NCBI RefSeq assembly: GCF_019059575.1
Contig: NW_024881501.1
Location: forward strand, 1,550,001 to 1,614,000
Length of the DNA stretch: 64,000 nucleotides
Direction: 5' to 3'
From: Amphibalanus amphitrite
Lineage: Eukaryota > Arthropoda > Thecostraca > Balanomorpha > Balanidae
How positions within the stretch are numbered: position 1 is the first letter of the stretch; each line of letters opens with the position of its first letter. A program made the position numbers and the translations under genes. Positions 1 to 64,000 of this stretch are shown here, piece after piece. Below the pieces are notes generated by a model. It did not search any database and had not been told where the DNA came from. It saw only the letters and a list, made by a program, of their open reading frames with translations.

Positions 1-71
1 ACTCATGCCGACGTCGGCGACTGGGGGGCTCGAATCCCGCCGCCGGTTGATATTTTTGGCGCGTTGTCCCA

Positions 72-286
72 ATAAACATGCCGACGTCGGCCCCGTCGGT
101 CCAACGACAAACGATCTCGTCAACCTCGGCAAACGATCTCGGCCCGACGTCGGCTCGACGTCGGCTGGACTTCGGCTGGACGTCGGAACATGCGGGCATA
201 CCCGACGTCCAGCCGATGTCGGGCCGAGGTTGAACCGACGTTGGGCCGACGTCGGGCCAAGCCTCGGCCCGACGTCGGCATGTTTA
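72..286. repeat. short palindromic MITE rich in CCGACGTCGG
   Basis: The ends are inverted copies of TAAACATGCCGACGTCGGC. The interior is many variants of the palindrome CCGACGTCGG. No coding capacity is evident. Its right end directly abuts the TA-flanked element that starts at 287, so that element probably inserted at this MITE's terminal TA. Bases 1-71 to the left hold one more GACGTC motif and nothing else I recognise. Confidence 0.6.
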
Positions 287-1265
287 GGGTAAGGTGCCTA
301 ATTAGCGACCCCCTTAATTTGAACCGTCATTGCTCACGCTCTGTGGGTGTCACTGTATTACTGGCTTGATTTTCGGAGAGATCGTTCATTTTACTATTAA
401 AATATAGTCATTTTCTGCCCCAATATTCACTAACTTATTTGTAGTGAGCATTTTGGCAAACCACTGCAAAAAAACGCTAATAGGGAACTCTTCCCGATTA
501 GCGACCGGGGAGGGTCGCTAATAAGTCTATGGGTTTCCCCATATTAAAAATGGCAAAAAATGCGACGCCTGAAAAGATGAAATATGATCTCAAAAAGGTA
601 ACCTATACGCAAAGCACTCAATCACTCGAACTGGAACGTTTATCCAACACATTTACGGAAGTAAACACTGACCACGTGATGCACCGAAAGGCGAAAAGAA
701 GGCGGAAACCCAAATTTTGCGGGCTATCTCGTATGATATTCGAGGTCCGCGCTGAATTCGGCACCCCTGCAGTCGGTGACGACATTTGGCATCCCCTTCC
801 ACACATTGCAAGCTTCAGCAACACCTCATTTTCATTTCTCTCTTTTCCCCTTTCTTTCCCTTCTTGAGCTATTTGCGACCATGTCAGGCGCAAATAGGAA
901 ATATGAGTTGTGACACATTTTTAACCGCCATGCTGTGCACAGTTGAGCGATTCACTATGGGAAAACGGCAATCAATTGAAGAAGGAACGTCGATTCAGAA
1001 TAAAAAAGGTGCATCATCCTAATGTGCATCGCTTTTCATCAGAGATAGCCCAAACACACACGTTTTGGATAAGAAACTCGTCATTTTTATTTAAACTCAC
1101 CTGAAACGTCCCACCAGAAACATCGACGACCGGAAAATAATTTAATTTGATAACCAAAGTATGGCTGACCTTTTGACGATATTTTTACCCCGTTTTCTCC
1201 TGCCAGTTTTTCTGTAGGGAGGTAGGTCGCAAATCGGAAAGGGTCGCTAATTAGGCACCTTACCC
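287..1265. mobile_element. TA-flanked non-autonomous DNA transposon, family GGGTAAGG, copy A
   Basis: A 979-bp element with ~25-bp perfect terminal inverted repeats starting GGGTAAGGTGCCTAATTAGC. It is flanked by TA at 285-286 and 1266-1267. A near-identical copy in the opposite orientation lies at 6862-7839. No transposase reading frame is present; the short open frames are not protein-like. The TA duplication is compatible with the IS630/Tc1/mariner group, but the autonomous partner is unknown. Confidence 0.85.
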
Positions 1266-1267
1266 TA

Positions 1268-1787
1268 CTGGGTAGTGACCTGTCCTGAGGTGACCTCAGG
1301 GACATACCTATAACGAGGGGTCAAAGTTGTCATTTTCCGGTTCAGTGTGTCAATTTTACCTACCTACATCTCGATGTTTGAGAGTGTTTAGAATGACGTT
1401 CGCGCAAAACAGACGCTTTTCACTTTTCTCCCATTGACTTATACCTACCTAATGGAGAGGCCGCAAAATTGACCTGACCTTAGGTCACCGATATCAAAAT
1501 TCCGAGATGAACATTTTATAGATAATGTTACTCTAGTCAATCGCTGAAAATTATCGTTCAGTCGGTGTAGTTATGACGAGCATTTTTATTTTTTTTTCTG
1601 AGGTGAGGTCACTTGGCGTGACCTGGTGACCTGACCTTAGACGATCTGGGTCTGAAATTTTCACATGTGCGGAAAAGATGTACGAACAGGTGTGCCAGTG
1701 CCGCCGTTTTTGAGATATCAATATCTGCGAAAAACTGCAGGGGGGAAGGGGGCGTTCAAACATAAACCCCCTCCAGCCCGGCGCGCG
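1268..1787. mobile_element. TTAA-type element fragment (right part)
   Basis: The sequence shares blocks with the complete TTAA-flanked element at 47097-48103, including the 'cattgacttat' and 'gacctgaccttaggtcaccga' stretches. It ends in a C-rich tip followed by TTAA at 1788-1791. The left end is missing, probably removed or displaced next to the element at 287-1265. Confidence 0.55.
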
Positions 1788-1791
1788 TTAA

Positions 1792-2635
1792 ATGAAATAT
1801 ATAGGTACACTTGGAGATTTTAACTGGGATAGAAGTTTTGTAGGTAATTTGTAGCTCAAAAACTGAGACTACCACAAATCAGGAGCTTTACGGCTCATCG
1901 CAGCGCTCACCCGAGGCAAATATATTTCATTTCTTGTTCCGAAATCTGTGCCTCACGCAGGAACACGGAAGAATGCCAAGAATGCAGCTACCTCTGACAG
2001 AAGCTAACGTCAGCCTTATTCGGCATGCATTTGGTTTCGAAGTACACAATATAATCGGTCAACGCGTAATAACCTTCCGCTGCAAACACAAATGACCTTT
2101 ACTATGGATGGAATAAAGTTTATGTGAACATTTTTTTTTTACAAATTCCTTTTGTTACTATTAAGCATTTTCTTTTCCGATCATTCTAAGCATAAAATCA
2201 TAAAACTATGGCAAAAAGACTAATTTGAGGAAAGTGGTATATTTCTTTTCAACATCATCATGTGTAATGCATTTGTGAACCATCTCGGTGCATACTCGCA
2301 AGTCGCAATAGCAAAACTGCGGCCTCAAAAGCACAGCGCATCATACAAACGCCAAGACATGTCTAGTCCGTACAGGAAGTCGTACATATGCAGTGTCCCT
2401 GCCAGTGCACGTGCGTGTGTGACGTGCAGTGACGAGAGAAACAGCGTCACAGGACGCCGGAGCGAGTCATGTAAGGTGGCCGCGAGACACGCGCGGCGGG
2501 TCGGCTGGCCGCCATGGATTAGGTCGGCCGCAGAGAGCCCGCGGAGAGCCGTGGGCACGGCTGCCGGTGGTGGCCGGTCAGGGGTGCGGTCCCGGAGAGG
2601 CTGACGGCGCCCGCCCCGCTCGCCGGGCTGGCCGC
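1792..2635. other. intergenic, no gene seen
   Basis: The stretch is AT-rich to about 2300 with no recognisable repeat ends, then becomes GC-rich toward the end of the minus-strand gene. It probably holds the 3' untranslated region of that gene. I see no convincing polyadenylation signal on the minus strand close to the stop. Confidence 0.4.
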
Positions 2636-3475
2636 TCAGCGGCGGCCGTGCGGTGGAGCCCCCAGAGGGTGGACGCCACCGGACGGGCGCCCCACGGGCG
2701 CGGTGGCCAGCTGCTCGGCGATGCTGGTGACGCAGCCGTCGGCCGACTCGGTGGTCCAGCAGTCGAGGAACGCGTCCACCGTGTCGGCGCCGTTGGCCTG
2801 GCACGTGCTCAGCACGGTCTGCTGGAGCGCCTTCTCCGTATCAGTGGTGTCGGTGCTGGCGGTGATGGCCGCCTGCACGGCCGTCAGGTCGACCGTGTCG
2901 CCGCTGGCCAGGCCGGCCGCCTGCAGCGAGCAGTTGGCGTTGGTGCGCGCGCGCTCCTCCCGCGCCGCGCAGCCGCCGTCCGGCCGAGCGGCCGCCCCAT
3001 TCGGGACGACCCTCAGCTTGGTTTCCCACCAGCAGCTATCGAGCGCCGAGCGCTGCACCAGCGAGTGGATGCCGATCGGGCACTTAAACAGCGTGTCGGC
3101 GTTCAGACAGAGCAAGGCGTCCGCGTCCTGCTGCTGGCACTCGGACGCCTGACTGAGCCTCAGACAGGCGAGCACGAACGCGCCCTGCTGCTGGGCCGTC
3201 AGCGAGGGGTTCACGGCGGCGAGGCAGGTGTCGGCGAGCGTCTGCAGCTGGGCGGTGAAGGCGCTGTCGGCGGAGAGCGACTCCAGCAGCGCGTCCAGCG
3301 CCGCCTCGTCCACACCCGAGGCGCCGATGATGTTCAGTCTGGGCACGGACACCGGGCGGTCAGAGACGGACGCCGGCGCACGTGGCGCCTGATTACTCTC
3401 TGAGCGTGTCGAATACACGCCAAGCATTAGAAGAACACCACACATCATTAGCTGCATTAGTATCGATGACGGCAT
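2636..3475 (-). CDS. secreted cysteine-rich protein, unknown family
   Basis: This is an uninterrupted 279-residue frame in a single exon. I start at the ATG at 3475; the open frame runs a little further upstream, but only from a TTG. Residues 1-27 form a hydrophobic signal peptide (MPSSILMQLMMCGVLLMLGV then polar). The mature part has eleven cysteines (84, 104, 113, 123, 132, 148, 169, 182, 225, 239, 248). The motif C-x(13 to 19)-C-x8-C occurs twice, at 84-113 and 225-248. The C-x8-C spacing recalls insect odorant-binding proteins, but the C-x3-C of that family is absent, so I do not assign it. Third codon positions are strongly G/C, unlike the flanking repeats. The Gly/Pro/Arg tail after residue 258 looks less protein-like and could be read-through past a missed splice donor. 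Confidence 0.7.
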   Translation of the reverse strand: MPSSILMQLMMCGVLLMLGVYSTRSESNQAPRAPASVSDRPVSVPRLNIIGASGVDEAALDALLESLSADSAFTAQLQTLADTCLAAVNPSLTAQQQGAFVLACLRLSQASECQQQDADALLCLNADTLFKCPIGIHSLVQRSALDSCWWETKLRVVPNGAAARPDGGCAAREERARTNANCSLQAAGLASGDTVDLTAVQAAITASTDTTDTEKALQQTVLSTCQANGADTVDAFLDCWTTESADGCVTSIAEQLATAPVGRPSGGVHPLGAPPHGRR

Positions 3476-3570
3476 ACACGGCGGCTCAGAGCAAGCCAAT
3501 TTCCTGTCTGCCTGAGTCGCGCTGTCTCACAGAGAACTTCCTCAGTCGTGAGTCATGACCCCAGCCATAT

Positions 3571-3674
3571 CCCGAGTCTCCCAGAGGTGACCCTGGCCGG
3601 GGTCTCCCCGCTGTAACCCCATCCCGAGTCTCCCAGAGGTGACCCTGAGCCAGGTCTCCCCGCTGTAACCCTGA
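3571..3674. repeat. 52-bp tandem repeat, two units
   Basis: Two adjacent copies of a 52-bp unit beginning CCCGAGTCTCCCAGAGGTGA, differing at a few positions. They lie just upstream of the Cys-rich gene on the minus strand. Confidence 0.8.
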
Positions 3675-4414
3675 GTCAAGACGGCGAGCCACCAGCCTGC
3701 CCTCGCTGACCAGCCCACCGCCCAGCAGTTCGAGGGACCATGTACTCGCACAGGCCAACCCGGCCCTCAGCGCCTGGCCATTCTTATAAAGAAAAGAACG
3801 GAGGGACGCTCCGTCATTTCTGAGATTAGACGGAATTTGGTTATCATAAAAGGACGAAGACGAAAGACGGAACCCGTTAAAAGAACGAAGCCAGATTGAC
3901 GCTACCCCCACCCAAAAGGACGCGTTTCCGTATCATAAAGAGACAAAGACGCCTCTGGTGACGTAAGACTTTGCGTTGTTCGTGAAAAATAACGCATCAG
4001 AAATAGCGCTGCTCTTCAGCAGCGCTTTTTTACGGCATTGATACGATATTTAGCTGGTTGCGAGAGCAACTTGTGCGAAATGTGTTTTCAGGCTGCATGC
4101 TAATCGATATGTGAACTGTATGACATTGGTCGGGAGTTATTTCACACGAAAATTAGTCAATTTGACATGCAGACCAAGTAGGTACCTATAGACCGCCACC
4201 TTATCGTTCTGCAGCTATCGTTGTTTATCGGGCATACACATTAACAGGCAGGATTGGACACCTTGAGATGCAATATCCAGTAAGTGGTAGGTGTTTGCAA
4301 CTGCCTCCCAGTAGCTCCACCCTCACCTGGCCTGTGTCCTGTGTCCTCTGGCGCCTCGACTGGTATCACGGTTGGAGGTCTGAGTCACGTGGCACTGCAA
4401 CTTCTCGTTAGCAC
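3675..4414. other. intergenic, no gene seen
   Basis: No coding region is supported. The part at 3786-3960 contains GGACG/CGTCC repeats and the phrase 'ggttatcataaaaggac', which partly recurs near 6400 and 13860 beside the first foldback element. It is probably an old MITE. Confidence 0.4.
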
Positions 4415-4418
4415 TTAG

Positions 4419-5602
4419 CCCGCGCGGGGCTGGGGGGGTAAATTTTACCCCCCCCCCCTCGCGAATTTTTGCAATATCTCAAAAACGGCGGCGCTGCGCG
4501 CCGCCAAACTTTCAGTACCTTTTCCTACATCAATTTGACACGTTCCCTTAAAATTTGAGCGAAACCTGTCGGAATTTTTTTGAGAAATTGACGTTTTAGT
4601 GACGTCATGTTCGCCATTTTCGCCTCAAAAACGGCAAAAGTTCAAACGCCGCTAACATCTTCATTTTTAAAGGAATCAAGACGTAACAAAAAAAGGATAT
4701 ACGTAATTCTACTTTGTCTATCAAATGGCTATCTCGGTTTTATGAAAATTTTGGATTTTGGCCTAATTTTTTTTCTTCAAAAAACTGACTTTTTTGGGAA
4801 ATCAATTATAAAATCCAAAATTTTGAGTGTATCGAAAAAACCGGAATATATGTCAGAGAAGTGGTCTATGTGCACCTACATACCAAGTTTTAGAAGAATC
4901 GGTTCAAAAATGTGGGAGTTATTCAAAATGTTATGACGTCACGACACACTAAAAATTTGAAAAATGACTTTTTTGGAAGTTCTAGACCTCGTACGGAAAC
5001 AAAAATAGCACCATTCGATTCGCCGTGAAAAACTGCATCAGATAGACACCTTTTTAGGCCTTAACAACCAACTTCAAAATTTGACCTCACTTGACCTGAC
5101 CTTGACCTGACCTCGCCCTGAAATTCATCCAGAGGTGGTCCATATCACTTATTGAGTGTGCCTATTGAATTCTATGAGTAAAATGACCCATAAAACATGT
5201 GTCGCACATGCCCTTTTCTATATTTTGTTTTTGGTGACCTGACCTGACCTGACCTGACCTTGACTTTGACCTCTGAATGATATTGTATGCAAGGAATATT
5301 GTCTTGGTAGCCTAAGAACACGTTTTGGGCGATCAGTCTCAGTCCATGACTCCATTCTTCGGCAACTACGGTGCAAGGCCGATACTGTAGGAACTTGCAA
5401 TTTGTACCCTTGACCTGACCTTGACCTTGACCTCAAACTTAAAATTAAGTACATGTTTTTAGTTGTTCGTGATGAGATCGTTCGATTGGCGTTTGAATTT
5501 TCCAAATCGGACCATTAGTTCGGGAGATAACAGGGGGGGGGGGTAAAATTTACCCCCCCCCCAGCCCCGCGCGTTCGGCTGGAGACCCCAGCCCCGCGCG
5601 GG
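4419..5602. mobile_element. TTAA-flanked piggyBac-like non-autonomous element
   Basis: The left tip CCCGCGCGGGGCTGGGG and the inverted right tip bound a 1.18-kb unit. TTAG (4415-4418) lies on the left and TTAA (5603-5606) on the right. Inside each end is a hairpin made of a G-tract, TAAAATTTA and a C-tract. The interior carries TGACCTGACC repeats around 5090-5120, 5230-5270 and 5410-5440. It has no transposase. It is the best uncut copy for interpreting the interrupted relative at 17338-18676. Confidence 0.75.
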
Positions 5603-5606
5603 TTAA

Positions 5607-6440
5607 AGTTCTTGTTTGCACGCAGAGAAATTCGTATACCTACACTCCGCCAGGCCCAAGCGCTCTCGCTGGACTGTCCTCGCTGTCCCCACACAGAGAA
5701 GATCCACAGGCCATTTCTTCCCCCGCTCCCCCTCCCCCCTCCTTAGCGTCAGTTCGTCAAAACAACACCTGCGCCCCCCGTCTCTCTCTTTACCTACTCC
5801 TTCCCTCTCTCCCTCCCTTTCATCCCGAGCCGCCGCGCGCGTTCGCCGCGCGCCGCGTCGTCCCCAGAGCGATAAGATGCCTTATCAGTAGACAGTATCC
5901 CCTCCTCTTTTATCTCTACCGCCTGTCCCGAGCCGCCACGGGTGTCTGCGTTGTTCGCTTACCGCTTATTAGACACCCTATCACTGAGTAAGACATAGGC
6001 ATTACCACAGTGTATATAAATACCACATTACCACATTTATACCTACGCAAAACAATCTTTGGTGGGTTTCAGCCTAGCAGGAAAGACTACAACATATTAC
6101 ATACTTCGCCTATCTATATTATCCTTGATCGCAGCCAAGGCTATGTATCGTAGCAGACAACAGCCCCCGGTCCCATAAAAATTCAAATTTGATCCCAAAT
6201 AATTGCAGATTCTCATTTTATTATACCTATATAGCGATCACATAGTATTTTCTTAGTCTTACTGCATTCTTTGTGACGAAATTTATAAGAAAATATCGCA
6301 GGAAATAATTCCTGTTTCATTTACTAAAGCTCTTGATCATTTAGCCGAAAAACGCATCCTAGCAAAACAACGAAGGGGGAGGGGTAGAGGGACGGAACCT
6401 TTATGATAACCAATAAGGACGGAATCGTTTAATTCATTGA
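5607..6440. other. intergenic, pyrimidine-rich block, no gene seen
   Basis: A C/T-rich stretch lies at about 5700-5860, followed by AT-rich sequence. A short open frame at 5616-5891 is low-complexity Ser/Pro/Arg with no start context, so I do not call it a gene. Confidence 0.4.
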
Positions 6441-6449
6441 GTTCTTTTT
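6441..6449. repeat. target site duplication, left, of foldback element 1
   Basis: GTTCTTTTT immediately precedes the element tip ACGTCTGTC. The identical 9 bp follow the right tip at 13848-13856. Confidence 0.9.
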
Positions 6450-6861
6450 ACGTCTGTCAAGACAGCCTCAGATTCAGATTCACTTTCAGAATCACATTCG
6501 GACCCCCTTAGATTTTCATAAAAACTGGTCCATGTGTACAGTTTTGGACGCTGATTCCAATGGTGAAGTCTGTTTTTCGCCACATATTACATATACTTTG
6601 GCCCCTAGAGGCATTCAAAGTTTTTTTGGGAAGGGGGACCCCCTTAGATTTTCATAAAAACTGGTCCATGTGTACAGTTTTGGACGCTGATTCCAATGGT
6701 GAAGTCTGTTTTTCGCCACATATTATACTTTGGCCCCTATAGGCATTCAATTTTTTTTTGGGGGGGAAAGGGGACCCCCTTAGATTTTCATAAAAACTGG
6801 TCCATGTGTACAGTTTTGGACGCTGATTCCAATGGTGAAGTCTGTTTTTCGCCACATGTTA

Positions 6862-7839
6862 GGGTAAGGTGCCTAATTAGCGACCCTTTCCGATTTGCGA
6901 CCTACCACCCTACAGAAAAACTGGCAGGAGAAAACGGGGTAAAAACATCGTCAAAAGGTCAGCTATACTTTGGTTATCAAAATAAATTATTTTCCGGTCG
7001 TCGATGTTTCTGGTGGGACGTTTCAGGTGAGTTTAAATAAAAATGTTAAGTTTCTTATCCAAAACGTGTGTGTTTGGGCCCTCTCTGATGAAAAGCGATG
7101 CACATTAGGATGATGCACCTTTTTTATTTTGAATCGACATTCCTTTTTCAATTGATTGCCGTTTTCTCATAGTGAATCGCTCAACTGTGCAGAGCATGGC
7201 GGTTAAAAATGTGTCGCAACTCATATTTCCTATTTGCGCCTGACATGGTCGCAAATAGCTCAAGAAGGGAAAGAAAGGGGAAAAGAGAGAAATGAAAATG
7301 AGGTGTTGCTGAAGCTTGCAATGTGTGGCAGGGGATGCCAAATGTCGTCACCGACTGCAGGGGTGCCGAATTCAGCGCGGACCTCGAATATCATACGAGA
7401 TAGCCCGCAAAATTTGGGTTTCCGCCTTCTTTTCGCCTTCGGTGCATCACGTGATCAGTTTTTACTTACGTAAATGTGTTGGATAAACGTTCCTGTTCGA
7501 GTGATTGAGTGCTTTGCGTATAGGTTACCTTTTTGAGATCATATTTCATCTTTTCAGGCGTTGCATTTTTCGCCATTTTTAATGTGGGGAAACCCATAGA
7601 CTTATTAGCGACCCTCCCCGGTCGCTAATCGGGAAGAGCTCCCTATTAGCGTTTTTTTGCAATGGTTTGCCAAAATGCTCACTACAAATAAGTTAGTGAA
7701 TATTGGGGCAGAAAATGACTATATTTTAATAGAAAAATGAACGATCTCTCCGAAAATCAAGTCAGTAATACAGTGGCACCTACAGAGCGTGAGCAATGAC
7801 GGTTCAAATTAAGGGGGTCGCTAATTAGGCACCTTACCC
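6862..7839. mobile_element. TA-flanked transposon GGGTAAGG, copy B, nested
   Basis: A 978-bp inverted copy of the element at 287-1265. It is flanked by TA at 6860-6861 and 7840-7841. The uninterrupted array unit reads 'cacatgttatactttgg' (for example at 8637-8653), which is the filled site minus the element and one TA. This proves a TA-duplicating insertion into the array. Confidence 0.95.
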
Positions 7840-9842
7840 TATACTTTGGCCCCTAGAGGCATTCAAAGTTTTTTTGGGGATGGGGGACCCCCTTAGATTT
7901 TCATAAAAACTGGTCCATGTGTTCAGTTTTGGACGCTGATTCCAATGGTGATGTCTGTTTTTCGCCACATATTATACTTTGGCCCCTAGAGGCATTCAAA
8001 GTTTTTTGGGGGAAGGGGGACCCCCTTAAATTTTCATAAAAATGGTCCATGTGTACAGTTTTGGACGCTGATTCCAATGGTGAAGTCTGTTTTTCGCCAC
8101 ATATTATACTTTGGCCCCTAGAGGCATTTAAAGTTTTTTGGGGGGAAGGGGGACCCCCTTAGATTTTCATAAAAACTGGTCCATGTGTTCAGTTTTGGAC
8201 GCTGATTCTAATGGTGAAGTCTGTTTTTCGCCACATATACTTTGGCCCCTAGAGGCATTCAAAGTTTTTTTGGGGGAAGGGGGACCCCTTAGATTTTTCA
8301 TAAAAACTGGTCCATGTGTACAGTTTTGGACGCTGATTCCAATGGTGAAGTCTGTTTTTCGCCACATATTACATATACTTTGGCCCCTAGAGGCATTCAA
8401 AGTTTTTTTGGGAAGGGGGACCCCCTTAGATTTTCATAAAAACTGGTCCATGTGTACAGTTTTGGACGCTGATTCCAATGGTGAAGTCTGTTTTTCGCCA
8501 CATATTATACTTTGGCCCCTAGAGGCATTCAATTTTTTTTTGGGGGGGGAAAGGGGACCCCCTTAGATTTTCATAAAAACTGGTCCATGTGTACAGTTTT
8601 GGACGCTGATTCCAATGGTGAAGTCTGTTTTTCGCCACATGTTATACTTTGGCCCCTAGAGGCATTCAAAGTTTTTTTGGGGATGGGGGACCCCCTTAGA
8701 TTTTCATAAAAACTGGTCCATGTGTTCAGTTTTGGACGCTGATTCCAATGGTGATGTCTGTTTTTCGCCACATATTATACTTTGGCCCCTAGAGGCATTC
8801 CAAGTTTTTGGGGGGAAGGGGGACCCCCTTAAATTTTCATAAAAATGGTCCATGTGTACAGTTTTGGACGCTGATTCCAATGGTGAAGTCTGTTTTTCGC
8901 CACATATTATACTTTGGCCCCTAGAGGCATTTAAAGTTTTTTGGGGGAAGGGGGACCCCCTTAGATTTTCATAAAAACTGGTCCATGTGTTCAGTTTTGG
9001 ACGCTGATTCTAATGGTGAAGTCTGTTTTTCGCCACATATTATACTTTGGCCCCTAGAGGCATTCAAAGTTTTTTTTGGGGAAGGGGGACCCCTTAGATT
9101 TTTCATAAAAACTGGTCCATGTGTACAGTTTTGGACGCTGATTCCAATGGTGAAGTCTGTTTTTCGCCACATATTATACTTTGGCCCCTAGAGGCATTCA
9201 AAGTTTTTTTTTGGGGGAAGGGGGACCCCCTTAGATTTTCATAAAGACTGGTCCATGTGTACAGTTTTGGACGCTGATTCCAATGGTGAAGTCTGTTTTT
9301 CGCCACATATTATACTTTGGCCCCTAGAGGCATTCATTTTTTGGGGGGAAAGGGGACCCCCTTAGATTTTCATAAAAACTGGTCCATGTGTACAGTTTTG
9401 GACGCTGATTCCAATGGTGAAGTCTGTTTTTCGCCACATGTTATACTTTGGCCCCTAGAGGCATTCAAAGTTTTTTTGGGGATGGGGGACCCTCTTAGAT
9501 TTTCATAAAAACTGGTCCATGTGTTCAGTTTTGGACGCTGATTCCAATGGTGATGTCTGTTTTTCGCCACATATTATACTTTGGCCCCTAGAGGCATTCA
9601 AAGTTTTTTTTGGGGAAGGGGGACCCCCTTAAATTTTCATAAAAATGGTCCATGTGTACAGTTCTGGACGCTGATTCCAATGGTGAAGTCTGTTTTTCGC
9701 CACATATTATACTTTGGCCCCTAGAGGCATTTAAAGTTTTTTGGGGGAAGGGGGACCCCCTTAGATTTTCATAAAAACTGGTCCATGTGTTCAGTTTTGG
9801 ACGCTGATTCCAATGGTAAAGTCTGTTTTTCGCCACATATTA

Positions 9843-10767
9843 GGGGAAGCGGGGGTAGCACCGCCATGTGGGAAACACCGCCATCCTCTCTATCGGCAAA
9901 ACTCTGAATTGTAAATGTAAACACCCGCCATTTCGGTGTCCGAACGGAAACGGGACGCCGCGTGAGGTAGGTTTCGCTAAGATTTATTTGATTTTGAGAT
10001 CGCAATTGCCCATTTTGTGAATTTCAAACCATCGTTGTAATCATTTGGCATGTTTGAGCAGCAAGTAAGTTATCATTATAAGTCAAAATGCCTTGATTTT
10101 TACGTTAAATTTGAGGGCATGAAGTGCTCTTTGTTGAGAAAGGAATTACAGAAGAATCGCATCCCGGCTTGTTTTGCTGTCGGGGCGTTGTCGGTCCATG
10201 ACTGTGAGTGGGGTAACACCGCCATGCTCGGCGGTGCTACCCCAAGGGGTGGCAAAATGGAAAAAGCCGCAATGATGATTCACTCAGCTCGGAGAAGAGC
10301 TTTAGTTAGGCCGCAAACGCCGTCTGTTTTTTAACCTCACGTTTGACTTCACTGGATGTTTCGAAATAAACGTGAATTTGTCATGCTTTATATGCATATT
10401 GTCCGCAACAAACAGTCTGATCTGTGACAAACTAACAACCAACTCTTGTGTGTCTTATATGAGTTTGAGTTACTATTTCAGACAGCAGTAACGCTTCCAA
10501 GGGTGGCTGTCACCGTAAGGCCGATCTGTGGATAACATCGCCATCAGTGGCGGTGCTACCCGCACATTTTTTGGAGGACGAAAAATGCAGGACTTGTTTT
10601 TGACGTCTGTAAAGTAGCGAAATTTTATAATGGAGCGTTGGAAACTATGCCAACATGTAGGAAAACATTCCTACTTTCACATGAATGCAAAAGAGCTTCG
10701 TTTTTACTACGCATATCAGCTCGGTGAGCAGAAATGCTTAAGGTGGCGGTGCTCCCCCCGCTTCCCC
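9843..10767. mobile_element. TA-flanked non-autonomous transposon, family GGGGAAGCGGGGG, nested
   Basis: A 925-bp unit with inverted ends GGGGAAGCGGGGGTAGCACC and its complement (one substitution). It is flanked by TA at 9841-9842 and 10768-10769 within an array unit. The terminal 'caccgcc/ggcggtg' motif recurs internally near 10215-10245 and 10535-10560. It has no transposase frame. Confidence 0.9.
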
Positions 10768-11361
10768 TATACTTTGGCCCCTAGAGGCATTCAAAGTTTT
10801 TTTGGGGGGGAAGGGGGACCCTCTTAGATTTTTCATAAAAACTGGTCCATGTGTACAGTTTTGGACGCTGATTCCAATGGTGAAGTCTGTTTTTCGCCAC
10901 ATATTATACTTTGGCCCCTAGAGGCATTCAAAGTATTTTTGGGGAAGGGGACCCCCTTAGATTTTCATAAAAACTGGTGAAGTCAATGTGATTCCAATGG
11001 TGAAGTCTGTTTTTCGCCACATATTATACTTTGGCCCCTAGAGGCATTCAAAGTATTTTTGGGGAAGGGGGACCCCCTTAGATTTTCATAAAAACTGGTC
11101 CATGTGTACAGTTTTGGACGCTGATTCCAATGGTGATATCTGTTTTTCGCCACATATTATACTTTGGCCCATAGGCGGCGGAACGATTTGAGACAAGGGG
11201 GGGGGGGGGGCACCATGGCTCAAGGAGCCAAACCTAGGGTACCCCCAAATCCTGTTTTCTCATCGGATTTAGGCCACTTATTTTTCGTCACAGCCCTGAC
11301 ACGATGATTTTTTTTTAATTTTATTTTTTACTAAACGAAAATGGCAGTTCACCCCCGTATG

Positions 11362-12228
11362 CAGGGGTGTAATTTTATATCTCTTTGTGGGGGCATATGC
11401 ACCCACAATCCTGAATTATGTATGCCCACACAATGATGAAAATGCACCCACAAGTCTTTTACAAGGCTGCAAGCGTCCTTTCGAGAGTTCGGTGCCCTTC
11501 GCATGCTCTAACGGCGTCCTCCTGACCGTCTCGCGTTCATGGATAATATAGCGTTTTTAATCACTCGGCGCCCTTCTGGGAGAACGGCGCACTTTTGACA
11601 GCACCGCGCCATTCTCATGGTCTAACGGCGCCCTCCTGACCGTCTCGCGTCCTTAGGTCTCTGTTCACCGTGCATCCCTCGACTGTTCGGCGCCCTTCTG
11701 GCCTCTCAGCGCCCCTGAACCACATATAGCGTTTTCAATCACTCGGCACCCTTTTACGAGAATGGCGCCCTTTTCATGATCTCAATGCGCCCTCGTAACC
11801 ATCTGGCGTCCCCACGTCCCCACCAACGTAGCACTACTGACTGTGCGGCGCCCTTCTGGCCTCTTAGCGCCCCTGGACCACATAGCGTTTTCAATCACTC
11901 GGCGCCCTCCCAAGAGAATGGCGCCCTTTTCATCGTCTCACGGCGCCCTCGTAAGTCGTAACCGTCTGGTGCCTCCACATTTGGTGCCCCTCCTACTGGA
12001 TGGCGCCCTCTACAGCTTTTTACGTCCTTCCGGTCAGTTTCCACTTTTAAGCGTGTATTTGCTAAGTCAGACACGTCACTTGAAGCGCCATTCGGCTAGC
12101 AATGTTATCAAATTCGGTGTTAATTTAGGCTCCCACATAAAGAATATCTATCGCGCCCCAAAACGGCCTGGCGCCGGGCGCCCCTACAGCTGGGCACCCA
12201 CAATCATTTTAGGAAAATTACACCCCTG
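11362..12228. mobile_element. hAT-type element CAGGGGTGTAATTTT, nested inside another hAT-type element
   Basis: The ends are CAGGGGTGTAATTTT and AAAATTACACCCCTG, with 8-bp duplications CCCGTATG at 11354-11361 and 12229-12236. The interior (about 11470-12010) is built from degenerate GGCGCCCTCCTGACCG-type repeats. A partial relative in the reverse direction lies at about 23985-24420. Confidence 0.9.
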
Positions 12229-12404
12229 CCCGTATGTGTGGTTAACTTTAAGCTGATCCCCAAGTACCTATGTGTTTGTCTCTTCCTTATTCTCGTTTGA
12301 TAAATTCCATTAATCCTACATGTAACAAATTACCAAGAAGCCATCGCATGGTACTAATCAGTGGCGAATCCCAGGGTGGAGGTCACATGGGTCATGACTT
12401 AGGG

Positions 12405-12945
12405 CATGGGGTCACCACATGCCTGCCAGGAGCACCACAGGCCTGACAGCCGACAGGGGCACCACAGGCCCGCCAGGGGTACCATAGGCCTAGCAGGGGC
12501 ACCACGGGCCTGTCAGTGGCACCACAGGCCTGTCAGGAGCACCATCGGCCTAGCAAAAGCACTACAGGTCTTCCAGGGGCACCACAGACCTGCCAGGGGC
12601 ACCAGAGGCCTGCCAGGGGCACTATCGGATTCGCAGGGGAACCACCGGCCTCGCAAGGGCACCATGGGCCTGTCAAGGGCACCACAAGCCTGTCGTTGGC
12701 AATTTAGGATTGTCAGAGGCACCACAAACCTGTCAAGGGCACCTGCGTTCTAACAGGGGCACCGAAAACCTGCCAAGGCCCAGGGACACCACAGGCTTAG
12801 CAAGGACACCACAGGCCTGTCAGGGCCCATGGGCACCTAAGTCATGTCAGGGCCCACCGTAGGCTTGTCAGGGGGCAGGGTAGGTAGGTACCACAGTCTT
12901 TCCAGGGGCATCAGCGGCCTAGCAGGTGCAGGGGCACTAGTCATC
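12405..12945. repeat. minisatellite, ~20-bp unit AGGGGCACCACAGGCCTGTC
   Basis: More than twenty degenerate tandem units of about 19-21 bp lie within the hAT-type element. The open frames across it (for example at 12406-12753) are products of the repeat and are not genes. Confidence 0.85.
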
Positions 12946-13847
12946 ACATGACTAACCAAAAATAAAGAAAATAAAAAAAAACTGAAAATAGGGCACCACC
13001 AAAATTAAGTGGCCGAAATCCGTTGAGGTTTTAATTTTGGGCATAGGTAGGGGCACCACTTCGATTCATGGCCCTCCCCTTGGAGTTTTCCCCGAATCTG
13101 CCCCTAGTACTAATACATCAAATTTAAGGGGGGCACCTTGCTATTGGTGCCCCCCTTGCAGAATTCAAGGGGGGGCACGGTGCCCCGGTGCCCCCCCCCG
13201 TTCCGCCGCCTATGCTTTGGCCCCTAGAGGCATTCAAAGTTTTTTGGGGGAAGGGGAACCCCCTTAGATTTTCATAAAAACTGGTCCTTTTGTACAGTTT
13301 TGGACGCTGATTCCAATGGTGAAGACTGTTTTTCGCCACATATTATACTTTGGCCTCAAGAGGCATTCAAAGTTTTTTGGGGGCGAAGGGGGACCCCCTT
13401 AGATTTAAAAAAAAAACTGGTCCATGAGTACAGGTTTGGACGCTGATTCCAATGGTGAAGTCTGTTTTTCGCCACATATTATACTTTGGCCCCTAGAGGC
13501 ATTCAAAGTTTTTTTTTGGGGGGGGGGAAGGGGGACCCCCTTAGATTTTCATAAAAACTGGTTCATGTGTACAGTTTTGGACGCTGATTCCAATGGTGAA
13601 GTCTGTTTTTCGCCACATATTAGTACACATGGACCAGTTTTTATGAAAATCTAAGGGGGTCCCCCTTCGCCCCCAAAAAACTTTGAATGCCTCTAGGGGC
13701 CAAAGTATAATATGTGGCGAAAAACAGACTTCACCATTGGAATCAGCGTCCAAAACTGTACACATGGACCAGTTTTTATGAAAATCTAAGGGGGTCCGAA
13801 TGTGATTCTGAAAGTGAATCTGAATCTGAGGCTGTCTTGACAGACGT

Positions 13848-13856
13848 GTTCTTTTT
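13848..13856. repeat. target site duplication, right, of foldback element 1
   Basis: GTTCTTTTT directly follows the right tip GACAGACGT and matches 6441-6449 exactly. Confidence 0.9.
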
Positions 13857-14007
13857 TTCCTTCCGTCCCTCCGTCCTTTTTCTTTATAAGAATGGCTTCC
13901 ACACCGACCAGTACTCCCCTTACCGCCCAACCCGCCCCTCGCCGCCCAACCCGCCCCTCAGCGCCCAGTCCTCCCGGTCCTCACAGCCCAGTCCTCCCAG
14001 TCCTCAC

Positions 14008-14185
14008 CGTTCGGCGAGGCAGCCGAGCGTGGCGGGCAGCCGGAAGCCGTGGCGGCCCCTGCGGCACGTGTCCGCCGCCTCCCGCACCGACATGGCCACG
14101 CCCTCTGGGAAGTCCTCCGGCAGACACTCGTTGTCCTCGAAGAAGAGCAGCGCCGAGCCGGGAGGGCCGGCGGCGCCGGACAGCT
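14008..14185 (-). CDS. internal exon 2 of a secreted cysteine-containing protein
   Basis: On the minus strand a 178-nt exon is bounded by the acceptor ...gtgcccgcag (phase 1) and the donor CG/gtgagg (phase 2). It encodes about 59 residues starting ELSGAAGPPGSALLFFED and ending GFRLPATLGCLAE. Three cysteines are present (in NECLPEDF, ADTCRRG and LGCLAE). The phase-1 acceptor fits the phase-1 donor of the signal-peptide exon at 16064-15989, and the split codon becomes Glu. I do not recognise the family. The third exon should lie further left; the 7.4-kb foldback element begins 160 bp downstream, so it probably sits in this gene's next intron. Confidence 0.6.
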
Positions 14186-14280
14186 CTGCGGGCACCGCGG
14201 CACAGCGGTCAGAGCGCTGACAGCAGGCGGATCAGCAGGCGCTGACTATAAGACGGCTCAGAGCGGGTCCGGCCGCCGGG

Positions 14281-14530
14281 GACACTGGGCAGGTCAGTAG
14301 GAGGACTGGGGACACTGGGCAGGTCAGTAGGACTGGGGACACTGGACAGGTTAGTAGGAGGACTGGGACACTGGGCAGGTCAGTAGGAGGACTAGGGACA
14401 CTGGACAGGTCAGTAGGAGGACTGGGGACACTGGGCAGGTCAGTATAGGACTTAGGAGGACTGGGGATACTGGGCAGGTCAGTATAGGACTTAGGAGGAC
14501 TGGGGATACTGGGCAGGTCAGTAGGAGGGC
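14281..14530. repeat. minisatellite, ~30-bp unit
   Basis: Around eight degenerate units of GGCAGGTCAGTAGGAGGACTGGGGACACT type. It lies in the inferred first intron of the minus-strand secreted gene. Confidence 0.85.
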
Positions 14531-14729
14531 TGGGGCTGAAGCCAAAAGCCGTTGAATGGTCTAGATCGATGCTCTGGCGGGAAATGTGTTTTTTTTTCAC
14601 GAAAATTGGGCCTACACTGCTTAATGCGGAAAGCGGCAAAAGCGTGTTATATGCTTTAGAACACTTAAGTGCCTAAACGTTTTGTATTTCTGCTAATGCC
14701 TTCAACATCAAGTCTGTTATGTCTTTTAA

Positions 14730-15631
14730 CCCTCGACCGCACATGGGGGGGGGGGGTGGTTGCCACCCCCTCCCCAGGTAGTCTTTCTGCTCTGCACTCA
14801 ACATTTTTAGAGCTAGAGGGCTGATTTTTCGTATAGCTGCTCCTCTATCATTTCTTGATGTCCACTGAAAATTTGAAGCTTCTGTGATTTTTGGTTTCGG
14901 AGATATGACCTTGTTTTTTCAGGTCATGTCATGACCCAAATGGCCAATTCTCAACATCTTGCGTTTGCCATGGGCCTTGTGAGCTTTTGACACCCTGATT
15001 TCGGCCTTTTTTGCCAGTCTTACCTCCCACCTATCATGGAACATGTTGTTCGACGATGTACAGGGGTCAAGGTCAGGGTCAAGGTCAACCTAGGTCATCT
15101 AAGATAATTGCGTTTTAGGCAAGCTGAATTTACTTTTTGTGAAGTTTTTTGACTGCATTTTGGTAAAAGCTTCTCAGATCATGATTTCATGTAATATGGA
15201 CCCAAAAACAATCGGTGCACACATCAGTATACACACAGACACACACAGACATACAAACACATATTATTGACCTTGACCTAACTTGACCTGAAATGACCTC
15301 AGCAGCAAAATTCTGGTCGGGTAGTGTGACAAAGAGGTTCTAGCTGGCTTGGCACCAGAAAACGGCATCGTCATCGGTATATGATAAGCAGCGCACTTGA
15401 TATCCAACGGTGACCCAAAACAGCAACATTTTTTAGTTTGACCTGACCTGGAAGGTCAATGACTGACCTGAGAAGGTAAAACTGGGTATCATTGGATTCG
15501 TCTCTTCCCAAAGAATCTTTTTGGTCTTTACCGCTAAGCTCTATCTCCAACAGGAACGAAATGGCGCGGGGGGGTGGCAACCCCCCCCCCATGTGCGTTC
15601 TAGGATGGGAAAATGGCATGTGCGGGCGAGG
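14730..15631. mobile_element. TTAA-flanked piggyBac-like non-autonomous element
   Basis: The left tip CCCTCGACCGCACATGGGGG follows TTAA (14726-14729). The right side is the inverted tip ...CATGTGCGGGCGAGGG followed by GTAA, a decayed TTAA. G-tract/TGGTTGCCA/C-tract hairpins lie inside each end. AGGTCA-type repeats lie at 15060-15100, 15270-15300 and 15440-15475. The element sits within the inferred intron between 15989 and 14185. Confidence 0.75.
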
Positions 15632-15794
15632 GTAACGTCTTGGAATTAGTCGACGCCAACTACAAAGTACTATCTGAAGTGTTATTTTTTAATGGCGGCT
15701 TTCGGTGTCGTAACAGCCAGCTACTCTATAGCCTATACAAAAGTACTTTTGGCGTCACTAATGAACTAATTGCTAGTCATTTGACACTTGGGGT

Positions 15795-15960
15795 TACCTG
15801 AGGTGGTCGCGGTGGTTACCGGGGGTGGTTACCGGAGGTGGTCGCGGTGGTTACCGGGGTTGGTTATCTGGGGTGGCGGCGGTGGCTACCGGAGGTGGTT
15901 TACGGAGGTGGTGGTGGTGGATACCTGAGGTGGTGGCGGTGGTTACCGGGTACCGGTGGG
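15795..15960. repeat. minisatellite, ~12-bp unit GGTGGTTACCGG
   Basis: Degenerate tandem GGTGG/TACCGG units. On the minus strand they begin about 30 bases after the splice donor of exon 1. Confidence 0.8.
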
Positions 15961-15988
15961 GACTGGTAGGGGGACGGGGGTCGCTCAC

Positions 15989-16064
15989 CTGCGGCTGTGC
16001 CCAGCAGGACGAGCAGGGCCAGTGAGCTGAACAGCGGCATCGCTCTGCCTCCCGCGGCCGCCAT
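15989..16064 (-). CDS. exon 1 (signal peptide) of a secreted protein
   Basis: The ATG at 16064 opens 25 codons plus one base, ending at the donor G/gtgagc (15988-15987). The product MAAAGGRAMPLFSSLALLVL followed by LGTAA is a typical signal peptide. A second in-frame Met at 16040 could also serve as start. The phase-1 end joins the exon at 14185-14008, giving ...GTAA-E-LSGAAG, a plausible signal-peptidase region. The inferred intron is ~1.8 kb and holds a TTAA element and two minisatellites. Confidence 0.65.
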
Positions 16065-16097
16065 CGTGCCACTCTGCCCGGCCGACCGTCACGGCGC

Positions 16098-16104
16098 GTT
16101 ATAT
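16098..16104 (-). promoter_or_regulatory. TATA-like box upstream of exon 1
   Basis: ATATAA occurs on the minus strand about 35 bases before the ATG at 16064. This implies a very short leader or a start site close to the ATG. No confirmed initiator is seen. Confidence 0.35.
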
Positions 16105-16603
16105 CGTGACGCCGCCGACCGGCAGCGGACGCCGCGCTGGTCGTAACACAGCCCCCCCCCCCCCTCCCGTCGGCGCCGGCGGGACAGGGGACCGGCTCGG
16201 TGCGGTGCTCCCAAACGAGCCCCGATGGGCGGGGGCGGGCGCCGGTCGAATGGGTGACGAGTCGGCTGCAAATCGGCCGTGTGTTGCAGCTCATTCCGGC
16301 CAGCGGGTGGTGCGGTGTGGACCCCTCCCCTCCCCTCCCCAAACGGCTGGTGGGGGGTCACGCAGTGACGGGGGGCAGGTGACCCTCTGTCCAGTGTCGG
16401 TGACCCACCACACACCGGATGGTGCGACGGGGGCGGGACGGTATGATGAAGTAGTCACAGACGCAGGCCTATTGTACATACGTATGGCAGGGCTATCAGC
16501 TAAACCTTGCAGCAGCCAGCACTGCAGCATGGCAAATGGCCAAACGGTGATGACAGGCGCCTCTCTTGTATGATAACTAGTGTAATTCATTTACCACCAG
16601 TAT

Positions 16604-17300
16604 AACGCCTTTTGGGGCGACTGACGGAGCGAGCGAGAGGGTGGGCCTTGCACGTGCGAAATTGCGAGGGGGTACCTCTAACTGACTTGTGCACGGCACC
16701 CTACTAGCCGGTCTCTAGCGATGGGCCAAATTTGAGCACAATCGGCCCAGCCGTTCTCGAGATCTGGGAGCGGCACCATGCACGTGCGCACGTGCAAAAT
16801 GGGTCCCAACTGACTTGTGCAGTGTGCACGGCACCCTACTAACTGCTCCGTAACCGTGTACCAAATTCGAGCGCAATCGGTCCAGCCGTTCTCGAGATCT
16901 GGAATCGACCCCTGCACGTGCGCACGTGCAGCAGCACCCCAACTCTGGCACATGGATATGCATTGCCTAGTGGGTGCCTACCTACATGCCAACTTTCAGC
17001 GCAATCGGCCCAGTAGTTACCGAGATATTGCAACTATTACAAAAGTGACACCTCTTCGTTTAGCATGTGGCACGTGCATAAGGGGTCACCCACATGCATC
17101 GGGAATAGTCTAATACTTGGTAGAAGGAATGAAGCTACCCTACAAAAATTACCGCATGCAAATCGGTCAAGTGGTTGCTGAAATATAGGCCTCGCAAAAC
17201 CGTGACCACGGCCGGCCGGCCGGCCGCTCATACTCAGAAATTTCCGTTAATCTAAGGAAAGACTACGCTCGCTTCGCTCGCTCCGTAATTACTATTATAC
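16604..17300. repeat. GGAGCGAGCGAG-ended repeat element, copy 1
   Basis: It begins TTTTGGGGCGACTGACGGAG and ends in the inverted CTCGCTCCGTAAT. Inside is a ~145-bp sub-unit in two copies (about 16680-16810 and 16805-16935). The sub-unit carries CACGTGCGCACGTG palindromes and 'caatcggcccagccgttctc' phrases, and the element ends with a GGCCGGCC run. The second copy is at 17450-18135. Confidence 0.8.
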
Positions 17301-17337
17301 AGCGCCAAATCAAGCGTCGAACCTTGCAAGAACTTTA

Positions 17338-18676
17338 ACCCGCGTCCCACTCGGGGAAGCAGAATCTGCCCCCCCCCTCCCGTTTTTCGCTAATAACTTC
17401 TAAACGCGTTAAGCCGACGACGTCAAACTTTCAGTACCTTACCAGTAAAACGCCTTTTGGGGCGACTAACGGAGCAAGCGAGAGGGTGGGCCTTGCACGT
17501 GCGAAGTTGCGAGGGGGTACCTCCAACTGACTTGTGCACGGCACCCTACTAACCGGTCTCTAGCGATGTGCCAAATTTGGGCACAATCGGCCCAGCCGTT
17601 CTCGAGATCTGGAAGCGGCACCCTGCACGTGCGCACGTGCAAAATGGGTCCCAACTGACTTGTGCACGGCACCCTACTAACCGGTCCCTAACTGTGTACC
17701 AAATTTGAGCGCAATCGGCCGAGCCGTTCTCGAGTTCTGGAAACGACCCCTGCACGTGCGCACGTGCAGCAGCACCCCAACTCTGGCACATGGATATGCA
17801 GTGCCTAGTGGGTGCCTACCTACATGCCAACTTTCAGCGCAATCGGCCAAGTAGTTACCGAGATATTGCAACAATTACAAAACTGACACCTCTTCGTTTT
17901 GCACGTGGCACGTGCATAAGGGGTCACCCACATGCATCGGGAATAGTCCAATACTTGGTAGAAGGAATGAAGCTACCCTACAAAAATTACTGCGTGTAAA
18001 TCGGTCAAGTGGTTGCTGAGATATAAGCCTCGCAAAAGCGTGACCACGGCCGGCCGGCCGGCCGGCCGGCCGCTCATACTCAGAAATTTCCGTTAATCTA
18101 AGGAAAGACTACGCTCGCTTCGCTCGCTCCGTAATCATACATCAATTTAACACGTTTCCTGAAAATTTGAGCGAAATCCGTCAGATCTTTTTTTAGAAAA
18201 TAACGTTTAAGTGACGTCATGTCACGCCATTTTCGCTTCAAAAACCGCAAAACTTCAAACAACGCTAACGTTTTCATTTCTAAAGGAATCAAGACGCAAC
18301 AAAAAGGTTATACGTTATTCTACTTTTTCTATCAAATGCCTATCTCGGTATTTTGGAAATGTTGGATTTAAGCCCATTTTTTCTTAAAAAAAACTGACTT
18401 TTGGGGGAAAATCAATAGAAGATCCAAATTTTTAGCATATCGAAAAAGCCGGAATAGGTTAGAGAAGTAGTCTGTGCAGCGTCCAACTACCTACCAATTT
18501 TTAGAAGAATCGGTTCAAAAATGTGGGAGTCAATCAAAAATTTATGACGTCACGACACACAAAATTTTCGAAAAATTAGTTTTTGGAAGTTCTAGATCTC
18601 CTACGCCTACGGAAACAAAAATAGCACCATTCGATTTGCCGTGAAAACCTGCATCAGAGAGACACCTTTTTAGGTC
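17338..18676. mobile_element. TTAA-type element, left part, interrupted
   Basis: It starts with TTAA and CCCGCGTCCCACTCGGGG. It follows the order of the intact relative at 4419-5602, including 'ctttcagtacctt', 'acatcaattt', 'aggaatcaagacg' and 'cacctttttagg'. It is cut at ~17446 by copy 2 of the GGAGCGAGCGAG element and at 18677 by the next TTAA element. That site corresponds to the uninterrupted 'taggccttaacaacc' at 5056-5070. Confidence 0.65.
17450..18135. repeat. GGAGCGAGCGAG-ended repeat element, copy 2, nested
   Basis: A near-identical direct copy of 16604-17300, about 845 bp downstream. It is inserted in the TTAA-type element between 'cagtacctta' and 'tacatcaattt'. A longer (CCGG)n run lies at 18049-18072. 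Confidence 0.8.
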
Positions 18677-18680
18677 TTAA

Positions 18681-19629
18681 CCCTCGCACGACCAGGCCAT
18701 TTCTCATAACACGAACGACCAGGGGGGGGGGGGGTTGTTACGACCCCCCCTGGCGTTTCGAAACGGAAGGTCGTAGAGCTTAGCGGAAAAAACCAACGGA
18801 TTGCTCTCAACGAGATCTCGCGATTGGTGGTATATTTTTTGGTCCTAGGTCAACATTTGACCTACTTATGACCGGTCAAAGGTCAAATTTTCCGAAAAAA
18901 AATCAAACTTTTTCAACTTTCCGCGGCGATTGCGGCAAAACGGTGGGAGATATCGACTTGAAACCTTCACTATCGTGTTTCTTGATCAATTCTCTATCGT
19001 TTGGTATGTATTTCGTTTCCCTAGCTCTAAAAATGGCGCGTTGGGAGCGCCGGAAGTCGGCCAGGTCACAGTCGGCGGCAGAAATTCGAAAAATCAAAAT
19101 TTAAATTTTTGAAATCTGATTGTATTTTTGGATTTGGGAGGTCCATTTGCTCCCTATAGAAGCTAATATTGCTGCATATTCCCATTGAGGTGACAAGAAT
19201 TAGCAAAATAGTGGTTCGGGCGCTTTTCAAAAATAGTACCGGACGCTGTTCCTCTTGTGACGTCATAGCTCCGTGACCTGACCTGACCCGGTCAATTTTC
19301 TTGCACCACACGATAGCCAATGCTTGCCCCAACATGCATGGGAAGCTTCATCATGATCCATCAAACAATGTGGGTATCACCGGCAGAAAACCTAGGGATT
19401 CGGCGCACACGTTTGGTAACTGTCGGCCGGAGGCTGTACCTCTTATGACGTCATAACTCCGTGACCTGACATGACCCGATCAATTTTTTTTTTTCGGCAA
19501 AAGATGCGCAAAGGTTGCCCCAGAGGGTATTGAAAATTTCAGCCCGCTACGACAAGCCGTTTAGCGTGCACTTCGAAAAAACCTCAGGGGGGGGTTGATA
19601 CAACCCCCCCCCCCCAAGGCGTTCTAGGG
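18681..19629. mobile_element. TTAA-flanked element (first of three adjoining)
   Basis: It is bounded by TTAA at 18677-18680 and 19630-19633. The tips are CCCTCGCACGACC on the left and ...GGCGTTCTAGGG on the right, with G-tract/GTTGTTACGAC/C-tract hairpins. It has no transposase frame. Confidence 0.7.
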
Positions 19630-19633
19630 TTAA

Positions 19634-20797
19634 CCCTCGCCCCGTTGGGGGGGGCCATTTTGGCCCCCCCCCCCTGTGGTTTTTCCTGAATAGCAAGAAA
19701 ACGGCGGCGCGCAGCGCCGCCAAATTTTCAGTAACTTTCCGGGCATCAATTTGACACCTTCACACCAAATTTCAAGTCTTAGGTCACCTTAGGTCAGGAG
19801 TTATTGAGGTCAAACTGAGGTCATGTTCGAGCAAAAATGAGCAAAAAACATGCAATCTTGAAACGCTCACCAAATCTACAGTTATCAAGCAATTTCAAAG
19901 TTCTTTATATGGTCTAATAGACAAAAAGCGGCGCTACAAAAGTGCTATCTCGGATTTTCAAAATTTTGGGTTTTTGACCCAAAAAAATTCAAAAAATTGA
20001 TTTTTTTAGAAAAACTAAAAAAAAATCCAAAATTTTTCCGAATTTCGAAAAAACCGGAATATATGTGATAGTCCCTGCGCTCTTCCATATACATACCAAA
20101 TTTCAGATCGATATCTCGTTTTTTGGCCAAGTTATAGCGAAAAAACTGTTCAAAAATGATGACGTCAAATTTTTGAACTCAATTTTTAGCGATTCTAGAC
20201 CTCGTACGGCAAAACAAAGACCACCATTGAACTCCCCGTGACGAGCTGCATCGATTCGATACCCATTTTATGCAAAAATATCAACTTTGAAATTTGACCT
20301 TATTTGACCTGCCCTTGACCTGACCTTGACCAAAACGTGACCTAAGCTGGCCCCAAAGGCTGCCTGACCCACATAATCGCATTTGTCATGTAAAATGGAC
20401 CATAAAACATGTATCACACGACACTTTCATATTGTGACCCCCCAGTGACCTGACCTCAGTGACCTGACCTGGTATCAGAGACCTCAACTAGCAAAATATG
20501 TGTTTGAAGAACATTTCCCCATCGATGATTTTCAATGAAATGCATTTTACTCGATTTTACAACGCATTTCTTGAAATGCCTGTAAACGGTGAAAATTGGA
20601 CCTTTGACCTGACCTGTGACGTCATCGGTTTGACCTAGGTCAATAAAATTGGGTCACAAGGTAGTTCCCTGATAGGGCTATCCAACACCGTTTGCCGCTT
20701 GTCGCTACGTTGCGTGGTTCTCGAGATCTTAGGGGGGGCCAAAATGGCCCCCCCCCCAACGGGGCGCGTTGCTCGGCAGAGCCCAACGGGGCGCGGG
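19634..20797. mobile_element. TTAA-flanked element (second of three adjoining)
   Basis: The tips are CCCTCGCCCCGTTGGGG and the inverted CCCAACGGGGCGCGGG. TTAA lies at 19630-19633 and 20798-20801. The inner hairpin is G-tract/CCATTTTGG/C-tract. TGACCTGACC clusters lie near 20300-20340, 20445-20475 and 20600-20620. Confidence 0.8.
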
Positions 20798-20801
20798 TTA
20801 A

Positions 20802-21873
20802 CCCGCGCCCCGTAAGGGAAGCAGGGCCGAAACGGCCCCCTGTCCTTTTCCGTCGATATGTCCTAAACGGCTGCAGATATCGCCACCAAACTTTCAGGAC
20901 CCCTTCGGGCATCAAATTTACACATTTCAACAAAAAAATATTTCAGAAGCTATGATAGGTCGGCCACAAATGACGTCAGAATGACGTCATGTTCTGCCAT
21001 TTTCGACCGAAAAAAGACCTTCGCGAGAAGAGCTGTCAGGCCAACAGCTTTGAAGATACAGAACAATGATCAAGACATAAAAGGTGTAAAATTACAGGGC
21101 TACAAAACCGCTATCTAGGATTTTTGAAATTTTTGAGTTTTGACCCCTAAAAATAAAAAAGGAAGTTTTTGGATATATTGGCCAAAAAATCCAAAAAATC
21201 TGAGTTTTTAAAAACGGAATATATATGATAGTACCTACCGTCTTCTATCTGCATACCAAATTTCAGATCGATATATCTTTTTTGACCAAGTCATAGCAAA
21301 AAAAATGTTCAAAAATGATTTTCAAACTCAATTTTTGGCAATTCTAGACCACGTAGGGCAAAACAAAGACCACTATTAGACTCCCCGTGACGAGCTGCAT
21401 CGAATCGATACCCAATTCATGCAAAAATATCAACTTTCAAATTTGACCTAATTTGACCTGACCTTGACCTGACCTTGACCAGAACGTAACCTAAGCTGGC
21501 CCCAAAGGCTGCCTGAACCACATCATTGCATGTGTCATGTAAAATGACCATAAAACATGCATCACACGACACTTTCATATTGTGACCCCCAGTGACCTGA
21601 CCTCTGTGACCTGACCTGGTATCAGTGACCTCAAATATTTAAGTATGTGTTTTTGGCGAACAACTTACCGTCGATGGTTTTCAATAACTTACCAATTTAC
21701 TCGATTTCACATTTCTTGAAATGCCTTTGAACGGTGAAAATCCGACCTTTGACCTGACCTGTGACGTCATCAGTTTGACCTAGGTCAATGCAATTTGGTC
21801 ACACGGTGGTTCCTAGGTGGGGCTATCGAACGCCGTTTGAATTTTGAAAATCGGCCGGTAAATTTTCGAGATC
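20802..21873. mobile_element. TTAA-type element (third of three adjoining), interrupted
   Basis: It starts after TTAA with CCCGCGCCCCGTAAGGG. Its body is about 80% similar by eye to the element at 19634-20797. It is interrupted at 21874 by the next TTAA insertion. Its continuation 'ggggggccgaaacgg' appears after that insertion, at about 23981. Confidence 0.7.
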
Positions 21874-21877
21874 TTAA

Positions 21878-23977
21878 CCCTCGCCGGCACAGGGGGGGTT
21901 GATGCAACCCCCTAAGGCTTTTCGCGAATAACTCGCGTAAAAAGCGGCTGATCGCGACGAAACTTTCAGTACCCTCGCTTTGATTAACTTTACACCTACC
22001 CTGAAAATTACATGACCCTGACCCAAATGACCTTTGACCTGTAACCTCTTTTCCGAGACCATGTTTGGCCGGAATCGCGATTCGGCGTATGTCAGCTCGC
22101 ATTAGCCGCGCGTTTGCAAGCTTTTCGTGGTTCCAAATGTTCAAACATGTGATTTGCTGTTGCTCCCATACATTAGCCTTCTAGGCGGTGGGGGGGGGGG
22201 CATTTTTTTTTTGCCCCCCTTTAGTTTTTTCGATATATCTCGAGAACCGCTGCGCCGATCGTCACCAAACTTTCGGTACCCTCCCGGGAGCAGCTAGCGC
22301 ACATGGTGACCAAAAATTTTTCCAAAGGCTATGATAGGTTGGCCGCTAATGACGTCAGAGTGACGTCATTTTTGCCATTTTCTACCCAAAAAAAGGTTTC
22401 GCGGGAAGAGCTGTCAGGCCTATACAGAAAAATGTTTCGGACATAAGAGGTGTAGAATTGAAAGGGCTACAAAACTGCTATTTCGGTTTTTCGAATTTTT
22501 AGGATTTTGACCCCCAAAAATCAAAAAATAGATTTTTTGAATATAATTGCCAAAAAATCCAAAAAGTTTTTTGAATTTCGAAAAAAACGGAATATATGTG
22601 ATAGCCCCTACCGCCTTCTACTTACATACCAAATTTGAGATCGATACCTCTTTTTTGGCCAAGTTATAGCGAAAAAACTGTTCAAAATTGATGACGTCAA
22701 ATTTTCAAACTTAATTTTTAGCAATTCTAGACCTCGTAGCGCAAAACAAAGACCACCATTAGACTCCCCGTGACGAGCTGCATCGAATCGATACCCATTT
22801 TATGCAAAATATCAACTTTGAAATTTGACCTTTTTGACCTGACCTTGACCTGACCTCCACCAGAAAGTGACCTAAACCGTTCCTGATGGTCTTATAACCA
22901 ACACCATTGAGTTGGAAATGAAAAACTGGCCATAAAACATGCATTGCATAACCTTAGTAAAGTTGGGCTCATGTGGTGACCCTTGGTGACCTTTGGTGAC
23001 CTGACCTGTGACCTGACCTGGTTTGACCAGTGACCTCTTATAGCAACATATGTACTAGACAACTGACGCCTTATCGCTGATTTTCGACAAAATGCGTTTT
23101 ACTCGGTGTTATAGCGCTTTCCCTAGAATCCCCGTGAACGGTGAAACATTTTATCTTTGACCTGACCTGTGACGTCATCGGTGACCCCGAGGTCAATGAA
23201 ATTTGGTTTCCCTTGGCAAATTTGACAGGGCTATCAAACGCCGTTTGAATTTTCCGGATCCGTCCAGTAGTTTCGGAGATACGGGGGGGGGCAAAAAAGT
23301 GCCCCCCCCCCCCCCACCGCGCGGAAGGTGGCTGGTAGGCCCACCGCTTGCCGGGTTAGGGTGGGTGTCAAGGTCATCTGAAGGTCGGGTTAGGTCATTG
23401 ACCTTTGGTGACCTCGGGTGACCTCGGTTCACTTTTTCGAGTTTTACATGTTTCTAGGCTAGTTTTTGGAGCTGAATTCGAATTTAGCAACCATTTGAGC
23501 ATTTACGAAGTAGTTTTGGTGCCTTCGTAACATGTTACGAAGCTGTCAGAGGCGGTTGACACGTATTACGAATACCCGTCACAACCCCTACCGGTTGACC
23601 TGACCTGACCTGACCCGACCTGGTCTAAATGCCTAAAGACATCATCTCTGATCAAAACTAACACGATATTCGTGATCAGCACCTCGGAAAACCACATAGA
23701 TAGCAGCGGGCCGCCACACTTTACGACTTTCTAACAGGTCCCGATTTTCCCGGTTTTCGGGTCATTGACCTGACCTGGAAGGTCACCCGATGACCTAAGA
23801 CATTAAAACCTTAAAATTGGGTATCGTCGGCTTCCTCTCGTGACGGGCAACACGCTCGTTATTTCCGCGAAGCTCTAGCTCGATCAGGGGCCAAACGCGA
23901 GGGGGGGGGGGGGGGCGTACCAACTACCAACCCCCTTGTGCCGTCGAAGGACGCAAAATGGCCTGTGCCAGCGAGGT
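21878..23977. mobile_element. TTAA-flanked element, itself interrupted
   Basis: The left tip CCCTCGCCGGCACAGG follows TTAA (21874-21877). The right tip is a decayed GGCCTGTGCCAGCGAGG followed by TGTAA. A related copy in the opposite direction lies at 50020-50886 and lacks the block 22177-23355. That copy supplies the uninterrupted arrangement. Confidence 0.75.
22177..23355. mobile_element. nested element with TTAG target duplication
   Basis: It is flanked by TTAG at 22173-22176 and 23356-23359. The relative at 50020-50886 carries a single TTAG at the matching place ('gcattagggtgggtg' in its reverse direction). Imperfect inverted ends carry GCGGTGGGGG and the G-tract/CATTTTTT/C-tract hairpin. 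The interior has TGACCTGACC repeats. This makes three visible nesting levels with 20802 and 21878. Confidence 0.8.
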
Positions 23978-23984
23978 GTAAGGG

Positions 23985-24420
23985 GGGCCGAAACGGCTTG
24001 TCAGGAGGGCGCTAAACGCAGAGGGCGCCTGTCTGGAGGGCGTTGTATGGTTAGGAGGCCGCTATACAGTGAGGAGGCCGGCGACAGGTCAGGAGAGCGC
24101 TGTACGGTGAGGAGGGCGCTATAATACGATAAGGAGGGCGCTGACAGGTCAGGAGGGCGCCGACAAGTGTGGACGGCGCAGACAGATTAGGAGGATGCTG
24201 TGTGTTAAGGACTATGAAGGCGTCGACTGGTCAGTCCAGAGGGCGCCGAATGTGAATAGGGCGCCGATAGGCCATACGAGCGCTGGATGGCGAGAAGGGC
24301 GCCGAACAGAGAGAAGGGCGCTGAAGATGAGGAGGGCGCTAGATGGTCAGGAGATTGGGGGTGGATATCCGGCAGTCCAGGATTGTGGGTGCATCTTCAC
24401 CCACAAAGAGATATAAAATT
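23985..24420. repeat. AGGAGGGCGC satellite, partial hAT-type relative
   Basis: Degenerate AGGAGGGCGCTGTACGGTG-type repeats end in 'attgtgggtgcatcttcacccacaaagagatataaaatt', split here for length (24371-24419). This is the reverse of the left end of the hAT-type element at 11362-12228. The terminal CAGGGGTG and a target duplication are not found. Confidence 0.65.
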
Positions 24421-25762
24421 GTTAACCTGGGCGCCAGTGCCGCATGGTGTACCGCAATGGCTTACCGTCGATGGCGCCTAGAGTGCTGGACATTAGAAAT
24501 GCGCCTTCGGCGCCCCGAAATGATCGTGGAAGGCGCCATCCAGGGTGCCTTCGGCGCCCTGGCTGAGGGCGCCTGCTAGATTTGGGAGGGGTGAAGCCCA
24601 GAGTGGGCTTCGGCGCCCCTTGGCTGCGTCCCTGGTCATTCCTAAAAATGTAGCACTTTAGGGCATTTGTAAAGACCCACTTTCTAGGAGAACAGTTTAC
24701 ATAGCCACGCCACCAGCCGCACGCCACTCCATGGGTAAATGCACATAAACACAGCCAACAGTGATTTGCAAAATGCATATATATGCATTGATGCAAACAT
24801 CTACGGCTTTCCCGTTTCCGTGCGGTGGTGTGTTGTCACTAATTGCCGGCCGTGGCGGTGGTGTGTTGTCACTAATTGCCGGCCGTGGCGGTGCGGTACC
24901 TGGCCGTCCGGCGGGGATCCGGCGCCCGTCCCCGCCGGGGGCGGATATCCGCCGATGGCCGTCCCGCCGGCCGACAGCTCCACCGCGCCGCGGCCGCTGC
25001 GCAGCGGCCATTGTGACGCCGCTGATGACTGTGTGCATTGTGCACTCTGCACTGCATGGTGCTACCCCAGAGTGGAGGCCAAAGCCTCCGTTATACAACA
25101 GGTGTGCGACTGGTCGCCGCTGCGGGACCGCTGCGCACACGGCTCTGTATCCGGTCAGTGGAGCCGGGGGCGGCCCGGGGACAGCGGGACCGCGGCAGGC
25201 TCACTGGCTCACTACTCACTGCTCAGGCTGCTCTGTGGCTCGGACGCATGGTTCACTGTTGAGTTCAATGATCTATAGCTCGGACGCAAGACCCGCTGCC
25301 GAGCTCAATGATCTATAGCTCGGACGCGAGGTGCGCTGCCGGGCTGAAGCTGCACAGCTGGGGCTCTGCGCTGTCCCGCCGTTCGCCCACACACTGCAGC
25401 TCGCTGTGACTCACGGCTGTGACTCCGCTGTGACTCACGGCTGTGACTCCGCTGTGACTCACGGCGACTCACGGCTGCAGTCGCTGCGACTCACGGCTCT
25501 GGACAACCGTCCACGCCCGCCGGCACGCAGAGATCTGACAGGGTACAAATCGGCACCCATGCTGAACGATCAGAAAACCCGGAATACTACCCGAAGATAA
25601 TATCTAATGTGAACACGCAAGCTGGTATGCCCTTACATCCATTGCGGCAAACAAGCAAATACAGCAAGGCGCTGGTAATCGTCTCTGGGTCGATCCTATG
25701 AAAAACACGTTTTTCAGTTCCGGCATTTATTGGGGCATAAATTCAAACTTTTTGAAAATCCG
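24421..25762. other. GC-rich block with short tandem repeats, no confirmed gene
   Basis: It contains a 33-bp unit twice (about 24827-24893, GTGTTGTCACTAATTGCCGG type), a ~40-bp unit three times (25237-25345, CTCGGACGC...GATCTATAG) and CTGTGACTCACGG repeats (25400-25490). On the minus strand about 25010-24902 reads AVELSAGGTAIGGYPPPAGT between an AG and a GT. It might be an exon, but nothing confirms it. Confidence 0.45.
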
Positions 25763-25771
25763 GTTTATCCC
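25763..25771. repeat. target site duplication, left, of foldback element 2
   Basis: GTTTATCCC directly precedes the tip ACGTCTGTC. The same 9 bp follow the right tip at 35016-35024. Confidence 0.95.
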
Positions 25772-28700
25772 ACGTCTGTCAAGACAGCCTCAGATTCAGA
25801 TTCACTTTCAGAATCACATTCGGACCCCCTTAGATTTTCATAAAAACTGGTCCATGGGTACAGTTTTGGACGCTGATTCCAATGGTGAAGTCTGTTTTTC
25901 GCCACATATTATACTTTGGCCCCTAGAGGCATTCAAAGTTTTTTTTGGGCGAAGGGGGACCCCCTTAGATTTTCATAAAAACTGGTCCATGGGTACAGTT
26001 TTGGACGCTGATTCCAATGGTGAAGTCTGTTTTTCGCCACATATTATACTTTGGCCACTAGAGGCATTCAAATTTTTTTTGGGCGAGGGGGGACCCCCTT
26101 AGATTTTCATTAAAACTGGTCCATGGGTACAGTTTTGGACGCTGATTCCAACGGTGAAGTCTGTTTTTCGCCACATATTATACTTTGGCCCCTAGAGGCA
26201 TTCAAAGTTTTTTTTTTGGGAAGGGGGACCCCCTTAGATTTTCATAAAAACTGGTCCATGTGTACAGTTTTGGACGCTGATTCCAATGGTGAAGTCTGTT
26301 TTTCGCCACATATTATACTTTGGCCCCTAGAGGCATTCAAAGTTTTTTTTTTTGGGCGAAGGGGACCCCCTTAGATTTTCATAAAAACTTGTCCATGTGT
26401 ACAGTTTTGGACGCTGATTCCAACGGTGAAGTCTGTTTTTCGCCACATATTATACTTTGGCCCCTAGAGGCATTCAAAGTTTTTTGGGGAAGGGGGACCC
26501 CTTAGATTTTCATAAAAACTGGTCCATGGGTACAGTTTTGGACGCTAATTCCCATGGTGAAGTCTGTTTTTCGCCACATATTATACTTTGCCCCTAGAGG
26601 CATTCAGATTCACTTTCAGAATCACATTCGGACCCCCTTAGATTTTCATAAAAACTGGTCCATGGGTACAGTTTTGGACGCTGATTCCAATGGTGAAGTC
26701 TGTTTTTCGCCACATATTATACTTTGGCCCCTAGAGGCATTCAAAGTTTTTTTTTGGGCGAAGGGGGACCCCCTTAGATTTTCATAAAAACTGGTCCATG
26801 GGTACAGTTTTGGACGCTGATTCCAATGGTGAAGTCTGTTTTTCGCCACATATTATACTTTGGCCCCTAGAGGCATTCAAAGTTTTTTTGGGGCGAGGGG
26901 GGACCCCCTTAGATTTTCATTAAAACTGGTCCATGGGTACAGTTTTGGACGCTGATTCCAACGGTGAAGTCTGTTTTTCGCCACATATTATACTTTGGCC
27001 CCTAGAGGCATTCAAAGTTTTTTTGGGGAAGGGGGACCCCCTTAGATTTTCATTAAAACTGGTCCATGTGTACAGTTTTGGACGCTGATTCCAATGGTGA
27101 GGTCTGTTTTTCGCCACATATTATACTTTGGCCCCTAGAGGCATTCAAAGTTTTTTTTTTGGGGCGAAGGGGACCCCCTTAGATTTTCATAAAAACTGGT
27201 CCATGTGTACAGTTTTGGACGCTGATTCCAACGGTGAAGTCTGTTTTTCGCCACATGTTATACTTTGGCCCCTAGAGGCATTCAAAATTTTTTGGGGAAG
27301 GGGGACCCCCTTAGATTTTCATAAAAACTGGTCCATGGGTACAGTTTTGGACGCTAATTCCCATGGTGAAGTCTGTTTTTCGCCACATATTATACTTTGC
27401 CCCTAGAGGCATTCAGATTCACTTTCAGAATCACATTCGGACCCCCTTAGATTTTCATAAAAACTGGTCCATGGGTACAGTTTTGGACGCTGATTCCAAT
27501 GGTGAAGTCTGTTTTTCGCCACATATTATACTTTGGCCCCTAGAGGCAATCAAAGTTTTTTTGGGGCGAAGGGGGACCCCCTTAGATTTTCATAAAAACT
27601 GGTCCATGTGTACAGTTTTGGACGCTGATTCCAACGGTGAAGTCTGTTTTTCGCCACATATTATACTTTGGCCCCTAGAGGCATTCAAAGTTTTTTGGGG
27701 GAAGGGGGACCCCCTTAGATTTTCATAAAAACTGGTCCATGGGTACAGTTTTGGACGCTGATTCCAATGGTGAAGTCTGTTTTTCGCCACATATTATACT
27801 TTGACCCCTAGAGGCATTCAAAGTTTTTTTTGGGCGAAGGGGGACCCCCTTAGATTTTCATAAAAACTGGTCCATGGGTACAGTTTTGGACGCTGATTCC
27901 AATGAAGAAGTTTGTTTTTCGCCACATATTATACTTTGGCCCCTAGAGGCATTCAAAGTTTTTTTTGGGCGAAGGGGGACCCCCTTAGATTTTCATTAAA
28001 ACTGGTCCATGGGTACAGTTTTGGACGCTGATTCCAACGGTGAAGTCTGTTTTTCGCCACATATTATACTTTGGCCCCTAGAGGCATTCAAAGTTTTTTG
28101 GGGGAAGGGGGACCCCCTTAGATTTTCATAAAAACTGGTCCATGTGTACAGTTTTGGACGCTGATTCCAATGGTGAAGTCTGTTTTTCGCCACATATTAT
28201 ACTTTGGCCCCTAGAGGCATTCAAAGTTTTTTTTTGGGCGAAGGGGGACCCCCTTAGATTTTCATAAAAACTGGTCCATGTGTACAGTTTTGGACGCTGA
28301 TTCCAACGGTGAAGTCTGTTTTTCGCCACATATTATACTTTGGCCCCTAGAGGCATTCAAAGTTTTTTGGGGAAGGGGGACCCCCTTAGATTTTCATAAA
28401 AACTGGTCCATGGGTACAGTTTTGGACGCTGATTCCCATGGTGAAGTCTGTTTTTCGCCACATATTATACTTTGCCCCTAGAGGCATTCAGATTCACTTT
28501 CAGAATCACAATCGGACCCCCTTAGATTTTCATAAAAACTGGTCCATGGGTACAGTTTTGGACGCTGATTCCAATGGTGAAGTCTGTTTTACGCCACATA
28601 TTATACTTTGGCCCCTAGAGGCATTCAAAGTTTTTTTTTGGGCGAAGGGGGACCCCCTTAGATTTTCATAAAAACTGGTCCATGGGTACAGTTTTGGACG

Positions 28701-31700
28701 CTGATTCCAATGGTGAAGTCTGTTTTTCGCCACATATTATACTTTGGCCCCTAGAGGCATTCAAAGTTTTTTTTGGGCGAGGGGGGACCCCCTTAGATTT
28801 TCATTAAAACTGGTCCATGGGTACAGTTTCGGACGCTGATTCCAACGGTGAAGTCTGTTTTTCGCCACATATTATACTTTGGCCCCTAGAGGCATTCAAA
28901 GTTTTTTTTGGGGGAAGGGGGACCCCCTTAGATTTTCATTAAAACTGGTCCATGTGTACAGTTTTGGACGCTGATTCCAATGGTGAAGTCTGTTTTTCGC
29001 CACATATTATACTTTGGCCCCTAGAGGCATTCAAAGTTTTTTTTTTGGGCGAAGGGGACCCCCTTAGATTTTCATAAAAACTGGTCCATGTGTACAGTTT
29101 TGGACGCTGATTCCAACGGTGAAGTCTGTTTTTCGCCACATATTATACTTTGGCCCCTAGAGGCATTCAAAGTTTTTTGGGGAAGGGGAACCCCCTTAGA
29201 TTTTCATAAAAACTGGTCCATGGGTACAGTTTTTGACGCTAATTCCCATGGTGAAGTCGGTTTTTCGCCACATATTATACTTTGCCCCTAGAGGCATTCA
29301 GATTCACTTTCAGAATCACATTCGGACCCTCTTAGATTTTCATAAAAACTGGTCCATGGGTACAGTTTTGGACGCTGATTCCAATGGTGAAGTCTGTTTT
29401 TCGCCACATATTATACTTTGGCCCCTAGAGGCATTCAAAGTTTTTTTTTGGGCGAAGGGGGACCCCCTTAGATTTTCATAAAAACTGGTCAATGGGTACA
29501 GTTTTGGACGCTGATTCCAATGGTGAAGTCTGTTTTTCGCCACATATTATACTTTGGCCCCTAGAGGCATTCAAAGTTTTTTTTGGGCGAGGGGGGACCC
29601 CCTTAGATTTTCATTAAAACTGGTCCATGGGTACAGTTTTGGACGCTGATTCCAACGGTGAAGTCTGTTTTTCGCCACATATTATACTTTGGCCCCTAGA
29701 GGCATTCAAAGTTTTTTTTTGGGGGAAGGGGGACCCCCTTAGATTTTCATTAAAACTGGTCCATGTGTACAGTTTTGGACGCTGATTCCAATGGTGAAGT
29801 CTGTTTTTCGCCACATATTATACTTTGGCCCCTAGAGGCATTCAAAGTTTTTTTTTGGGCGAAGGGGACCCCCTTAGATTTTCATAAAAACTGGTCCATG
29901 TGTACAGTTTTGGACGCTGATTCCAACGGTGAAGTCTGTTTTTCGCCACATATTATACTTTGGCCCCTAGAGGCATTCAAAGTTTTTTGGGGAAGGGGGA
30001 CCCCCTTAGATTTTCATAAAAACTGGTCCATGTGTACAGTTTTGGACGCTGATTCCAATGGTGAAGTCTGTTTTTCGCCACATATTATACTTTGGCCCCT
30101 AGAGGCATTCAAAGTTTTTTTTGGGCGAAGGGGGACCCCCTTAGATTTTCATAAAAACTGGTCCATGTGTACAGTTTTGGACGCTGATTCCAACGGTGAA
30201 GTCTGTTTTTCGCCACATATTATACTTTGGCCCCTAGAGGCATTCAAAGTTTTTTGGGGGAAGGGGGACCCCCTTAGATTTTCATAAAAACTGGTCCATG
30301 GGTACAGTTTTGGACGCTGATTCCCATGGTGAAGTCTGTTTTTCGCCACATATTATACTTTGCCCCTAGAGGCATTCAGATTCACTTTCAGAATCACAAT
30401 CGGACCCCCTTAGATTTTCATAAAAACTGGTCCATGGGTACAGTTTTGGACGCTGATTCCAATGGTGAAGTCTGTTTTTCGCCACATATTATACTTTGGC
30501 CCCTAGAGGCATTCAAAGTTTTTATGGGGCGAAGGGGGACCCCCTTAGATTTTCATTAAAACTGGTCCATGTGTACAGTTTTGGACGCTGATTCCAACGG
30601 TGAAGTCTGTTTTTCGCCACATATTATACTTTGGCCCCTAGAGGCATTCAAATTTTTTGGGAAGGGAGACCCCCTTAGATTTTCATAAAAACTGGTCCAT
30701 GGGTACAGTTTTGGACGCTGATTCCAATGGTGAAGTCTGTTTTTCGCCACATATTATACTTTGGCCCCTAGAGGCATTCAAAGTTTTTTTTGGGCAAAGG
30801 GGGACCCCCTTAGATTTTCATAAAAACTGGTCCATGGGTACAGTTCTGGACGCTGATTCCAATGGTGAAGTCTGTTTTTCGCCACATATTATACTTTGGC
30901 CCCTAGAGGCATTCAAAGTTTTTTGGGGAAGGGGGACCCCCTTAGATTTTCATAAAAACTTGTCCATGTGTACAGTTTTGGACGCTGATTCCCATGGTGA
31001 AGTCTGTTTTTCGCCACATATTATACTTTGGCCCTAGAGGCATTCAGATTCACTTTCAGAATCACATTCGGACCCCCTTAGATTTTCATAAAAACTGGTC
31101 CATGGGTACAGTTTTGGACGCTGATTCCAATGGTGAAGTCTGTTTTTCGCCACATATTATACTTTGGCCCCTAGAGGCATTCAAAGTTTTTTTTGGGCGA
31201 AGGGGGACCCCCTTAGATTTTCATTAAAACTGGTCCATGGGTACAGTTTTGGACGCTGATTCCAACGATGAAGTCTGTTTTTGGAATCAGCGTCTAAAAC
31301 TGTACACATGGACCAGTTTTAATGAAAATCTAAGGGGGTCCCCCTTCGCCAAAAAAAAAACTTTAAATGCCTCTAGGGGCCAAAGTATAATATGTGGCGA
31401 AAAACAGACTTCACCATTGGAATCAGCGTCCAAAACTGTACCCATGGACCAGTTTTTATGAAAATCTAAGGGGGTCCCCCTTCGCCCAAAAAAAACTTTG
31501 AATGCCTCTAGGGGCCAAAGTATAATATGTGGCGAAAAACAGACTTCACCATTGGAATCAGCGTCCAAAACTGTACCCATGGACCAGTTTTTATGAAAAT
31601 CTAAGGGGTCCCCCTTCCCCCAAAAAACTTTGAATGCCTCTAGGGGCCAAAGTATAATATGTGGCGAAAAACAGACTTCACCGTTGGAATCAGCGTCCAA

Positions 31701-34700
31701 AACTGTACACATGGACCAGTTTTAATGAAAATCTAAGGGGGTCCCCCTTCGCCCAAAAAAAAACTTTGAATGCCTCTAGGGGCCAAAGTATAATATGTGG
31801 CGAAAAACAGACTCCACCATTGGAATCAGCGTCCAAAACTATACCCATGGACCAGTTTTTTATGAAAATCTAAGGGGGCCCCCTTCCCCTAAAAAACTTT
31901 GAATGCCTCTAGGGGCCAAAGTATAATATGTGGCGAAAAACAGACTTCACCGTTGGAATCAGCGTCCAAAACTGTACACATGGACCAGTTTTTATGAAAA
32001 TCTAAGGGGGTCCCCCTTCGCCCAAAAAAAACTTTGAATGCCTCTAGGGGCCAAAGTATAATATGTGGCGAAAAACAGACTTCACCATTGGAATCAGCGT
32101 CCAAAACTGTACCCATGGACCAGTTTTTTATGAAAATCTAAGGGGGTCCCCCTTCCCCCAAAAAACTTTGAATGCCTCTAGGGGCCAAAGTATAATATGT
32201 GGCGAAAAACAGACTTCACCGTTGGAATCAGCGTCCAAAACTGTACACATGGACCAGTTTTAATGAAAATCTAAGGGGGTCCCCCTTCGCCCAAAAAAAA
32301 CTTTGAATGCCTCTAGGGGCCAAAGTATAATATGTGGCGAAAAACAGACTTCACCATTGGAATCAGCGTCCAAAACTGTACCCATTGACCAGTTTTTATG
32401 AAAATCTAAGGGGGTCCGAATGTGATTCTGAAAGTGAATCTGAATGCCTCTAGGGGCAAAGTATAATATGTGGCGAAAAACAGACTTCACCATGGGAATC
32501 AGCGTCAAAAACTGTACACATGGACAAGTTTTTATGAAAATCTAAGGGGGTCCCCCTTCTCTAAAAAACTTTGAATGCCTCTAGGGGCCAAAGTATAATA
32601 TGTGGCGAAAAACAGACTTCACCATTGGAATCAGCGTCCAAAACTGTACCCATGGACCAGTTTTTATGAAAATCTAAGGGGGTCCCCCTTCGCCCAACAA
32701 AAACTTTGAATGCCTCTAGGGGCCAAAGTATAATATGTGGCGAAAAACAGACTTCACCATTGGAATCAGCGTCCAAAACTGTACCCATGGACCAGTTTTT
32801 ATGAAAATCTAAGGGGGTCCCCTTCCCCAAAAAAACTTTGAATGCCTCTAGGGGCCAAAGTATAATATGTGGCGAAAAACAGACTTCACCGTTGGAATCA
32901 GCGTCCAAAACTGTACACATGGACCAGTTTTAATGAAAATCTAAGGGGGTCCCCCTTCGCCCAAAAAAAACTTTGAATGCCTCTAGGGGCCAAAGTATAA
33001 TATGTGGCGAAAAACAGACTCCACCATTGGAATCAGCGTCCAAAACTGTACCCATGGACCAGTTTTTATGAAAATCTAAGGGGGTCCGAATGTGATTCTG
33101 AAAGTGAATCTATATGCCTCTAGGGGCAAAGTATAATATGTGGCGAAAAACAGACTTCACCATGGGAATCAGCGTCCAAAACTGTACACATGGACAAGTT
33201 TTTATGAAAATCTAAGGGGTCCCCCTTCCCCAAAAAACTTTGAATGCCTCTAGGGGCCAAAGTATAATATGTGGCGAAAAACAGACTTCACCATTGGAAT
33301 CAGCGTCCAAAACTGTACCCATGGACCAGTTTTTATGAAAATCTAAGGGGGTCCCCCTTCGCCCAAAAAAAACTTTGAATGCCTCTAGGGGCCAGAGTAT
33401 AATATGTGGCGAAAACAGACTTCACCATTGGAATCAGCGTCCAAAACTGTACCCATGGACCAGTTTTTATGAAAATCTAAGGGGGTCCCCCTTCCCCCAA
33501 AAAACTTTGAATGCCTCTAGGGGCCAAAGTATAATATGTGGCGAAAAACAGACTTCACCGTTGGAATCAGCGTCAAAACTGTACACATGGACCAGTTTTT
33601 ATGAAAATCTAAGGGGGTCCCCCTTCGCCCCAAAAAAATTTTGAATGCCTCTAGGGGCCAAAGTATAATATGTGGCGAAAAACAGACTTCACCATTGGAA
33701 TCAGCGTCCAAAACTGTACCCATGGACCAGTTTTATGAAAATCTAAGGGGGTCCCCCTTCGCCCAAAAAAAAATTTGAATGCCTCTAGGGGCCAAAGTAT
33801 AATATGTGGCGAAAAACAGACTTCACCATTGGAATTAGCGTCCAAAACTGTACCCATGGACCAGTTTTTATGAAAATCTAAGGGGGTCCGAATGTGATTC
33901 TGAAAGTGAATCTGAATGCCTCCAGGGGCAAAGTATAATATGTGGCGAAAAACAGACTTCACCATGGGAATCAGCGTCCAAAACTGTACACATGGACAAG
34001 TTTTTATGAAAATCTAAGGGGGTCCCCCTTCCCCAAAAAAACTTTGAATGCCTCTAGGGGCCAAAGTATAATATGTGGCGAAAAACAGACTTCACCATTG
34101 GAATCAGCGTCCAAAACTGTACACATGGACCAGTTTTTATGAAAATCTAAGGGGGTCCCCCTTCGCCCAAAAAAAACTTTGAATGCCTCTAGGGGCCAAA
34201 GTATAATATGTGGCGAAAAACAGACTTCACCATTGGAATCAGCGTCCAAAACTGTACCCATGGACCAGTTTTTATGAAAATCTAAGGGGGTCCCCCTTCC
34301 CCCAAAAAACTTTGAATGCCTCTAGGGGCCAAAGTATAATATGTGGCGAAAAACAAACTTCACCGTTGGAATCAGCGTCCAAAACTGTACACATTGACCA
34401 GTTTTTATGAAAATCTAAGGGGGTCCCCCTTCGCCCCAAAAAAACTTTGAATGCCTCTAGGGGCCAAAGTATAATATGTGGCGAAAAACAGACTTCACCA
34501 TTGGAATCAGCGTCCAAAACTGTACCCATGGACCAGTTTTTATGAAAATCTAAGGGGGTCCCCCTTCGCCCAAAAAAAAACTTTGAATGCCTCTAGGGGC
34601 CAAAGTATAATATGTGGCGAAAAACAGACTTCACCATTGGAATCAGCGTCCAAAACTGTACCCATGGACCAGTTTTTATGAAAATCTAAGGGGGTCCCCC

Positions 34701-35015
34701 TTCCCCCAAAAAACTTTGAATGCCTCTAGGGGCCAAAGTATAATATGTGGCGAAAAACAGACTTCACCGTTGGAATCAGCGTCCAAAACTGTACACATGG
34801 ACCAGTTTTTATGAAAATCTAAGGGGGTCCCCCTTCGCCCCAAAAAAACTTTGAATGCCTCTAGGGGCCAAAGTATAATATGTGGCGAAAAACAGACTTC
34901 ACCATTGGAATCAGCGTCCAAAACTGTACCCATGGACCAGTTTTTATGAAAATCTAAGGGGGTCCGAATGTGATTCTGAAAGTGAATCTGAATCTGAGGC
35001 TGTCTTGACAGACGT
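25772..35015. mobile_element. foldback-type transposable element 2, two opposed arrays of ~135-bp units
   Basis: A 9,244-bp element has the same tips as element 1 and its own perfect 9-bp duplication. The left arm (25772 to about 31282) is a head-to-tail array in plus direction. The right arm (about 31283 to 35015) is the same unit in minus direction. The junction is abrupt: 'gaagtctgttttt' meets 'ggaatcagcgtctaaaac'. The end sequence 'cagattcactttcagaatca' recurs inside the array near 26604, 27413, 28489, 29299, 30377 and 31044, and inverted near 32437, 33103 and 33908. These mark higher-order blocks of about 5, 6 or 8 units. The many open frames (LDFHKNWSM, EVCFSPHIILWPL and so on) are repeats of one unit, not genes. 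It has no transposase. Confidence 0.95.
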
Positions 35016-35024
35016 GTTTATCCC
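35016..35024. repeat. target site duplication, right, of foldback element 2
   Basis: GTTTATCCC, identical to 25763-25771. Confidence 0.95.
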
Positions 35025-35293
35025 AACATGTTAGGGTAAACGGCAAAAACAAACACCTTAGGTACTATATAGTAAGTAACTATATACCAGCATCAGAGCA
35101 TGTCGCAATAAAAGGATTTATCCTTACATGTTCAACTGAACAGAACTATGAACGATCCAACACATACAGTGCGTGTGGAATGTGGCTGTTTCCGATTGTT
35201 GCGCCGGCTAGCAGATGGTAACCTATCAGCCCGCCACTACTATCCAGCGCACCACCCTCCCCGGTCACACGCACACATCTGTGTCCCTCGGCC

Positions 35294-36124
35294 TCACTGG
35301 CGGCCCTCCGAGTCTCTGCGCTCTGCCTCCTCCCTGGGGCCGTCTCGCTCTGCCGCTGTGTCTGGGCTGTGCCGCCGCTCCCAGGCGTCCATCAGCCGCT
35401 GCAGCGTGGCCGCGTACTGGGCGCTGCCGCGCTCGGCGTGCTGCAGGCCGGGCAGCCGGAGCCGCAGCCGCTCGTACCAGCTGCCGACGGCGGCCAGGTG
35501 CGTCAGCGGCACGCCGACAGCGCGCGCCTGCGCCACCGTCACCGCCAGGCCCAGGTCGGCCAGGCTGGCCGCCTCCCCCGCCAGGTAGGGCGTGCGCTGC
35601 AGCTCGGCGTCCAGCACGGCCAGCGCCTCGGCCAGCGGCGGCAGCGCGTCCGCCGGCGGCCGGCCCGCGCGCCCAGCCATCACCGGCAGGTGGTACTCCT
35701 TGAGCCGCGGGTAGAGACACGTGACGTCGAACAGCGTCCAGCGCAGGCCGGCGGCGCGGCCGCGGACGGTGTCGGGCAGCAGCGCGGCGCCGGCCGGTCC
35801 GGCCTCCTCGGCCAGGTAGGCCATGATTGCGCGGCTCTCGGTCAGCACGGAGCCGCCGGCGGCCTCCAGCAGCGGCACCTGGTGCAGCGGGCTGAGCGCC
35901 CGGAACGCCGCCGTCAGCTGCTGGCTGCGCAGCACGTTAACGCGCACCAGCCGGACGCGCCGGCGCAGCTCGGGCAGGCAGCTGAGCGTCAGCAGCACCG
36001 CCTGAGACGGCGGCGGCACCGCGTCCCAGTACAGCTTCCACTCGCCGGACACAGGCGGCTCGGCGATGGCGGCCGCCAGCTGCTCGTCGGTCAGCTCGGG
36101 GCTCGGGTGCTGCTCCGACTCCAT
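35294..36124 (-). CDS. glutathione S-transferase-like protein, delta/epsilon-like, atypical active site
   Basis: This is a 276-residue intronless frame from the ATG at 36124; the upstream open frame starts only from GTG. Residues ~28-108 form the thioredoxin-like domain, with VPLL (cis-Pro 84) and ESRAIMAYL (96-104), which bind the glutathione gamma-glutamyl part in this superfamily. Residues ~125-250 form the helical domain, with PYLAGEAASLADL (179-191) matching the conserved N-capping motif. In delta/epsilon enzymes the N-terminal motif LYYxPGSxPCR supplies the catalytic Ser. Here residues 31-41 read LYWDAVPPPSQ, so the Ser position is Pro37 and the nearest Ser is 40. Family members usually have 210-230 residues. 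The extra length is an N-terminal ~27 residues and a charged Arg/Glu-rich tail. It is either a divergent enzyme or a non-catalytic member, and is presumably cytosolic. Confidence 0.8.
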   Translation of the reverse strand: MESEQHPSPELTDEQLAAAIAEPPVSGEWKLYWDAVPPPSQAVLLTLSCLPELRRRVRLVRVNVLRSQQLTAAFRALSPLHQVPLLEAAGGSVLTESRAIMAYLAEEAGPAGAALLPDTVRGRAAGLRWTLFDVTCLYPRLKEYHLPVMAGRAGRPPADALPPLAEALAVLDAELQRTPYLAGEAASLADLGLAVTVAQARAVGVPLTHLAAVGSWYERLRLRLPGLQHAERGSAQYAATLQRLMDAWERRHSPDTAAERDGPREEAERRDSEGRQ

Positions 36125-37659
36125 GGCGCGGCCGGCCCGTCTCCGCTGAGGCACGGTGCTCTCACGGTATCCGCCGAGCTGGACTCGCGGCGACCAGTCA
36201 CCGTCACTGGAGGATGGGTCGTCTTGGGCCGGCGTCCGGCCGGGCGCGCTCACTACACGGCGCGGCGTCCTGCCCGGCTCGGCGGCCGGCTGACTGGGCG
36301 GCCCGGCGCCCCCCGCTGGCGGGAGGTGCTCGGTAGGTGCCGCCGCCCGCCGCCGCCGGAACTCACTGCCCCGCGCGGCCCCCTCAAGGCCGAAGTCTAT
36401 CCCGATAACATCGACGCTGGAACGCTACGGCCGCAGAAACAGCTCAGCTGGGCTCAGTTTGAGGAGTGAGAACCACACAGCCACTGCCAGGTCCTTGTAC
36501 GTAAACACATCACATGCACATAATGCAGCCCCTGTCTCACTGCGTGGAAGATATTCATTTTTTCGATAAAACCGAGAATAATTCGCAGGCTATGGTATCA
36601 GTCGATCCTGACTCACTACAGACAAACGCGCGAAGCTCCACATAACGAAGCTCCACACGCGCGATGGGCAAATAGGCGGATAGGCAGGCCTTTATTACCG
36701 TTTACCGTACCGTATGTGAAGCGGTTTTTAGGCAAAAAAAATTCTGGCAGGCGGCAATTTTTCTGTTGGTAAAACTAGCCTCACGATGATTTTTTTCCCT
36801 TGTTATAAAGAAATCAGGTCTAGTGACAGTTAGATACAAATTTAAGTCGCCGCTTGGCGGCAAATGTCGGAACAGTCAAAGCTGGGCCAAAACTACTCCC
36901 GAGAAACTCGCCCTGGAGACGCCTCTGCGCAAGGTATAAGCTCAAAAATTTAACACAATGTGCCCAATGAAAAGCAAGGAAAAGTTACCAAATTTCGAGT
37001 CCCTAGTTTAAGCGGTTTTCCGTCGAGAGCAAAAAAAAAACTACAGAAGGAAGGGGGCCGATTCGCCCCCCCCCCCCCCCCACCAGTAATAGGGTTGAGT
37101 TATTTTATTGATTGCTAAGAATCTTTAGTTGAAATTAGTCCATTTTTTCCTTACTAGAGTAAAAAGTTAACTTTTTTTTACCAAACAATGCCCTCTCGGC
37201 TCTCACTATTCACTTATTATAATTTTAATTGTGAAAACATTTTTAGCACAAATAAAATGCAAATGTTTGATTGAGCAGTGTATGCAAAGGAAGCACATTT
37301 TCAGTTATGCAGGAAAATGCTGAAGTAAGACTTGTGTCAAAATCATTCGAATATAGGTAATAAGTCCGACACCGAGACAGTCAAAAAATGCGTATAGGAC
37401 ACATGTCATTGCTGACGCCGAAGCTGACTCGCCTGTAATAAAATCGGTCTTAAATAAATACCGGACAAACTGTCCCACCCAACCGGCAAAATAACCCTGC
37501 TAGCGGGGCAATTTGGCCACTTTGCAGACCTCTGTAAAACGTCAAAATTGAAGTATAAGTAGTTGCTCCATAATTTTCAGTTTACTGCACAAGAAAGTAA
37601 AATGAATGCTACACCTGCCAGCGTTTAGAGAGCGCAGAAATATGTCGCCAATATCGAGC
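36125..37659. other. intergenic, no gene seen
   Basis: The GC-rich stretch to 36470 is the likely promoter and 5' region of the GST-like gene. The rest is AT-rich. A G-tract/CCGATTCG/C-tract hairpin at 37040-37085 resembles the ends of the TTAA elements and suggests a decayed copy, but I find no second end. Confidence 0.4.
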
Positions 37660-37661
37660 TA

Positions 37662-38644
37662 CAGGGTGCGCAAAAAGTTCTGGCCCATTTCTGTACTTCG
37701 ATAAACGAATGCAATCGGAGTGAATATTATAATCAACGCTAACACCACACAGGTGGTTTGCATAGTGATCAAACCAGATACTTTCACTCGCCTCATGCGC
37801 GATATAATCCCCTTATCGGCAATGACCTTCTTTACACGGAGGCGAAAGACTTGCATGTCTTGATGATGTAGGTGGGGTCCTTCGTCTCCCACATCTTCAC
37901 AATATGTGCCTTCAGGGCCTCCAAATTGGAATTGGACACTCCCTGTACCTCATCCTGTAAAACGCTCTAGATGCTTTGGTCAAGGGGTTCAGGTCGGGTG
38001 ACTGAGGGGGCAATATCTCATTAAGCCAGCAATGGGCCTCTCCCCCGAGCTCCTCCGTTTGCTTGTGCTGGATGGTTCTTGCGCGTGTTTGCGGGTGTTC
38101 TGTCCTGCTGGAAAACGAAATCGACTTTTGAATACGTCTTCAGGATCCATGGGGTGACGTCACTGTCAAGTAGACGCTCATACATCGTCCCGTTCACCTT
38201 CTTATTGGCGTCAATGAAGACGATTGGACACTTTTTGCCGCCCGACCGTGGGCTGTCCTGGATGGCCATAAGACACGGCAGTCACATTCTTAGAGTTTTG
38301 ACTGGACGTGACCGGCCTGACCTGGGGGCATCCTCCAGGACCTCCGCTATTCGTATCTGGCTTTGATACGCGTAATTGCTTGCAGGGGCTCCAAATTTCA
38401 TTGCATTTCGCAACTTGCCCAACAGTCATGCCCGATTCGGCCGCGCCGCGCGCAGGTATCCAACGACAGTGTGACGCTTAGCCTGCCTCCATGACTGGCC
38501 GTTAATGGTCTGCTTTGTTCGACATCTGGCTGTGTAGCAGGATCATTGAAGATATTGTGTGCGGCTATTGGCTTCCCGAAAAGCAGCCGCAGCACGCGAT
38601 AGAAGCGCTTACTGTAAGAGGGTCAGAACTTTTTGCGCACCCTG
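37662..38644 (-). mobile_element. mariner-type (IS630/Tc1/mariner) element, decayed
   Basis: The inverted ends are CAGGGTGCGCAAAAAGTTCTG and its exact complement (21 bp). TA precedes the left end, and TG, a mutated TA, follows the right. The 983-bp length is right for a small mariner missing part of its gene. Confidence 0.85.
37670..38595 (-). pseudogene. mariner transposase, frameshifted remnant
   Basis: Minus-strand fragments in several frames read in mariner order. An N-terminal DNA-binding remnant lies at 38595-38398. The catalytic region at 38269-38021 has PIVFIDANKKVNGTMYERLL and FVFQQDRTPANT, where QQD is the second catalytic Asp. LPPQSPDLNP, with the third Asp, is encoded near 38010-37985 in another frame. 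The spacing between these two Asp codons is about 35 codons, near the D34D of mariners. Frameshifts and stops make it inactive. Confidence 0.8.
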
Positions 38645-38646
38645 TG

Positions 38647-39369
38647 CATAAACATCATGTGTTAGAGACATAAACATCATGCATAACCATCCTCCCCTAC
38701 CATATCGTGTTTACTATCCTCGAAGCCATCGCGTCGGTGTGTGTTCTATAAAGACTCTGTTCAACTTAACAATAATTTTCTAAGTTCCTGCATGATAGTG
38801 CGTTAGGCTAGCACGCGGCACGCGGCTTGCACAGATGGTTTTCTTCAAACGAAAGCTGTTTAATACCAGATTGAACCGTTTAAAGTGCAAAGAAAGTGAA
38901 ATAGGAGGAACGCTTTGGATAATAGGATCAGTCCGATGCCCTTAGCAACCAGGACGAGTTGTAGCCTATGTTTCCGGTGGCACTCCGTGCATTTTGTCCC
39001 TGACGGCGGCGGCGGAGGATGGTTCACGGACCTGCAGGAGCCTTCGGCGCTGCCTTCCGCGGCTGAAATCACTCCATTGCCTCGGTCAAGGTCGCCTGAC
39101 TCGGGGTCCGGGGCTGACGTCTGACTTTCCGGTGAGTCTGCGAGGAGCAGCGCTGCGTTCCGGGGCCCGCGCGACCCAGTTGCGAGGTGCAGCGGGCCGA
39201 CCGGCCGGACCCGTCGGTCCGGTCGGTCCCCCTGCGGCCGGCTCGGCGCTCAGCCCCCCAGTGCAGCGCGGCGGGGCCGGATCCGCCACATCCCGCCGCG
39301 ATCTGGTCCGACGACAGAGAAAGTCGGCCAGCGATAGGCGAAATGTTGCCGGCGAGGACGGGGTTGGTC
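38647..39369. other. intergenic, upstream region of the structural protein gene
   Basis: AT-rich at first, then strongly GC-rich from about 38990. The short frames on both strands here are not supported as genes. Regulatory sequence for the gene starting at 39434 is likely. Confidence 0.35.
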
Positions 39370-39375
39370 TCAGTG
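39369..39375 (+). promoter_or_regulatory. possible initiator (TCAGTG) of the structural protein gene
   Basis: The arthropod initiator-like TCAGTGA lies 64 bases before the inferred ATG at 39434. No TATA box is seen at the expected distance. It is a weak call based on motif and position only. Confidence 0.25.
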
Positions 39376-39433
39376 AGTGTCTGCGCTCGTCCCGGGGAGC
39401 AGCCGGAGCTCTGCGTGAGCCGAGAGGAGCGAG

Positions 39434-39439
39434 ATGAGG
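39434..39439 (+). CDS. exon 1 coding part (Met-Arg) of the secreted structural protein
   Basis: ATGAGG is followed at once by a strong donor, gtaagt (39440-39445), giving a phase-0 intron. Cuticular and other secreted arthropod proteins very often split the gene a few codons after the start. Exon 2 has no in-frame ATG before its mature region, so an upstream start exon is required, and joining here creates a clean signal peptide, MRVLAWATLLAVAAAE. The intron (39440-41695) is 2,256 bp. Confidence 0.6.
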
Positions 39440-39896
39440 GTAAGTGGCCGCCGCCGCACCGCCGGCACCGGCGCGACACGGAGACGCAGCCAGCTCCGAG
39501 CTGGCTCAGCTCGGTGTGGGTGGGACGCCGACATCAGTCACATAATGCACACATTAGAGTGTGTCCAGACATGTCGAGCACACGCATACAGTCTCATTTA
39601 TCTCTCTGAGCAGGTTCCCTCCAACGCTGGTACGCCGATCCGCCTTCAGAGGATGGAGGCGTGCATTTGTGCCCGAACTCAGATGAAAGTCAGGAATAAG
39701 CATTTGTTATCACTTTGTTGATCGCGCTTTTAAGCTTTCACAACTTCAAGCATAAGAAAGCAGACGCATTGAAAAAGTAGTGCCAGCTCATGCGCCTATC
39801 AACTTTATAGTTTAAGCTTCAAGAAACAACTTTTCACGGGTTTCTTTATCATCACTTATCTATTCACCCATCACACTCTACATTACGCACACACAA

Positions 39897-40175
39897 CGGC
39901 GGCCCTTCCCCGGGCCTGTCCCAGCGGCCCTTCCCCGGGCCTGTCCCAGCGGCCCTTCCCCCGGGCCTGTCCCAGCGGCGCAGCCCCCGTGCCAGCGGGA
40001 TGGTCCCAGCTGTTGAGGCGCACCGGTGGGGATGGTCCAGCGGGATGGACCAGCTCGGGATGGTCCAGCAGGATGGACCAGCGGGATGGTCCCAGCTGCT
40101 GAGGCGCACCGGTGGGGATGGTCCAGCGGGATGGTCCAGCGGGATGGTCCAGCGGGATGGTCCCAGCTGTTGAGG
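39897..40175. repeat. two minisatellites in intron 1
   Basis: At 39897-39978 a ~29-bp unit (CAGCGGCCCTTCCCCGGGCC type) occurs about three times. At 40010-40175 GATGGTCCAGCGG units of ~13 bp alternate with a longer CCCAGCTGTTGAGGCGCACC segment, which occurs three times. Confidence 0.8.
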
Positions 40176-40716
40176 CGCACTAAACAGCGGCGGAACACTA
40201 ATCCACCCTTATTCTCCTATCCCACGTCCCTGAAACGGTCATGGACCGAGAGGGACAGCCAAACTGAAAGGGCAAGGACAAAACGAAAGCCTATAGCGCG
40301 TATTCTCTTTACGTCTGAGCCGATGGTCGGTGGAGCCTATATCAACAGTCAACGCTGATAGAGCAGATCGCTTCGCCGCAGACAGAGTTCACTTTGATTC
40401 GTTCCCAACTAACGAATCAAAGCCTCGGTCGTTTAGAATGGGTTAAATTGGATTAATAGTCACATTGAAGCAGCCTGATGGTGGATACATAATTCCAATG
40501 AGTAATGATGATCCAAATAACATAGGTACCAACTATGCCAGCAGTTGACTACAGAACGATGCTCCACTTTTCGCAGCCAATTAGTTGCCTGGAATGGTAG
40601 GCTATGCCGCATCAAACTAACTGAGATCACAGTTAAATGCTGTGACCCAATGCTCACAAAAGACACGTTTAATTGCATGATAAACGGCACAACTTAGCGT
40701 TCCAGTCAACTGATAG

Positions 40717-40865
40717 CAGTAGCGGCGGAACACCTTCAATTAAGGGTGGGCATTGCCGACTTTTGGTCCCATTCTTTCCATGCAACGCCCATAGGGCTAA
40801 TGTTAAAATGCCCAAATCAAAGGGGGGCACGGTGCCCCGGTGCCCTCCCCGTTCCGCCGCCTATG
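40717..40865. mobile_element. 149-bp hAT-type MITE, CATAGGCGGCGG family
   Basis: The ends are CAGTAGCGGCGGAAC and GTTCCGCCGCCTATG, with 8-bp duplications ACTGATAG at 40709-40716 and 40866-40873. The right end and its 'gcacggtgccccggtgcc' stretch match the right end of the 2-kb element at 11170-13214. It lies in intron 1 of the structural protein gene. Confidence 0.85.
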
Positions 40866-41695
40866 ACTGATAGCTTCTGAGGAGCTTCTGAGGTTCATTC
40901 TGTAGTCAGCTGTACACACGGTAACGTTTTTGGCAGTGTTTCAATACGGACTTTAATGTAAAGTAACTATCAATGTCATTAACTGCTTTCGAATGTCAGC
41001 TCCAGAGAGAATCCATGCCAACGTTATGTGTCATTGCATAGTTTGCTGTCAGAATGACGGCGGAAAGTCCCCCCCCCCCCCGGCTGTCGGTCGTTAGTGG
41101 GTGAGCGGCAAACTCGCACGTCTCGTTAGAAAGTGCCACTCGGACATGACGGGCCGGCTGGCTCGCGCGCTGCGGAGATGAACCAGTTCCTTCGCCAGGC
41201 AGATTCCCTGCAAAGATGCCACGCCAACTAGTTACACCGACAACCGGTCGGGTATTTTTTTCAGAGATCACTCTCGCGCTAGGAACGTGCCGACTCTGCT
41301 AACTTTCTAGCGACATGCGTTGCGCAATTTCTCGACAAGCAGCACTTCTTAAACACCTGATAGACCGGATTATTAGTCCCTCTTGCCGGATTTGTTTAGC
41401 TCCTGTATACCTAGCTTGATTACTTTCACTTTCAGAGCTAGCGCACGCAATTGAAGGGACAGCTTGCACGTCTTTCCGAGTGATGTTGTCATAAATCGTT
41501 TAAACTGTTTACCAAACTCCCCATAGATTACTGTTCAGTGTCCCCTCATGAGTGGCTTTCCCGCAACACAACATCCGTCGTATCGAGGATCTTTATAATA
41601 CTGTGCGCCCCAGTTGCCAGTATGAGTGGCGCCTGCACCCGCTGGTTGGGCTCAGCGCGCCTGCAGTCTTCTCACCGGTCGGGCGCCCGTTTCAG

Positions 41696-43383
41696 GTGCT
41701 CGCCTGGGCTACCCTGCTGGCGGTGGCCGCCGCCGAGCGGGCCGCGCAGGGGCGGGACGACTCGCTACCGCTGGGAGACCACGCCGTCAGCTACGGCGGT
41801 CCCGGCATCTACGGCACCTACCCGGGCGACGGCGCCGCCTACGAGACCGACCACTACGTCGCCAACGACGGCGGCTACCAGTTCTCGGAGAGCGCCGCCG
41901 GCTACAAGGGCGGCTACCAGCCCGTCAACTACGGCGACAACAACGGCGGCTACGGCGGCGACGAGTACAGCCCCTACTACGAGAACTACCACTACGAGTA
42001 CGGCATCGACATCCCGCCCCTGAAGGCGCTCAAAAAGGGCATCAAGTACGGACTGAAGAAGGGCCTCATCCTGTGGGCCAAGGGCAAGACGGGCTTCCAG
42101 GGGCCGTACGGCTCCGAGGGCTACCACCAGTCGGGCGGGAAGGGAGGCTCCCTGTCCAACCAATACGAGGCGCCGCACGAGGTCAGCTACGGCCACGGCT
42201 ACGACTATCCGGAGGCGTACGACCACCGGCGCACCGGACTGTTCCGCAGCCTGTTCAAGGAGGAGGGCACCTACGAGGAGCCCGAGAAGGTGCCAGAGTA
42301 CAAGGGCAACGGCCAGACGTACGCCAAACAGCACCCGAGCCGCCGGCCGCGCAGCCACGGGTACGCCGACAGCTACGGCCACGAGCCCGAGCACGGCGGC
42401 CAGTACCACGGCCCTCCGGCGGGGTACGGACACGGCGGCGGTCACGGTAAAGGCGGTCACGGTAAAGGCGGTCACGGTAAAGGCGCTCACGGCGGTGGAT
42501 ATGGCGGCCATGGCGGTCACGAGAAGGGTCACGGAGGTCACGAAAAGGGACACGGAGGTCACGGCGGCTATGGCGGGTACGAAGAGGTCGGGTACGGCGG
42601 CCATCACGGAGGTCACGGAAAGGGTCACGGAGGTCACGGAAAGGGTCACGGAGGTCACGGCGGGTACGACGACTTCGAGGAGAGTTACGGTGGGCACCAT
42701 GCTGGACACCACGGCGGATACGGCGGCGGGCACCACGGCGGATACGGCGGCGGACCCCACGGCGGGTACGGCGGACCCCACGGCGGGTACGGTGAATCGT
42801 ACGCATACGATGAGTACTACGGTGACATCGACCCCTTCTACTACAACTACCAAAAGGGCAAAGGCAAGGGCAAGGGCCACCATGGCGGCAAAGGAAAAGG
42901 CAAGGGCAAAGGCTACTTCGCTAGCTTCATGGACATGTTCGCGTACAAGCCAAAGTACAAATACTTCCCGGTGTGGATCCCTAAGTTCAAGTTCTTCGTG
43001 CGCAAGGTGCCGATCCCGGTGCCCAAGCCGTACCACGTGCACGTGCCAGTGAAGGTGGCCAAGCCGGTGCCGGTGGCCAAGCCGTACCCGGTCGCCAAGC
43101 CCATCCACATCCCCGTACCGGTCCGCTACGAGGTCCCCATATTCAAGGTCAACAAGGGCTACGGCAAGGGCAAAGGCCACGGTAAGGGTCACGGCAAAGG
43201 TCACGGCAAAGGTCACGGCCACGGCTACGGATACGAGGATGACTACGGACACGGCCACCACTTCAAGGGTCACCACGGCAAGGGCCGCCACAAGGGCGCC
43301 GTGTTCGGGTACGGGCCGCCGCGCCAGGTGGACACCCACGGCTACGGACCGCCCAAGTCCTACTTCGGACAGTTCCACGGCGG
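41696..43383 (+). CDS. exon 2 of a secreted Gly/His/Tyr/Lys-rich structural protein
   Basis: The acceptor gcccgtttcag ends at 41695, and the donor gtgagt begins at 43384. The exon has 562 full codons plus two bases. It begins with the rest of a signal peptide (VLAWATLLAVAAAERAAQG). Next is a Tyr/Gly-rich region, then GHGKGG and GGHEKGH repeats at about residues 248-340 and HGGYGGG repeats at about 341-370. A basic KYFPVWIPKFKFF segment follows, then a Pro/Val/Lys stretch (KPVPVAKPYPVAKPIHIPVPV type) at about 430-485, and again GKGHGKGH at about 491-515. These are low-complexity repeats of cuticle-like or adhesive extracellular proteins. I do not recognise a named family or see a chitin-binding R&R domain. 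Tyr and Lys suggest crosslinking, and His suggests metal binding; both are inferences. Confidence 0.85.
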
Positions 43384-43728
43384 GTGAGTGCGCGGCGAGC
43401 GGCGAGCGGCCGCCGTCAGGAAGCCGGGGCCCAAACAGAGAGCGCGCTAACTGGCTTTCATACACGGTCACTGAACGTCTAATACTAACAGTCACAAAAA
43501 AACATCGGCTAGGATGCTGAGAATGCTTGTATGATGTAATAGTTTCATTTTGCCAAATGAGAAGTTTCCATGATATGATAAGTACTTGAGAGTAAGACAT
43601 ATGTATCAGCGGCCGAACGCAGAGAGGCCAGTCCCCTGTGCGGGCTGGGTGCGGTTTTCGACTGGGTGGCGTGTCCGCGGCGCTCCGCCCCGCCCCCCGT
43701 CCCGCCACTGACGGTATCTGTGTTGCAG

Positions 43729-44317
<589 letters not shown>

Positions 44318-45205
44318 GCCGACGTTCAGCGTCCTTAGAACGATGGGGCCGGGTGCAGGTGCAACTCGCTGCCCGCGTCAGCGAATTTAGGATGTAGAGA
44401 AATGTCCCAGGAGGTGAGTTCAGCTCAGTGGACAGGTTTGCTCAAGTTGCACAGAGGGCGCACCAAGCAGCTAGCTAACCACATGCCAAACTGAGGTGCC
44501 CGCCGGCGCGGCGGGACGCCAAACGCCCAGCTGGGGTGCCCGTCGCTGAGTGCCACGGCCGACCGCCGATGTGGCAGACCTCTGTGGCGCCACCGTGCGT
44601 CCTGTCCCTCCAGACGGACACGACACACGGGGCGCAGAGGGCGGGTCAGCCACCGGCGCGGCACGCCCGCCCCTGGGACGGCCCGTCGGCTCCGGGGGTG
44701 TGGTGTCGCCTGCCGGGGCCGCGCGAGAAGCATCACTGCAGCGCGAGGCAGTCGCGGTATATCTCACCTGAATGAGACTCAAATATGGTGCCGTCTTCAC
44801 TCCCCAGCCACCTCTTACCGAGTGCCACACTGCCCGGTGACCTCTTTGCACGAACAGGGCTCGCCTCACTGCGTGGTTAGCCTTTCTTCTGCAAAAACAG
44901 ACTGGCAACACCGTTCCGTAGTTTTCATCCTCAGGACCTTCAAATCCTTCTCCTCCACCCTTCAGCCCCCTGTTCTCAACAAAACAAACAGACAAACAAG
45001 CAGAGACTGGCTCTCAAAAGCTATCTGTCGGCCACTCAAAATTCATAACGCAAAGACGCACGATGCTGAACACCTATAACAAAATTAAGCTCATCATCTA
45101 CATATATTATAATTTGTCTAAATTTACACTTATTTGACAGCAATAGATAACAGTTTGTTTTGACGATAGCTCCAAGTGAAAGTATGAAGTGTTGCGCCTC
45201 CATGG
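44318..45205. other. 3' region of the structural protein gene
   Basis: No further coding exon is supported. The open frames on both strands at 44425-44995 are GC-rich shadows without start or splice support. The 3' untranslated region probably begins here. Confidence 0.4.
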
Positions 45206-45416
45206 GTGGAGACTTCCACTGGCGTCCAACTGGCATCTAACTGATTACTGAGCAGACGTCCAAGTTGGCGTCCAAGTTGGCGTCTAACTCTTGGACGGAG
45301 ACTTCCAAGCTAGACGTGTCTAAAGTTAGCAGTCACCAAATAGACGCAGCCGCCGTCCAGCTAGACGCGTCTAGGACTTAGACGCGTCCAGCTAGACGCG
45401 AAATGGAAGCCTCCAC
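45206..45416. repeat. 211-bp palindromic MITE rich in GACGCGTC/GGCGTCC
   Basis: Imperfect inverted ends GTGGAGACTTCCACTGGCG and its complement. The interior is repeated TTGGCGTCCAAG and TAGACGCGTCTAG. It resembles the 215-bp element at 72-286 in size and style but not in sequence. Confidence 0.55.
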
Positions 45417-46568
45417 GATACATTAGTCTCAGAGCTATTCTCGGTGCTGTCGAAGAATAAATCCTAGCCACGGGGTGAGACGAGGGCTGTACTTCGTGGT
45501 GAACAGGGACCTAGCCGGTGCGCGCAGAGTAAGATTTCATCAAAATAATTAATAACCGTTTTCACAGTGACATGCAAGTGGACACGGTTGACCTGCGTGA
45601 AAATAGCTACAATTACAACTTTTATTATTCATTAAAACAAGAGCAAAAACTACAGTGCTAAGTTTAGATTATTATGAAAAACAAAGACAAAAACAACTTA
45701 TGCCAAATCTGGAACAGCTACAACATTAGTGAGGAATAATGAAGCCGTCAAAATACCACAGTCATTATGCACTAATACATATGTATAATATCGGCAGTGG
45801 TTTGGTATTGGTACACCAAAAAGCTAGTTTTATGCTGACGTTGAATAGACATGTTAAGGTCACTTCATCTGAATCAAAATTTTCTTAACAGATCAAGCAC
45901 AAACAGACGCAGAGAAATGAGTGTACTAGTCCGGATACTACATAGTTTAGAAATGTTGTAGGTATGTGGAGGCGCTAGGTACGTCACAATGTCTCGCTGT
46001 GGATACATCTGTATCGTTTTTGATTCGACATTGCCTGTTAATCTTGCGCGACTTTGTTGACGTTTTGTTGTCGCGCCAATTAGGGGCAAGTCCTTTTGTT
46101 ATGGTGTTAGTGTTCTAAGTAATTGTATTGAAATAAACGTTTATGTAAAATGATGTCTTGGAAGCAAGGGCGGCGGAAATGTGTGTGTGGGGGAGGGGGT
46201 ATCGGGTCACAGTGCCTCCTACCTTCAGGGGTGGGGCAAAAACATCTTATTCCCCCAACCAAAAAATAGTCATCAATCCAAAAACTATTATTTTCTGAAG
46301 ATGTAACCCAAGCTCCTCTGAATTCCTCCCCAATTCTCTTTTGTTACACTGATAACCCTTAAATATATTAGTTATAAATTCGTCTGACTTCTTTTAGAAG
46401 CCCGGTATAAAACGTTGTTTTGACACCAGTTTGATTTTTTTTTTAGTGGGACATCTCTCCAACGGGCTCTTGTCCCAATTATAGGAGAGAGCACCTGCTC
46501 CTCCCGCCGTCCTATTACCCACCCCCCAGGCTACGGCTGAAGTGGGAGCCTACCCCACACCTGGTGAC
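45417..46568. other. intergenic, no gene seen
   Basis: AT-rich sequence without repeat ends or convincing reading frames, apart from the polyadenylation-type hexamers. Confidence 0.35.
45456..45461 (+). terminator. possible polyadenylation signal AATAAA
   Basis: A canonical AATAAA lies 1.1 kb after the stop of exon 3 on the plus strand. A second one lies near 46132. Which, if either, is used cannot be told from sequence. Confidence 0.25.
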
Positions 46569-46870
46569 CCTATATTTTATCACCCACCCTATATTTTAAT
46601 ATAGGGTGGGTCTGCTTCTCTTTGTCTCTGGCTCTTCTGAAATGTGTCGTATTTTTTATATAAGATGAATTTTTACCTTTAAGCGCCCGAAAGACAGCGG
46701 CGGTACGGGATAAAACTATTAAACCGCTCGTAGGCAAAAAAAAATATTTTAAACGTCTCGCCTATCGGCTCGACGTTATATAAAATATATAATATATATA
46801 ACACTAATATATAAATTCACCCTATATTTTAATATAGGAATAATTCTTCCTATATTTTAATATAGGAAGA
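46569..46870. repeat. CCTATATTTTAATATAGG repeats and first copy of a ~170-bp repeat
   Basis: The palindromic phrase CCTATATTTTAATATAGG occurs several times at both edges. The segment 46611-46782 is nearly identical to 48139-48313 and in the same direction. This suggests a dispersed repeat or a local duplication about 1.5 kb apart. Confidence 0.7.
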
Positions 46871-47096
46871 ACTCAAGTTTAAAAAGAAGGGGATGACTCC
46901 TGTAAGGCTGGATGCAACTATACGCAAGGCACACATTCCTCAGCAAGGCACCTTTTTCGGGACGAGAAATATAATATCTTTGCCTAGGGTGATCGTTGGG
47001 CTGTAATAGCTCCTGATTGGTGCTCGTCTCAGCTCAAGCTACGGAACTGCTATTCCAGTTCAAAACCCCATGTTAAAAGTGAACTATTTCCTTTAA

Positions 47097-48103
47097 CCCG
47101 CGCACCGACGGGGGTCTGCGCCAACTTAGTACCGACGGGGGGGGGGGGCGGATGACCGCCCCCCCCCTGAGATCTCGAGAACGAAGCAAGATAGCGACAA
47201 GCGGTAAACGGCATCGGATACGCACGGACAAGGTCTACAATTTTTACTAAGGTCATTTTCAGGTCAGGTCAAAGATGACGTCACAGGGGTCGAAAAAGTC
47301 AAAATGGCGGCGCTAGATATGGAGAGGGTTTTTCTCGAATAACTTTCGAAGTAGTCAAGATAGGAACAAACTAAGGGCATCATCGTGATCCTCTCGTCAA
47401 TCCGCATCGAATGATATATATGTTGACCTCGAAAGGTCAAGGTCAAAGGTTGACCTCAGGTCACGTGACCTCGAGGTCATCATGCATATCATTCGATGCG
47501 TCTTGACGAGCTGAACACAATGAGACCATCCGCGCGGCTGTATCTTGTTCCTGTAAGGAGTTATTGGCAAAAAACCTTTGGTGACCTTTGATGACGTCAC
47601 ATGACCTTACAGCTGCCCAACAGCAAAACAGACCTCAAGGTAGTGAATGTTGATCGTATGTGAAGTCATGTATGGTATATGGGGCCATTCCGACCCGTTT
47701 TAGTGGTAAAAACAGGGAGTTGATTTTTCCCCCATTGACTTATAATGGGGAGGTCGCGAAATTGACCTGACCTTAGGTCACCGACATCAAAATTCCGAGA
47801 TATACAAATTGTAGCTACTAATGACCTAATAACATCCTGCGACTTTCAAAGGCCTCCGACATCTACTGTAGCTCTGGCACGGTGACAAAGTTGCAAAAAA
47901 GTGACTTGAGGTTGGGTCATTCAAAGTGACCTGGTGACCTGACCTTAAAAGTTAGGAGGTTCAAACTTGCACACCATGTGTAAAATTGATGTGAGAATAG
48001 TCATACAAAATTTCGCGGCGCTACGCGCCGCGGTTTTCCCGCTATCCGCGAAAAACCTCAGGGGGGGGGGGCGGATATCCGCCCCCCCCCGTCGGTGCGC
48101 GGG
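47097..48103. mobile_element. TTAA-flanked piggyBac-like non-autonomous element, complete
   Basis: TTAA lies at 47093-47096 and 48104-48107. The tips CCCGCGCACCGACGGGG and the inverted CCCCGTCGGTGCGCGGG match. G-tract/CGGATGACCG/C-tract hairpins lie inside both ends. The interior has AGGTCA repeats, including AGGTCACGTGACCT around 47457-47475. It has no transposase. It is a 1,007-bp reference copy for this family. Confidence 0.85.
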
Positions 48104-48138
48104 TTAACCGATTTGTTAAACGTTAGTGACGATTAACA

Positions 48139-48313
48139 ATCTGTGTCTGCTTCTCTTTGTCTCTGGCTCTTCTGAAATGTGTCGTATTTTTTATATAAGA
48201 TGAATTTTTACCTTTAAGCGCCCGAAAGACAGCGGCGGTACGGGATAAAACTATTAAACCGCTCGTAGGCAAAAAAAATCTTTTAAACGTCTCGCCTATC
48301 GGCTCGACGTTTA
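48139..48313. repeat. second copy of the ~170-bp repeat
   Basis: A near-identical direct copy of 46611-46782 ('tgcttctctttgtctctggc' to 'atcggctcgacgtt'). Confidence 0.85.
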
Positions 48314-49883
48314 AAAGATGTGTTCTACCTACTCGCGGTTTAATATATAGTACTATTCTATTCACGGCATTAGGCAACATTGACAGAGATACCAGTGCCG
48401 ACAAACGGTTATCCGAGTCAAGGAAATGAATCTTTGGACCGTCAACATACGATGGACTCAAATGCGTGAAATACATTTTGCATTCGATAGCCGTGTTCTG
48501 CAGTTGAACTTCGGCCAGTGCTGCCATATCCATCCCACGGCGTTTACAAGAACTCTTATAAAAGGAGCCTATATGCTTAGACTCCTTTCTTTCATGTTTC
48601 ATTCATTCGTGCATTCATTCAATTCATTCATTCGTTTGCATACTTAATTATCCTGTACTTAATTAACCCGCGCCCCACTGGGGTCTGCGTATAACATATA
48701 ATACGCCCTACTGCGGGGGGGGGGCTCTCCATAGCCCCCCCCCTTCTAACTCCGAAACTACTGGGCCGATCGTCAAAATTCAAACGGCGTCTGATAGCCC
48801 CGGAAAAACTGTCGAACGAAACCTAATTTCATTGACCTCGAGGTCACGGATGACGTCACAGGTCAGGTAAAAGTAAAAATTATTAGCATTTTGGCTTGTT
48901 CACATTTTGGGCTCTGCCCGCCGTCTTACAAGTCAGATCAGACTCATTTTTGGTTTACACAGTCACACTCGTGAACAGATGCTTTAGATACCCTGAGGGT
49001 ACCAAACTTGTAATTTGATTTTCAGGTCAGGGTCAGGTCATCACAGGTCACGGAAATATTATATCATGCAGGGCGTATTTTAAGGGATTTTCACTGGGTC
49101 GGCAATCACAATTAGGGGCGGCATTTTGCACTCATAGGGGCGGCACTTGGCATCTGAGGGGGCGGCATACCTACTGATATTTAATGACCAAAAAAGACAC
49201 GTTCAACGGTTCTTTTATAACTCTTCCTAAGTAATGATTTCAGATTCAACCTAAGCTCAGCGGTATTACGTTTATTTTTCCGGGATATAGTATTTCTCTC
49301 ATCATAATGCGATAAATGAACTATAATTTGACCTAACAAAAAATAATTTTAAAATTTTACCTGAGGTAAACATGTTACATACCAGTCGATTCGTATTGTC
49401 AAGCTTAAAATATTCACGGCGTTTTATGGCTCTATCTAGAACAGTGGTCGGCAGGTCGCACGAGTGTGCCCACTTTATGGGCGCTGGACGGGGCCATTAC
49501 GCCCACTTGTCATACCCCATTGCTTACACAGCAAGGGTCGCTGATATTCGGCCATATCCTTTGACGCCTCTATTTTTCTGCATAGGTATAAATAAAATGC
49601 AACACAATTAACTCTCTTTTTTATGGAGAGGGAGAGCGTGTGGAGTAAGGACTAAGGATTAACTCATACATTTTTTTATTTATTAGTTACTCGCGTAATG
49701 AACAGCGTATTGCAACGATACGTTCATCCCTCCCCCCCCCCCCCCCCAGGTTAATGAATGTTATACCTACCTACTCAAACATTTTCGTGACCCCAGTGAC
49801 ATTGTCATTGAGTTTTTGAAATTTGAATGACCTTCACTCGGTAACTTTCTCTCCGGCTTGGCCGGCGGACAAAACGCAAGCGA

Positions 49884-49929
49884 AGACAATGCGGGGAGTC
49901 CGGTGCTCTACCAACTGAGCCACGGAACA
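49884..49929 (-). repeat. tRNA-derived 5' half (A box only)
   Basis: On the minus strand CCGTGGCTCAGTTGGTAGAG, then CACCGGACTCCCCGC, is a tRNA D-arm and start of an anticodon arm with an intact A box. There is no matching 3' half or B box nearby. It is therefore a tRNA fragment or the head of a SINE, not a functional tRNA. Confidence 0.5.
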
Positions 49930-50019
49930 GGCAAATGCTCACCATAAATATACCGACTGAACGATCCCTTTATAACTTCAGCGATTGATAAGACAAACAG
50001 TGTGTAACTGTATATATAA

Positions 50020-50886
50020 CCCTCGCCGGCACAGGCCATTTTGAGTCCTTCGACGGCACAAGGTTGGTTGGTACGACCCCCCCCCCCTCGCGTTTGGCCC
50101 CTGATGGAGCTAGAGCTTCGCAGAAAAAAACGAGCGTGTTGCCCGTCACGAGAGGAAGCCAATGATACCCAATTTCAAGGTCATCGGTTGACCTTCCAGG
50201 TCAGGTCAATGACCCAAAAATCGGGAATATCGGGACCTGTTTGAAAGTCGTAAATTGTGGCTGTTAAGGGGTTTTCCGGGGTGCTGATCACAAATATCGT
50301 GTTAGTTTTGATCACAGATGATGTCGTTAAGCGTTTAGACCAGGTCGGGTCAGGTCAGGTCAGGTCAGGTCAACCGGTAGGGGTCGTACCGGGTATTCGT
50401 AGTACCTGTCATCCGCCTCTGACAGCTTCGTAACATGTTACGAAGGCACCAAAACTACTTCGGAAATATTTAAATGGTTGCTAAATTCGAATTCAGCTCC
50501 AAAAACTAGCCTAGAAACATGTAAAACTCGAAAAAGTGAACCGAGGTCACCAAAGGTCAATGACCTGACCTGACCTTCAGGTGACCTTGACACCCACCCT
50601 AATGCATGGGAGCAACATTAAATCACATGTTTGAACGTTTGAAACCACGAAAAGCTTGCAAACGCGCGGTTAATGCGAGCCGACATACGCCGAATCTTGA
50701 TTTCGGCCAAACATGGTCACGGAAAAGAGGTCACAGGTGAAAGGTCATTGTAGTCAGGGTCATAAAATTTGCAGGGTAGGTGTAAAATTGATCAATTCGA
50801 GGGTACTGAAAGTTTCGTTGCGATCGGCCGCTTTTTACGCGAGTTATTCGCGATAAACCTTAGGGGGTTGCATCAACCGGCGAGGG
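50020..50886. mobile_element. TTAA-type element nested in the hAT-type element
   Basis: The left tip CCCTCGCCGGCACAGG follows ATAA (a decayed TTAA). The right tip CCGGCGAGGG precedes TTAA (50887-50890). It is a reverse-direction relative of 21878-23977 without the insert found there. (AGGTC)n lies at 50340-50375. Confidence 0.75.
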
Positions 50887-50890
50887 TTAA

Positions 50891-51857
50891 ATGTAAGTCT
50901 CGAAATTGCGATGTCTCTGACCAAATGTAAGGACAATTTTGCGACCCTTCCATTAGGTAAAAGGAAATGGGAGAAAATCAGGGCATGTGCCTCTTTTTAT
51001 AGGTAGACAAATGTCAAAGTTAACGAATTTAAACATCAGAAAACAATTAAAAATGACACACTTAATCGGAAAATTGCCACCCACGACCCCTCGTTATGTC
51101 CTTGAGGTCATGTCAGGTCATGGTAGGCCTCCAGCAGTTTTTTTCCAATAACTTGTGATAGAGACATGCGACATGCCTGAGCGATGAAAACACCTTACAT
51201 AGATGATTTCAGTTTGACGATACAAATCGACTGATATGCAACATGACCTTTACCAGCCAGGTCATGACCTGGACCTGAGCTCAAATTTCCCAAATGACGT
51301 TTGAATGTCAAATTATAGTTCATTCGACGCATCTCGACGAGAGGAGCACAGTACTGAAAAAAAAAACAATGTCATAACTTTCGTGAGTCAATAATTATTA
51401 CAGTAAAAAGGTTCTTCATTAAAACAGCTCAGTAGAGGGGCGCAGGGGGTCCACTGTCCCCTCCAACCCTCCCGGCCCGGCACGGGTTAAACAAGTTGTG
51501 CTCTGTAGGTTAGGCCGTTGATGTTACGTCAAGTCTGAGGACTTCATAGGAACGTTGAAGAGCTATCGAATGCGCTTTTTCGCGGTGCTGTAGTTCTATT
51601 CTTCCCCGAGTTATGCGCCAGTTTGTCAATAAATGTTGAAACAGACAACATTTCACCCACATTTCACCTTTGGTGACCTCTGGTCACCTGATATTTGACA
51701 TTTGACTTGACCTAACCAAAGCACGGTTAACCAACTAACCTAAGCAGTTTTTGACACTCTTTCGAATACCGCTTACCGCGTGTCGCTACGTGGCCTAAGT
51801 AGCCAAGTTATAGGGGTCGGGAGGGGGGTTTAAACAAACTCAGCCCGGCGCCGGTTA
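50891..51857. other. fragments of TTAA-type elements, no gene
   Basis: Two right-end-like tips, C-rich and followed by TTAA, lie at 51487-51490 and 51854-51857. Their left ends are not recognisable. TGACCT-type repeats are scattered through it. Confidence 0.45.
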
Positions 51858-53660
51858 AGGGAAGGCACTATCATTTTGGGGGCGCTGCAGATATGCTAAG
51901 GGACGACAGCATCATTTTGATTTTTGAGGCGCGCCACCAATTTTTTTTTAGGGCCACCGACACTGTGAGGAGCGCAATTATGTCCTTGAGCGTTGCGGGG
52001 TGGCACCATTACATTGTAGGGCGCCATGTGAGCAGTGATGTAGGGCAAAATGACAATGAGGAGCGCCTCCGATACTTAAAGAAGAAAGAGACGCCAACAT
52101 TACTCGGGGGGGGGGGGGGGGGCAACATCACTTTTATTTTGAGGACGCCACCCACATTGTAAGGGGCGGCACTGTAACTTTAAGGACCGCCATGGATACT
52201 TTAAGGGGCGGCTCCATCATATGGAGGGGTGCTACAGATCGTTAATGGGCGGCAATAGGTATGATATTTAGGGACTCCGATACTTCGAAGGGCGCCACCG
52301 TTTGTTTGAGGGTGACATCATCACTTTGAGGGCCACCACCGACACTGTTCGGGGCGCCACCGACACTATATGGGGCGCCACCGACACTGCCAGGAGCACT
52401 TTGACCGGCGTTACTATCACATATGGGCGCCGTGAGCACATTGGGGGGCGGCACCATGACGTGGAGGGGCGTTACGGAAGGTTTGAGGGGCGGCAACATG
52501 ACATTGAGGAGCGCCTCCGACACTTCGAGGGACACCAGCATTTCTTTGAGAGGCGGCACCTTGACTTTTGAGGAGACACCACCGACACTGTAAGGGGCGG
52601 CACCATCACTTTGAGGGGCGCCACGGATGGTTTGAGAAGCGGCACCATTATGTATATGGAGGGGCGCTACAGAAAGTTAGAGGGCGGCAACATTGTATTG
52701 ATGAGTTCCTCCAAAACTTTGAAGGGCGCCACTGACACTGTAAGGGGCGGCACCAGCACTTTTAGGGGCGGCAGCATCATTTTGAGGGGTGCCACCGACT
52801 CGTTGACAGGAGACACCATCACATTTAGGGGCGCCACTGGCACTTTGAGGGAGGCACCATCACATTGAGGGGCGCCACCGATACTGAAAGGGGCGGCATC
52901 ATCTTCTTGAGGGGCGGCATTATCTGTTTGAGGGGCAGCTCCATCACAATGAGGGGCTATGTGGATACCTAGAGGGGCGGCACCATTATATTGGTGGGTT
53001 CCTCTGACACTTCGAAGGGCGTCACTGACACTATAAGGGGCGGCACTAACACTTTAAGGGGCGGCAGCATCATTTTGAGGGGCGCCACCAACTCGTTGGC
53101 GGGCAGCACCATCACATTCAGGGGCGGCATCATCTGCTTGAGGGGCGGCTCCATCACAATGAGGGGCTATGTGGATATCTAGAGGGGCGGCACCATTATA
53201 TTGGTGGGTTCCTCCGACACTTCGAAGGGCGTCACTGACACTATAAGGGGCGGCGCCAACACTTTAAGGGGCGGCAGCATCATTTTGAGGGGCGCCATCG
53301 ACTCGTTGGCGGGCAGCACCATCACATTCAGGGGCGCCACCGGCACTTTGAGGGCGGCACCATCACATTGAGGGGCGCCACCGATACTGAAAGGGGCGGC
53401 ATCATCTTCTTGAGGGGCGGTATCATCACATTGAGGGGCTCCACAGATGCTTAGAAGGGCGGCACCATTACATTGAGTGGGACTACTAACAGATTTAGGG
53501 GCGGCACTGTCACATTGAGTTGTGGGATCATCACTTTGTATAGACGGCTGCTTCACTTTAAGGGGCGGCATTATCATCTCGGAGGGCAGCAGCCTCACTA
53601 TGAATGACGGCACCTAGCCTGCATGTGCGTGCTGCATCCTAGAGGGGGCGGCAACTGGGT
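51858..53660. repeat. satellite of ~28-40-bp GGGGCGGCACCATCAC/GGGGCGCCACCGACAC units
   Basis: About fifty degenerate units combine 'ggggcggcaccatcac', 'attgaggggcgccacc' and 'gacactgtaa'. A higher-order block of ~215 bp is duplicated (about 52970-53180 and 53185-53400). The open frames on both strands are repeat products. Confidence 0.9.
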
Positions 53661-54554
53661 CGGCAAACGGCTGTCACTGGGTCGGCATTCTCCGTGACTG
53701 GGTCGGCAATTGCCGACCCAGTTAACATGTTAAAATACGCCCTGATATCATGTGCCGGTCACGTCACGTGACACATGTTTTATGGTCCATCTAAGCCATA
53801 GATTTCGAATTTGATGTCGTTTGTGTCATTCGAGGTCATTTTGAGTTGAATTTAGCCTAGGTCAGGTCACTTTCAGGCCAAAAAAGGTCAAATTTTGAAG
53901 TTGAACTTTTTCAAGAAACAAGGTGTTTTTGGATGCAGTTTGAGCTCAGGAACACGATGGTGCTATTTATATTGGTGTAAGACGTCAAAAACGTACTGAC
54001 AAATTGATTGGAAAAAATTTATAATTATGAACTTTTGCAATAATGCGTACCTATAACTTGGCCACTTTTGAAGATATTTAGCTAAAACTTGCTAGAGTAA
54101 GCCATAAGCATGTGTTCTATCACATATATGTCTTTTTTTCCAGAAGTCAAAAAGTTTTTGAGAAAAAAAATGAAAATATAAATTTTGAATTTTCATAAAT
54201 GTAATTTTCAAAATTTTCAAAATTTTGAAAATCCGAGATGCAGTTTGATAGCGCAGTCAATTCTGAGTCCTCTCATCCAAAGAAATTGGATCTAGCTTAA
54301 AAATTGAGCTCTTGGGAGCGATTGCCGTGGTTCAATGTTTTGCGTCGAAATCGGCCGAACATTACGTCACCCTGACGTGATTTCCGGCCGACCTATGGTA
54401 GCTACGAAGTTCAAATTTTGACACAAGGTGTCAAATTGATGCAGCCGAAGGTACTGAAAGTTTGGCGTCGATACATCAAGCGGTTTGGAAGTTATTGCAG
54501 GAAAACGGGGGGGGGCTATTAATAGCCCCCCCCCCGCAGTGGGGCGCGGGTTAA

Positions 54555-55504
54555 GCGCCACCACCCCCAAAATCCATCAGCCCAATTTCATTTCGCCATC
54601 TAAGGTATAGTAAAATGTATGAGTAAATGGGAGGAAATTATATTTAAAAAAACACGGATCAGATATGTTAACGGCAAATGTGGCACTATAAATGTTTATC
54701 ACTTGAACCGATGAAGGAACGCCTCCGAAATACATTTAAGTGTTGTTTGTAATTTTTGGCAATTTTTAGAATTTTGAACAGAAGGTTATTCCATTAAATG
54801 AAGATCTAGAATGTCCCAATTTACCCGACTTTTGGGTCATTGACCTGACCTGGAAGGTGAACCAGTGGCCTCAGACCTTAAAATTGGGTATCATCGGCTT
54901 CCTCTCGTCATGGGCACAGGGCAATAGGTATACATACGCTGTTTTTTTCCCGCGTAACTCGATCAGGGGCCCAAAGGCACGGGGCAGTCTAAACGACGAT
55001 TAGAAGCTGGAAAACGCCGCACACAAGGGAGGGTTGAAATATACCGTGGCCATTCGCCGTGGCCATTGGCAGCCGGGCACTTGACATAACCGGTGACCGA
55101 CAGACTCCATGAGCATTGCTCTTTATTTATTTACTGCAGGTGCAAGGTGCGGCCGTACCGCAGCTGGTAAGGACCTGGCAATCATCGGATACATGATCGA
55201 GGCATGATCGCGCACTTTGGACAGGTGTGAGTTATACATCCAATCAGCTACATCCGAAACGAGATATTAACACCCAGGTTAGGTAAAAGAGCGGTGTGTG
55301 GGGGGAGGGGGTTCCCTGGCCGTCGATGAAGGGGTGCTGCTCGTCCAGTGTGTGCGGGGGAAGGGGCGCAGCCGCCCGCCCCTGGCCGTCGGTGACTGGT
55401 CTCGCCGAGTGACCACCTCCCCGGGCCAGGAGCCGGGCCGCCCGGGCCGGCCGTCTGCCAGTCGGGCGCTGGCAGCGGAGGGCGGCGCTGACCCAGCCCG
55501 CTGA
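54555..55504. other. intergenic with one TTAA-type fragment, no gene
   Basis: 54810-54985 matches the right part of the element at 21878-23977 ('tcattgacctgacctggaa', 'ttaaaattgggtatc'). The rest is unassigned, and becomes GC-rich from 55290 toward the next gene. Confidence 0.45.
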
Positions 55505-55790
55505 GCGGAGCTGACTGAGTCCGCTTAGCCCGCTGAGCGGTGCTGACTGAGCTGAACCAGCCGCTGAGCGGAGCTAACTGAGTTGCTGAGTCCGCTGACT
55601 GCTGAGCCCGCTGAGCGGCGCTGACTGAGGGGCTGACTGAGTCCGCTGAGCAGCGCTGACTGAGGAGCGGACCCAGCCGCTGAGCGGCGCTGACTGAGTT
55701 GCTGAGTCCGCCGAGCGGCGCTGACTGGGGAAACGAGCCCGCTGAGCAGCGCTGGTTGAGGAGCTGACGGAGCCGCTGAGCGGCCCCGAC
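55505..55790. repeat. minisatellite CCGCTGAGCGGCGCTGACTGAG upstream of an ATG
   Basis: About ten degenerate ~20-30-bp units, ending six bases before the start codon at 55796. If transcribed, it forms the 5' untranslated region. Confidence 0.9.
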
Positions 55791-55795
55791 TGGCC

Positions 55796-55946
55796 ATGGC
55801 GGGGGGCCGGCCGCTGAGCTGCGGCGCGCTGCTGACGCTGACGCTGCTGACAGCGGCGCTGACGGTGGCCGTGCTGACACCGCCGGCCGGAGCCGTCCGG
55901 CGCCGACAGATGGTCATGATGACCCGCATCAACGGCAGGAGTAAAG
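55796..55946 (+). CDS. exon 1 of a secreted protein
   Basis: The ATG at 55796 opens 50 codons plus one base, ending at AAAG/gtgagg, a phase-1 donor. The product starts MAGGRPLSCGALLTLTLLTA and continues with a hydrophobic run to about residue 28, then a likely cleavage near PAGAV and a basic RRRQMVMMTRINGRSK. The basic RRR could be a processing site. No downstream exon is identified in the next 2 kb, so the gene product is unknown. The minus-strand frames covering it are shadows. Confidence 0.6.
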
Positions 55947-56155
55947 GTGAGGGGGTGGGACGGCACAGGTGAGGAGTTGGGACGGCACAGGTGAGGGGGT
56001 GGGACGGCACAGGTGAGGGGTGGGACGGCACAGGTGAGGGGACGGACCGGCACAGGTGAGGGGACGGACCAGCACAGGTGAGGGGGTGGGACGGCACAGG
56101 TGAGGGGGTGGGACGGCACAGGTGAGGGGTTGGGACGGCACAGGTGAGGGTTGGT
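55947..56155 (+). repeat. intronic minisatellite of ~22-bp GTGAGG...CACAG units
   Basis: Nine units (eight of 22 bp, one of 21) and a partial tenth start exactly at the splice donor of the preceding exon. Every unit begins GTGAGG and ends GGCACAG or AGCACAG. Each junction therefore reads CAG/GTGAGG, a good donor match. Confidence 0.95.
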
Positions 56156-56496
56156 AGGGTACTGTTCTAGCATCGAAGCTGTAATGACAACGTGTCAGGA
56201 GCGAACTGAATGGAACTCGGTAAAATGATCCGTCGGCAGTCGCAGTTGTGATACGCACATTGCACAAGCCCGCTTGCTCATAATGTGATGCACCATTGAC
56301 CGGAGCTCAAAGTGCAGTGACCGAGGGTCAAATAACTGACCGAGAGGTCCATGGTAAGACGATAGAGCGTTTTCACAAAGCTGGCGGTGCCACGTCGCGG
56401 GACCGCCCCGTCTGTCCTAGCCTGCCCGGTGGTGCTCGATGCCGCCGCCCAAGTTGCGTTGCAGAAGGGCCAAAACCGATGCACGTAGGTTCACTT
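56156..56496. other. intronic or intergenic, no exon confirmed
   Basis: A GC-rich part at about 56380-56470 ends in TTGCGTTGCAG, a possible acceptor, but no open exon with a donor follows before the transposon at 56499. Confidence 0.3.
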
Positions 56497-56498
56497 TA

Positions 56499-57435
56499 GG
56501 GGAGAGCGGGATCAAATGTAACACGGGGCAATTGTAACAGTGTTTATAATTCATAAACTTACCAATAGAATAAGCTGATGTTAAGACCGAAAATGCGTAA
56601 TTCTATACTGCCTTTCCCAAAGGAGTTTGAAGCGGAAGTGTCGGGTATGTCGATTGATGGCTGTGCGCAGTTATGTGTCTTTAGAGCATTTTGTAGTTTT
56701 ATGCCGTTATATTTGATAAGCTCATTCCCGCAACTGAAAAGATATCGACTTCGACTTTGTGTAAGCGTTGGCAGGCTTGTTGTCCGTAAATTGAAAGCAT
56801 TAGATGCTGTCCATGCAACATCTTTTTGCGCCAGTTTCGCAAAAAAAATGTTTCGGCACGACGGGGACAATTGTAAGATTCTTGCAGGAGTCAAATGTAT
56901 AAGTCAAAGGCCACTAGGTCAAGGTCATCAGATTTCCAAGACAGGTGAAACATTGCTAGAATTAAGAAAACTGTAAGTTTTGTCGCAATCGGCAGCTTTT
57001 TACGAAATTTATTTGCGAAAACCGAGGAAGACGAGGTTCATCCAACCCCGTATAAAAGCGAGGTTAAAAGTTTTTTTTTTCCTGAAAAGAACCGTACCTG
57101 CCATGTCTGAGGAGATGAACATGAGTTACACTTAACCAAATCAAAGTTTTTGAAAATATTGCATTTCTGTAACCTCTAAGTAACATGTTACAATTGTCCC
57201 CGGGTGGTGTTGCTTTTGGCCTCGTATCTGGGGTAAATTGTAACAGCTGAACTGACTTTTTGCGGACCACAATTTTGACCCGAAAAAGCTGCTATTTCGG
57301 AAATGTTTTAACTGCATTTAAAAGACAAAACATCATAGTTACTGAAAGCATAAGAAAGAGGTTTTTAACTGCAAACGTGTTTGCACCAGATGATAAAATG
57401 CAAAAAAAAGAGTTATAATTGACCCCGGTCTCCCC
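56499..57435. mobile_element. TA-flanked non-autonomous transposon, GGGGAGAGCGGG family
   Basis: The inverted ends GGGGAGAGCGGGATCAA and GGGGAGACCGGGGTCAA (imperfect) are flanked by TA at 56497-56498 and 57436-57437. Length (937 bp), TA target and G-rich tips match the elements at 287, 6862 and 9843. 'caattgtaacag' motifs recur inside. About 56890-57065 resembles the right end of a TTAA-type element. Confidence 0.8.
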
Positions 57436-57437
57436 TA

Positions 57438-58316
57438 CCTACAATTTGCAATTTACAAGGGTTAGATCACCGCTGAACACTTGAGCAGTTTGAATGCTTC
57501 ATAATGCGATGTCCAGCTGTACGGTCGCTGTCACTTCTGAATGTATTTGGGCACGCCGGGGACGACGGCCCGTGGTGGAGAGCGGCCAGCCCTTGGGCTA
57601 GCCGATCGCAGCTGTCATGTCCGCTACGGCGGCGGCCCATCGCGGCGAATTAATGACGGACAACAAATCGTACCTATAGCAGCACCTGGAACTCGATCCA
57701 AACTCACGGGTGGGCCGCAAAATAGACCAAGCTTGTTGACAGATCAAACATCGCTTCCCGTCTGATTTATTATCCACATATGTCTAAATTCACGCATTTA
57801 TATATCACAATATTTCATAGGTATGTGGACAATAAATATGTTCTGCATACCTAAATTCTACTGGTAAGTATCATACTCATGCATATATTAAAACAAATAA
57901 GTTGTGAAAATATGTTCGTAAGTGACTTGCCCTATGTCGCCGGCCAGCACATATACCTACGCACTGCAGTACATTGCAGTTGTACACGCCTGTAGTAGAT
58001 AGTGGATGCAAACACGCAAAATAAATACAGATCCTTGCATGAATAAACATGATTAAATTGATTATACCTACAATCTTTTTTTTTCATTAATAGAAAGATG
58101 AGACACTGATCTATCAATCATTATCAGACACTCATCATTAGGCTGATAAGTGCGTGCTGCCCACCGTTCCAGCTCAGTTATGGAGTAGTACCTGTTCCAT
58201 CGGGCGGTAACGAGCCCGGCGTGCTCAGGTGCGGACTGCAGGGGCACGGACCAGCCCGCCCAGTGAACGCCCGCGGAGGGGCGCGTCCTCCGAGTAGCGG
58301 TCAGCGTCTCAGGGTC
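57438..58316. other. no gene seen
   Basis: A GC-rich patch (57540-57660) has an open frame but no splice or start support. The remainder is AT-rich with scattered ATAT/TACCTA repeats. Confidence 0.35.
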
Positions 58317-58430
58317 GGCCGCCAGACACTACGGCAGAATAAATCGGCGCCCGCAATCCCCCCCCCCCCCCCCGGCCGCCAGACACTATGCGGCGGAATA
58401 AATCGGCGCCCGCAATCCCCCTCTCCCCAG
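58317..58430. repeat. ~60-bp tandem repeat, two units
   Basis: Two copies of CGGCCGCCAGACACTA...AATAAATCGGCGCCCGCAAT, each followed by a C-tract. Confidence 0.85.
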
Positions 58431-58579
58431 CCGTGCCGCACCGAGTGAAGCGGCGGTGGCCTGCACGGTACACTGTAAAAAAAAGATTAGCATACCGGTG
58501 TGCTAGTCGGATGCTACGGTTCTGGAACAAGAGCCCTGGGTGCTTAACATGCACTTAAAATGTTCTACAGTTAGCAGTC

Positions 58580-61500
58580 GCCGGGGGGATCCAGGGCGTC
58601 GCAAGTCCATCTACGACACGTCGCAAGTTACGACACATGTCCCGTCGCAAGTTGTGTCGTAGCGAAAAAGGAGGGATGTTGAGGAAAGAGGGGTTTGTCG
58701 GAGGATACGACAGAACGTAGCTGCGACAAGGTTTAAATACCCGCTTTACTCGAGAATTTAAAAGGCTACACGATCAGCTGATCCCGTAGTAAGCGTCAGT
58801 AAGGTCGAAAACTCTATCAAGCATAAAGGAACATTCGCCCTTCTGGTTTGCGAGCTTATGAGACAGCCAGTTCAAGCATGTTCTCTGATTCTGAAGCTTT
58901 GTCTCAACTGGGTGACTTGTGGTTGCTTACGCTCACGTGAGTTGCCATGAATTTTGGGATCGATCACAGGAGATTCGTGGCGCTATAGGGCATCTAGAAG
59001 CGATGCTTTAGAAGAAATGAGTTAAGTGAGTATGAGGTCACAGAGAGTTAGTAGAGTTGGAGATTGAGGCCACAATTGGAAGTTACAGAGGTCATCTGGG
59101 ACACTTCAGGTCACGGAGGTCAACTTGGGGTCATCACAGAGCTCAATTGGAGACCACGGAAGTAATCTGAGACACGTCAGGTCACAGAAGGCAACTTGGG
59201 GGCACGTCAGGTTACAGAGGTCAACTCGGGGTCATCACAGAGCTCAATTGGGGGTCATCTGGGACACGCCAGGTCACAGAGGTCAGCTTGAGGTCATCAA
59301 AGAGCTCAATTGGAGGTCACGGAGGTCATCTGGGACACGTCAAGTCACAGAGGTCAACTTGGGGTCATCACAGAGCTCAATTGAAGGTCATGGCGGTTAT
59401 CTGGGGCACATCAGGTCAGATAGGTCAGCTTGGAGTCATCAGAGGGGTCACTTAGAGGTTACAGAGGTCATATGGGACACGTCAGGTCACAGAGGTCAAC
59501 TTGAGATCATCACAGAGCTCAATTGGAGGTCACGGAGGTCATCTGGGACACGTCGGGTTACAGAGGTCAACTTGGGGTCATCACAGAGCTCAATTGGAGG
59601 TCATCTGGGACACGTCAGGTCACAGAGGTCAACTTGGGGTCACCACAGAGCTCTAATGGAGATCACGCAGGTCATCTGTGACACGTCAGGCTACAGAGGT
59701 CAACTTGGGGTCATCACAGAGCTCAATTGGAGGTCATCTGGGACACATCAGGTCACAGAGGTCAGCTTGGAGTCATCAGAGAGCTCAATTGGAGGTCACG
59801 GAGGTCATCTGGGACACTTCAGGTAACAGAGGTCAACTTGGGGTCATCACAGAGCTCTATCGGAGGTCATGGGGGTCATCAAGGGACACGTCAGGTCACA
59901 GAGGTCAACTTGGGGTCATCACAGAGCTCTATTGGAGGTCACGGAGGTCATCTGGGACACGTCAGGTTACAGAGGTCAACTTGGGGTCATCACAAAGCTC
60001 AATTGGAGGTCATCTGGGACACGTCAGGTCACAGAGGTCAACTTGGGGTCATCACAGAGATCAATTCGAGGTCATGGGGGTCATCTGGGACACATCGTTT
60101 TTAGATTTTGGAGAATCTTTTGGGGGATGCCCCTCGCAATGTCCAAGACCGCCTTTCTGGATTCGCCAGTAGTTGCTGGAATGGTGTTAGGCTACTTCAT
60201 ATCCATGAATACCCCGATAAATGTGAATACAACATATTATGCACCATGTTCAACACTCTCGCTGGCGCGGATTGAGGCCTCCTAGACGAACCGTTGGTTC
60301 TTGCTTTATAACTCGCGTTAGCGGCAACGGATTGCAACGAAATTTTCAGGATCTCAAGTTTCAACAATTTTCCACGTACCATGCAAATTTCGTGACCATG
60401 ACCCCAATGACCTGTGACCTGTGACCTCTCCCTCAAGGCCATATCAACTTGCGACACAACTTACGACTGCTATTTCAAATTCGTAAGTTGTGTCGTGAAT
60501 CAGGCACTTTGCGATAGACTTTACTTCTTAAGTAACGCTACTCATCAATTGATCCCTCCAAAAACGACTTACTACACAACTTGCGACACGTCGCAGCTGC
60601 GACGAGGCTTACGACGCTCTGGATCCCCCCAGCCATAATAGACACATATGCCGTCGCAAGTTGTGTCGTAGCGGAAAAGGAGGGATGTTGAGGAAAGAGG
60701 GGTTTGTCGGAGGATACGACAGAACGTAGCTGCGACGAGGCTTAAATACCCGCTTTACTCGAGAATTTAAAAGGCTACACGATCAGCTGATCCCGTAGTA
60801 AACGTCAGTAAGGTCGAAAACTCTATCACGCATAAAGGAACATTCCCCTTTCTGGTTTGCGAGCTTATGAGACAGCAAGGTCAAGCATGTTCTCTGATTC
60901 TGAAGCTTTGTATTAACTGGGTGACTTGTGGTTGCTAACGCTCACGTGATTTGCCATAAAATTTGGGATCGATCACAGGAGATTCGTGGCTATAGGGCAT
61001 CTAGAATCGATGCTTTAGAAGAAATGAGTTCCGAGAGTTTGAGGTCACAGAGAGGTAAGAAATTTGTAGATGGAGGTCACAATTGGAGGTTACAGAGGTC
61101 ATCTGGGACACGTCAGGTCACAAAGGTCATGTTGGGGTCATCACATAGCTCTATTGGAGGTCATGGGGGTCATCTGGGACACGTCAGGTCACAGAGGTCA
61201 GCTTGGAGTCATCAGAGAGCTCAATAGGATGTCACGGAGGTCATCTGGGACAGGTCAGGTTAAAAAGGTCAACTTGGGGTCATCACAGAGCTCATTGGAG
61301 GTCATCGGAGTCAGCTGGGACACGTCGTTTTTGGAATTGGGAGAATATTTTGGGGGATGCCCCTTGCAACGTCCAAGACCGCCTTTCTGGATTCGCCAGT
61401 AGTTGCTGGAATGGTGTTAGGCTACTTCATATCCCCGAATACCCCAATAAATGTGAATATAACATATTATGCACCAATTTCAACACTCGCTGGCACGGAT

Positions 61501-61861
61501 TGAGGCCTCATAGACGACCCGTCAGTTCAAGCTCTATAACTCGTATTAGCGTCAACGGATTGCAACCAAATATTCAGGATCTAAAGTTTAAACAATTTTA
61601 CACCTACCATGTAAATTTCGTGACCATGACCCGAATGACCTGTGACCTGTTACCTCTTTCTCAAGGCAAGGTCAACTTGCGACACAACTTACGACTGCTA
61701 TTTCAAATTCGTAAGTTGTGTCGCAAATCAGGCTATTTGCGATAGACTTTACTACTTAAGTAACGCTACTCATCGATTGATCCCTACAAAAACGACTTAC
61801 TACACAACTTGCGACACGTCGCAGCTACGACGAGGCTTACGACGCTCTGGATCCCCCCAGC
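58580..61861. repeat. composite repeat with GCYGGGGGGATCCAG ends, two tandem copies
   Basis: The outer ends GCCGGGGGGATCCAG (58580) and CTGGATCCCCCCAGC (ending 61861) are inverted. A second right end stands at 60633, followed by a repeat start at about 60649, so two copies (about 2.05 and 1.2 kb) are joined. Each copy has 'gtcgcaagttgtgtcgtagcg', a 'tttaaatacccgctttactc' segment, an AGGTCA array and 'ctttctggattcgccagta'. Hairpins such as GACACAACTTACGA...TCGTAAGTTGTGTC lie at about 60450-60495 and 61678-61725. Confidence 0.75.
59065..60095. repeat. tandem array of 62/71-bp units with AGGTCAcagAGGTCA
   Basis: Some fifteen units of 'tctgggacacgtcaggtcac', 'agaggtcaacttggggtcat', 'cacagagctcaattggaggt' run head to tail. 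A shorter array of the same unit is at about 61075-61325. Long open frames across it come from the repeat. Confidence 0.9.
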
Positions 61862-63099
61862 AAGACTCTTAGTCTAAGCTCCGTATGCCCGCACTTCAAG
61901 CATTTCCCTGCTTCAAGGGTGCTTGGAATAGCACCAGCCACCAACGTACAGATGGTGCTAATCTAAGCATCAGTTTTAAGCACCATGGTCCATGATCAAA
62001 CTTAAGAGCTGATGAAAGCACCCAAAATATACTTCGTCGATTTTGGCGGGAAGATCGCATCCGTTCGGTGCTTATTGGTTTGCTTTTTCAGCATCTGGGT
62101 GCTTACGTCGTACGAAAAAAGCAGCGAATTCATAAAGCGCGCGGGATTCGCGACGCCATTTGCATTTGTCAAGTCAGTTGTGTGGGAGCGCCCGGCCGGG
62201 TTGGTTGGTCCACGTGCGTGCGGTCAGTGATAGAAACATGGTGATGGTGTTGGTCGTTTGTAGGCTAATAAGGGCATTCGTGAGTGACAATACTGAAGTG
62301 GGTGTCGTCCTAACTGCAATCAAGACCGAGTCTGAAGTCTGAAACGGAGCATCAATGGAGGAGATGCGTGGGAACTTTCCAGCCTTGTCGGAGTGCTAAG
62401 GTGGGCTTGCATTGACCTGCTGTCGTGCTATGGATAATAATGGATGTAATTCCACACCTTTTTAGGGTTGCTAAGGCAAAGTTTTATCGATATTTAACCA
62501 GATCAAGATAGGCGACAGATAACTGGTGGCTAATGAAATGAACTATAATCTTTGCAGTGAAAGAGAGAGTGCAGATGGCATATTTTTTCATTTATTTATT
62601 ACGGGTGCAGTTGACGGCAGACGTGGCTGTTATCGGAGGTGGCTATCTGTATAGCGGCGCCCATATGTTGTGATTTATCAGCTTATGTTATAATGCCAGG
62701 GGAGCGGCCCTGTGGCACTGTTCGTAAGGACGTGCTAATATTGTGTTGTTGTTTTTTTGTATTTTTTAAGGTGCTTTGTGACTAATAAGTTTACGCTTGC
62801 GCTTAAATTTAACTCTAATAATCATCATACGTGATGTCCATTACCATAAATAAACGACAAACAAACAATTAAACGTGTTTGCAGCATGAGGTAAGCATTA
62901 AGAATCGCAATATTTCTTTCGATTTAGCTCGGCTCCCGGCCTGCGGAGTGCGGCTACGTCCATTGCCGCCACTCTTCAAAATGCGTCTAAGTTTTCTCCG
63001 CTACGAATAAAAGTCCCGGCCTCCACTGGAATGGAAAAGCGGTGGAAACACGTTATGGTGCTAACATAAGCATCTATCTGCTAAATACGTGCTTACGCT
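61862..63099. other. interior of the 5-kb element, no gene
   Basis: It holds TGGTGCTAATCTAAGCA-type repeats at 61910-62000, then unassigned AT-rich sequence. 'tttatttattacgggtgcag' at about 62591 resembles 'tttatttactgcaggtgcaa' at about 55125, a minor dispersed repeat. Confidence 0.4.
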
Positions 63100-63450
63100 A
63101 GCACCATACCACAGTAAGCACCCACTAGGAGCTGAAAATTGAACTCGACACATTTTTGGGTGCTAGACGCATGCTAGGGTGCTTCGGTGCTAATGTTAGC
63201 ACACGAGCTCTTAATGAAGCACTCTTTGGGTGCGTGAATTTAGCACCAAAGCACCGAAATGGTGCTAATGCTAGCACCTATTTAGCACCTATGGCTCTGA
63301 ACGAAGCACTCCTTGGAGTGTAAGTTAAGCACCAAAATGGTGCTAATGCTAGCATCTAGGGCTCTTGAGTAAGCACCATTTGGGGCATACATTAAGCACC
63401 AACAGGGTACTGAAAATTGAACTCTGACTTATGACCCAAAGGGTGCTAAT
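63100..63450. repeat. GGTGCTAATGCTAGCACC repeats
   Basis: Degenerate repeats of GTGCTAATGCTAGCACC, TTAAGCACCAAA and CTCTTGAGTAAGCACC up to the element's right end. Confidence 0.8.
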
Positions 63451-63464
63451 CTTTTTTTACAGTG

Positions 63465-63523
63465 CATGCTCAAAACGGTGGCTCGGCTGAGCAAAGCTCA
63501 GCCGAGCCACCGTTTTGAGCATG
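63465..63523. repeat. perfect 28-bp inverted repeat with AAA loop
   Basis: The arms are 63465-63492 and 63496-63523, starting CATGCTCAAAACGGTGG and ending in its exact complement. The arms have no mismatch and the loop is 3 bases. It abuts the right end of the 5-kb element. Confidence 0.95.
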
Positions 63524-63880
63524 GGCGGTGCAAGCACGTAAACATATAGAAAAGAGGCAAAGAAATCCGCTCACTGCATTGCATTTTTTGGCCAAACAAG
63601 AATGTGGGGCAATTTAGTTATTCGGCGGGCACGTCACGTCAGATTGCCCACGCCTCAGCCCTGGGAGTCCGTGCACGCCACTGCACTGTGCAGGTTCAGC
63701 GTGATCAAACAGACCTCGCGGGCGGCGACGATGCCGAAAACGATACCGCGCCCACGGGCACTTAGCCTACATGCCTATCAAAGGAGCACATAGCCACGCG
63801 CTCACTGCAAGGACAGTCACAGTGCAGCACAGCGCTGTTCAGTCAGGCCGCGGGCCGACCTTCAGCGCGTCGTTAGCGGC
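63524..63880. other. no gene seen
   Basis: Moderately GC-rich sequence. A 63-codon frame at 63602-63793 has no supporting feature. Confidence 0.3.
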
Positions 63881-64000
63881 GGGCCATCCCGGTGTGAGGG
63901 GGCACTGGACGGGGACGGGCCAGCACGGTGTGAGGGGACACTGGACAGGGACGGGCCATCCCGGTGTGAGGGGGGCAGAGACGCGGGCCTGCACGGTGCG
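63881..64000. repeat. minisatellite CGGTGTGAGGGGRCACTGGACRGGGACGGGCC, continues to the window edge
   Basis: Three units of about 36-40 bp. The unit resembles the GTGAGGGG...GGGACGGCACAG units at 55947-56155 in composition. It is cut by the end of the window. Confidence 0.75.

What the first reader, a model, noticed from the sequence alone, without database searches (positions are those of the whole stretch)
25763..35024. A 9.2-kb 'satellite' that is a mobile foldback element
Two opposed arrays of one ~135-bp unit lie between inverted tips ACGTCTGTC/GACAGACGT, inside a perfect 9-bp duplication (GTTTATCCC). A tandem array with element-like tips and a target duplication means the whole satellite block moved as one unit. 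Drosophila Foldback and Galileo elements and some Mutator-like elements have repeat-built inverted arms, and Foldback and Mutator-like elements make 9-bp duplications. Arms made almost wholly of ~40 and ~28 satellite units appear unusual.
Basis: partly seen in the sequence, partly recalled or inferred. Interest (0 to 1): 0.95.

Follow-up and report, generated by a model that had tools for sequence, protein, structure and literature searches.

The report
Jumping satellite: a foldback transposon family
A block of repetitive "satellite" DNA turns out to be a jumping element built almost wholly from two mirror-image stacks of one 135-letter repeat and present in roughly a hundred copies in this genome, so here the satellite and the transposon appear to be the same thing.

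Summary
Element A (25772-35015, 9,244 bp) has 174-bp perfect inverted ends around 41 plus and 28 minus units, inside a 9-bp duplication. A second copy, B (6450-13847), lies in the same window with duplication GTTCTTTTT. The genome holds 204 tips (178 exact); the 162 exact tips listed give 64 inward-facing pairs 1.3-22.2 kb apart. Of 36 copies with both ends read, 34 have a perfect duplication of at least 9 bp. Uninterrupted target copies were found for A (4 paralogues, 78-83%), B (40 of 40 scored, 98-99%) and a third copy (40 of 40 scored, 99%). All 24 copies read through have plus units, then minus units, with one switch. Unit counts fit essentially all of this satellite lying inside such elements. 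Copies at different sites share identical centre junctions but differ in arm length, so foldbacks transpose as units and their arrays change. No transposase was found inside any copy examined; a Mutator-like helper acting in trans is the best guess, unproved. Closest known: Tetris of Drosophila virilis. New variant of a known kind.

The parts
25763..25771 (.). Element A, left target-site duplication GTTTATCCC
   Evidence: empty paralogous sites carry the target once
25772..25831 (+). Element A, left tip (60 bp, identical at both ends of A and of B; first 26 bp occur exactly 178 times in the genome)
25822..31282 (+). Element A, left arm: 41 units of about 135 bp, variants in higher-order blocks
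26602..31079 (+). Span of six internal copies of tip bases 23-60 in the left arm (26602, 27411, 28486, 29296, 30374, 31042)
31270..31300 (.). Element A, centre where the arms switch strand (GAAGTCTGTTTTT/GGAATCAGCG); inverted repeat with a 15-nt loop, no middle domain
31281..34965 (-). Element A, right arm: 28 units of about 135 bp
32408..33917 (-). Span of three internal copies of the tip segment in the right arm (32408-32445, 33078-33111, 33880-33917)
34956..35015 (-). Element A, right tip
35016..35024 (.). Element A, right target-site duplication GTTTATCCC
6441..6449 (.). Element B, left target-site duplication GTTCTTTTT
6450..13847 (+). Element B, 7,398 bp: same tips (6450-6509 and 13788-13847); plus units at 6500-6861, 7840-9842, 10768-11174, 13211-13622; minus units at 13623-13797
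6862..7839 (.). Insert nested in B, 978 bp, inverted ends GGGTAAGGTGCCTAATTAGCGACCC, flanked by TA
9843..10767 (.). Insert nested in B, 925 bp, inverted ends GGGGAAGCGGGGG, flanked by TA at the same place of the unit
11175..13210 (.). Insert nested in B, 2,036 bp, inverted ends GGCGGAACG/CGTTCCGCC; a roughly 17-bp stretch of the unit is repeated, with two differences, on both sides
13848..13856 (.). Element B, right target-site duplication GTTCTTTTT

Best explanation
A and B are two copies of a non-autonomous cut-and-paste (class II) foldback transposon family. Each element is a short tip (about 50 bp, with the outer 26 bp nearly invariant) followed by a tandem array of a 135-bp unit, facing its mirror image with little or nothing between. 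Shown here: a shared tip, a 9-bp target duplication at almost every copy read, target sites without the element, identical centre junctions at unrelated sites, and arm lengths from 2 to 48 units. Inferred: a transposase made elsewhere binds the tips (perhaps also the tip-like segments repeated inside the arms), cuts with a 9-nt stagger and inserts the whole block; the arms then gain and lose blocks of units by unequal exchange or slippage; new centres arise now and then by joining of opposed arrays. The 'satellite' is dispersed by transposition rather than being a locus-bound array. Odds: mobile non-autonomous foldback about 0.93; given that, Mutator-like helper about 0.55, Merlin/IS1595-like about 0.15, other or unknown about 0.30.
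For: 204 tips with at most 3 mismatches in 26 bp, 0 in the reversed-pattern control; 178 exact (116 plus 62). 162 exact tips were listed: 64 inward +/- pairs, 34 singles, lengths 1,300-22,166 bp, median 6,284. Both ends read for 36 copies: 34 perfect duplications of 9 bp or more (two of them 10), one of 8 bp out of register, one 8 of 9. All 24 copies read through have plus units then minus units; 18 of the 22 are 92-97% satellite, the other four (35-83%) hold non-satellite DNA. Empty targets: A, 4 of 8 matches span the junction uninterrupted with the target once; B, 40 of 40 scored at 98-99%; C104 copy, 40 of 40 scored at 99% over all 220 bp; the C21 copy sits in a local tandem repeat whose neighbouring copies show the intact target 3 times. 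Satellite units: 3,739 in the genome, control 0; 22 elements hold 846, which scales to 3,922 for 204 tips. Shared centres at different sites with different duplications: L036, L038, L041, L050; L033, L037; L048, L049; L040, L047.
Against: No copy examined holds a transposase, and 0 of 111 MULE-domain and 0 of 21 DDE_Tnp_IS1595 matches fall in the 64 listed tip pairs, so the mover is unknown. 34 of 162 listed exact tips had no exact partner within 25 kb; two (C58, C283) were later seen to have a one-base variant partner, the rest were not resolved (26 tips carry mismatches and 16 exact tips were not listed). Two of 36 duplications are imperfect. L044 has 494 bp of non-satellite DNA exactly at its centre and L042/C330 about 40 bp, so a small middle domain is not excluded for those. 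Array lengths depend on the assembly.
Confidence: 0.88

Rival explanations
1. An ordinary satellite spread by recombination or extrachromosomal circles, in which the tips are merely edge sequence and the 9-bp repeats are accidental or arise in repair.
For: The unit forms long tandem arrays with higher-order blocks, and arm lengths vary freely.
Against: 34 of 36 read copies have a perfect duplication of at least 9 bp exactly at an invariant tip; target sites exist with one copy of the duplicated bases; units scale to tips with little left over, and the exact unit matches listed (C4, C6, C12) all fall inside tip-bounded elements.
Confidence: 0.04
2. Autonomous large elements: some copies encode the transposase in their interior, and the elements read are only their deleted relatives.
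For: Copies up to 22 kb exist; the largest (C571) holds 13.6 kb of non-satellite DNA.
Against: C571's interior has its own inverted ends (TGTCGTTTCGGGAACTAGCG) and no frame over 152 aa; C330 holds a reverse-transcriptase-like frame; L042 holds a long retroelement-like frame between direct repeats (by eye); no MULE or IS1595-type match lies within a listed pair. Interiors of 40 of the 64 listed pairs were not read.
Confidence: 0.15
3. Each foldback was made anew from two single arrays at each site rather than copied as a unit.
For: By eye there are about 17 kinds of centre among 24 copies, 12 of them seen once, and smallest loop lengths range from 2 to 86 nt.
Against: Ten copies in four groups share exact or near-exact centres at different sites with different duplications, and L042 shares its 40-bp centre with C330 (by eye); identical tips stand on both sides of every centre.
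Confidence: 0.1
4. The family is mobilised by a Merlin/IS1595-type or other transposase rather than a Mutator-like one.
For: 21 DDE_Tnp_IS1595 matches exist in this genome; Merlin elements make 8-9-bp duplications (recalled).
Against: Duplications are almost strictly 9 bp; MULE-domain matches are more numerous (111); most foldbacks seem to belong to Mutator according to a passage of PMC4079207.
Confidence: 0.15

Closest known systems
Tetris (Drosophila virilis; PMC4079207, passages and section 10 read)
   Same: Foldback with tandem repeats inside its inverted arms, 8-10-bp duplications, no transposase found, allelic array-length change reported (3 against 4 repeats), suggested Mutator superfamily.
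   Different: Tetris arms reach 1,735 bp with a flanking domain of up to 866 bp, an inner domain and a middle domain, with only three structurally complete copies; its 220-bp repeat also forms satellite arrays outside the element. Here the tip is about 50 bp, arms hold up to 48 units, 23 of 24 copies read have at most a few tens of bp of non-unit DNA at the centre, there are about 100 copies, and nearly no satellite need lie outside them.
Foldback (FB) of Drosophila melanogaster and FB-like elements (recalled)
   Same: Inverted arms built of short direct repeats; 9-bp duplication; non-autonomous copies.
   Different: FB arms use repeats of about 10, 20 and 31 bp and often a loop (recalled); no sequence comparison was made here.
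Galileo (P superfamily; start of abstract of PMC3688188 seen in a listing, and as quoted in PMC4079207)
   Same: Long inverted arms with internal tandem repeats proposed to hold extra transposase-binding sites.
   Different: P-superfamily duplications are 7-8 bp (recalled); here 9 bp.
Satellite-carrying MITEs and Helentrons (Xenopus miDNA4, oyster Helentrons; passages of PMC12628747 and PMC7492417)
   Same: A mobile element disperses satellite-like arrays through the genome.
   Different: Those carry an array between other modules; here two opposed arrays are the element, with 9-bp duplications that Helitrons do not make (recalled).

Membership tests
Class II (cut-and-paste) TIR transposon, non-autonomous | Terminal inverted repeats | tested here: met
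   26-bp exact tips at both ends of each listed pair; perfect inverted stretch 26-507 bp in the 22 copies
Class II (cut-and-paste) TIR transposon, non-autonomous | Target-site duplication of fixed length and empty target sites | tested here: met
   34 of 36 copies; empty sites
Foldback element (structural class) | Long inverted arms composed of direct repeats | tested here: met
   24 of 24 copies read through
Foldback element (structural class) | 9-bp duplication as in D. melanogaster FB (recalled) | tested here: met
Foldback FB of D. melanogaster (lineage) | Sequence homology to FB/NOF | not tested
Mutator-like elements (MULE) | MULE transposase encoded by the element or by a partner with the same ends | tested here: inconclusive
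   111 MULE-domain matches in the genome, 0 inside the 64 listed pairs; best match to the first 20 bp of the tip in ten MULE loci with 1.5-kb flanks is 15 of 20
Mutator-like elements (MULE) | Duplication of 8-11, usually 9 bp (recalled) | tested here: met
Merlin / IS1595-like | IS1595-type transposase with the same ends | tested here: inconclusive
   21 matches in the genome, 0 inside listed pairs; ends not compared
P superfamily / Galileo | 7-8-bp duplication (recalled) | tested here: not met
   9 bp or more in 34 of 36 copies
Helitron/Helentron | No target duplication and no inverted repeats at the very ends (recalled) | tested here: not met
   9-bp duplications and inverted tips
Classical satellite DNA | Long arrays without mobile ends | tested here: not met
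   units found scale to tip-bounded elements; unassembled heterochromatin is not visible

The most novel reading that the evidence does not exclude
A satellite family that exists only as a transposon: the arrays are a reiterated binding platform for a trans-acting transposase, the elements are pure inverted arrays with no middle, and selection for more binding sites plus array recombination drives their growth to tens of units. In addition the outermost 22 bp of the tip is found letter for letter inside a gag-like reading frame of another repeat family (4 loci), expected by chance at about 0.0001 places in this genome, so the tip and a retroelement may have exchanged sequence, even at the birth of the family.
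Probability: 0.25. Interest if true: 0.75.

Novelty: new variant of a known kind. Interest (0 to 1): 0.62.

Why it matters
Satellites and transposons are usually treated as separate classes, with transposons at most seeding satellites. Here the two coincide: about a hundred dispersed copies let one watch array growth, contraction and centre rearrangement in elements whose insertion sites are known. Shared centre junctions act as heritable barcodes, so array change can be ordered on a copy genealogy. The near-invariant tips and 98-99% identical empty targets suggest recent movement, so the mechanism could be testable.

Tried and rejected
Tried without result: tips of MULE loci compared with our tip (ten loci; no match, and the 1.5-kb flanks may be too short); a family sharing only the first 16 bp of the tip (one hit against two in the control); the tip in viral contigs and the unit in prokaryote genomes (0 and 0); Rfam (0) and tRNA (0) in the window; hairpin folding of the 58-bp tip (z -1.0, not significant).

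Considered and rejected: that flipped centre junctions (L050, L047) show internal inversion - an element inserted in the other orientation explains them. That the nearly equal total length of L036 and L038 shows inversion - windows are collinear in both arms with block gains. That the two arms of one element are strongly homogenised: their outer 280 bp differ slightly less within than between elements (8.0 against 8.9, permutation P 0.005, 20 of 22 elements, L042 and B dropped), but the nearest relatives of single units lie in other elements for 79% of the 746 units of 125-145 bp compared, so concerted evolution within an element is weak.

Size and gene style made me think of a barnacle; that is recalled, not tested, and guided the literature searches.

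Literature: searches. No paper describing this family was seen in their listings (searches gave 0 papers); subscription journals are mostly outside the library, so this is not proof of absence.

Full report
Observation. The 25763-35024 block is as described. GTTTATCCC flanks two exactly inverted tips; the perfect inverted stretch is 174 bp. Between them stand 41 plus and 28 minus units of about 135 bp. Units come in variants arranged in blocks (mean differences in the left arm are lowest at lags of 14, 6 and 8 units). A variant unit carrying the tip segment CAGATTCACTTTCAGAATCACATTC recurs through both arms. The outermost bases of the tip do not recur inside A or B: exact searches for its outer 9 bp and for bases 8-26 give only the four ends.

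A second copy in the window. Element B at 6450-13847 has the same 60-bp tips and the duplication GTTCTTTTT. It is 45% satellite because three other inserts are nested in it.

Copies in the genome. The window lies in an unnamed 807.55-Mb genome of 2,644 contigs. The 26-bp tip with up to 3 mismatches occurs 98 times forward and 106 times reverse, control 0. Exact tips number 116 preceded by G or C and 62 preceded by A or T, total 178; 162 places were listed over. They form 64 inward-facing pairs and 34 singles on 92 contigs. A pair here means neighbouring + and - tips within 25 kb. The excess of G or C just outside the tip (116 of 178, binomial P 6e-5 against one half; window G+C 0.494) suggests a weak target preference.

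Target duplications. Both ends were read for 36 copies: 13, 11 further ones, 10 and 2. 34 have a perfect duplication of 9 bp or more (two read 10). The exceptions are C13 (8 bp, out of register by one) and C99 (8 of 9). C463 and C467 share flanks and duplication, so there are 35 distinct sites; their 100-bp end pieces are identical while the elements are 2,034 and 3,693 bp. They may be two haplotypes of one insertion or a segmental duplication.

Empty sites. Joining A's flanks with one copy of the 9 bp finds 8 matches: the two flanks of A itself, four uninterrupted paralogous sites (78-83%), and two that end three bases past the junction and are not counted. Aligned, the four carry the target once (the alignment has a 3-bp gap just there, and three of the four differ from A within the 9 bases). 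For B, 40 of 40 scored places (100 candidates) match across the junction at 98-99%. For the C104 copy, 40 of 40 scored places (1,068 candidates) match all 220 bp at 99%. These are copies of dispersed repeats into which the elements jumped, not proven alleles. The C21 copy sits in a local tandem repeat whose neighbours show the intact target three times.

Anatomy. Of 22 copies fetched whole (20 plus A and B), all have plus units then minus units with one switch; C571 and C330 do too. Eighteen of 22 are 92-97% satellite. In the 22, arms run from 2 to 48 unit matches (B's minus arm and L033's minus arm have 2). Non-satellite DNA occurs in B, L042, L044 and L046, and in C571 and C330. In B the inserts have their own inverted ends; L042 has a long retroelement-like frame between direct repeats of about 217 bp (by eye); C330 has 426-aa frames, one of which gives a reverse-transcriptase match below Pfam's own cut-off (E 8e-5); C571 has a 13.6-kb insert with its own inverted ends. 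L046's insert lies between plus units and was not identified. L044 has 494 bp exactly at its centre, of unknown origin, and L042 and C330 share a centre of about 40 bp of non-unit DNA (by eye).

The satellite is the transposon. A 29-bp core of the unit with up to 2 mismatches occurs 1,883 times forward and 1,856 reverse, control 0. The 22 copies hold 846; scaled to 204 tips that is 3,922. So little or none of the assembled satellite need lie outside elements. The scaling assumes that the 22 are typical (they exclude copies over 9.8 kb). The exact unit matches that one search lists, on C4, C6 and C12, lie inside the elements; the rest were counted but not listed.

Copy history. Four groups of copies at different sites share a centre junction: L036, L038, L041 and (other orientation) L050; L033 and L037; L048 and L049 (one A apart); L040 and L047 (other orientation). 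L036 and L038 are collinear from the right tip at 97.5% over 5.35 kb, against 93.4% for the alignment anchored on the centre, with blocks of units gained in one arm or the other. So foldbacks are copied as units and arrays change length afterwards or during transposition. Smallest loop lengths at centres run from 2 to 86 nt in the 21 copies measured (L044 was left out because of its insert).

Mover. No transposase was found inside. MULE (PF10551): 111 matches, 150 of 204 candidates scored. DDE_Tnp_IS1595 (PF12762): 21 matches. Seven MULE matches and one IS1595 match lie on contigs with a listed pair, none inside a pair, the nearest 8 kb away. Ten MULE loci with 1.5-kb flanks show no tip like ours. 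Other transposase families were not searched. The step from 9-bp duplications and repeat-built arms to a Mutator-like helper rests on recalled family traits and on the passage in PMC4079207 that most foldbacks seem to belong to Mutator.

An unexpected match. The first 22 bp of the tip followed by a base other than A occurs 8 times, control 0. Four are element ends with a variant base. The other four (C525, C555, C596, C761) lie in one nearly identical sequence; a 1.5-kb piece of C525 is open throughout in one frame and matches DUF1759 (PF03564, E 2e-17), with cysteine-histidine clusters by eye, as in BEL/Pao gag (recalled). Chance expectation for a given 22-mer in this genome is about 9e-5. 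Direction and meaning are unknown.

Comparison. Tetris is the closest (passages and section 10 of PMC4079207): repeat-built arms, 8-10-bp duplications, no known transposase, a one-repeat allelic array change. It differs in having a long flanking domain, a middle domain, few complete copies, and satellite arrays outside. Other satellite-carrying mobile elements (passages of PMC12628747, PMC9659126, PMC7492417) carry internal arrays between other parts. I file this as a new variant of the foldback kind, not as a member of Mutator.

Noticed in passing
L100:776-797 (minus strand; C525), and L096-L099: The outer 22 bp of the element tip occurs exactly inside a gag-like open frame (DUF1759) of another repeat family, at 4 loci; far beyond chance, unexplained.
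   Followed up: partly
6862-7839 and 9843-10767: Two different inserts with inverted ends sit at the same TA of the satellite unit (CACATRTTA/TATACTT) in element B.
   Followed up: partly
L040 flanks (C99): One foldback copy has jumped into what looks like a copy of the GGGGAAGC-ended family that is itself nested in element B: nesting both ways.
   Followed up: no
11175-13210: Insert in B with inverted ends GGCGGAACG and a roughly 17-bp stretch of the unit repeated on both sides; contains a 20-bp tandem repeat.
   Followed up: no
L082-L083 (C571): A 13.6-kb insert with inverted ends TGTCGTTTCGGGAACTAGCG inside a foldback copy, no frame over 152 aa.
   Followed up: no
35294-36424: Minus-strand frame with glutathione S-transferase domains, its near end 270 bp from element A's right duplication.
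   Followed up: partly
41552-43387: A 611-aa plus-strand frame rich in Gly, His, Lys and Tyr without a Pfam match.
   Followed up: no
43993-44269: A (GCA)n run of about 92 copies.
   Followed up: no
C463 and C467 (L060, L061, L064, L065): Same flanks and duplication but 2,034 against 3,693 bp: probably one insertion in two array-length states.
   Followed up: partly
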